A DNA stretch of 32,676 bases from Promethearchaeota archaeon (GTDB taxonomy: Archaea > Asgardarchaeota > Lokiarchaeia > Sigyniarchaeales > SOKP01), in the NCBI GenBank assembly GCA_016840545.1, contig JAEOSD010000012.1, positions 1 to 32,676 of the forward strand, given 5' to 3'. A program made the translations under genes and the position numbers. Below, one piece after another: positions 1-32,676 of the stretch (within the stretch, counting starts at the first letter, position 1; the number at the start of each line of letters is the position of its first letter). The notes beneath the pieces were generated by a model. That model saw nothing but the letters and a program-made list of their open reading frames with translations, made no database searches and was not told the origin of the DNA.

Positions 1-120
1 AAAAAATTTTAAAATTAAATTTTTATCAAGCCAGATAGAAACTATATTGAAATAATAAATTTTTATGACATATTAAATAATTTTAGATCATAGAATCAAA
101 ACAAAATAAAGGTTAGAATT

Positions 121-501
121 TTGAGAATTGACCATATAGCAGTTGCTTCTAACTCAGAAAACTCTTCTGATAAATTCTTTATTGATTTATTAGGATTAAG
201 AAAAGTTAGAACTTTTACAGTTAATGAAAATCTGATGGAAAAATTTTTTGGAATTAAAAAAGAACAAGAAATAATAAGATATTCTGACGAAAAAATCGAT
301 GTAGAAGTATTTATTACTAATGATAATAGCAATGTTAAAGATATTTTCACTCATTCTTGTTTAATTATTGAAGATAGAGATAGATTAGTATCTAAAGCAA
401 GATTAATGGGTTATGATGTAATTAAAGCACCACGAGAAAATAGTGATATTTACTATCTTTTCATTAAAGACTCCTATGGAAATTTATATGAAATTAAATA
501 A
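121..501 (+). CDS. VOC (glyoxalase-fold) family protein
   Basis: A 126-residue single-domain protein of the vicinal oxygen chelate superfamily. It opens with the typical first strand 'RIDHIAVAS' and closes with 'DSYGNLYEI'. Likely metal ligands by position are H5, E62, H78 and E124, the H/E/H/E pattern of glyoxalase I and methylmalonyl-CoA epimerase. The start is TTG: no ATG lies upstream in frame, and the family normally begins two or three residues before 'DHI'. A weak GGTTAG precedes it. The substrate cannot be told from sequence. The epimerase-like length is compatible with methylmalonyl-CoA epimerase, but no propionate-pathway neighbour supports this. Read alone on the plus strand ahead of the GTPase gene. 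Confidence 0.7.
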   Translation: MRIDHIAVASNSENSSDKFFIDLLGLRKVRTFTVNENLMEKFFGIKKEQEIIRYSDEKIDVEVFITNDNSNVKDIFTHSCLIIEDRDRLVSKARLMGYDVIKAPRENSDIYYLFIKDSYGNLYEIK

Positions 502-572
502 TAGTAAAACTTTTTAGTTTGAATAGTTATTTGAGGAATAGGATAGGGTTCTTAATTAATTGCCTTATGAAT

Positions 573-577
573 GGAGG
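573..577 (+). promoter_or_regulatory. Ribosome binding site GGAGG for the GTPase gene
   Basis: A full GGAGG stands nine bases before ATG 587. It decides between this start and the upstream in-frame TTG at 560, which it would follow rather than precede. Confidence 0.75.
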
Positions 578-586
578 AAACTAAGA

Positions 587-1369
587 ATGCCAAAATCTTA
601 CAAGCTAAAACTTATACTTGGGGGAGCTAAAGGCTCAGGAAAAACTTCATTCATAAATAACAATATTGAAAATGATACACCAATTGGAGTTTCCTTTAAA
701 CCTATAGAATGTTATGCAAATGAATCTGATTCCTATAAATTCGTCATTTGGGACTTAAAAGATAGAGAGCGCTTCAGATTTTTGTTTCCGTTATTTTGTA
801 GAGGAGCTTGTGCAGGATTATTATGTTTTGATTTATCAAATAGAAATTCTTTCCTTGAGTTGAAAAAATGGATAACCCTTTTTAGAGAAAGTGCTGGAAA
901 TATTCCAATTGTTTTAATTGGAACTAAACATGATTTACAAAGACAAGTCTCAGATGAAGAACTTGAGAAATTTATTCAACAATTTCACTTAGAAGGTGTA
1001 TTTTTCACATCGATTTACGAGGAGAATGATAAAAAAATAGAAATTTTTAAGTATATTGTAGAAAAATTAGAACTTGATTATCCAATAGAAAATTTTACTT
1101 TATTTACTCCAAAACAACTTGATACAGAAGAATTTAAAAATTTCATCAATTACTTTTCAAGATGTCCAATTTGTAAAAAGGAAAATCATTTTGAAAGTTT
1201 AAAGAACCTCTATTTAAGTAAGGATCCAAAAGTAGTAGATTTAAAAGAACAATTAGTACATCTTCTTTGTAATTTGGAGGTTTTTAACAGAAAAAATTTA
1301 AAAAATCTTTCAATTGGAATACCCTGTTGTAATTGTTATAAAAGCATTTTTGAAGAGAATTACTGTTGA
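587..1369 (+). CDS. Ras-like small GTPase with cysteine-rich C-terminal extension
   Basis: A 260-residue P-loop protein resembling the Rab/Ras-like GTPases that are abundant in Asgard archaea. G1 is 'GGAKGSGKTS' near residues 11-20. Switch I is probably 'TPIGVSF'. The G3 region is 'WDLKDRERF', where Ras proteins have WDTAGQERF. G4 is 'GTKHDL' instead of NKxD, and G5 is poorly conserved. After the G domain (about residue 165) there is an extension with 'CPIC' and 'CCNC', probably one zinc site. The start is placed at ATG 587 because GGAGG lies at 573-577; a TTG at 560 in the same frame has no such site. The gene converges on the NUDIX gene with a 10-base 3' overlap. Loss of the G3 glycine and glutamine suggests weak or altered GTP hydrolysis; that is inference. 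Confidence 0.8.
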   Translation: MPKSYKLKLILGGAKGSGKTSFINNNIENDTPIGVSFKPIECYANESDSYKFVIWDLKDRERFRFLFPLFCRGACAGLLCFDLSNRNSFLELKKWITLFRESAGNIPIVLIGTKHDLQRQVSDEELEKFIQQFHLEGVFFTSIYEENDKKIEIFKYIVEKLELDYPIENFTLFTPKQLDTEEFKNFINYFSRCPICKKENHFESLKNLYLSKDPKVVDLKEQLVHLLCNLEVFNRKNLKNLSIGIPCCNCYKSIFEENYC

Positions 1370-1785
1370 CTATTTAGAATTCCTGAATATTTAATAATTT
1401 TAAAATGATCAAAAGCTAATTTTTTAGAATGTAACTCCTCTAATTTAACAATTTCAATAGTAGCCGCGTCATCTTTTGCGAGAGGTTTCTCGTTTTTAGA
1501 TGCTGGTTCACAAAAAAATGCAACTGTTACATTATGACCTCTTGGATCTCTTTTGGGATCTGAAAAAACTCCAATTAACTTTTTTATTTTCACTTTAATA
1601 TTTGTTTCTTCATAAGCTTCTCGAATACACGCATTTTCAACTGTCTCTCCGATATTAACAAAACCACCAGGTAAAGCTAGTTCTCCTTGAAAGGGAGGAT
1701 TTTTTCTACGAATTAGAACAATTTTATCTTTCACATAAATAATTAGGGCATCAACAGTTAGGAGTGGAGTTTCTGGTTTTGGCAT
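1360..1785 (-). CDS. NUDIX hydrolase
   Basis: A 141-residue protein with a complete Nudix box: G, five residues, E, seven residues, then 'REAYEETNI', fitting GX5EX7REUXEEXGU except for the final glycine. The glutamates of REAYEE are the expected Mg2+ ligands. Short single-domain enzymes of this type cleave nucleoside diphosphates linked to another group, such as ADP-ribose, NADH or oxidised dGTP. 'PALPGGF'-type spacing ahead of the box resembles ADP-ribose pyrophosphatases, but the substrate is not determinable. The ATG start is preceded by GGGAGG on the minus strand at about 1797-1802. The 3' end overlaps the convergent GTPase gene by 10 bases. It lies 32 bases downstream of the phosphoesterase gene and may be cotranscribed with it. 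Confidence 0.88.
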   Translation of the reverse strand: MPKPETPLLTVDALIIYVKDKIVLIRRKNPPFQGELALPGGFVNIGETVENACIREAYEETNIKVKIKKLIGVFSDPKRDPRGHNVTVAFFCEPASKNEKPLAKDDAATIEIVKLEELHSKKLAFDHFKIIKYSGILNSQQ

Positions 1786-1817
1786 TAAATAAATATACCT
1801 CCCAATATTACTGTAAT

Positions 1818-2624
1818 TTACTCATCCCATACAGGGGAGTGTAATAAATGTTCTATACGCGTGCGTCTAGGGCGTACGAATCTTGTATGACCCTCTTTGC
1901 GTTCTAATAGAAGTGTTTTTTCTAGATTAGTCGAATTCACCATATATACTTCTAGATCTCCCTCATGAAGGAAGATATGATTAAAGCATGGAGTATCATC
2001 AGCACGGACTTTTTTTGATGTAGAGGTACCACAATAGAGGAAAGTTGTAGGTCCTATCACATAGGCATGAGGTACATGGCGATGACCCATTAAGACCAAA
2101 TCAATTTCGAATAATTGAGTAAACTCCAGTAACTCCCCCGCATCTTTAACAGTTGTGAACTTTTGACCAGACATTGGAATTGGAATTAAATGATGATGAA
2201 GTGCAATAACTCTATTTTCTAAAACTCTGTTAAATTGGCGGCCGAGCCAGTCTAACTGTTCATCTCCGCATTCTCCATGACCGATGTCATCTCTAGCACT
2301 ACAGATTCCTACTAAAAGGGTATCTTTTTCATCTAAAATGATTTTAGAGCGTCTAGGGCCAATTATTTTCTCAAAGTAAATTAATCCTGAATTCTTTGCA
2401 TCATGATTTCCTGGAACTGCCATGAATTTAGTAATCTCTTTAATTTGCTTCAAATATGGTGAAAATGATTTAAACTGAACAGTTCTTCCTTTATGTACTA
2501 TATCTCCTGTACATACTACTACATCAGGGTGAGAAATTTCTATGTATTTAATTACATTCTCCATATATTCGGGAACAAATTCACTTCCATAATGAAGATC
2601 GGAAATGTGAATAATTTCAACCAA
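1818..2624 (-). CDS. Calcineurin-like metallophosphoesterase
   Basis: A 268-residue protein with the full metallophosphoesterase signature in order: 'DLHYG' near residue 9, 'GDIVHKG', 'GNHD', 'HHHLIP' and 'GHRHVPHA'. These residues bind two metal ions in the active site. The arrangement and length resemble CpdA-type cyclic-nucleotide phosphodiesterases and related archaeal enzymes; the substrate is unknown. The start is TTG at 2624, supported by GGTG eight bases upstream on the minus strand and by the usual family N-terminus, in which 'IIHISDLH' follows the start immediately. The local codon choice is slightly more GC-rich than that of its neighbours, in particular in the C-terminal third. 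Confidence 0.88.
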   Translation of the reverse strand: MVEIIHISDLHYGSEFVPEYMENVIKYIEISHPDVVVCTGDIVHKGRTVQFKSFSPYLKQIKEITKFMAVPGNHDAKNSGLIYFEKIIGPRRSKIILDEKDTLLVGICSARDDIGHGECGDEQLDWLGRQFNRVLENRVIALHHHLIPIPMSGQKFTTVKDAGELLEFTQLFEIDLVLMGHRHVPHAYVIGPTTFLYCGTSTSKKVRADDTPCFNHIFLHEGDLEVYMVNSTNLEKTLLLERKEGHTRFVRPRRTRIEHLLHSPVWDE

Positions 2625-2777
2625 AATTTAACACCTTTATATATTTAAACTTCAGAAAAAATAATTTTTTTTTTAAGTTTTAATGACTTAAGAATTAAAT
2701 AATAAGTTCTTAATTTAAAATATTTTTAATGAGAATAATTTAGCCTTAAAAATAAATTATATAGAAATTGTTTAATT

Positions 2778-2933
2778 TCAGTTAAATTTTTTGATGGAAC
2801 TTAAATCTTTTTGAGTTTGGAATATATTCTTTAAAATTTTTTTATCTCTACAATCAATACATATATTATTTACTTTTAAAATTCGAATTTGTTCACATTC
2901 GATACAAAAGAATTCTTGAAAGATGGGTTTCAT
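2778..2933 (-). CDS. Small zinc-ribbon protein (51 residues)
   Basis: A short reading frame of 51 codons. Its product begins MKPIFQEFF and carries two CxxC knuckles, C10/C13 ('CIEC') and C25/C28 ('CIDC'), spaced as in a minimal zinc ribbon, followed by a lysine-rich tail. GGTGAT precedes the ATG on the minus strand, the same ribosome-binding motif used by larger genes here. An ATATAAT-like AT-rich stretch lies just before it. It sits alone between the alaS and phosphoesterase genes. I do not recognise the family; proteins of this kind often bind nucleic acid or a larger partner. The paired CxxC and the ribosome binding site argue against a chance frame. Confidence 0.55.
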   Translation of the reverse strand: MKPIFQEFFCIECEQIRILKVNNICIDCRDKKILKNIFQTQKDLSSIKKFN

Positions 2934-3175
2934 TACATCACCATTTTTATTATATCATAAAAAGTTGAAGACTTTTTTCAATTTCCATATTTATTTGATT
3001 AATTATATGGTCAATTAATTTTTGAGTAAATAAATCTATTAAAATCTTTTTATACAACTTTTATCAATTTTAATTCTTCTAAACTTATGTAAATTAAATA
3101 TTAACAAAGATATAAGCGATTTCGCCATAATATATAGATGCTATATACTCTATATAGAAAATATTTGATGATCAA
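2934..3175. other. AT-rich spacer downstream of alaS with a short palindrome
   Basis: No gene is visible here. The only structure I see is a perfect 7-bp inverted repeat, CTATATA at 3141-3147 and TATATAG at 3151-3157, with a 3-base loop, about 20 bases past the alaS stop. The 153-base stretch at 2625-2777 between the small zinc-ribbon gene and the phosphoesterase start is also featureless apart from poly-T/poly-A runs. Confidence 0.4.
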
Positions 3176-6136
3176 TTATTCCTTTTTAAATAGTTTTTTA
3201 TAGAAATGCTTTACTACTATGGGTGTATTTACATATTTTTTTTCAATGAATCCTTGACCATAATCGTGTTTTCCACCCCCTTTACCTTTTAAAAAGCTAG
3301 TTTCCTCTTTTATAAAATTTCCCATATGAAAATCAGAATTTTTTGCAGCTTTCGAATCAATCATTCCTGTAATAGCTGTTCCTTTATCATTTTCATTAAA
3401 AAATAGAGTAATTACATTATCTGAATATTTTAAAACATTAGAGCTAATATTTTGAACTTCTTTTTGATCTAAATTATTGAAGGTGGCAGTTACTAACTTT
3501 GAGTTTCCAAAAGATTTAGCATTCTTAATTAGGCTTTCTATGTAATCCGTACTTAAATATTTTTTTACTCGATTTAATTTTATCTTTGCTTCTTTCCATT
3601 CAGAGTAGAATTTCTTAATTTTTGAAGGTACTTTTTCTTTCCTAACATTAAGAAGTCGTGATAATTCCGTTAGTATATCTCCTTCAAAATCTTCTTTTGA
3701 AGTTAATTCTAAATCTTTTTTATTATATTTGCCAGATTGGAGAGCTTTGTTTAATTTTTTCCATTTATCTATTAATTCATTTACTCGTCCTACAATACTT
3801 TTTCGAGGAACTCTTAATAAGTTTTCTAATTCCTTAATAGCACTAGCTTCAAGTTTCTTGAGTTCTTCAGTCGCTTTTCCTGCGGTAAAGGTTAATCTTA
3901 CAATTCCATCTTGAATTTTTTGTGATTTGATAATTTTTATTTTCCCAGTTTCAGAGGTGTTATTTAAATGGGTCCCTCCACATGCCTCTACATCAATTCC
4001 TGGAACTTCTACTATCCTTAAATACTTCCCAGGAACAGCACCACCTTGATAAATTGACATACCATATTCCTGTTCAGCTTCTGATCGTGGTATAAATGAT
4101 AACTTTAAATCAATTTTTTTATCAACTATTTCATTAGCCATATTTTCTATTTCTATAAGTTTATCATCAGGAATCTGATTATAATGAGTAATATCTAGGT
4201 GAGAACTTCTGAGTGTTTTTTTTGCTCCAGCTTGATTCACATGTTCTCCCAAGATTATTCTTGCTGCTGCATTGACAATATGAGTAGCTGTGTGATGTTG
4301 AGAGAGTTGAGTTCTCCATTCTTTTTCTACTTCAATTTTAACTAATTCTCCTTCCTTGAATGTTGGGTCGTTTTCCATTACATGAATAATATAATTTCCT
4401 TGTTTGAAGACATCTCCAAATGATTCTCCGTTTATTGTTCCAATATCATGTAGTTGGCCTCCTGAAGTTGGATATGCTACAGATTGATCTAATATCACAT
4501 ACTTATCAATAATTTTAAGTACCTTAGCTTCATTGGAGATTTCATTATAATCATAATAGTAAAGAGATTTAGTCTCGGGAATTCCAGACAAATCTAATTC
4601 AATTTCCTTTTCAGTAGCATGGATTTGTTCCTGTTTTTCATGCCTTTCAACAACTAGGCTATAGAAATCATCGGGTATTTTTATTGAAATTCCATAATTC
4701 TTTGCTGACTCTTTGACCAACTCTGGATTAATACCCTTGGAGTCATATAATTCTATTAATTTTTCTGTTGATAATATTCCTTTCTTCAGTTCTTTATCTA
4801 AAATTCGTTTTGCTTCTTTCTTGTTCAAATAATACTTTTCTTTTTCGAAATCCAAGATTTCTTCAATTTCATCTAAATGTAAGGAAAGCTCTGGAAATAA
4901 TTCCTTTAATTCTAATGCATGCCAAGTACAGACATCTGCCATATCTATATTCAATTGGAACTGATCAATAAAACTTATAGCACGTCTGAAAATAACTCTT
5001 AAATTATACCCGCCTCCTACATTTGAAGGGAGTTTTCCATCATTAATAGCAAAAAGTAAACTTCTCGCATGCTCAGCAATAGAATAAATCGCTGTCATAG
5101 GCAAGATTTTGTTTTTTAAATCATTTACCTTAAACCCCAGTTCATTGGCGACTTTTTGCCATGCAGCATCCATATCCTCAACTTCATCAATATTTAAATA
5201 AGCAGAATACTTTGAAAATTCATTATATAAATCTAAGTCTAAATTAATTTTAGTAATTTCTCTTAATTTATTAATAACCATTGGAAATGTAGCCTCATAC
5301 ATATTTGGAGTCCCTTGAGAGAACCAAGCCACTCGTTCTTGACCCATTCCCATGTCAAGAACTTTGAGTTTTAATTCTTGAGGTCCTTTAGGAGTCTGTT
5401 CATACATCGTATAGACTTGATTAAAAAGTTCAACTCCCCGGCTAAAAAATTCAAGACTACATCCAAATGAACCACCTCCAGCCCAACTATCCTCATGAAT
5501 AATAATCTCTTCCTTTGCTAAACCAACACCTTCATGAATAAAGTCATGGATATCTAAAAATAATTCCCCTTGATTCCATTCTTCAGGTGGCACGAATTGG
5601 TGTTGCCCAATCATCACGAATCCAGTACAATGACTCCCAGTAACTCCCACATTCTCTATATCATTGAACCTTAAACAGAATTGGGGTATTATCAACTTTT
5701 TCGCTGGGGGTTCAACTTCACCTGTAATTACATATGGTTGAAACGCAGAAATTGAAGCTATTGTGAATTCAGAAGTAGGATTCCACCTTGCTACACATGG
5801 GTATCTATTAATGGGCTTATAACCTCTGGGTTCCAAGATTTCCACAATTTTTTTCCATACTCCTATAAATGAAAGTTTGACTTGTGAAGGATTATCAATA
5901 ACTACTTGAAAGCCACCAGAACATGTAGGATCACCACATACTTTTCTTTCTTTAAGTACGGTCCAGAAAAAAGTACCACAACAATCACATTGCTTTCTTA
6001 TATATCCTAATCCTCGAAGTTCCTCCGTGGGAAAAAAATCATCAGGTTTTTTAGAAGCTATTTCTTTAAAGATAGATTTTAATTGTTTGTCAGTTTTAGC
6101 TTTCTTAAGTTCTTTCTGGTCCTTATCTGATAGCAT
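3176..6136 (-). CDS. alaS: Alanyl-tRNA synthetase
   Basis: Class II aminoacyl-tRNA synthetase that charges tRNA-Ala. Archaeal features are visible: an N-terminal Cys-rich module ('CDCCGTFFW' and 'CGDPTCSGG') unique to archaeal enzymes, then the class II core with 'GMGQERVAWFSQGTPNMYE'. The editing domain carries 'HTATH' (about residue 612) and 'CGGTH' (about 718), the four ligands of the editing zinc site, and is followed by a C-Ala domain rich in lysine ending in a glycine-rich 'GKGGGKHDYGQG' segment. Start choice: a TTG at 6160 would add eight residues, but a TATA-like box at 6169-6180 puts transcription start near 6150, downstream of that TTG. ATG 6136 is therefore preferred, giving 986 residues, slightly longer than most archaeal AlaRS. 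Confidence 0.97.
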   Translation of the reverse strand: MLSDKDQKELKKAKTDKQLKSIFKEIASKKPDDFFPTEELRGLGYIRKQCDCCGTFFWTVLKERKVCGDPTCSGGFQVVIDNPSQVKLSFIGVWKKIVEILEPRGYKPINRYPCVARWNPTSEFTIASISAFQPYVITGEVEPPAKKLIIPQFCLRFNDIENVGVTGSHCTGFVMIGQHQFVPPEEWNQGELFLDIHDFIHEGVGLAKEEIIIHEDSWAGGGSFGCSLEFFSRGVELFNQVYTMYEQTPKGPQELKLKVLDMGMGQERVAWFSQGTPNMYEATFPMVINKLREITKINLDLDLYNEFSKYSAYLNIDEVEDMDAAWQKVANELGFKVNDLKNKILPMTAIYSIAEHARSLLFAINDGKLPSNVGGGYNLRVIFRRAISFIDQFQLNIDMADVCTWHALELKELFPELSLHLDEIEEILDFEKEKYYLNKKEAKRILDKELKKGILSTEKLIELYDSKGINPELVKESAKNYGISIKIPDDFYSLVVERHEKQEQIHATEKEIELDLSGIPETKSLYYYDYNEISNEAKVLKIIDKYVILDQSVAYPTSGGQLHDIGTINGESFGDVFKQGNYIIHVMENDPTFKEGELVKIEVEKEWRTQLSQHHTATHIVNAAARIILGEHVNQAGAKKTLRSSHLDITHYNQIPDDKLIEIENMANEIVDKKIDLKLSFIPRSEAEQEYGMSIYQGGAVPGKYLRIVEVPGIDVEACGGTHLNNTSETGKIKIIKSQKIQDGIVRLTFTAGKATEELKKLEASAIKELENLLRVPRKSIVGRVNELIDKWKKLNKALQSGKYNKKDLELTSKEDFEGDILTELSRLLNVRKEKVPSKIKKFYSEWKEAKIKLNRVKKYLSTDYIESLIKNAKSFGNSKLVTATFNNLDQKEVQNISSNVLKYSDNVITLFFNENDKGTAITGMIDSKAAKNSDFHMGNFIKEETSFLKGKGGGKHDYGQGFIEKKYVNTPIVVKHFYKKLFKKE

Positions 6137-6168
6137 CGTATTCAATAATAGTTTTTTCAATTTTAATT

Positions 6169-6180
6169 CATATATTAAAT
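6169..6180 (-). promoter_or_regulatory. TATA-like box of alaS
   Basis: ATTTAATATATG on the minus strand, about 40 bases before ATG 6136. Archaeal transcription usually starts some 25 bases past the box, that is near 6150. This makes a very short leader for ATG 6136 and excludes the TTG at 6160. Confidence 0.4.
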
Positions 6181-6248
6181 GAATAAATATACATTCTCCA
6201 AAAATTTTTTGTTTAATTGAATTAAATCCTCAATTTTTATACATGACT

Positions 6249-6698
6249 TTATAACTCTAAAACTTGTGATCTTGAATAACCTTCTTTTATGAAATCATAG
6301 TCAAGAAGTTCTATTTTTTCAGGTATTATTTTTAGGATCAATTTTCTCTTTCCTCGGACAATCTTTTGCGCTTTATTGAATTCATCATCTCCTTTTTTTA
6401 AAAAAATTAAACTTTCTCTTCCAGATGCTGTAATTTGCATTCCTTGTATTTTTCCTTCTGACATGGGCGTATAGATGCCAATACTAACAATTGGATTTTC
6501 TTTAATATTTTCAACTTTCTTTCCAGGAGCAGGTCCTACATATAAATGAAAATTATTAGCATTTTTTTCGATATAAAAGTCCATTGGAGTTGCTCTTGGC
6601 ACATTATTTGAGCAAGTACACAATACGAGGACCTTTCTTTTCTCTAAAAACCTTCGAATCTCCTTTCTCAATTCAATTTCTGGCATTTTATTGCTCAT
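6249..6698 (-). CDS. Pyridoxamine 5'-phosphate oxidase-like FMN-binding split-barrel protein
   Basis: A 149-residue single-domain protein of the flavin split-barrel superfamily. The typical early strands are visible: 'KRKVLVLCTCSNNVPRATPM' followed by 'FYVGP'-like 'FHLYVGPAPGKKVENIKENP' and 'VSIGIYTP'. Members bind FMN, F420 or haem as dimers, or act as pyridoxamine-oxidase relatives of unknown function. Given the F420 genes in this window, an F420 or flavin ligand is conceivable but not shown by the sequence. ATG at 6698 is the longest start; an alternative ATG four codons later is possible. It is followed by the alaS gene after 88 bases, with its own box. Confidence 0.72.
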   Translation of the reverse strand: MSNKMPEIELRKEIRRFLEKRKVLVLCTCSNNVPRATPMDFYIEKNANNFHLYVGPAPGKKVENIKENPIVSIGIYTPMSEGKIQGMQITASGRESLIFLKKGDDEFNKAQKIVRGKRKLILKIIPEKIELLDYDFIKEGYSRSQVLEL

Positions 6699-6799
6699 AA
6701 TAAATTCAACAATTAAATTTAATGCAATTAAATTATTAATTTATAATACAAGAAAATTGAGAAATTTTTAAAAGTTTTTTAATGTTAATTGAAAAAAAG

Positions 6800-7939
6800 T
6801 TATAGGGTAGTAAAATCAGGCTGAGGAAAATCTGTTCCATTCATAGAAGCTTGGACATAGGGAGATATAGGCCCCCGTCCTAAAGCCATTATTCTAACTT
6901 TTGATTTTAAGGAGGGATCCAAAGCGGTTCCAAATTTGAGTGAAGCTTCCTCAGGAATTTCATCTGTGATAGTGGCAATTATCTTATCAATTTTAGATAA
7001 GGATAATTTATGATCACCTGATACAGAGATTATACATTTATCAACCTGCATAGGATCAGGCTCTAATAGAGGGTTATGTAGCGCTAATTTCGCCTTTTTT
7101 ATCAAATCTGATTCCTCTCCATAAGATTCTGTTATTCCAATCAAACCACTGGGAAGCTCACCCTTTTTTTCAAAAATTTTCTTTACATCAGCATAATCAA
7201 TATTTATCAATCCACAGTTATTAATTAGGTTGAGAATTTCGCGGATACACCTGATTAACACTTCATCCATTATTTTAAAACCAGTTAAGATTGGTATTTT
7301 TTTATTGAATCTTAAAAGATTATCATTAGGTATTGGGATTAAACAATCAGTGTTTTCAATAATTTCCTTTAATCCAGTTTTTGCTCTATTCCTTCTCTCT
7401 TTACCTTCAGATGTAAAAGGAATTGAACAGAATGTAACCACTGTCGCTTTGTTCTTTTTAGCTTCTCTTGCAATAATAGGAGCTGCTCCAGTTCCGGTGC
7501 CTCCACCTAAACCAAAAGCTAAAAAGACCACATCTGCTTTTAATACTTCAGAAATTCTTTCTATATCTTCCTCGGCTGCTGCAGCTCCAATACTAGGGTC
7601 ATTTCCAGACCCTAAGCCATTACATATTTCTTTACCTATTAGAAGTTTCTTATTCGCATTGGAATAATATAAGTCGTGAGCATCAGTATTAATATTTAAG
7701 GTCTCAACGAATTTGCTTCCAATATCTTGCATTCTCGATACAGTATTATTCCCAGCACCACCAATCCCTATTACCAAACTTTTGATTTTTAATATTTTAA
7801 GTAAGTCTGATAAATATTTATCGTCATCTAAATTGGAGGTTTGATTTAGTTTATTTTGACGAGCTATTTCTGTAAATCTTGATCTAACTGATATTCTTGA
7901 TTTCGCAATTTCAGTTAAATCAAATTCCTTATCACTCAT
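6800..7939 (-). CDS. ftsZ: Cell division GTPase FtsZ
   Basis: A 379-residue tubulin-superfamily GTPase. Nucleotide-binding elements are intact: 'GIGGAGNN' (residues 58-65), 'NTDAHDL' (84-90) and the tubulin signature 'GGGTGTG' (145-151). The T7 loop 'GLINIDYADVK' (242-252) retains the two aspartates, D247 and D250, that trigger hydrolysis across the subunit interface, so polymerisation is expected. An unusually long charged N-terminal stretch of about 50 residues precedes the first strand, and the C-terminus ends in a short tail with 'FPQPDF'. The motif set is that of true FtsZ, not of CetZ or eukaryotic tubulin; which of the two archaeal FtsZ groups it belongs to needs a tree. It is divergent from the small zinc-ribbon gene at 8316. 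Confidence 0.95.
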   Translation of the reverse strand: MSDKEFDLTEIAKSRISVRSRFTEIARQNKLNQTSNLDDDKYLSDLLKILKIKSLVIGIGGAGNNTVSRMQDIGSKFVETLNINTDAHDLYYSNANKKLLIGKEICNGLGSGNDPSIGAAAAEEDIERISEVLKADVVFLAFGLGGGTGTGAAPIIAREAKKNKATVVTFCSIPFTSEGKERRNRAKTGLKEIIENTDCLIPIPNDNLLRFNKKIPILTGFKIMDEVLIRCIREILNLINNCGLINIDYADVKKIFEKKGELPSGLIGITESYGEESDLIKKAKLALHNPLLEPDPMQVDKCIISVSGDHKLSLSKIDKIIATITDEIPEEASLKFGTALDPSLKSKVRIMALGRGPISPYVQASMNGTDFPQPDFTTL

Positions 7940-8315
7940 TTAACTAGCCAAGTCTAATTTATTAATATATAATATCAGTATTATATCAGAATAATATAAG
8001 AAAGTATTATTCTTGTATTATAGAAATAATACATCAACTCTTATACACCAGGGAAATTGATTTAAATAGAATTTAAGCATGGTTACATTTTTAAACCTCT
8101 AAAGTAAATAATAATAACTTCAAAGTTTAGGACAAATAAAAGAGGATATAATAAATTTACAACTTTAAATTGATAACTTTTAAAGATAATATAATTCTTA
8201 GAAGATTTGTTGAAATATTTCAATTTGTTCATGAGAATAATAGGACAAGTTATATAAGAATTAAATTTATAAGATTAAATTTTCATGTGTAAGATAATAA
8301 GGGGTTTTAATTAAA
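7940..8315. promoter_or_regulatory. Divergent spacer between ftsZ and a zinc-ribbon gene, with nested inverted repeats
   Basis: No gene is visible in these 376 bases. Two overlapping 8-bp inverted repeats occur about 50-90 bases before ftsZ: GAATAATA (7989-7996) with TATTATTC (8005-8012), and GTATTATT (8004-8011) with AATAATAC (8025-8032). The shared middle arm could pair with either side. They could be operator half-sites or alternative leader hairpins for ftsZ. AT-rich chance similarity remains possible. Confidence 0.35.
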
Positions 8316-8558
8316 ATGGAAATTGATTACAATAAAGACAGCAGTAGGCCATCCGTAGATAGCTCAGAAACTAAAGGATCACTTATAAAAGTTAGAGCTA
8401 TTATAAGTTGTCCGACTTGTGGATATATTAAGAAATTCAGAAATCAATTTCCTAGAGAACAATTAGAGTTAATGACTGTTGCTGTAAAAGTTTTTGATTG
8501 GATGGTTTGCTCTAAATGTGGAGAAATACTTAATTTAAATTTAGAGTTTAATATATAG
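8316..8558 (+). CDS. Small zinc-ribbon protein (80 residues)
   Basis: An 80-residue protein with a disordered, acidic and serine-rich N-terminus (about 20 residues) followed by one four-cysteine zinc ribbon: 'CPTCGY' and, 37 residues later, 'CSKCGE'. The first knuckle is followed by a basic stretch, the second by a short hydrophobic strand and the C-terminus. The family is not recognised. Such ribbons occur in transcription and RNA-binding factors. Transcribed away from ftsZ from the long spacer at 7940-8315, and convergent with the endonuclease Q gene, from which it is separated by 22 bases. ATG is the only start in frame, preceded by a GGGG-containing stretch about 12 bases upstream. Confidence 0.72.
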   Translation: MEIDYNKDSSRPSVDSSETKGSLIKVRAIISCPTCGYIKKFRNQFPREQLELMTVAVKVFDWMVCSKCGEILNLNLEFNI

Positions 8559-8580
8559 TATTAACTCATTTTAGTTTTTC

Positions 8581-9891
8581 TCAAAGATCAAATTTAATTT
8601 CTCCGTAGGATCCTCCTCCGCCGGGTGTATATTGGATTTCATTATTCCTAAAAGCATTTATAACAGAAGCAATATTTTTATCAAATTTTTCGATGTTTGT
8701 TATCGGTATATCAATTAAAATCGAAAATTCAGTACCAAATTTTTCAATTAAACTATTATATTCATTTAATACAGTTTTACTGTTAGCAGTTTTAATCCCT
8801 CTTACAGATCGAATTATATCGATTAGAGGAATAGCGTTAATATACGGAGGGCGATGTTCTGGATGTTTTGGTTTCTTGTAGGAAGCAATCGTTTCAATTC
8901 TCTCACTCACGCCTAATCTAATTTTAAAATTTTTACCAACTGCTTCCTTACAGCCGGGACAAATCATTTTTTCCTTTGCTACTTGTTTAATGTAATCTAT
9001 TCTCGATTTTAAAGGATCATTTGAGAAGAATAGAATAAAATTATCAGTTATGGTATATTGCGAAAAAATCTCTGAAATACCGCTTTTACTTTTTTTAAAT
9101 AAAACCCTTCTCCTACATTTATTACAAAACATATTATAATATTTTCCAAGTTTAGGATGTAATCCTACATTGAGTGTTACTTTCCTCCCTTCTTTTCTTC
9201 TCAAGGCAAGTTCAATCTCATCGAAGGAGGGATTTTCGATATCTAATTGATTGAATTCTCGGCCTAAAGAACGTGGATCTTGAGAATGAGCATCACTATT
9301 ACTTAGAAATGTGACATTTTTTAAAGATTCTAAACGATCAGCCAATTCTGTATTAGCAGATAATCCTAATTCCAGAAAAGTTACTTTTTTTACAGTATCT
9401 TGGTAGCAACTTTCTAATGTAATATATTTATTTTGGCGAAATATTGCTTTAAATGGAGTAAATGCATGGGCAGGTCCAATCAAACCACCAGAGTCGGATA
9501 TTAAATCTACTAACTCTGCACCAAATAGATTCACCCTTGGACGTCCTCCCCATTCATCAAGAATATTTTTAGAGTAAGGCTCCAGTTTATTTTGTATTTG
9601 TTTAACAGAATCAAAATTAGGAAAAAGCACCACATGATGGACACTATCTTTATCTTCAATTTCAGTTTGTAAAATAAACGAGATATCCTTATAATAATAT
9701 GCTCTATCACTGTTACGCTTTAGATTTTCTTCTAAATATTTAAGCCAGTCTGGTTGTAGAGCATCACCAGTACCCAAAATATGAAGCCCTTTCTTTTTAC
9801 AGGTTTCTCTCATTGTATCTAAATTTAATGATTTAGATACTGCAATAGAATGTGGTGAATGAATATGAAGATCACAATTAAACAAATCCAT
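8581..9891 (-). CDS. Endonuclease Q-like PHP-domain nuclease
   Basis: A 436-residue protein matching archaeal endonuclease Q, which nicks DNA 5' of deaminated bases (uracil, hypoxanthine, xanthine) and so starts repair. The PHP active-site motifs are present: 'CDLHIHSPHS' near residue 6, a central 'GGLIGPAHAF', and 'SNSDAHSQD' near residue 200. Between the PHP core and the C-terminal domain there is a four-cysteine zinc module, 'CNKC' and 'CPGC'. The segment 'HPEHRPPYINAIPLIDII' is characteristic of the family. Length is normal. The gene is the last of a minus-strand series (coiled-coil, nucleotidyltransferase, TPR, this gene) with gaps of 20, 69 and 53 bases, which suggests cotranscription. 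Confidence 0.88.
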   Translation of the reverse strand: MDLFNCDLHIHSPHSIAVSKSLNLDTMRETCKKKGLHILGTGDALQPDWLKYLEENLKRNSDRAYYYKDISFILQTEIEDKDSVHHVVLFPNFDSVKQIQNKLEPYSKNILDEWGGRPRVNLFGAELVDLISDSGGLIGPAHAFTPFKAIFRQNKYITLESCYQDTVKKVTFLELGLSANTELADRLESLKNVTFLSNSDAHSQDPRSLGREFNQLDIENPSFDEIELALRRKEGRKVTLNVGLHPKLGKYYNMFCNKCRRRVLFKKSKSGISEIFSQYTITDNFILFFSNDPLKSRIDYIKQVAKEKMICPGCKEAVGKNFKIRLGVSERIETIASYKKPKHPEHRPPYINAIPLIDIIRSVRGIKTANSKTVLNEYNSLIEKFGTEFSILIDIPITNIEKFDKNIASVINAFRNNEIQYTPGGGGSYGEIKFDL

Positions 9892-9944
9892 GGTAATTCA
9901 ATTATTTTAATAAAATAAAAAAGTTAAGAAGACTAATGATTTGT

Positions 9945-11000
9945 TCATTTAAAACTCATTTCTCTGCATTTATTGGCTTTTTCATACAGACGTAATTTTT
10001 CATAACAAAAAGCTAAAGTTTCACAGAAATCTAAATTTTTAGGTTTTAATTTAAGAAGTTTTTCAAAATGTTGAATTGCTTTTTTATAATCTCTTTTAAT
10101 ATCGCAATAAATTTCTCCTAACTTCATTCTTGTAGAAGTATTATTAGGATTTTTTAGTAAAACTTTCTTATAATAATAAACTGCTTTATCGTAATCCTGT
10201 AATGCATAATAACTAAATCCCAAATTATCATATAATATTGGATCATCTGGTAAAATTTCTAAAGCTTCTTGAAAGCAGGTTATGGCTTCTTTATATTTTT
10301 CTTTTACGTTATAAGATAGCCCTAAATCATTTAAAGCCTCAACACACAACGGATCAATCTCTATTGCTCTTTTATAATAATTTATCGCTAAATCATAATT
10401 TTCTAATTCAAAAAGAATATCTGCTAATTCACACCATAAATCAGCATTATCAGAATCTAATTCTAATGCTTTTTTATAATAAAGAAGAGCCTTATCATAA
10501 TCTTGTTGATCGTAAGAAAGTATAGCAAGATTATTGTAAAGTAAAGAATCATCTGGATTAATTTTTAAGGCTCTTTCATAACAATCAGTCGCCATATGAT
10601 ACTGCTTCTCTCCTCTATATATTAAAGCCATATTATTTAAAACATCGGTATTACTAGGGTCATATTCTAAAGCTTTCGTGTAATATTCTAATGCGTTAGG
10701 ATAATCTTCTTTATCTTCATAAGCAAAACCAATATTGTAGTATACAGTAGCATCTTCAGGTTCCAACTCAAGAGCCTTCTCATAATACTCAATCGCTTTA
10801 TCTGATTCTCCTTTCATTGAAAGAGCTAATCCAATATTATTCCAAACTTCAGAAAAATAAGGATATATCTCAACAGCTCTTTGATAACACCTAATTGCAT
10901 TATCAAAATCATTTTCATTATAATAGGCATCCCCTAAATTAATCCACGCATCAGGATCGTCTGAATCTAGTTCAGTTGCCTTAATATAACGTTCAATCAT
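9945..11000 (-). CDS. TPR-repeat protein
   Basis: A 351-residue protein made almost wholly of tetratricopeptide repeats: about ten units of 34 residues, starting at residue 16 with 'PDAWINLGDAYY', each with the W/Y-x2-LG-x2-Y and A-x3-Y-x2-A-L consensus. The ninth unit is 35 residues long. There is no signal peptide, membrane segment or added domain, so it should act as a soluble scaffold that binds peptides or partner proteins. The partner is not given by the sequence. It lies between the nucleotidyltransferase and endonuclease Q genes in a probable operon. Negatively charged residues dominate the surface positions. Confidence 0.93.
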   Translation of the reverse strand: MIERYIKATELDSDDPDAWINLGDAYYNENDFDNAIRCYQRAVEIYPYFSEVWNNIGLALSMKGESDKAIEYYEKALELEPEDATVYYNIGFAYEDKEDYPNALEYYTKALEYDPSNTDVLNNMALIYRGEKQYHMATDCYERALKINPDDSLLYNNLAILSYDQQDYDKALLYYKKALELDSDNADLWCELADILFELENYDLAINYYKRAIEIDPLCVEALNDLGLSYNVKEKYKEAITCFQEALEILPDDPILYDNLGFSYYALQDYDKAVYYYKKVLLKNPNNTSTRMKLGEIYCDIKRDYKKAIQHFEKLLKLKPKNLDFCETLAFCYEKLRLYEKANKCREMSFK

Positions 11001-11069
11001 AGTTTTTGTTTCTTAATTCTATCATTTATAATGAGGGATGCCTATTATTTTTTTAGATTTTACTTAATT

Positions 11070-12110
11070 TTATTCTAAAATCATCATTTTATCTTGTTTT
11101 TGATCTGTTAATAATATTCTAAAATATTCCTTATTATTCCTAAAAATGACTTTTTCCAACTTTCCCTCAACAAAAACAGTTTCTCCTTTAATTGCATGTT
11201 CACAGAATCTTCCTCTGAAGGAATTTATCGTAATAATATCATCCAATTTAATATTTTTTGAAATACATATATTATTGTAAGCTTTTATACATTCTATTTT
11301 ATAGGAACAAGGTGTAAAGATAGCATTGGAGTCATCAATGATTTTTGCTTTTAATTTTATTCTTCCCATATTTTTATATGAATAATCATAGTAAGTTCCT
11401 TTCCAATCTTCAGGACTTTTTATATATCTTATAAAAAATTCAAATCTCTTATACATGCCCTGATGGAGTTTCCTTCTCTCACTTTTTAAAAAATTTTCAA
11501 ATGATATTCCTGAACCTCCTACTCTCCATCCATAATGAGTGCGGTATTCTTCTTTGGTATATTTTCTACAATATTTATCTTTTTCCAGGATAATAGCAAG
11601 CTTATTTTGGAAATTTCGGCTTATGTCTGTTCCATAAACAATCAAATCAATATCAGATTGATTTTTGCTTAACCCAACCATTTGTGAACCTGTTATACCG
11701 ATTGAACCATATGGGAGTAATGAATTCTCGATAAGTAATTCACAAAGCTCTTTAGAACATTTTTCAAGATGGTTAGGATTAAATTTCTGAGATAACTCTT
11801 TATAGTATTCTCGTGGGGTATAAATTTCTTTAATATCCTCATTTTTAACACATTGTAGCTCTAAATCAAATTGTTTAGAGAAGAATAAATAATTTGGATG
11901 ATTATTTCTTAGGAAGGAGAATCTTTCTTGTAAATCATAGATCTTTTTAAATTTCTTTCCATTTTTAATTCGATCTCCATCTAGATGAGGATAAAAACGT
12001 ATAAAACAAATTTTTCGATCAGAAGGGTGATGGACCCCTTTCACATCGAAAAAAAAGTTATCATTTTTAGTTTCTATATAATCTCCTTCAATTCCTTTAT
12101 GAATTTTCAT
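11070..12110 (-). CDS. Nucleotidyltransferase (polymerase-beta fold) protein
   Basis: A 346-residue protein with a polymerase-beta-type nucleotidyltransferase motif near residues 140-165: 'GSIGITGSQMVGLSKNQSD' followed by 'IDLIVYG'. This supplies the GS helix turn and two metal-binding aspartates (SDIDL). The N-terminal half ('GVHHPSDRKICFIRFYPH') and the C-terminal part ('GRFCEHAIKGETVFVEGKLEKV') do not match a family that I can name; the latter looks like a small beta-barrel and may bind nucleic acid. Substrates of such enzymes range from tRNA and antibiotics to protein hydroxyl groups (AMPylation). GGGAG precedes the ATG directly. The start lies 20 bases after the coiled-coil gene, so the two are probably translated from one mRNA. 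Confidence 0.72.
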   Translation of the reverse strand: MKIHKGIEGDYIETKNDNFFFDVKGVHHPSDRKICFIRFYPHLDGDRIKNGKKFKKIYDLQERFSFLRNNHPNYLFFSKQFDLELQCVKNEDIKEIYTPREYYKELSQKFNPNHLEKCSKELCELLIENSLLPYGSIGITGSQMVGLSKNQSDIDLIVYGTDISRNFQNKLAIILEKDKYCRKYTKEEYRTHYGWRVGGSGISFENFLKSERRKLHQGMYKRFEFFIRYIKSPEDWKGTYYDYSYKNMGRIKLKAKIIDDSNAIFTPCSYKIECIKAYNNICISKNIKLDDIITINSFRGRFCEHAIKGETVFVEGKLEKVIFRNNKEYFRILLTDQKQDKMMILE

Positions 12111-12130
12111 AAATCTCCCATTAGTAATAA

Positions 12131-13234
12131 TTAATATTTTGAAGGAGTTTTAGATTTGATTTTATATTTTGGTATCTCTTGAACTTTTTTCAATTCTTTC
12201 TCAAAATCTCTTTTTTCTCTAAGGAACCTCTCTTTATCTTTTTCTAATTTTTCTCTTTCTCTTCTAATAGCATTTTTTTCAGTGTCTATCATCGACTTTT
12301 CTTTTACTAACTGCTTATAATCATTATTTAATCTTTTTTGTTTATCTTCCAAATCACGAATCTTGCGTTCTAATGAATAAAAAGTATCTTCCGCTTTAGG
12401 AACTTTCCTATTTAGCTCTTTTAATCTTGTTTCTTGTTGTTGTTTCTTTTTTTCCAAATTTCTTACATCATTTTCAATTTTATCTCTGAAGTTTTCCAAA
12501 TCTTCTTTTTTTTTATCAATTTCACGAGCTTTAAGATTTAGATCTTTTTTTTTAATACGATTTTTTTCTTTTTCATCTTTTAATTTTCTTTTTTCATCAT
12601 CAATCCGGTTTTTTTCATCAAAAATGTTTTTTCTTAGATCATTGATTTCTTTATTTAAATTATCCCTTTCTTTTGAAAGATGTTTGATTTCATTTCTCAA
12701 CTCCATTAATTCATTTTCTAATTTTTCAATTGTTCTCTCTAATGCATTTTCTCTTCTTTCCATTCCAGGTATTTTAGTTTTAATCTCTTTAACACGAACT
12801 TCTGCTCTTGTTTTTTCTCTTTCTAAATATTTTTTCTCACTTTCTAAAGCGTCTTTTAGTCTATCTAACTTTTCTTGATATTTATCTAGGTCGGCATTTT
12901 TTTGATCTAACTCTCTTTCTTTTAAACTTAGATTATTTCTATGTTGCTTTATTCCATTTTTCATTCTTTCTAATTCACTTTTTAACTTTTCACGTTGGTT
13001 TAGAAGATTTTTGACTTCAAGTTCTTTCTCTTTTCTCTTTTTTTCAAGTTCTTTTATATTATCTTGATATCCTTCAAGTTTTTTAATAACCTTTTCCCAA
13101 TCGCTTTTCTCTCTGTTTAACTTTATCCTTTCTTCCTTTATCTTTTTAAGTAGTCTTGTATCTTGAATCATTTCGATTTCTTCTTCTGGTGTTTTCTCTC
13201 GAATTTGATACTTAGGAATTGGTTTATCATTCAT
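12131..13234 (-). CDS. Long coiled-coil protein with duplicated core and KTP termini
   Basis: A 367-residue protein that is almost entirely charged heptad repeat (E/K/R/L) from about residue 20 to 350, with no membrane segment and no ATPase head, so it is not an SMC protein. Residues 101-123 resemble 231-253, and 148-183 resemble 271-306. The offsets are 130 and 123, that is, they differ by exactly one heptad, which indicates an internal duplication with the register kept. The two ends carry near-identical peptides: 'IPKYQIREKTP' (residues 6-16) and 'IPKYKIKSKTP' (354-364). The gene is divergent from ubiquitin-like 1 across 204 bases and leads the operon that continues with the nucleotidyltransferase. 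A structural or scaffolding role is inferred; no homolog is named. Confidence 0.82.
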   Translation of the reverse strand: MNDKPIPKYQIREKTPEEEIEMIQDTRLLKKIKEERIKLNREKSDWEKVIKKLEGYQDNIKELEKKRKEKELEVKNLLNQREKLKSELERMKNGIKQHRNNLSLKERELDQKNADLDKYQEKLDRLKDALESEKKYLEREKTRAEVRVKEIKTKIPGMERRENALERTIEKLENELMELRNEIKHLSKERDNLNKEINDLRKNIFDEKNRIDDEKRKLKDEKEKNRIKKKDLNLKAREIDKKKEDLENFRDKIENDVRNLEKKKQQQETRLKELNRKVPKAEDTFYSLERKIRDLEDKQKRLNNDYKQLVKEKSMIDTEKNAIRREREKLEKDKERFLREKRDFEKELKKVQEIPKYKIKSKTPSKY

Positions 13235-13438
13235 GATATTTCTTTAATTCATTTAATTTCTTAATTAAATTATATTAATATTAACTCTAAAGTGTTTGCA
13301 ATTTGAAATTAGGCTCTTTTTGTATTTCTTGTAGATTCTATTTATATATTATAACTTCCATTATTTTTATTAAGAAATTACAAAAAATAATTAAAAATCT
13401 CAATAAAATTAATAATTCGAATAATTTGGTGTTTTTTT

Positions 13439-13852
13439 ATGGAGTTTGATGAAGAATTTGATGATGAATTTGATGATGAATTTGATGAAGAACTTGATGA
13501 TGAATTTGATGAAGAACTTGATGAAGAATTAGAAGAACCTTCTGCAAAAACTCCAGCGGAAGAGGTTAAGACTAAAACTCCAACAATTAAAGCTGTTCCG
13601 GCAGGAAAAAAGATTTCAGTTTATTTTATGTCAACAATAGGTCCTGGTGAAAAAAAGCAAAAATTGCTCATAAACACAGGAAACAGTGTTGGGGATATAA
13701 AAGAGACTGTTGCGAATTTATTTGGTTTAGATCCTGCTGATTTTCATTTATCTTCAGGTGGAATTACCATGGATGAGAGTTCAAATGTAAGTGAATATAA
13801 TGTGAATGATGGAGAAGATATACTATTAATTCCAGCAAGTACTGCTGGTTAA
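13439..13852 (+). CDS. Ubiquitin-like modifier 1 with acidic N-terminal repeat
   Basis: A 137-residue protein. Residues 2-33 are eight tetrapeptides of the type E-F/L-D-D/E. A linker with two KTP motifs ('AKTPAEEVKTKTP') follows, then a ubiquitin fold from about residue 57: 'KKISVYFMS', 'GPGEKKQKL', a helix around 'VGDIKETVANLFGL', 'DFHLSSGG' and 'NVNDGEDILLIPASTAG'. The last strand and the exposed tail are those of a ubiquitin-family modifier, but the end is Ala-Gly and the stop codon follows at once: there is no Gly-Gly and no propeptide to remove. GGTG lies seven bases before the ATG. E1, E2 and protease genes follow downstream, so conjugation through the C-terminal glycine is likely. Identity as a modifier rather than a carrier protein is inferred from this context. 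Confidence 0.85.
   Translation: MEFDEEFDDEFDDEFDEELDDEFDEELDEELEEPSAKTPAEEVKTKTPTIKAVPAGKKISVYFMSTIGPGEKKQKLLINTGNSVGDIKETVANLFGLDPADFHLSSGGITMDESSNVSEYNVNDGEDILLIPASTAG
13442..13537 (+). repeat. Eight tandem 12-bp units coding an acidic tail
   Basis: Codons 2-33 of ubiquitin-like 1 are eight in-frame units of 12 bases (consensus GAATTTGATGAT with GAA/CTT variants). They give 32 residues with only E, D, F and L. Unit number can change in steps of four residues without shifting the frame. The equivalent region of ubiquitin-like 2 has only about two such units. Confidence 0.85.
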
Positions 13853-13869
13853 AAAAAATCTTTATCTTA

Positions 13870-14679
13870 TTAGTTTTTCTTTTTTAAATTTTTTTCTTTT
13901 CTTGATGGAATCAGAGCAATTTCGTCATCATCATCAATAGCATAATCTTTTATTTGTGAGTTTTCGTGCAATAATATTCCTCCAGAGGATAAAAGAAAAT
14001 CTTCTAAAATATAGTCAAATAATGTTCCAATTCTTTCTTTAACACTAAATATTAATTCTGTTGTATCAATTATAATGATTTTTGTTTTTTCACCTGGCTC
14101 AACTAATGATCTTATATAAACTCGTATCTGGTCTTCCTTTTCAATAAAATTTGTAGGAGGTGTATAAATTATCCCCTCGTCAGTCTTATCCCTGTTTTTC
14201 AACATATTTTCGATTAATATTTTTCTCTCGTGTTTATCAAAATACAACATTTCTCTGATAAACATTATTTTATCCATTTTTGATAATTCTAAAAGATTTA
14301 TTTTTTCTAATTCTTCCTCATTAAACACAGAAAAAATATATTTATTCATTATTTCCATATTATCATATGATTCATTTGATTCAACATAATCTTCTATTGA
14401 AGGCATGGCATCAATATAATCCTCAATAAGATCAATAGGTTTATTTTTAATCGATTTGGGTTTTTTGACATATTTTTTCTCGCTTATCCTCTCATCTTCA
14501 CTGCTCGCAGATTGAATAATTGTATAGATAGTACTGGTGGATAGTACTGAAACACTACCGATAACTAGAAAGAGAAATAAAGGAATACTTTCTATACGGA
14601 ATAAGAAAAAAGCCATATAGATAATTATAAAAATAATGTAAAGAGTTATAGTACTTAAAACTCTATGCTTTTTCTTCAT
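13870..14679 (-). CDS. Membrane-anchored ubiquitin-fold protein without conjugation tail
   Basis: A 269-residue protein. Two hydrophobic helices (about residues 10-27 and 31-55) are followed by a charged region and, at residues 184-259, a ubiquitin fold clearly related to the two modifiers next door: 'VYIRSLVEPGEKTK', 'DFLLSSGG', 'ENSQIKDYAIDDDDEIALIPS'. Where the modifiers end in 'IPASTAG', this one continues with a lysine-rich tail ('RKEKNLKKKN') and no C-terminal glycine, so it cannot be activated by E1. It is convergent with ubiquitin-like 1 with 17 bases between stops. A 23-bp element shared with the ubiquitin-like 2 promoter lies about 60-80 bases upstream. It may hold E1, E2 or ubiquitin-binding proteins at the membrane; that role is inference, the domain architecture is seen. 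Confidence 0.82.
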   Translation of the reverse strand: MKKKHRVLSTITLYIIFIIIYMAFFLFRIESIPLFLFLVIGSVSVLSTSTIYTIIQSASSEDERISEKKYVKKPKSIKNKPIDLIEDYIDAMPSIEDYVESNESYDNMEIMNKYIFSVFNEEELEKINLLELSKMDKIMFIREMLYFDKHERKILIENMLKNRDKTDEGIIYTPPTNFIEKEDQIRVYIRSLVEPGEKTKIIIIDTTELIFSVKERIGTLFDYILEDFLLSSGGILLHENSQIKDYAIDDDDEIALIPSRKEKNLKKKN

Positions 14680-14737
14680 GATATTTTTATTAAATTATTA
14701 TCTAAATTTCTAATACATAATTTAAAATTTAAATTCA

Positions 14738-14760
14738 ATTGGAATGAATTTGAAGTTTTT
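14738..14760 (-). promoter_or_regulatory. Shared 23-bp promoter element, copy upstream of membrane ubiquitin-fold gene
   Basis: Read on the minus strand, the element contains ACTTCAAATTCATTCCAAT after five A residues. It is an exact 23-base match, in the same orientation relative to its gene, to 15599-15621 upstream of ubiquitin-like 2. It ends 59 bases before the ATG at 14679 and is followed by an AT-rich TATA-like stretch (TTTAAATTTTAAATTA). An exact 23-base match in two promoters is unlikely by chance even at this base composition. Confidence 0.7.
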
Positions 14761-14764
14761 ATTT

Positions 14765-15436
14765 TCATACACCTTGAATTGTTTTTTTAACTTTAGAATA
14801 TTTCTCTGTATCTAATTTGAATGTAATTCTTTTTTTTTCTTTTTCAATTTTTATTAATTTCAGTTTTTTTAAAATATATAAATATTTTTTAATTATATTA
14901 TGATTCTTTTTTAAGCTAGTTGCTATTTCTGTAATTTTTAGTGCTTTATCTTCCTTTTTCATAAAATTAATTATTTCTTGAATAATAGCCAAATTTAAAT
15001 AATAATAGAGCTCGTCAAGTTCTGGATTTGAATCGTATTTAAAAACAATTCTTCGATTGTTAATTTTTTTTGATCTAACAAATCGAAATTTTTCCAAACA
15101 GGATAGATGCCATAAAGCCTGATTACTTCCGATATTTAGAGCATTCATTATTTCATTAATATTTGACGGATTTTTCTTTATGTAATTAAAGATTTCATTC
15201 CTTAATGGATGTTCAATAATATTATTTTTCATTAATTTTGTTCCAGGAATTATTATTCTCTTTTTAATAAGATTTTTAATTGTGATTTCAATCTTAGCTT
15301 TGTTGATAAACGGATTTGATTTTACCCTATTGTTAATAAATACAACAATGTCTTCTATTGAAAAGAACGGTTTTTTTTCTAAATATTCTTTTACTAATTC
15401 AAGAACAATAGATTTGACATTATTCGTAGAGTTCAT
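14765..15436 (-). CDS. Tandem winged-helix transcription factor-like protein
   Basis: A 223-residue basic protein with two predicted winged helix-turn-helix modules. The first, about residues 72-120, contains 'NEIFNYIKKNPSNINEIMNA' followed by 'LNIGSNQALWHLSCLEKF', the layout of ArsR/MarR-like archaeal regulators. The second, about 150-215, contains 'ITEIATSLKKNHNIIKKYLY' with a 'KLIKIEKEKKRITFKL' wing. The N-terminal 60 residues ('SIEDIVVFINNRVKSNPFIN') could form a third helical module. No ligand domain is seen. It lies between the two copies of the 23-bp element and between the two ubiquitin-fold genes that carry it, which makes it the natural candidate regulator of both; binding has to be inferred. 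Confidence 0.78.
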   Translation of the reverse strand: MNSTNNVKSIVLELVKEYLEKKPFFSIEDIVVFINNRVKSNPFINKAKIEITIKNLIKKRIIIPGTKLMKNNIIEHPLRNEIFNYIKKNPSNINEIMNALNIGSNQALWHLSCLEKFRFVRSKKINNRRIVFKYDSNPELDELYYYLNLAIIQEIINFMKKEDKALKITEIATSLKKNHNIIKKYLYILKKLKLIKIEKEKKRITFKLDTEKYSKVKKTIQGV

Positions 15437-15598
15437 AAGCCTATACTTGTATATTGTTAAAATATTTGGATTTTCTAAATATAAATTCCTTCTGCAACAT
15501 TATTTTACACCTTATATTATTATTAGGCATTCATTCAATTTATAATATAATTTCTTAGGCATCCAAATAGGTATCTTTTTATTTTTAATAAAAACTAA

Positions 15599-15621
15599 AA
15601 AAACTTCAAATTCATTCCAAT
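15599..15621 (+). promoter_or_regulatory. Shared 23-bp promoter element, copy upstream of ubiquitin-like 2
   Basis: Exact copy, on the plus strand, of the element at 14738-14760; together they form an inverted pair around the winged-helix gene. A TATA-like box, TTTTATAATAT, follows at 15625-15635, three bases after the element, so it occupies the BRE/activator position. A degenerate relative, TTCATTCAATTTATAATATA, occurs about 80 bases further upstream at about 15530-15549. Confidence 0.7.
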
Positions 15622-15624
15622 GGG

Positions 15625-15635
15625 TTTTATAATAT
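15625..15635 (+). promoter_or_regulatory. TATA-like box of ubiquitin-like 2
   Basis: TTTTATAATAT directly downstream of the 23-bp element. Transcription would begin near 15655, leaving a leader of about 50 bases before ATG 15705. Confidence 0.45.
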
Positions 15636-15704
15636 CGTTTTAATGCGATTTTATTAAACTTAAAAAATAAAAAATTACAAAATAAAAAAAAAGTCGTGAA
15701 ATAA

Positions 15705-16031
15705 ATGAGTTTTGAAGAAAATTTTGATGAGGAATTAGAACCCGTTAAATCTAAAACACCATCTACTAAAACTCCTTCAGCAGGAAAGAAATTGACTTTA
15801 TATTTTACGTCAACCATTGGACCTGGTGAAAAGAAGGAAAAATTAACGGTAAATGATGCTAATCATGTAAGTGATATTAAGGAAACATTAGGAAATTTAT
15901 ATGGCCTTGATCCTAATGATTTTCATTTATCATCTGGTGGAGTTACGATGGATGAAAATAGTCAATTAAAAGATTATAATGTAAATGATGGCGACGATAT
16001 TCTTTTGATTCCTGCGAGTACTGCTGGGTAA
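15705..16031 (+). CDS. Ubiquitin-like modifier 2
   Basis: A 108-residue paralog of the modifier at 13439. A short acidic start ('SFEENFDEELEP') and a linker with two KTP motifs ('KSKTPSTKTPSAG') precede a ubiquitin fold from about residue 28. Signature pieces are 'GPGEKKEKL', 'DIKETLGNLYGL', 'DFHLSSGGVTMDENSQLKDY' and 'DDILLIPASTAG'. The C-terminal 12 residues agree with the first modifier, again ending in Ala-Gly at the stop codon. E1 follows after a U-tract hairpin, and the promoter carries the shared 23-bp element. The most likely role is the main conjugated modifier of this system. The paralogs differ mainly in the length of the acidic extension, which may set different localisation or partners. 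Confidence 0.87.
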   Translation: MSFEENFDEELEPVKSKTPSTKTPSAGKKLTLYFTSTIGPGEKKEKLTVNDANHVSDIKETLGNLYGLDPNDFHLSSGGVTMDENSQLKDYNVNDGDDILLIPASTAG

Positions 16032-16061
16032 ACTTATATAATTTTCTACATAAAGTATAAT

Positions 16062-16090
16062 ATGAAGGCATTAAGTCCTTCATTTTTTTT
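16062..16090 (+). terminator. Hairpin with U-tract between ubiquitin-like 2 and E1
   Basis: ATGAAGG (16062-16068) pairs perfectly with CCTTCAT (16077-16083) across an 8-base loop and is followed by eight T residues and further T-runs. It lies 30 bases after the ubiquitin-like 2 stop. It would end or attenuate transcription so that the modifier is made in excess over E1. Its left arm contains the ATG that would otherwise look like the E1 start. Confidence 0.6.
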
Positions 16091-16121
16091 ATTTTTTTTA
16101 TTATTATTAATGGTGATAATA

Positions 16122-17345
16122 TTGGATAAAGATTCAGATTTTTTTGCAAAAGCATTGTCAGTAAAAGAGAGAGATTTGTATGATCGCCAGTTTCGTCTCG
16201 AGGGCTGGTCCCAAAAATTAGTAAAAAACTCGAGAGTGTTAATTGTTGGTGTAGGAGGTTTAGGATGTGAAATTGCTAAAAATTTAGCCATGTTAGGGTT
16301 AGGCCAATTAGATCTTGTTGATTTAGATATCATTGAACATTCTAATTTGAATCGTCAAATTCTTTTCACAGATGCGAAGATAGGAGAACCTAAGGCAGTT
16401 GTTGCTGCTCGAAAACTAAAGGAAATTAACCCTAATATCATTGTTAAGGGATATCATACATCTCTAGAAAGATTAAATCCTGCATTATATCAAGCTGCTG
16501 AAGTTGTAATTGGGGGCCTTGATTCAATGAATGCGCGCTTGAACTTAAATGCTCAATGCATAAGATTTAGAAAACCACTCGTAGATGCAGGAGTATCAGG
16601 TTATCATGGTCATATTTACACTATCTTTCCGTATCAAAATGCTTGTTATGAGTGCAATCCATTACCAGTAAGCGAAAGTGATGAAATGGCAGCTTGTACA
16701 GTTGTTGGAGTCCCCAGAAAAAGGATTCATTGTGTTTTTAAAGGAGATATGGCATTTAAAGAAAAGTTTGATAGAGATCCAAATCCAAAAGATATAAATG
16801 ATATTAAGTTTATTCAAAAAGTTGCAAATGAATTGGTCAATAAACATAATTTCTTACCTGAATACACTAAAGATGATATCATAAAAATCATTGATAGGCA
16901 TGATCCTGGAATAATTACCATAAATGCAGTTATTTCTGCTTTACAATCACATGAGGTAGTAAAAATTCTTCATTGGAAAAAAGGTCATAAAGGATTAGGA
17001 GAACCTATTAAAAATTATGTGATTTTTAATGCCATGACGATGAAATTATACCATATTGAAAAACCGAGAAATCCAGAATGTTCTCAATGTGGTAAATCTG
17101 TTAGAAGAGTAGCTATAAAAATGAGATCTCAATCGCCATGTATAAATATAATTAAGACATTAAAGAAAAACGGATTTGAAGAGGAGCCTGATTTTGAACC
17201 TGTGCTAACCTTATTGGATTTCAATGATATTAAAGTAATTGATTTAGAACAGAACACTATTGAAAATGGTTTAAGAAATTACGAATTTATTACAGTTGCA
17301 GGGTTTAAGGGTGGAGAAATTTATGTAACCTTAAAATTAAAATGA
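16122..17345 (+). CDS. Ubiquitin-activating enzyme E1 (UBA3-like)
   Basis: Adenylates the modifier C-terminus and holds it as a thioester. The Rossmann ATP site 'IVGVGGLGCEIAKNLAMLGL' is followed by 'DLDIIEHSNLNRQILF' (nucleotide-binding Asp and the Asn/Arg/Gln motif). A CxxC pair ('CYEC') and a later 'CSQC' form the structural zinc site. 'ACTVVGVPRKRIHC' contains the catalytic cysteine (codon 16695-16697, residue 192 from this start), placed as in eukaryotic UBA3. The last 75 residues look like the ubiquitin-fold domain that recruits E2. Start: ATG 16062 lies in a terminator hairpin and would add a 20-residue hydrophobic stretch; TTG 16122 has GGTGAT at 16112-16117 and gives a normal E1 N-terminus. 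ATG 16110 is the other option. Architecture separates it from MoeB/ThiF. Confidence 0.93.
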   Translation: MDKDSDFFAKALSVKERDLYDRQFRLEGWSQKLVKNSRVLIVGVGGLGCEIAKNLAMLGLGQLDLVDLDIIEHSNLNRQILFTDAKIGEPKAVVAARKLKEINPNIIVKGYHTSLERLNPALYQAAEVVIGGLDSMNARLNLNAQCIRFRKPLVDAGVSGYHGHIYTIFPYQNACYECNPLPVSESDEMAACTVVGVPRKRIHCVFKGDMAFKEKFDRDPNPKDINDIKFIQKVANELVNKHNFLPEYTKDDIIKIIDRHDPGIITINAVISALQSHEVVKILHWKKGHKGLGEPIKNYVIFNAMTMKLYHIEKPRNPECSQCGKSVRRVAIKMRSQSPCINIIKTLKKNGFEEEPDFEPVLTLLDFNDIKVIDLEQNTIENGLRNYEFITVAGFKGGEIYVTLKLK

Positions 17346-17392
17346 AATTGTAGTCAAAATATATATTTTATAAAAGTTTAATAAAAAAAACA

Positions 17393-17401
17393 TATATAAA
17401 A
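17393..17401 (+). promoter_or_regulatory. TATA-like box of the E2-protease-RING operon
   Basis: TATATAAAA within the 105-base gap between the E1 and E2 genes, about 50 bases before the E2 ATG. With GGTTGAG at 17441-17447 as ribosome binding site, it suggests that E2 and the two following genes have their own transcript. Confidence 0.5.
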
Positions 17402-17450
17402 GAGAAAATTTTTATTATAAAAGCAGAGAAAAACAAAAAGGGTTGAGAAA

Positions 17451-17978
17451 ATGAGTATAAGAAGTAGTCGCGTTTCCCGCGATTTTGCTGGATTAAAAAA
17501 AATGCTTAAAGTTGGTACTATAGTTCAACTGAAACCATTTAATTCTAAAAAAAAGAGTATTGATCATTTAGCTATCACAATTAAAGGCCCTAAAGGTACT
17601 GTCTTTGCTGGGGGACTTTTTAAACTAGAAATGAGATTCCCTGCTCAGTATCCTAAGCAGCCTCCTTTTGTAAGAATGCATACTCCAATTTGGCATCCGA
17701 ATTTTTGGCCAAAACCAAGTGAATATAAAGGAAAGAGAAATATTTGTCTAGCATTAATAGATCCTTCCTTAATTGGTAAAAAGGGTGGATGGAGTCCTTC
17801 AAAAACTGCTGTTACAGTAGTTCAAGCAATAATTGCTATGTTAAATACCCGGGGTAAATATGTAAACCCAACAGATGTTTTTAATAAAAAAGCAGCAATA
17901 GAAATGATGAAAAATCCTAAATTTTTCGAGAAAAAAGTTAAAAATTTAGTGAAGAAGTACGCTAAGAACAAGTGGTGA
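17451..17978 (+). CDS. Ubiquitin-conjugating enzyme E2
   Basis: A 175-residue UBC-fold protein. The family signature is complete: 'FKLEMRFPAQYPKQPPFVRM' (strands 2-3 and the PxxPP turn), 'HPN' at residues 82-84, the acceptor cysteine in 'NICLAL' (C99), and 'WSPS' beginning at W114, followed by the long helix 'TAVTVVQAIIAML'. HPN to Cys is 15 residues and Cys to Trp is another 15, where common E2 enzymes have about 8 each; so loops of roughly seven residues are inserted on both sides of the active site. The basic N-terminus fits E1 docking. It takes the modifier from E1 and passes it to substrates with the RING protein. Seven bases separate it from the protease gene, so cotranslation is likely. 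Confidence 0.94.
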   Translation: MSIRSSRVSRDFAGLKKMLKVGTIVQLKPFNSKKKSIDHLAITIKGPKGTVFAGGLFKLEMRFPAQYPKQPPFVRMHTPIWHPNFWPKPSEYKGKRNICLALIDPSLIGKKGGWSPSKTAVTVVQAIIAMLNTRGKYVNPTDVFNKKAAIEMMKNPKFFEKKVKNLVKKYAKNKW

Positions 17979-17985
17979 AATCATT

Positions 17986-18789
17986 ATGGATATTGACGAG
18001 AAAAACAATTTAATCAAAGAAGCAATAAAGCAAAAAATTAAAGAGAAAATTAAAAAAGAATTGCTTGAAGAAATATATACCGAATTACAATTAGAAGAAG
18101 AATTAAGGGAAGAATTAACTTCCGAACTTCTTGAAACCCAGCCATTAGAGCATTCAGAAATAGTTAAAGCCAGACTTGAACCCATACCAATGGAACCAGT
18201 AATAACATATGCTAAAAATGACAAAGCAGAAGCAAAAATAGCTCTAACCGTAAAAGCTATCCTTAAGATCGCTAGTCATTCATTAAAATATGCTCATTCT
18301 AAAATTCGAAGAGAGGAATGGGTTGAAGTGATTGGATTGCTTGCTGGAAAATTTGATAATGCTAATGGAGTCCTTCATGTGGAAGATGCCTATCCAATGG
18401 GGCATGGTACAGCAGTGTATGCTGAAATTAAAGATTATAAAAATTACGTTAGAGCATTTAAAGACATAAAAAAGAATAGCCTTTTTATTTGTGGATGGTA
18501 TCATTCCCATCCTTCATATGGATGTTTCATGTCTAAAGAAGATTTAGGAACTCAAGCAAGATATCAAAAATTATGGGATAAAGCAATTGCGTTAGTTATA
18601 GATCCATACCAAATTGATGGCACTTCATTAGGATTTGAAATCTATCGTGCGAATTTTAAATCAAAGAAGTGGTTTTCAGTACCATTTGACGTTAAAGGAA
18701 ATTTAGATGTGAGAATGTTGCCAGAAATTTTAGAATTTATGAATCCAATTATTGAAGGTAAACCTGCTTATTTAGAATATGATGAATAA
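17986..18789 (+). CDS. Rpn11-like JAMM/MPN+ deubiquitinase
   Basis: A 267-residue zinc isopeptidase. The JAMM motif is intact: general base E114 ('EWVEVIGLLAGK') and zinc ligands H173, H175 and D186 with S183 in 'GWYHSHPSYGCFMSKEDLGT'. The sequence around it is close to proteasomal Rpn11 ('GWYHSHPGFGCWLS') and unlike bacterial RadC or archaeal Mov34 stand-alone forms. The first 60 residues are a charged helical stretch ('KQKIKEKIKKELLEE') likely to form a coiled coil for docking. The E2 gene lies 7 bases upstream, the RING gene 23 bases downstream. Since the modifiers here are encoded without a propeptide, its main task should be removal of conjugated modifier rather than maturation; this is inferred. 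Confidence 0.93.
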   Translation: MDIDEKNNLIKEAIKQKIKEKIKKELLEEIYTELQLEEELREELTSELLETQPLEHSEIVKARLEPIPMEPVITYAKNDKAEAKIALTVKAILKIASHSLKYAHSKIRREEWVEVIGLLAGKFDNANGVLHVEDAYPMGHGTAVYAEIKDYKNYVRAFKDIKKNSLFICGWYHSHPSYGCFMSKEDLGTQARYQKLWDKAIALVIDPYQIDGTSLGFEIYRANFKSKKWFSVPFDVKGNLDVRMLPEILEFMNPIIEGKPAYLEYDE

Positions 18790-18812
18790 TATTTTTTGGT
18801 GAAAATTAAACC

Positions 18813-19964
18813 ATGGTTAAAAAGAAGGTTTCAGTGATAATATTTGTCATTTTTCTGATAATTGGTATAATACATAGTTCTATCTCAATTTCTTTAAATA
18901 TTTTTTTAACCTGGATCTTTATTGGTTTATGGATAATTTTTACCGTTAAAATTTTTGAAAATATAAAACACTATCGCGAATTTAATTCACCACACAATAC
19001 TGCTTTTTTTGTAATTATTCCTTTATTTATCGGAATTTTTTACTCCATCTGGGGGTATTTTACAGGTATATTGGGTGAAAACCTTCTTGAAGGTTCAAAT
19101 CTATATTTTAGTTGGTGGAGTCTCATTTTTGGATTTCCATTTATATTATATGGTTCTTATTCTTTATATCGTTGTTTTAAGAAATATAATGTAATCTATT
19201 TTGGAACCAAGTCAGTAAAAGCTAGAACATTAGGATATATTTTAACTTCCACAGTTATTCTTTTTATAATAATTTATTGGGTGATGTTTTATACTATTAT
19301 AGAATTTTATGATTCTCCTATAACCCCTCTTCATTTCTCTTTAAATCTAAATCTTTTATTATTATTCATTGCATCGTTATTGATATTTATTATTTTTGGA
19401 TTAGCTAGTTCACATAGAACACTTCCAACATTAACTCGAGATTACATTGCTCAACGTACTAGAAGCATAAATTCATTAAGTACTCCTACAATTCAAAGGC
19501 AAAGGGTACGTACAACAACTAGAACTACTCCAACACCTTCAAGAAGAAATATAACTCAAACAACAAGATCTAGATCTCACTCATCTAGAACAACACCTAC
19601 TTCCCATAGGCAAAAAACTAGAACAACCAAAACTACTAGAACTAGAGCCGTAAAAACAACTTCAAAAGCTATAAATTTAAATAAATATAAACCAAGAGCA
19701 TCATATCTGTCAGAAGATGATTTTAAATGTATTTTTTGTTTTAAACTGCCAAAACTCCCCGATGATAATGGCAGGGGGATAATTGTATGTCCAAATTGTA
19801 GATATCCGGCTCATGCTGATGAATTTAAAGATTGGCTAAGAACCTCAAATCTCTGTTCAAGATGTAGTACTCCCATTCCATCCACATTTAAACGTAATCC
19901 TAGAATAATTAGTATAAAAAATTATCAAATTATCTATAGGCATTTTTTAAAGAAGAAAAGATAG
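18813..19964 (+). CDS. Membrane RING-type E3 ligase-like protein
   Basis: A 383-residue protein with three parts. Residues 1-200 hold about six hydrophobic helices (roughly 7-25, 28-48, 63-85, 100-120, 140-163, 178-198). Residues 201-287 are a Thr/Arg/Ser-rich disordered linker. Residues 303-352 form a RING-like zinc module: C306, C309, C326, C329, H334, C348 and C351, with 'FKDWL' before the last pair as in eukaryotic RING fingers. Only seven of eight canonical ligands are evident; D336 may serve as the eighth. GGTGA stands upstream of the ATG. As the third gene of the E2-protease operon it would tether E2 to the membrane and direct modification of membrane or nearby proteins. RING identity is strong from context, fair from sequence alone. 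Confidence 0.85.
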   Translation: MVKKKVSVIIFVIFLIIGIIHSSISISLNIFLTWIFIGLWIIFTVKIFENIKHYREFNSPHNTAFFVIIPLFIGIFYSIWGYFTGILGENLLEGSNLYFSWWSLIFGFPFILYGSYSLYRCFKKYNVIYFGTKSVKARTLGYILTSTVILFIIIYWVMFYTIIEFYDSPITPLHFSLNLNLLLLFIASLLIFIIFGLASSHRTLPTLTRDYIAQRTRSINSLSTPTIQRQRVRTTTRTTPTPSRRNITQTTRSRSHSSRTTPTSHRQKTRTTKTTRTRAVKTTSKAINLNKYKPRASYLSEDDFKCIFCFKLPKLPDDNGRGIIVCPNCRYPAHADEFKDWLRTSNLCSRCSTPIPSTFKRNPRIISIKNYQIIYRHFLKKKR

Positions 19965-19999
19965 TTAAGCTAATAATTACATAATATTCGTTTGAAGAA

Positions 20000-20959
20000 T
20001 TATCCTATTAATTTGATATTGTTTCTTAAATCTCCAATAGTAGTCACTAACTCTGCATAAACATTGTGTGGATGAATTGATTCAAAACTCTCAATTTTAA
20101 AGATAACTTTAAAATCATCCTCTAAATTTGGAAAATTTCTTATAATAAAATTTTTTGCCATTTCTCTAATTACATCTTCGGCAAATAATGGTTTTAAATG
20201 AGCACTTCTGACAAGTTTAGCTTCCTCTGGTCTTTTTAATACAGATTGCATTTTTCCGCTCATTGAATCTTCAATTATTTCAATAATATCTAACACATCA
20301 ATCTTAAGATTAGTTAAATCCTTTATTTGCACTATTATAGTTCCAGTTGATCTTTGATTATGTGAGCTAAAGGGTAAAATATTGAGAAGTTTTTGTACTG
20401 TATCATCAGGAATATTTATATCACTTCTATTTTTAATAATTTCCTCAGCATATTCTTGACTCATTTCCTTTGCACACGGACAAACTGTCATTCCAACGGC
20501 GCTTGCTCCAATAAAGTAATTAAAGTCAATTTCTTTCTGTTGGTTCTTCCAAGCTTTCACAAAGGAACTTATATTATATGCTTTTTGTATTGTTCGTTGC
20601 TTATCATCTTTTGCTTGAACTATAATTTTACCCTCTAGTTTAACTTCAACTTTTTCCGTATATGAATGTTTTTGTAATAATTTTCGAGCAATCCTATCTC
20701 CTACTACTTCTACAGAGGGAGTTGGTTTGAATATTACTTCATTTATAATTTCTTCAATAGTTTCAGATGTTCGAGACATATGGATTCCTCTTTTGTGTCT
20801 GGGTAATGAAATTAATGCTGAAATTTTAGGATAAAAAGAATATTTTTTATTTTCTTGAATGATATCTACTTTTTTTTCTACTCCTACAATTCCTACTTTA
20901 TCTATAGGAATGTCTACTGTCGAAATTGAGTCTTGTAAATCCTTTTTAAACAGATTGAT
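20000..20959 (-). CDS. mptA: GTP cyclohydrolase MptA with non-canonical start
   Basis: Fe(II)-dependent GTP cyclohydrolase (GCYH-IB superfamily) that makes 7,8-dihydro-D-neopterin 2',3'-cyclic phosphate, the first step of H4MPT synthesis. Visible motifs are 'GASAVGMTVCPCAKEM' (active-site cysteine), 'SHNQRSTG' and 'ESIHPHN'. The first ATG, at 20779, falls inside the conserved 'KGIHMSR' segment. About 60 upstream codons clearly belong to the protein: 'DIPIDKVGIVGVEKK', 'SALISLPRHKRGIHMSR'. Between the in-frame stop at 20966-20968 and 20779 there is no ATG, GTG or TTG. GGTGA at 20966-20970 points to ATC at 20959 (six bases on) or CTG at 20953. From 20959 the length is 319 residues, about that of known MptA. 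Divergent from the amidohydrolase operon. Confidence 0.9.
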   Translation of the reverse strand: MNLFKKDLQDSISTVDIPIDKVGIVGVEKKVDIIQENKKYSFYPKISALISLPRHKRGIHMSRTSETIEEIINEVIFKPTPSVEVVGDRIARKLLQKHSYTEKVEVKLEGKIIVQAKDDKQRTIQKAYNISSFVKAWKNQQKEIDFNYFIGASAVGMTVCPCAKEMSQEYAEEIIKNRSDINIPDDTVQKLLNILPFSSHNQRSTGTIIVQIKDLTNLKIDVLDIIEIIEDSMSGKMQSVLKRPEEAKLVRSAHLKPLFAEDVIREMAKNFIIRNFPNLEDDFKVIFKIESFESIHPHNVYAELVTTIGDLRNNIKLIG

Positions 20960-20965
20960 TAAAAA

Positions 20966-20970
20966 TCACC
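20966..20970 (-). promoter_or_regulatory. Ribosome binding site GGTGA ahead of the mptA reading frame
   Basis: GGTGA on the minus strand, six bases before ATC 20959-20957 and twelve before CTG 20953-20951. It marks where translation of the full-length MptA should begin although no usual start codon is present. Confidence 0.5.
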
Positions 20971-21056
20971 GATATTTATTTGCTTCTACCAATTCTAATA
21001 ATTATTATTCAATTAAATTATTTTTTGATATAATGTAAAATTAATTTTATTTTCTC

Positions 21057-22220
21057 ATGAACAGTTCAGAAATTTTTAGTAATTATGGTTTAATTGGTGA
21101 TAACTTAGAACTAAAAAAAGATATTAAAATTCTAATTAGTGAAAGTGGTAATTTTAAGAGTATTTCGTATAAGAATGTAGGAGATACAATCCAACTTTCA
21201 GATAATAATTCAAATTTATTATTAGTACCCGGATTAATCAATTCTCACATTCACATTGGAGATAGTTTTGCTAAGGAACAAGGGTTTAACAGAGCATTAA
21301 AAAGCGTTGTCGCTCCTCCAAATGGTATTAAACATCTCCTATTCAATGTAACTTCAAAAGAAGAGATAATAAAAGGGATTAAAAAGGCAATACTAGAATT
21401 ATTATCAAATGGAATTACATTTTTTATCGATTTTAGAGAAGGGGAAATTGACGGACTTAAGGTTTTATATGAAGCTATAGAAAGAGAAAAAATTATTGAT
21501 TCTTTAATATTAGGAAGATTTAGACAGAAAGAAGAGATTAAAAAGATTTTCCAATTAGCAGATGGGATAGGTTTACCTAGTTATAAAGCTATTTATCCAG
21601 AAGTTAAAGAAATCCTAAGAAAATGTAAAGCGGTGTCTGGAAAAATTGTTGCTTGTCATGTTGCTGAACTAAAAAGGAATAACAGTTTAATAAATCAAAT
21701 TTTTAATGATAATATAGTCGATATATTCATTCATGGAACTCAATTCATTAAAAAAGATTTAAAACTTTTAGTACAAAAAAATAAAGCCTTAATTTTATGC
21801 CCACGTTGTAATGGATATTTTGGAGCGGGTTTTCCACCAATAACTAATATTATAAAACTAAAAATACCCTTAGCAATCGGAACAGATAATGTAATGGCTA
21901 ATAATCCTGATTTATTTGAAGAATTGCGGTACTTATACCGGATCTTAAGAGTAATGGACAAGAACATAAAAGTAACAGGGAAAGATTTGCTAAAGATGGT
22001 TACAATTAATGCTGCTAAAATCTTTAATGTTGAAAGTCGGATAGGTTCGATATCAGAAGGGAAAAATGCGAATTTCTTTATAATTGATTTAAATAACCCT
22101 AATTACTATACACCAAAATTAAATATTGATACGTTTTATGCCTTAATCATTGGAAGAACTAATTCATTTAATATTAAAAAAACATATGTAAGGGGTAAAC
22201 TTGTTCATGAAAAACATTAA
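21057..22220 (+). CDS. Amidohydrolase-family deaminase, candidate for the pyrimidine deamination step
   Basis: A 387-residue TIM-barrel metal hydrolase of the cytosine/guanine deaminase group (COG0402-like). The metal and catalytic set is complete: H64 and H66 ('NSHIHIGD'), H201 with E204 ('CHVAEL'), H226 ('IHGTQF') and D277 ('GTDNVMANNPDLFEEL'). It is the first gene of an operon with the arfC-type reductase (14-base overlap with its ATG), cofG and cofH. These enzymes make 5-amino-6-ribitylaminouracil and use it for Fo. The step between, deamination at pyrimidine C2, needs a deaminase; the substrate's 2-amino group corresponds to that of guanine, which relatives of this family attack. The family and catalytic residues are seen; the substrate is inferred from operon logic. 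MTA/SAH deaminase is the main alternative. Confidence 0.85.
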   Translation: MNSSEIFSNYGLIGDNLELKKDIKILISESGNFKSISYKNVGDTIQLSDNNSNLLLVPGLINSHIHIGDSFAKEQGFNRALKSVVAPPNGIKHLLFNVTSKEEIIKGIKKAILELLSNGITFFIDFREGEIDGLKVLYEAIEREKIIDSLILGRFRQKEEIKKIFQLADGIGLPSYKAIYPEVKEILRKCKAVSGKIVACHVAELKRNNSLINQIFNDNIVDIFIHGTQFIKKDLKLLVQKNKALILCPRCNGYFGAGFPPITNIIKLKIPLAIGTDNVMANNPDLFEELRYLYRILRVMDKNIKVTGKDLLKMVTINAAKIFNVESRIGSISEGKNANFFIIDLNNPNYYTPKLNIDTFYALIIGRTNSFNIKKTYVRGKLVHEKH

Positions 22221-22872
22221 AAAACCTTATGTTATTTTAAATGCAGCCATGACGATTGATGGGAAGATTTCCTCAAAAGCGGGAGATTCTGAAATATCAG
22301 ATGAAGAGGATTGGAAAGAAGTTCATAAACTTAGAACTCAAGTAGATGCGATTATGGTTGGAAAAAATACAATTTTAAAGGATAATCCTAAACTTCATAT
22401 TAAATTTTATGAACATAAGGGTTATTATCGTATTGTTATAGATAGTAATTTATCCATTCCAATTGATTCACAGGTGATAAATTTTAAACCAGAAACCTAT
22501 CCTACAATAATATGTACTACAGAAAATGTACATCAAGAAAAAGTTAAAGAATTTGAAGCTAAAAACATAAAAGTAATGAGGAACGGAAAAAGTTCACGGG
22601 TAGATCTTAAAAAGTCAATGTCAAATTTATATAATTTAGGGATTAAATCTGTTCTTCTAGAAGGTGGAGGGAATCTAAATTGGAGTTTTATTAAGGAAGA
22701 TTTGGTGGATGAAATAAGACTAACTATAGCACCATGGATTATAGGAGGAAAAAGTTCTATCACGTTAGCTGATGGTGATGGCTTTGAAAATATGCTCCAA
22801 GCTCAAAGGTTTAAACTCGTTGATCTTAATCATAGGGAGGATTATGTTATTTTAAAATATAAAAGAGGGTAA
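22207..22872 (+). CDS. arfC: 2,5-diamino-6-ribosylamino-pyrimidinone 5'-phosphate reductase
   Basis: A 221-residue RibD C-terminal/Rib7-type reductase that reduces the ribosyl side chain to ribityl in archaeal flavin and F420 precursor synthesis. Family landmarks are 'RPYVILNAAMT'-like 'KPYVILNAAMTIDGKISSKA', 'VDAIMVGKNTILKDNP' and 'GIKSVLLEGGGNLNWSFI'. There is no deaminase domain, as in other archaea, so deamination must be done by another protein. ATG 22207 is chosen over TTG 22201 because the family starts directly before 'PYVILN' and AGGGG lies ten bases upstream. It overlaps the amidohydrolase gene and ends one base before cofG, so the four genes are tightly coupled. Confidence 0.92.
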   Translation: MKNIKKPYVILNAAMTIDGKISSKAGDSEISDEEDWKEVHKLRTQVDAIMVGKNTILKDNPKLHIKFYEHKGYYRIVIDSNLSIPIDSQVINFKPETYPTIICTTENVHQEKVKEFEAKNIKVMRNGKSSRVDLKKSMSNLYNLGIKSVLLEGGGNLNWSFIKEDLVDEIRLTIAPWIIGGKSSITLADGDGFENMLQAQRFKLVDLNHREDYVILKYKRG

Positions 22873-22873
22873 A

Positions 22874-23986
22874 ATGAGTAAAAATACAAATTATTATAAA
22901 AATCTTTCAATCCGAAAACTAAAAGAAAAAGTAACAGAGATAAAATCCTCATTATCAGATGAGAGTCGACATACTATCACGTTTTCAAAAAATTTCACCT
23001 TATCTTTATCAAATTATTGCCAAAATGAATGTAAATATTGTTTTTATAATTATAAAGTTCCTAAACTAGATGCTAACGGTAATGTCATTCTTATAGGAAA
23101 TGAGCAAATTATTACACTGATTCAAAAAGCCATAAAGTCAAATTGTAAGGAAGCTTTATTAATGTCTGGAGAAAGACCAGATAGCTTCATCGAGGTTAAA
23201 CGAGAATTATCAGAGAGAAAATATAATGATTATATGCATTTTATTATTGCTATTTGTTCTTATCTTTTGGATTTTAAGCTCTTGCCTCATGCCAACTTTG
23301 GAGTACTTACTCTTGAGGAATTAGATAAATTAAAAAATTTTAATGCCAGCATGGGGCTAATGTTAGAAAGCACTAGCTTAGAATTATTCAAAAAAGGTGG
23401 AGTTCATGAATTATCGCCAGGTAAATTACCAGAAAAAAGAATAACCCATATTAAGAATGCGGGAAAGTTAAAAATTCCGTTCACCACAGGTTTGTTATTA
23501 GGAATAGGTGAAAATTTCGAAGATAGGATTAGAGATCTTAACTTAATCAAAGAAATTTATGAAGAATATGGCCATATTCAGGAAGTTATAATACAAAACT
23601 TTATAGGAAAAGAAGGAATTCAATATCATCCAGAAAATCCTATATCTATTGAAGAAACTCTAAAAATAGTAGGCATTGCAAAACTGATATTTGGAAACGA
23701 GATTGCCATCCAAGTACCACCTAATTTAATACGAGGATATGAGAAAGAAGCAATCGAGTTAGGAGTCAATGATTTTGGAGGCATTTCTCCATTTACAATT
23801 GATTATATCAATCCTGATCATTTATGGCCTCAAATTAATAATTTAACAACTATTTGTAGAAATTTAGGTTATAAACTAAAAGAAAGATTTCCAATTTATG
23901 AAAAATATATACAAAAATCGGAATTCTGTCCAGTAAATATTAAAAAAATTATAGATAATATTAATTTAAATGGTACAGATTTATAG
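22874..23986 (+). CDS. cofG: 7,8-didemethyl-8-hydroxy-5-deazariboflavin synthase, CofG subunit
   Basis: A 370-residue radical-SAM enzyme. With CofH it joins a tyrosine-derived unit and 5-amino-6-ribitylaminouracil to form Fo, the chromophore of coenzyme F420. The [4Fe-4S] ligands are C49, C53 and C56 in 'CQNECKYC', a CX3CX2C motif. 'ALLMSGERPDS' matches the CofG-specific 'GERP' segment, which distinguishes it from CofH. The C-terminal 'GVNDFGGISPFTIDYINPDH' is also typical. GAGGGT precedes the ATG. Its 3' end overlaps cofH by 17 bases in another frame. Archaea commonly keep the two halves as separate genes, as here, whereas many bacteria and algae fuse them (FbiC). Confidence 0.95.
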   Translation: MSKNTNYYKNLSIRKLKEKVTEIKSSLSDESRHTITFSKNFTLSLSNYCQNECKYCFYNYKVPKLDANGNVILIGNEQIITLIQKAIKSNCKEALLMSGERPDSFIEVKRELSERKYNDYMHFIIAICSYLLDFKLLPHANFGVLTLEELDKLKNFNASMGLMLESTSLELFKKGGVHELSPGKLPEKRITHIKNAGKLKIPFTTGLLLGIGENFEDRIRDLNLIKEIYEEYGHIQEVIIQNFIGKEGIQYHPENPISIEETLKIVGIAKLIFGNEIAIQVPPNLIRGYEKEAIELGVNDFGGISPFTIDYINPDHLWPQINNLTTICRNLGYKLKERFPIYEKYIQKSEFCPVNIKKIIDNINLNGTDL

Positions 23987-25094
23987 TCAAATTAGGCAAA
24001 AGATTAAATCAATATTAAAGAAGACTCTCGAATCAGAAGAAATTACTTCTCAAGAAGCTTTAGAACTGCTTAAGGTGACAGGAAAAGAATTTAGAGCATT
24101 ACAAGCAGCGGCAGATGAAATTTGTTTTAAGAAAAAGCAGAATATAGTCACATTTGTAATAAATAGGAATATAAATTTTACAAATATTTGCCAAAAAGGC
24201 TGTAAATTTTGTTCCTTCAGTGTTCCTATTACAAGTAAAGAAGGTTTTTTATTAACCATTGAGGAAGTAAGAAAGAAAGTTCAGGAAGCTAATTTTTATG
24301 GCTGTTCTGAAGTATGTATTCAAGGTGGTATACATCCTAAATTAAAATTTGATTTTTATCTAGATCTTTTAAAAGCTGTAAAAAAAGTGAATCCCGAGAT
24401 TCATATACATGCATTCTCGCCTCAAGAAATATACTATATGTCTAAATTATCAGGTAATAGCATTGAAGATACTCTAAAAATTTTGAAAAAATCAGGTTTA
24501 GATTCAATACCTGGAACTGCTGCTGAAATTTTAGTTGATAAAATAAGAAAAATTATATGCCCAAATAAAATAAGCACAACTCAATGGATCGACATCATAT
24601 CTATAGCTCATAATTTAGGAATCTCCTCAACATCAACAATAATGTATGGACATATTGAAGAATTGGAAGATAGGATTAAGCATTTAGAAATTATAAGAAA
24701 TATTCAGAAAGAAACCCATGGTTTTACTGAATTTGTACCTTTACCTTTTGTTAAAGAAAAACCAATTTTAGCTAGATTAAAAGGTTTTCCATTAAGATTG
24801 AGTTATGGAATGGCAGACTTGAAATTATTTTGTGTTGCAAGATTGTTTTTTAATAATTTTATTGATAATTTACAATGTTCGTGGGTAAAATTAGGCCCAA
24901 AATTTGCACAAGTATCTCTTAATTATGGAGTCAATGACTTTTCAGGAACATTAATGGAAGAAAATATCTCTAAGAGTGCTGGTGCTGAATTTGGAGAATA
25001 TTTATCACCAGATGAAATCATCAAAATCATAAAAAGTGCTGGGAAACGACCAGCTCAAAGAAATACGTTATATAATATTGTAAAATATTATTAA
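23970..25094 (+). CDS. cofH: 5-amino-6-(D-ribitylamino)uracil-L-tyrosine transferase, CofH subunit
   Basis: A 374-residue radical-SAM enzyme that couples tyrosine with 5-amino-6-ribitylaminouracil ahead of CofG. The cluster ligands are C74, C78 and C81 in 'CQKGCKFC'. 'SEVCIQGGIHPKL' and 'DSIPGTAAEILVDKIRKIIC' are CofH landmarks, and 'GVNDFSGTLMEENISKSAG' near the C-terminus separates it from MqnC/MqnE relatives only in part, but pairing with CofG settles the assignment. It begins inside the last codons of cofG and ends the operon. The gene converges on the dehydrogenase gene with 11 bases between the stop codons. Confidence 0.95.
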   Translation: MVQIYSQIRQKIKSILKKTLESEEITSQEALELLKVTGKEFRALQAAADEICFKKKQNIVTFVINRNINFTNICQKGCKFCSFSVPITSKEGFLLTIEEVRKKVQEANFYGCSEVCIQGGIHPKLKFDFYLDLLKAVKKVNPEIHIHAFSPQEIYYMSKLSGNSIEDTLKILKKSGLDSIPGTAAEILVDKIRKIICPNKISTTQWIDIISIAHNLGISSTSTIMYGHIEELEDRIKHLEIIRNIQKETHGFTEFVPLPFVKEKPILARLKGFPLRLSYGMADLKLFCVARLFFNNFIDNLQCSWVKLGPKFAQVSLNYGVNDFSGTLMEENISKSAGAEFGEYLSPDEIIKIIKSAGKRPAQRNTLYNIVKYY

Positions 25095-25105
25095 TGTTAA
25101 TTAAT

Positions 25106-26971
25106 TTAATAAGTTTCATGTGTTTGTAGATAGTTTAAAATATAACGTTGTGCAATTAAATCCGAGCTAACCTTACCTAAGACTTCACCATCTTTAACTA
25201 CCGGCATTGCAGATATTTGAAATTGTTCTAATTCTCGAATAATATCTAAAATTGCAAAATCAGGTGAGGCGCTAATTACTTCTTTCGTCATAATTTTATC
25301 AAGCGAAACCTCTTGTATACCTTCAGCAGTAGATTTGGTAATATCCCAATCGGTCATAACGCCTACAAGCTTACCTTCAGAGAGTACAGCAACTATTCCA
25401 CTGTTTTTTTCAATCATTAATGATGCTGCTTCTTGAACACTACTATTTACATCAATAGTTGGTATTGGAACCATAATATCTTTAGCTGTTCTTTCACTTT
25501 CTTTTGCTGTTAGGCGTTGTAGACTTATATTCTCTGCTGCAACACAAGGAAGTATATCTGGGTTCCTTGATAATAAATCCACTAATTCAATCATATTACG
25601 GCTAATTACCTCTTTTCTATAACCCTCACCGGCTACTAAACGCTTTTTTGATAATTCTTCAAATTCTTTAGCATGATTAGCTAACCAATTTTCAACAGCC
25701 TTACGGTTTCCAAGATATTCTTCAGGTATTTGGAGATGATCAGGTGTTTTTATTAAATGTTCTTGGGCAGCATAGATTACTCCCCCAGAATTCACTAAGT
25801 AGTCATTTGCAATCATAACTCCTTTTTCACGATATACAATTTGTTCCATACGTATTCGAGCAGCTTTCCTATTTGGGTCAGGGGAATAAGTATTTGCTCC
25901 CTCAACTATTACTGACCAATTTCCCATTCTTTTTACTAGCATTGAAGGAGCTTCAGTTGGCCATACCCCCAAATAATTAAACACAGGAGCTGCAGGTATT
26001 AAACAAAAGCCATCTTCGAGTAATAAATTATTTGAATTTGTTGAGAATTTTGTAGGATGTTTATAACCTTTTAAAATAACATTACTCTGAAAATAGGAAG
26101 TAGTAACAAGACCCTCTTTCTTCCATAAATTATATAATTCTAATACTGGTAAACCGGATTCATTATATAAATACCCTTCTAAGTCGCTAATTCCTGTAAT
26201 TTTAACTAAAGGAATTCTTTCTTTTAATATACGTGCAGCATGAGCACCAACAGCACCAAAACCTTGAATTAAAATTGTGAGTTTTTCTAATTTTGGAATT
26301 TTCAAATTTGCGAATTGAGGTAGAACACGCAATCTAGGCATTATTTCTAACAGTGTTTGTAGAGCAGTCACTACACCTCCAGCAGCAGCTCCAAGTTCAT
26401 CAATACGATTTCCACCCATATCTGCTGGTTTTGATACGGCACTATCGAGTCCATTTTCAATCGCAATTGTTTTCATATCAGAATCATTAGTCCCTACATC
26501 AGGTCCAGGTACATATATACCCCTATAACGTTGGATTAAGCGTGCAAATCCTTTAATTGTCTCATCATGTTGTTCTTTTGAGATGTTTCTCTCTGCAACT
26601 ATACCTGATTTTCCACCCCCATATGGAAGATTAGCTGCTGCATTTTTAAGAGTCATTCCACGAGCTAAATTGTAAATATCTGATGGTGTGATATCTGGGA
26701 GCATTCGAATTCCTCCCATAGAAGGGCTTCCCATGGCAAGAGAATCTACAATTAAATATCCGCCAATTTCTAATGGAGATTTTTCGTCCCACATACAACT
26801 AACTAGTTTAGGACCAACTTTATCAGTAATAACTCCTAAACGTGAAAGAAGATGGACATCTAAATTACTAAATTCTAAATAACACCTTCCATTCTCTCTT
26901 TTAAGTCGAGTTTTAAGGGTAACTTCTGGGAGTCTTTCCTTGAGAAAAGTATCCATATTTTTTGGAATCAT
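25106..26971 (-). CDS. Glu/Leu/Phe/Val dehydrogenase with C-terminal CBS pair
   Basis: A 621-residue fusion. Residues 1 to about 480 form an amino-acid dehydrogenase: 'PYGGGKSGIVAERN' (catalytic lysine near 119), 'GPDVGTNDSDM' (catalytic aspartate near 157) and a Rossmann 'IQGFGAVGAHAARIL' near 238. This part is about 60 residues longer than ordinary hexameric glutamate dehydrogenases, partly due to an insertion after the Rossmann motif. From about residue 493 to the end there are two CBS domains ('TAKDIMVPIPTIDVNSSVQE', 'GKLVGVMTDWDITKS', 'ISAMPVVKDGEVLGKVSSDL'). CBS pairs bind AMP, ATP or SAM, so allosteric control by adenylate charge is plausible. The substrate amino acid and cofactor are not fixed by sequence; glutamate is most likely. 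Monocistronic, with a divergent-free 186-base leader region upstream. Confidence 0.9.
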   Translation of the reverse strand: MIPKNMDTFLKERLPEVTLKTRLKRENGRCYLEFSNLDVHLLSRLGVITDKVGPKLVSCMWDEKSPLEIGGYLIVDSLAMGSPSMGGIRMLPDITPSDIYNLARGMTLKNAAANLPYGGGKSGIVAERNISKEQHDETIKGFARLIQRYRGIYVPGPDVGTNDSDMKTIAIENGLDSAVSKPADMGGNRIDELGAAAGGVVTALQTLLEIMPRLRVLPQFANLKIPKLEKLTILIQGFGAVGAHAARILKERIPLVKITGISDLEGYLYNESGLPVLELYNLWKKEGLVTTSYFQSNVILKGYKHPTKFSTNSNNLLLEDGFCLIPAAPVFNYLGVWPTEAPSMLVKRMGNWSVIVEGANTYSPDPNRKAARIRMEQIVYREKGVMIANDYLVNSGGVIYAAQEHLIKTPDHLQIPEEYLGNRKAVENWLANHAKEFEELSKKRLVAGEGYRKEVISRNMIELVDLLSRNPDILPCVAAENISLQRLTAKESERTAKDIMVPIPTIDVNSSVQEAASLMIEKNSGIVAVLSEGKLVGVMTDWDITKSTAEGIQEVSLDKIMTKEVISASPDFAILDIIRELEQFQISAMPVVKDGEVLGKVSSDLIAQRYILNYLQTHETY

Positions 26972-27157
26972 AATCTAAATCCATTTAAAATATAGGTTAT
27001 TATTGTTTAGGTATGTTAACTAATATGAGTCTTTCTAATTTAAAAGTGTCTGGTTTTAAATTTTAATGATAAATTGCATTTAAATTTAAATAGAAATTAA
27101 ATAAAATTTTTTATGGAGTCTCAGGGAAGGATTATTGATGAAATATTAAATTAGTTT

Positions 27158-28732
27158 TTATTCATCTTGAATATAAGATTTACCCATAAGTAAGCAATTC
27201 TCTGCTTTATTTAACTCTCTTCCTAAGTAATTTATGTGATTTAAATTTTCAGTTAGTTTAAATTGAATAATTTTTTTACTTAGCGACTCCGCATCATCTC
27301 CTATAAAAATTTGATCTAATTTATGTTCATTAGAATAGAATAATACATAAATTTTCTTAGTATAATGGTTAATATATATCCTAAAATACCCATTTTTATC
27401 AGGATTATAATCTAGATTTAGTTCCTTTACCATAATAGCTTCCTCTTGAGCAATTTTTGGTATTTTTTGGGATTTCTTCTTTTTAGCTTTAAAAATGCTA
27501 ATTCCTAAATTTATTGGAGGCATGGTTTTTTTTTTTGCTAAATAATTGAGCTTAATACAATCTTTTAGCTCTCTTACACCTCCCATTAATTTAGTGCTAT
27601 GTTCCACAGTAAAAACAATACCCATATCTAATTCAATTGCTATACTTGCCAAAAGACCATTAATACCAACAGAATCAATATCCATTAACTCTACCACATT
27701 TGAAATTCCAAAGAACATCGGTAATTCGTATTTTGTGTAATTTTCTTTAGCTACTTTTTTTTTATATATAAAATAGGTTTCTAAAGAATTGCAGATTCCT
27801 GGGGAAATCGGGGTTTCTAATAATGGATCAGCAATTAATTTCTCGAAACCATGGTTATGAAGTTTATCTATCAATTCAAATAATTTTTTCACTCTTGTTT
27901 CCGGTTCCTTAGGGAAATATGCTGCGTTAACATTTGTGGGTAAGATCACTATTGGGATATCTTTAGGCAAATTTAAACAACCTTTATAATTTCCAGCATC
28001 AAGGCTAAGAATCATATCGATGTCTTCATCAACCGCGGCAAATATCTCATCTTTTTCCATTGAATCTAAGCTCATTAAAACATTAAAATTTTTTCTAATA
28101 AGATTAATAATTTCTTTAATTCTATTTGGATTAGGCTTATTCGAAACACAGCCAAGATCTATAATATCAGCACCAGATTCTACATAGTGTTGCACTTTTT
28201 TAAGTATGTTTTTATCACTCCTCTCAGTACAGTTAACGATTTCAGCAATAACTGGGGGAGGTAAATTACGTCCTATTATTAGGTCTGACTTTTCTTCATT
28301 AATGTAGAATGTATGATGAGATATGTTATTTTTTGCTATTCCATATTGTTCTTTAATAATCTCTTGATATTCTTTTTCACCAGAAATCTCAAAAAGTTTA
28401 TTAGCAGGGATTTTATTCGATAAATTGATATTTTGTAGGTTTTCAAAAATTACTGGTAATTCTGAGGCAAATTCAGGACCTTTTCGTATTTTGAGGGAAT
28501 ATTTTCTTTCTAATGACGAACTTTCCCATTGTACAAACCCAGGAAGTAAGACTAATTCATAATCAGAAATAGGGATTTCAGAGATAATTTGGTCTACCAT
28601 CTCCTCTGATAGAAATGCTGAAATTGAAATCTGAGCTTTATAAACTTCAATTTCTAAATTTTTGATAGGTTGTACTATTTTTTTTATTAGAGGATAACTA
28701 TTTAAACCAGTAATGATTAGAATTTTAGGAAT
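27158..28732 (-). CDS. Dihydropteroate-synthase-like protein with probable ATT start
   Basis: Archaeal DHPS-related protein (the family of M. jannaschii MJ0107). It has a pterin-binding barrel: 'ADIIDLGCVSNKPNPNRIKE' and 'VLMSLDSMEKDEIFAAV', near the middle. It is the best candidate in the window for joining pterin and beta-RFAP in H4MPT synthesis. The first ATG (28600) cuts off conserved N-terminal sequence: the frame is open to a stop at 28733-28735 and codes 'PKILIITGLNSYPLIKKIV' and 'ISISAFLSEEMV', which correspond to the family's usual start. No ATG, GTG or TTG exists there; the first sense codon is ATT 28732, preceded by GTGAT. From it the product has 524 residues. It overlaps the DUF1464 stop by 8 bases, which implies coupling. 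Confidence 0.82.
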   Translation of the reverse strand: MPKILIITGLNSYPLIKKIVQPIKNLEIEVYKAQISISAFLSEEMVDQIISEIPISDYELVLLPGFVQWESSSLERKYSLKIRKGPEFASELPVIFENLQNINLSNKIPANKLFEISGEKEYQEIIKEQYGIAKNNISHHTFYINEEKSDLIIGRNLPPPVIAEIVNCTERSDKNILKKVQHYVESGADIIDLGCVSNKPNPNRIKEIINLIRKNFNVLMSLDSMEKDEIFAAVDEDIDMILSLDAGNYKGCLNLPKDIPIVILPTNVNAAYFPKEPETRVKKLFELIDKLHNHGFEKLIADPLLETPISPGICNSLETYFIYKKKVAKENYTKYELPMFFGISNVVELMDIDSVGINGLLASIAIELDMGIVFTVEHSTKLMGGVRELKDCIKLNYLAKKKTMPPINLGISIFKAKKKKSQKIPKIAQEEAIMVKELNLDYNPDKNGYFRIYINHYTKKIYVLFYSNEHKLDQIFIGDDAESLSKKIIQFKLTENLNHINYLGRELNKAENCLLMGKSYIQDE

Positions 28733-29843
28733 TTAAATCACTTAATAATTTTTTTTTATCAAATGGAATATAAATATCATCTAAAATTGAACCCGTCGCT
28801 TCTTTTATTTTTAAATTGTCTATTATTGGTTTAAATCTTCCTCCTAACAATCCATTCGCTATGAAGGCAGCGCCTTGAGCAGCATGTTTTGATAAGTGAC
28901 TATAAGATTTCATCAGTTTTACAGGGGCAATATCATTTAGATTTACTAAAATCTTTACTCTTAAATATTTCAAATCAGCTCCTCTCCCTGCTATAAGTAT
29001 TTCCTTTATCTTCTGTTTTTCAGAGAACGAAGAAGAGATCGCATATACTGCTTTCTTCACACTAGAAATGTAAGCATTCAGAGCAATACTGGTCTGTTCA
29101 TCTCTTTCAGCTAATAAGGCAATTTCTTTTAGACTTAAATCTTCATACCCAGCAATATATGATACGCCACCTTTGTAAATATTCTTCTTTTTAATTGTTT
29201 TAATAAGATAGGCTAGTTCTCCATCAAGGCTACCACATGCTCTAAATCCCATAATATTAGACCCCCCAATCCCATCAATTATTTGACCATTCTCAATTGC
29301 TAAAACTGCTGTAAACCCGTAACCTATCTCAACCATGATAAAATTAGTTTTTTCAGGACCAATATTTAATCTTTCCATTTGATCCCTAATTCCTGTAACT
29401 GTAGAACATAGCTTATCAGCTGTACCCATATCTATTTTATTGATTTTTCTATATCGTGGAATGGTAGGTAAATGCTTGACGCTAGGAACAATTACTCCAG
29501 GTATTTTTTCAGATTTTATTAAGCGTAGGACTTCACCTAAACCTATTAATTTATTTTTTTCTTCTTTATTAAATTTTAAAAGAGTAAAAAAAATGTCTTT
29601 TTCAGTCAATTCATCGACTTTTTTGAGAGGAAGGCCAAACCCACTAGGAGCAACCATCAAATCAATATTTTCAATAGATTTAATGATAGAAATAGCTTTA
29701 CTTGGTTCTTTTATTAATTCTTTTGAAGGAATAGAAGCATCTAATATAATTTCATCGCCATCTAATCCAAAAAAATCCCAACTAAGAGAGCCAGGATCTA
29801 TGCCTAGGACTTTCATCTTGAGCTGAGATATAGATCTTCTCAT
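28725..29843 (-). CDS. DUF1464 family (ASKHA-fold, butyrate-kinase-like) protein
   Basis: A 372-residue protein of the archaeal DUF1464 group, distantly related to sugar kinase/Hsp70/actin-fold ATPases. It shows a phosphate-1-like start ('VLGIDPGSLSWDFFGLDGD'), a central 'MVEIGYGFTAVLAIENGQII' with 'DGIGGSNIMGFRACGSLDGE', and 'EILIAGRGADLKYL' near the adenosine motif. The substrate is unknown. Its start is either ATG 29843 or ATG 29816; the latter puts the ATPase strand at residue 2, as most relatives have. The gene overlaps the DHPS-like gene and shares its operon, which ties it to pterin cofactor synthesis by context only. A TATATAGAT box lies about 35-45 bases before 29843. Confidence 0.78.
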   Translation of the reverse strand: MRRSISQLKMKVLGIDPGSLSWDFFGLDGDEIILDASIPSKELIKEPSKAISIIKSIENIDLMVAPSGFGLPLKKVDELTEKDIFFTLLKFNKEEKNKLIGLGEVLRLIKSEKIPGVIVPSVKHLPTIPRYRKINKIDMGTADKLCSTVTGIRDQMERLNIGPEKTNFIMVEIGYGFTAVLAIENGQIIDGIGGSNIMGFRACGSLDGELAYLIKTIKKKNIYKGGVSYIAGYEDLSLKEIALLAERDEQTSIALNAYISSVKKAVYAISSSFSEKQKIKEILIAGRGADLKYLRVKILVNLNDIAPVKLMKSYSHLSKHAAQGAAFIANGLLGGRFKPIIDNLKIKEATGSILDDIYIPFDKKKLLSDLNS

Positions 29844-30055
29844 TCTATTAAAATCAGATATTTTTGAAATTATCTATATATGAAAGTATAACAATTCTTT
29901 TTATATTTATTAGTTTAAAACTATTGCTTTAGAAATCATTATAACTTAATAAAGTCATCAAATATTAAATATCTCAAAAGTTTTATTTCTTAAAATTTAA
30001 ATTAAATCTTAGAATTTCTAAAATTACTAGTAAATTAAATTAAAACTATAAATTT

Positions 30056-30601
30056 ATGGTGGAAAAAATTACTATTGTAAATGTGTTTGTCTGTAAAATT
30101 TGTGGAGAAGCTTATATTGGGGATAAAGCTCCAAGTCGTTGTCCCTTTTGTGGAGCTTATAAAAAATATTTGGTCAAAGGTAAAGATTATAATGATACAG
30201 GTGATTGGGATGTTGAACTTAATGATAAGGATCGAGCTAATGTTGAAAGGGCTTTGGAAGTCGAGGTGTCTAATACAATTTTCTATAAATGTGCAAGTAA
30301 TAAGACTCCAAAACTAGAGGGGCAAAAGTTATTTAAAATCTTAGCAAAAGTAGAAAACGAACATGCTTCTGTCTGGAAAAAAATACTCAAATTAGATAAG
30401 GTGGAACTTCCTAAATATGATGCATGTGCTTCTGAATATAAACCTAATCTTGAAGAATCACATTCTCGAGAAGAGAGAGCAATAAAATTTTATAATCAAG
30501 CTGCATCAGAATCCTCAAATCCTCGTTTGAAAGAGATTTTTGAAGCATTTGTAGAAGTAGAAACGGATCATCTTAATTTATCTGAACAGAGACTCAAATA
30601 A
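30056..30601 (+). CDS. Rubrerythrin with N-terminal rubredoxin-like domain (reverse rubrerythrin type)
   Basis: A 181-residue non-haem iron protein that reduces peroxide in anaerobes. The rubredoxin-like site comes first: C13 and C16 ('CKICGEAY'), C29 and C32 ('CPFCGA'). A ferritin-like four-helix domain with di-iron ligands follows: 'ALEVEVSNTIFY', 'VENEHASVWKK', 'SREERAIKFY' and 'VEVETDHLNL'. In classic rubrerythrins the order is ferritin-like then rubredoxin; this is the reversed order. It stands alone between the DUF1464 operon (divergent, 212-base spacer) and the DUF447 gene. It fits an oxygen-sensitive anaerobic metabolism with F420 and radical-SAM enzymes. No ribosome binding site is evident, so the mRNA may be nearly leaderless. 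Confidence 0.92.
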   Translation: MVEKITIVNVFVCKICGEAYIGDKAPSRCPFCGAYKKYLVKGKDYNDTGDWDVELNDKDRANVERALEVEVSNTIFYKCASNKTPKLEGQKLFKILAKVENEHASVWKKILKLDKVELPKYDACASEYKPNLEESHSREERAIKFYNQAASESSNPRLKEIFEAFVEVETDHLNLSEQRLK

Positions 30602-30704
30602 ATCTTTTTTTTTTTTCTAATTATAAAATTCTATTTTAGAAAGTTTTTTAACAATTCAGAACTTAAGAATTTAGAGTAAATTATAGATTCTGTTCCTTTT
30701 TAAA

Positions 30705-31427
30705 GTGAATTTATTTATGGATGTAAATTTTCAAGAACTTGGATTTAAAAAAGGTTATTTATATGAAATATTAGCTACTACCTTTTCAATTAAAAAAAAT
30801 GAACTTATCCCAAATACGTCGTGTATGGGAATTAGAATAAGAGACAACAATGAAATAAGCATTGAGCCTTATCCTAATACAAATACTTATAAAAATTTAA
30901 AACAAAATTCTCTTATTTGTATAAATTTTGTAGAAAGCATATTTTTATATGCTTTAGCAGCATTGAAGGGACTACATCTCTCTGAAAAATATAGAATTTT
31001 CCCTATAGAATATTACAATTATTATGACATTAGAGAGTATAATAAATCAATAAGTAAGATTCCATACATTAATCAAGCGTGGGCAACATTATTTTGCGAA
31101 ATTAAAAAAGAATTACAATTAATTAGGAAAGATATTTTTGGAGAAATTAATCTTTCCGAATTTAGATTAAATATTCTATCACTGGTAAAAATTAAAGAAT
31201 CATATAAACTCTTTAATAGAGCTGAAAATTTAACTTTAGAAACATTAATTTTGACCACAAGGTTGAAGATTGCCTTTGAAACATTTAATAGTGATTTAAT
31301 TACAGATTTTCAAAGTAAGATTGAAGAAAATATTAAGAATATAAGACGATTTGGTAAAAATCAAGATGCACTTAAAGCTATAGATCTTATAGAAGAATAT
31401 ATTCGTGAGTTAAAATCATCTATTTAA
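30705..31427 (+). CDS. DUF447-like flavin split-barrel protein
   Basis: A 240-residue protein resembling the archaeal DUF447 family. The first half shows 'LYEILATTFS', 'PNTSCMGIRIRDNNEISIEP' and 'TNTYKNLKQNSLICINFVES', the split-barrel pattern of FMN-binding proteins. The second half is helical. As I recall, DUF447 genes also occur among H4MPT biosynthesis genes of methylotrophic bacteria, and here the gene is next to mptD and the beta-RFAP synthase gene, so a role in this pathway is suggested, not shown. Start is GTG 30705 or ATG 30717. Its stop codon shares four bases with the stop of the convergent mptD gene. Confidence 0.66.
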   Translation: MNLFMDVNFQELGFKKGYLYEILATTFSIKKNELIPNTSCMGIRIRDNNEISIEPYPNTNTYKNLKQNSLICINFVESIFLYALAALKGLHLSEKYRIFPIEYYNYYDIREYNKSISKIPYINQAWATLFCEIKKELQLIRKDIFGEINLSEFRLNILSLVKIKESYKLFNRAENLTLETLILTTRLKIAFETFNSDLITDFQSKIEENIKNIRRFGKNQDALKAIDLIEEYIRELKSSI

Positions 31428-31810
31428 GTAATTTTTTCAATATACATTAATGGATATTCAAGTTTTTCTATCCATTCTACTTTCGCTAGAACTTTTACTG
31501 ATTTATATTCAACTTCGATCGCTGCTTTAATTATTTTACCTGATATTTCATCATATGCAAATTCAGTTGATTTATCTCCTATTATTTTATTTTGATCAAG
31601 TTTTATTTTAACACTTTTAACATAAGGTTGGCAAGATATAGAAGCTTCAATTCCTCTCTCAATAGAATTAATAGTCTCTTTACTTGAAGATATAGGAAGC
31701 CCACATAATATATGATAAAGTGCACCTAATTTTATTCCTATTTCAAAACAGGCTCTTTCTCTTTCAGAGAGATCAGATGAAAATAAGTTTTCATGATTAT
31801 TTATTGACAT
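31424..31810 (-). CDS. mptD: Archaeal dihydroneopterin aldolase
   Basis: A 128-residue protein of the archaeal MptD family, unrelated in sequence to bacterial FolB. It splits 7,8-dihydroneopterin into 6-hydroxymethyl-7,8-dihydropterin and glycolaldehyde on the way to H4MPT. Family landmarks are 'SERERACFEIGIKLGALYHI' near residue 15, 'SIERGIEASISCQPYVKSV' in the middle, and 'VEYKSVKVLAKVEWIEKLEY' near the end. The ATG overlaps the stop of the upstream beta-RFAP synthase gene by one base (TAATG arrangement), so the two are translationally coupled. With mptA at 20 kb, two steps of the pterin branch are present in the window. Confidence 0.88.
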   Translation of the reverse strand: MSINNHENLFSSDLSERERACFEIGIKLGALYHILCGLPISSSKETINSIERGIEASISCQPYVKSVKIKLDQNKIIGDKSTEFAYDEISGKIIKAAIEVEYKSVKVLAKVEWIEKLEYPLMYIEKIT

Positions 31811-32676
31811 TAATCATCATCTAAATATTCAATTTTAGCTCCACAGTTATTAGGTTTACAAATATATATATGTCCTCCTGTTCCTTTCAATCTTAGCTGA
31901 ATTTCTTTTAATAAACTATTAGCTTCAGATTCAGATTCAGTAATTCCTATTACGCTAGGCCCAAAAGATGACATACCATAAGCTTTTAATCCATATTCTT
32001 CGAAAAAATTTAAAGTATCTTTTACAACATTATGTTGTAGCCTAATTTCAATTTTTTTAAAACCTATATTCTGAATTCTTTTTATACCTTCCCCAAAACA
32101 TTCTAAATCCTGTTTTATTATTCCAGGGATAACTTTCATTAAAATTTGATGAGAGACTTCATTTACTTCTTCTTTTGGAATTGGGGCATAATTTTGAAAT
32201 ATACTTATCTCCTCATCTCCATATGCTCCTTTTCCTATATTTGGGATAACAAGCACAAATCTCCAATTTTCTGGGATAGAATATCTAATAATTGTCAGCG
32301 CGGGATCAGCACTTTTTGAGGCTGAAGAAGGTAAAAAAGTTTCTTTTTCTTTTCCCTTTCCAAAATCATGTCCTGCATCTAAAATAAAGCCTCCTTTATC
32401 AAAACCGCGCCACCCAATTCCAGATGTTCCCCCTCTTTCTACAATTTTAGTTAATTCTTTTAGCGATATCTGATTAATATTTTTCAATCGCGTTATGGCA
32501 GTAGCAATTGCTAAAGATAATTGGGTTTTTGAACCTAATCCTACATGACTAGGATAATATCGTTTTAGATGGAAATGAAAATTTTTATTACTAATATTAA
32601 ATAGCTTAAATACTTTTGAGGCTTTCTCATTGATAACCTCTATTGATTCTCGATAATACTTATGGGCTTCTATTTT
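31810..32676 (-). CDS. mptG: Beta-ribofuranosylaminobenzene 5'-phosphate synthase, 5' end cut by window
   Basis: Condenses p-hydroxybenzoate or p-aminobenzoate with PRPP to form beta-RFA-P, the arylamine part of H4MPT. It is a GHMP-kinase-fold enzyme. A TTG at 32487 is not its start: the frame runs open to the window edge and encodes the GHMP motif 'SHVGLGSKTQLSLAIATAIT' just upstream of it. Downstream signatures are 'GGTSGIGWRGFDKGGFILDA', 'FVLVIPNIGKGAYGDEEI' and 'YGMSSFGPSVIGIT', ending in 'GGHIYICKPNNCGAKI'. 288 residues are visible, so about 30-40 N-terminal residues lie beyond position 32676. It is followed by mptD with a one-base overlap. Confidence 0.9.
   Translation of the reverse strand, partial: KIEAHKYYRESIEVINEKASKVFKLFNISNKNFHFHLKRYYPSHVGLGSKTQLSLAIATAITRLKNINQISLKELTKIVERGGTSGIGWRGFDKGGFILDAGHDFGKGKEKETFLPSSASKSADPALTIIRYSIPENWRFVLVIPNIGKGAYGDEEISIFQNYAPIPKEEVNEVSHQILMKVIPGIIKQDLECFGEGIKRIQNIGFKKIEIRLQHNVVKDTLNFFEEYGLKAYGMSSFGPSVIGITESESEANSLLKEIQLRLKGTGGHIYICKPNNCGAKIEYLDDD

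Follow-up and report, generated by a model that had tools for sequence, protein, structure and literature searches.

Lokiarchaea are relatives of the ancestors of eukaryotes, and research treats the Asgard ubiquitin systems as forerunners of the eukaryotic one. Non-conjugable integral ubiquitin-like (Ubl) domains are central to eukaryotic ubiquitin biology, and Herp is one of the eukaryotic integral membrane proteins with a Ubl domain. TMUB1/HOPS is another such protein (PMC2474703, PMC11116810). A Caldiarchaeum/Asgard ubiquitin operon encoding E1, E2, RING and Rpn11 has been described in a paper in which we found neither a membrane Ubl protein nor a dedicated regulator mentioned (PMC5654768). 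As for regulation from the membrane, a membrane protein of Bacillus subtilis, SdpI, sequesters the co-transcribed ArsR-type autorepressor SdpR (PMC1626106), and membrane-bound one-component regulators are known in archaea as ArnR (PMC6396743) and TTRs (PMC10269533).

The stretch of DNA analysed here (the window, 32,676 nucleotides from a Promethearchaeota archaeon) contains a locus which resembles the Caldiarchaeum/Asgard operon in that modifiers and E1-like, E2-like, JAMM and RING-like proteins are encoded side by side. The modifiers of the window, however, end in TAG and not in GG. The features relevant to this work are as follows:

13439..13852, plus strand: Ubl1, modifier ending in IPASTAG (ORF, Pfam)
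13870-14679, minus strand: TM-tail-Ubl, 269 aa, ATG start (ORF call, orthologs, purifying selection)
14515..14661, minus strand: two-helix membrane hairpin of TM-tail-Ubl, about residues 7-27 and 31-55 (hydropathy in 32 orthologs; model)
14191..14433, minus strand: helical tail domain, residues 83-163, common to surface receptors (profile A2; model)
13906..14130, minus strand: ubiquitin-like beta-grasp domain, residues 184-258 (model, PDB matches, homology to Ubl1/Ubl2)
13873..13905, minus strand: basic C-terminal tail SRKEKNLKKKN replacing ASTAG (ortholog termini)
14738..14755, minus strand: promoter element CTTCAAATTCATTCCAAT ahead of TM-tail-Ubl (exact second copy; inverted repeat in orthologs)
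14765..15436, minus strand: tandem winged-helix ArsR-like partner, 223 aa, 85 bp upstream of TM-tail-Ubl (Pfam, model, synteny)
15604..15621, plus strand: promoter element CTTCAAATTCATTCCAAT ahead of Ubl2-E1-E2-JAMM (conserved block; exact-match scan)
15705..16031, plus strand: Ubl2, modifier ending in IPASTAG (ORF, Pfam)
16062..17345, plus strand: E1-like protein, ThiF (Pfam 4.5e-60)
17451..17978, plus strand: E2-like protein, UQ_con (Pfam 1.2e-25)
17986..18789, plus strand: JAMM protease, JAB (Pfam 2.8e-15)
18813..19964, plus strand: membrane protein with a C-terminal RING-like cysteine pattern (sequence; sub-threshold RING matches, E 0.12)

The number of residues past the terminal glycine of the modifiers ranges from none in the window (13852, 16031) to about five across species (orthologs L003-L023), and the need for maturation by the JAMM protease therefore varies. 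A third modifier gene, Ubl3, is unlinked to the cluster (L040-L044, L026, L143), and its product ends in STAGIF/IL/CF/II. Adjoining Ubl1 is a coiled-coil gene (12131-13234, minus strand), which is conserved beside ubiquitin clusters across families and whose product has KTP motifs at its ends, similar to those repeated in the modifiers' N-terminal tails. Elsewhere in the order, in a different family, large vWA-like proteins encoded next to the ubiquitin cluster (L036:11119-12849, L037:2225-3964, L038:5424-7121) end in a modifier-type Ubl with one to eight residues past TAG and are possibly cleavable vWA-ubiquitin fusions. The RING-like protein (18813-19964), which the first-pass annotation placed at the membrane, has membrane helices in the window; its counterpart in genome G048 (L075:6134-6802), encoded beside the pair and with a long Arg/Thr-rich N-terminal part, has no evident helices and seems soluble, and the link to the membrane is thus not conserved.

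We propose that TM-tail-Ubl and the winged-helix protein encoded upstream of it form a membrane-tethered regulatory pair, which would derive from a Lokiarchaeal cassette consisting of a surface receptor and an ArsR-like regulator. The ectodomain of the ancestral receptor would have been lost and a cytoplasmic Ubl domain added as a new input, and the tail domain would dock or capture the winged-helix protein at the membrane. The Ubl domain, as a non-conjugable mimic, may bind the proteins that bind the modifiers (E1, E2, JAMM or a reader) and would itself not be consumed. The winged-helix protein would bind the CTTCAAAATCATTCCAATGG element beside the TATA-like boxes of TM-tail-Ubl and Ubl2-E1-E2-JAMM, and occupancy of the Ubl domain would alter free winged-helix protein and thereby provide feedback control of ubiquitin-system genes. 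As a whole, a membrane regulatory pair which senses the ubiquitin machinery and regulates the genes encoding it is in our judgement a nearly even call. A transcriptional feedback circuit in which the mimic would be the ligand-binding domain of a receptor and its partner an ArsR-like protein governing a regulon of ubiquitin genes (TM-Ubl, Ubl2-E1-E2-JAMM and the unlinked modifiers) is a tentative reading, which we consider somewhat more probably wrong than right.

Two N-terminal membrane helices, already noticed in the first-pass annotation, were found by hydropathy in the 32 orthologs, the first segment being strong and the second weaker. Both segments have Lys/Arg on either side, indicating an N-in/C-in hairpin, and the AlphaFold2 model places the N-terminal helices at residues 2-26 and 32-43. 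All orthologs have this two-helix hairpin only and are without a large ectodomain. N-terminal matches to DUF2614/PRK02935 were set aside because they were below the cut-off and covered the membrane hairpin only. The dN/dS values of close ortholog pairs were 0.16-0.42, and TM-tail-Ubl is therefore under purifying selection.

A search in the window's own genome matched the Ubl region to Ubl2 (36% identity over ~96 residues, E 5e-15) and to Ubl1 (35% identity, E 1.5e-13), and with such E values the resemblance is not due to chance. Pfam ubiquitin matches TM-tail-Ubl weakly (E 0.0014, under the curated cut-off), the values for the two modifiers being 4.6e-5 and 9e-7. No PDB sequence was matched by profile A1 at E 0.01, so that no solved relatives were found by sequence. 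The AlphaFold2 model based on 18 orthologs has a beta-grasp at residues 184-258 with pLDDT 81-87. Its best PDB match in Foldseek is the Caldiarchaeum ubiquitin bound to Rpn11 (6fno_D, E 8.5e-7); many PDB ubiquitins match it with TM 0.84-0.92, and the Ubl of Dsk2 is among the fold matches. Both the C-terminal ubiquitin fold, which had been claimed for residues 184-259, and the paralogy with the modifiers were thus borne out. The motifs which had been reported as shared with the modifiers are related but not identical, as the modifiers read GPGEK and HLSSGG instead of EPGEK and LLSSGG. Similarly, the motif ENSQIKDY, ascribed to both modifiers, has a counterpart in Ubl2 only (ENSQLKDY), whereas Ubl1 reads ESSNVSEY.

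The terminus of the window protein, ...LIPSRKEKNLKKKN, aligns with ...LIPASTAG of the modifiers, and the lysine-rich tail SRKEKNLKKKN was correctly recognized as replacing their conjugable end. Most orthologs end in ...LIPSRKK or similar, short of the Gly76 position. The numbering of Gly76 and of positions 8, 68 and 72-76 follows human ubiquitin; the TM-tail-Ubl chain ends or becomes basic at positions 72-76. Glycine occupies neither the terminus nor the Gly76 position in any of the 32 distinct orthologs; one has a glycine beyond this position, in an extended tail. TM-tail-Ubl therefore has the beta-grasp fold of a conjugable ubiquitin-like modifier and lacks its exposed or exposable C-terminal glycine. 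Given established E1 chemistry, activation of a protein with this terminus by E1 along the known route is predicted to be impossible. The region of the recognition face is largely common to the mimic and the modifiers (PGEK loop, FxLSxGG, DY, D.I.LIP). Positions 8 and 68 of this face, however, are consistently unlike those of the modifiers, and it is therefore not assured that the partners are common; the set of partners may be narrower.

Using the 18-ortholog profile, TM-tail-Ubl was found in 40 of the order's 79 genomes; these 40 belong to four genera within a single family. Orthologs of the same architecture thus do exist, with an exposed C-terminal glycine in none of the 32 distinct ones. 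All the named matches come from Lokiarchaeota MAGs, the nearest being 96% identical. Of the 40 carriers, 39 have E1; in G069, the only one without it, the contig breaks just beyond the winged-helix gene. Conversely, 23 E1-positive genomes gave no TM-tail-Ubl in the profile search, and three of these cases (G003, G005, G009) look like contig breaks and not like true absence. Both E1 and TM-tail-Ubl are missing from five genomes of genus g13, two of which are rated 100% complete. In the tree, the Ubl domains of TM-tail-Ubl form one clade apart from all modifiers (100/100, with a long branch and few columns), and Ubl3 derives from Ubl2. The Ubl fold devoid of a conjugable terminus and the presence of E1 in nearly all carriers count in favour of the regulatory pair.

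The tail domain (residues 83-163), which is helical in the AlphaFold2 model, was recovered by profile A2 in 37 of 58 relatives; the window protein is in the seed alignment of this profile, and other tails were recovered by the window protein alone. Elsewhere, the tail is the cytoplasmic C-terminal end of Lokiarchaeal surface proteins, which range from about 400 to more than 1500 residues in length and have a membrane helix and repeat, FN3-like, PKD-like or parallel-beta-helix ectodomains (the last assigned by Pfam, the others by eye). We found no curated Pfam family covering the tail, and the best match of its profile to PDB sequences had E 0.29. The E2-binding region U7BR of Cue1 was considered and rejected as the identity of the tail, because it matched only 1 of 13 members (E 0.013), the window protein not being among them, and because the tail is also present in receptors with no tie to E2. 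Some tails follow not a membrane receptor but a Cys-rich zinc-finger-like module with the pattern C.VH.GP....C..C...YC..CA..L......CW.CG (L079:3770-4276, L035:2-4477).

The protein encoded at 14765-15436 scored 31.3 bits with Pfam HTH_5 (cut-off 22); it also matched NCBIfam HTH_metalloreg with E 1.7e-9, under the cut-off of that family. Its PDB sequence matches include archaeal regulators and putative DNA-binding proteins, and its model has pLDDT 91. From these sequence matches we infer that it is an ArsR-like putative DNA-binding regulator. The winged-helix gene lies directly upstream of TM-tail-Ubl on the same strand in all 32 named loci, one copy being frameshifted and two interrupted or cut in the assemblies; the incomplete copy in G075 was not accepted as a real loss, since the interruption falls within the gene in the assembly. 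Among tails outside the TM-Ubl loci, which were counted in 12 genomes, a homologous winged-helix gene was located within 4.5 kb of 41 out of 50, always on the same strand (about 2 expected). In four proteins of genome G049 (L101, L107, L108, L109), ectodomain, membrane helix, tail and winged helix are even fused. These fusions, with large beta-helix and PKD-like extracellular domains, are apparently one-piece transmembrane transcription regulators. The distance matrices of tails and winged helices are correlated (r 0.70-0.75; 0 of 5000 permutations), and the two therefore move as a cassette. The nearest cassettes not associated with ubiquitin genes are the same two for both halves (L031 and L078). 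The pair in the window has the tail and the adjacent same-strand tandem winged-helix gene of such a cassette but not its large ectodomain. The invariant pairing, the linkage and the fusions all speak for a regulatory pair.

The CTTCAAAATCATTCCAATGG element precedes TM-tail-Ubl, the Ubl2-E1-E2-JAMM operon and the unlinked third modifier gene. Both copies of CTTCAAATTCATTCCAAT in the window are at an identical offset to a TATA-like sequence, and the copy at 15604..15621 sits in the intergenic region common to the Ubl2 and winged-helix genes. The AAACTTCAAAATCATTCCAA block shows 97% identity over 20 columns among 26 Ubl2 promoters, compared with about 54% in neighbouring stretches, and ATTCCA-A-TGGAAT, a perfect inverted repeat, is present in many TM-Ubl promoters. 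A search of 8 genomes for TTCAAANTYATTCCAAT returned nine exact matches, all within the ubiquitin cluster. When one mismatch was allowed, 14 of the 32 matches were at ubiquitin genes and the reversed control gave 19 matches, so that the excess corresponds to the ubiquitin genes. A general promoter role of the element was rejected because exact copies are confined to the ubiquitin cluster in these 8 genomes and most of the one-mismatch matches outside ubiquitin genes fall within ORFs. Two intergenic one-mismatch copies in G002 (L154:2290 and L155:2080), located before small ORFs (97 and 79 aa), are possible further regulon members or chance matches.

In G076 and G081, whose E1 operon is located about 100 kb from the pair or on a different contig, this operon still has the element; the unlinked Ubl3 gene has likewise kept it, and it is absent from the modifier-gene promoters of genera without the pair. 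Together with its conservation and its specificity for the ubiquitin cluster, this argues for the regulatory pair. That the element occurs almost nowhere but ahead of ubiquitin genes suggests a pair which monitors the ubiquitin machinery and determines how much of it is supplied. Other observations count against the regulatory pair. The element is absent from the Ubl1 promoter; it has diverged in genera g11 and g12, and the E1 operons of g11 have no recognisable copy even though the pair is present. The element of Ubl3 (at -77/-79; 86% identity to Ubl2 promoters compared with 39% and 54% in the flanks) represents retention and not an independent gain because Ubl3 derives from Ubl2. The divergence of positions 8 and 68 weighs in the same direction, as does the fact that tandem winged helices also build proteins that do not bind DNA, such as ESCRT-II and UFL1.

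This last point leads to the possibility that the winged-helix partner is an ESCRT-II- or UFL1-like scaffold, with the pair acting as a membrane ubiquitin/ESCRT assembly and the element belonging to another regulator. Chains of ESCRT-II (3cuq, 2zme) and of UFL1/DDRGK1 are indeed among the fold matches of the winged-helix model, and Asgard ubiquitin and ESCRT genes are linked (PMC9192718). We nevertheless find this most improbable: the profiles match ArsR-type and archaeal regulators and not ESCRT-II, no ESCRT-II family (Vps22/25/36) was matched in Pfam at E up to 1, and none was found among PDB sequences, the likeness being that of the general tandem winged-helix fold only. In addition, members of the winged-helix family adjoin, or are fused to, numerous surface receptors that have nothing to do with ubiquitin.

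According to another explanation, TM-tail-Ubl is a mere bait whose Ubl domain brings E1, E2, JAMM or a reader of ubiquitin close to the RING protein at the membrane, so that ubiquitylation is directed there; the winged-helix gene would be adjacent but serve another function. The ubiquitin fold, the recognition-face residues common with the modifiers, the membrane hairpin and the position of the locus next to E1, E2, JAMM and the membrane RING protein are all compatible with such a role. It would leave unexplained, however, the tail domain with its linkage and fusion to winged-helix proteins as well as the invariant winged-helix pairing; moreover, the RING protein of G048 is not membrane-bound as read from its sequence, and the pair stays together where the E1 operon has moved elsewhere. 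The middle domain and the winged-helix partner, both overlooked in the first-pass annotation, speak for a role in signalling and gene regulation and against a passive bait, which we regard as unlikely. Eukaryotic integral Ubl domains (Dsk2/Rad23, Herp) dock on the proteasome or p97, and the Ubl domain could likewise be a handle which docks on a proteasome- or Cdc48-type machine and so governs the turnover of the anchor and its bound regulator or their extraction from the membrane. Besides this precedent, the Dsk2 Ubl among the fold matches favours a handle, but a more specific connection is suggested by how strictly the protein is tied to ubiquitin genes and their promoters, and we judge a degradation handle decidedly improbable.

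If the regulatory pair is confirmed, Lokiarchaea would use a ubiquitin paralog to gauge the state of their ubiquitin machinery and would adapt its supply, and archaea would already have possessed non-conjugable integral Ubl domains. A concrete regulator, operator and regulon can be named, which makes the proposal testable in vitro without culturing the organism. The surface receptors of Lokiarchaea may, moreover, signal across the membrane through the tail/winged-helix cassette. No description of TM-tail-Ubl, the cassette or the element was found in the freely accessible, published Asgard ubiquitin/ESCRT papers searched, and the literature searched contained nothing on the control of Asgard ubiquitin systems.

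In comparison with known systems, TM-tail-Ubl is like the TMUB1/Herp type in combining membrane helices with a non-conjugated, and by its terminus non-conjugable, Ubl domain. We know of no eukaryotic counterpart of the tail domain or of the winged-helix partner. The gene order, an ArsR-type regulator followed by its membrane partner, is that of SdpR/SdpI, and our guess, by analogy, is that the winged-helix protein acts as a repressor captured at the membrane. The likeness to this system is limited, however: SdpI is polytopic and senses an extracellular peptide, whereas TM-tail-Ubl consists of a two-helix hairpin, tail and Ubl domain and is not SdpI-like in the libraries searched, and the winged-helix protein scored 38.5 bits with the SdpR family, under the cut-off of 100. 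With ArnR and the TTRs, the pair would share winged-helix regulation from the membrane in archaea, and the G049 fusions have the ArnR/TTR architecture; in contrast to those regulators, the anchor and the putative DNA-binding protein of the window come from two distinct genes, and a ubiquitin fold would serve as the input domain. Membrane Ubl proteins and membrane-captured ArsR regulators are thus already known, but there is a fair chance that their combination is a new kind of circuit, and it would be, to our knowledge, the first prokaryotic transcription switch with a ubiquitin fold as its sensor.

Follow-up and report, generated by a model that had tools for sequence, protein, structure and literature searches.

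A conserved promoter element and a probable winged-helix regulator at the ubiquitin genes of Lokiarchaeal archaea

The locus examined here raises the question of whether archaeal ubiquitin genes can be placed under a transcriptional control of their own: in a 32,676-nt stretch of DNA (hereafter "the window") from a Lokiarchaeal (Asgard) genome (2.88 Mb, 92% complete), a short sequence occurs in two inverted copies, each ahead of a ubiquitin-fold gene, with a winged-helix gene between them. Asgard archaea are related to the ancestors of eukaryotes, and among prokaryotes their ubiquitin systems come closest to those of eukaryotes. Ubiquitin operons of archaea have already been described, along with the enzymes that they encode (PMC5654768, PMC6043591, PMC9192718), and our literature search found structural and biochemical papers only and none on the transcriptional control of these systems, with most subscription journals and preprints lying outside its reach.

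A rare element at two promoters

Elements A and B (Table 1) are exact reverse complements over 23 bp, as the initial annotation of this DNA had noticed; extension in either direction meets a mismatch, and the inverted repeat reaches 31 nt at 90% once mismatches are allowed. The only other inverted pair of ≥20 nt in the window was an A/T-rich chance pair. The placement described in that annotation, upstream of ubiquitin-fold genes, oriented with the gene and before a TATA-like stretch, was also borne out: element A is read on the minus strand 58 nt ahead of the ATG at 14679, and element B on the plus strand 83 nt ahead of the ATG at 15705. By inspection, the element is asymmetric, with TTC occurring twice in direct orientation ten bases apart.

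Table 1 Features of the ubiquitin locus, with positions in the window
Feature	Position	Strand	Evidence or remark
Ubiquitin A	13439-13852	+	First ubiquitin gene of the locus
Target gene A (membrane-ubiquitin): N-terminal hydrophobic (membrane) part and C-terminal ubiquitin fold, no glycine tail	13870-14679	-	Translation; Pfam ubiquitin E=0.0014, below curated cut-off; gene order kept
TATA-like box of promoter A, TTTAAATTTT	14724-14733	-	Four bases past element A; spacing same in relatives
Element A	14738-14760 (core 14738-14755)	-	Upstream of membrane-ubiquitin gene; exact repeat, kept in relatives, profile score 45.5
Probable regulator, 223 aa: N-terminal helical domain and two winged-helix domains	14765-15436	-	Pfam HTH_5 and other HTH families; AlphaFold; paralogue-element pairing
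Separate conserved TATA-like box AATTTATAATATA upstream of regulator gene	about 15537-15549		Kept in 28 aligned intergenic regions
Element B	15599-15621 (core 15604-15621)	+	Upstream of ubiquitin B; exact repeat, profile score 49.8
TATA-like box of promoter B, TTTATAATAT	15626-15635	+	Four bases past element B; spacing same in relatives
Target gene B: ubiquitin B, 108 aa	15705-16031	+	Pfam ubiquitin E=9e-7; orthologues in all syntenic loci
E1-like activating enzyme (ThiF family)	16062-17345	+	Pfam ThiF E=4.5e-60; probably read from promoter B, operon membership inferred
E2 ubiquitin-conjugating enzyme	17451-17978	+	Pfam UQ_con E=1e-25
JAB/Rpn11-like deubiquitinase	17986-18789	+	Pfam JAB E=2.8e-15
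Weakly RING- or zinc-ribbon-like protein	18813-19964	+

A whole-genome search for the element had been set beforehand as a test that could refute the regulon reading, and it did not do so. At ≤3 mismatches, the pattern of element plus TATA matched only two places in the 2.88-Mb genome, A and B, and the reversed control pattern matched none across the same genome. The bare 18-mer was likewise found exactly only at A and B genome-wide, the runners-up carrying 2 mismatches, while a second degenerate pattern returned A, B, and one three-mismatch match. Dinucleotide shuffles of the window gave a mean of 0.2 matches at ≤3 mismatches, with ≥2 matches in one shuffle out of 100. A and B ranked first and second within the source genome (B higher; Table 1) under a profile trained on other genomes, and the next best position in the window scored -1.1. 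The criterion that a regulon's target genes share a promoter element absent elsewhere in the genome is met. A degenerate copy that had been suggested near 15530-15549 scored -26 (rank 151) and is therefore not a copy of the element; the TATA-like box there is conserved in its own right. Conserved TATA-like boxes span 15514-15549, upstream of the regulator gene, with AATTTATAATATA kept in 28 aligned loci, and they may serve as a promoter for the regulator itself or as a second start reading toward ubiquitin B.

The ubiquitin, E1, E2, and Rpn11/JAB genes lie together, as expected of an archaeal ubiquitin-conjugation cluster, whereas the criterion of a C-terminal diglycine is not met, both free ubiquitins ending in ...IPASTAG. 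Gaps of 30, 105, and 7 nt separate ubiquitin B from E1, E1 from E2, and E2 from the protease, and from this spacing alone we infer that promoter B very probably drives all four genes. The initial annotation, in which element B served a ubiquitin gene, was thus right about ubiquitin B and probably too narrow in leaving out the E1, E2, and deubiquitinase genes. Ubiquitin A was considered as a further regulon member and excluded: it has a different conserved box upstream and no element. This box, ACTCTAAAGTGTTTG at 13283-13300, lies between ubiquitin A and a divergent coiled-coil gene and is kept in 19 of 21 relatives. Ubiquitin A also has an acidic N-terminal tail of FDEE repeats.

Conservation and history within the family

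Orthologues of the regulator, at 56–91% identity, occur in about 40 of the 65 genomes of the family, and none was seen at E ≤ 1e-30 in the 18 other genomes of the class; among named records, the closest copies come from Candidatus Lokiarchaeota MAGs. The loci of 29 relatives preserve the gene order ubiquitin A, membrane-ubiquitin, regulator, ubiquitin B, the exceptions being contig ends and two loci in which the regulator and ubiquitin B lie farther apart, and E1, E2, and JAB come next in the wider regions of at least 20 of those genomes. When only its 18 bases are used to locate it, the element lies upstream of both genes in these 29 loci wherever sequence is present, and a TATA-like stretch follows four bases on in nearly all of about 57 sites. 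A second criterion for a regulon, cross-species conservation of the element in position and sequence, is met across these syntenic loci. Element B is also the most conserved 20-mer (97.5%) of the intergenic region in 28 aligned intergenic regions. The part conserved across relatives is YTYCAAnnTYATTCCAAT plus TATA, with a site-specific consensus of CTTCAAAATCATTCCAAT for B and YTYCAAnTTTATTCCAAT for A. Because A and B are identical only in the source genome and its sister G044, their perfect match is a chance local outcome of drift or gene conversion; the exact 23-bp sharing that first marked out the element is thus real here and confined to these two genomes.

The element and the regulator are also absent together. 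Genera g4, g5, g6, and g9 and genome G014 have a single ubiquitin–E1 operon with neither a regulator orthologue nor an element (profile scores <0), and no ubiquitin, orthologue, or strong element was detectable in genus g2. In genus g7, membrane-ubiquitin, regulator, and ubiquitin B form a separate cassette in which both elements carry CCT rather than CCA, and a separate E1 operon lacks the element; from this it seems that the cassette joined the E1 operon in the ancestor of g1, g3, and g8. Elements are present without a detected regulator orthologue in G025, G008, and G058. Incomplete assembly could be established as the cause of a missing regulator for G042 only, whose home locus is broken by contig ends to either side of the missing gene (contig C88 starts inside the membrane-ubiquitin gene and C37 starts 81 nt ahead of ubiquitin B), so that this genome is not a counterexample.

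We then consider sites outside the home locus. A profile built solely from home-locus sites of other genomes was run over the 65 genomes, and by our own tally about 46 strong sites (above 25 bits) lie elsewhere. Twenty-four of these precede further ubiquitin genes in related genera; since such duplicates may have brought their promoters along, many of these sites may be inherited and are therefore not independent events. More telling are the sites at E1, E2, and unrelated genes: one strong site precedes E1 in G042, where about 2 kb now parts E1 from ubiquitin B, and within the home locus the E2 gene has its own element in genus g3. Four strong sites precede 241-aa proteins that look roadblock/longin-like by eye (their Pfam match being a C-terminal HTH only), six precede members of a 71–81-aa family, and about ten have no assigned family, one of them preceding a 97-aa membrane protein that recurs at weaker sites. 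In some genomes the element thus also precedes three distinct gene families of unknown role, so that the regulon may extend beyond ubiquitin. The 71–81-aa family (MSSQTVEKK...NNIIIPFSEFG...), which has no Pfam match and at times occurs as two tandem copies, lies behind the element at L077, L084, L149, L156, L159, L163, L166, and L173, and the 97-aa family (MREEDLMRLLAG...) lies behind weaker copies at L162, L170, L172, L174, L175, and L178, each family recurring in several genomes. A second ubiquitin–E1–E2 cluster was seen in G032 (contig C28, L271), where the contig end cuts just upstream of ubiquitin.

A winged-helix family paired with element variants

The AlphaFold model of the regulator, built from the family alignment (pLDDT 91), predicts an N-terminal three-helix domain and two winged-helix domains. 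The criterion for an ArsR-type winged helix is met by Pfam HTH_5 (31.3 bits against a cut-off of 22), and single domains match ArsR, CzrA, and SmtB in Foldseek (TM about 0.7–0.8 over about 90 target residues). Foldseek gave no full-length structural match, a sequence search of the PDB gave no match, and whole-protein ArsR family models were not met (NCBIfam SdpR, 38.5 of the 100 required; HTH_metalloreg, 37.4 of 55).

More distant paralogues provide a view of the pairing away from the ubiquitin genes. We examined 41 of them at unlinked loci, 40 with downstream sequence, and 16 of these 40 had a same-strand TTC[AG]-N8-CCA no more than 250 nt downstream, whereas Markov simulations averaged 0.63 and never exceeded 3. 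Controls gave 0 on the opposite strand and 0–2 at each of the other spacings. No paralogue with a G-[S/A]-N recognition helix lacked the motif where downstream sequence was available, and full-profile matches adjoin 6 of 11 paralogues with this helix versus 0 of 30 others (Fisher p=1e-4), while three paralogues with an SNHVVV helix have a common, different variant, TTCAAAAAYTTACCA. Divergent TTC-N8-CCA matches upstream of some distant paralogues resemble neighboring coding sequence and were excluded from these counts. Detected homologues of the regulator number 22 in G007, 24 in G009, and 14 in G010 (genera g3 and g4). Several of these homologues have large proteins of secreted appearance as neighbors, a hint that local regulators of this kind form a wider family.

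Proposed control and comparison with known systems

Taken together, the element is real, rare, conserved, positioned at promoters, and tied both to a winged-helix family and to ubiquitin genes. We consider it likely that one Lokiarchaeal family has a regulon dedicated to ubiquitin, in which the element is the operator and is bound by the 223-aa winged-helix protein, which would control both promoters; binding, operon structure, and direction of control are inferred. Comparative genomics strongly supports this putative regulon, and the initial proposal of a small ubiquitin regulon flanking its own regulator gene draws support from the two-copy rarity, about 30 syntenic loci, the bias toward the ubiquitin system, the pairing at paralogues, and co-absence, with physical binding remaining an inference. 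Under this model, the protein encoded between the two copies would bind the element, its two winged-helix domains probably reading two half-sites, TTCAAAT and TTCCAAT, that lie a helical turn from each other; a direct TTC repeat at ten bases would suit two winged helices of one chain on one face of the DNA. Judged by its position four bases upstream of TATA, the element abuts the predicted place of TFB contact, where the bound protein may control assembly of the pre-initiation complex at two promoters, one for the membrane-anchored ubiquitin-fold gene and the other for ubiquitin B with E1, E2, and the deubiquitinase. Provided that the protein binds, activation through help to TBP/TFB is in our view slightly more likely than blocking, on the grounds of the position and of what is known of archaeal activators. 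An RNA element in the leader was rejected because the element sits upstream of TATA.

Other explanations differ in how much of this they leave standing. The winged-helix protein could instead act as a repressor, masking the region contacted by TFB so that both promoters stay silent until a ligand or stress releases it, a possibility that we hold open with some doubt. Its ArsR-like domain fold would fit, ArsR proteins typically being repressors, as would an element that abuts the TFB contact region; however, no ligand site was identified, and the whole element lies upstream of TATA in near-constant register, not over TATA or the start site. Binding wholly upstream of TATA in such a register is more usual for archaeal activators. 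It is unlikely that the element is instead read by another factor, e.g., a paralogous TFB for which it is an extended B-recognition element, with the winged-helix gene an unrelated neighbor. The fixed four-base spacing to TATA and the position over the B-recognition region would suit such a factor, as would the element-bearing genomes without a detected regulator, but the same element architecture recurs beside winged-helix paralogues at unlinked loci, its variant tracking the recognition helix, and element and orthologue are co-absent in some genera.

It is very improbable that the repeat merely reflects a recent duplication or gene conversion of a piece of promoter and has no role in regulation. 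In favor of this idea, duplication also links the free ubiquitin genes of the locus to each other, and only in one pair of sister species do the two copies match exactly; yet the element is kept across genera while its flanks diverge, a cross-genus conservation that already contradicts mere duplication, and A and B differ elsewhere but retain TTC and CCA. Returning to the dedicated regulon, a broader scheme can be put forward tentatively, as a plausible one on which we would not yet rely: the three-domain winged-helix proteins may be an expanded, previously undescribed Asgard family of promoter-specific pre-initiation-complex factors, each reading its own TTC-N9-CCA variant four bases upstream of TATA and moving with its target as a regulator–promoter–target cassette. 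In a Lokiarchaeal ancestor, insertion of one such cassette between the ubiquitin and E1 genes would have placed the whole ubiquitin-conjugation operon under its control.

The element and its probable regulator point to dedicated transcriptional control of ubiquitin genes in Lokiarchaeal archaea, and offer a first handle on the expression of Asgard ubiquitin genes. They suggest that the ubiquitin system is specifically coordinated, perhaps inducible, and the paralogues offer a recognition-helix/operator code within a family of up to about 24 detected homologues per genome.

Among known systems, ArsR/SmtB-type regulators (CzrA, SmtB, HlyU) resemble each winged-helix domain taken singly (Pfam HTH_5, Foldseek). 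ArsR proteins are single-domain dimers that bind palindromes, whereas the regulator here has three HTH-like domains in one chain and its putative operator is asymmetric and direct-repeat-like, not meeting the criterion of a palindrome; apart from the domain fold, the features that define the ArsR family are lacking in the regulator. Ptr2 of Methanocaldococcus, an archaeal promoter-proximal activator of the Lrp/AsnC family, binds just upstream of TATA/BRE, and the site described here lies likewise immediately upstream of that region, although the regulator has no Lrp/AsnC family match. In the yeast Rpn4/PACE proteasome regulon, one dedicated factor and one short promoter element coordinate a system of protein modification or degradation; the likeness is one of analogy only, protein and element being unrelated and no common ancestry implied. 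The closest counterparts of the locus itself are the archaeal ubiquitin operons of Caldiarchaeum subterraneum and the Asgard clusters (PMC5654768, PMC9192718), in which ubiquitin, E1, E2, an Rpn11-like protease, and a RING-like candidate are similarly clustered and for which these two papers contain no promoter discussion. Unlike in those operons, a block of membrane-ubiquitin, regulator, and second ubiquitin here lies between ubiquitin and E1 together with a conserved operator (putative, without binding data), and the modifiers end in STAG, not in diglycine.
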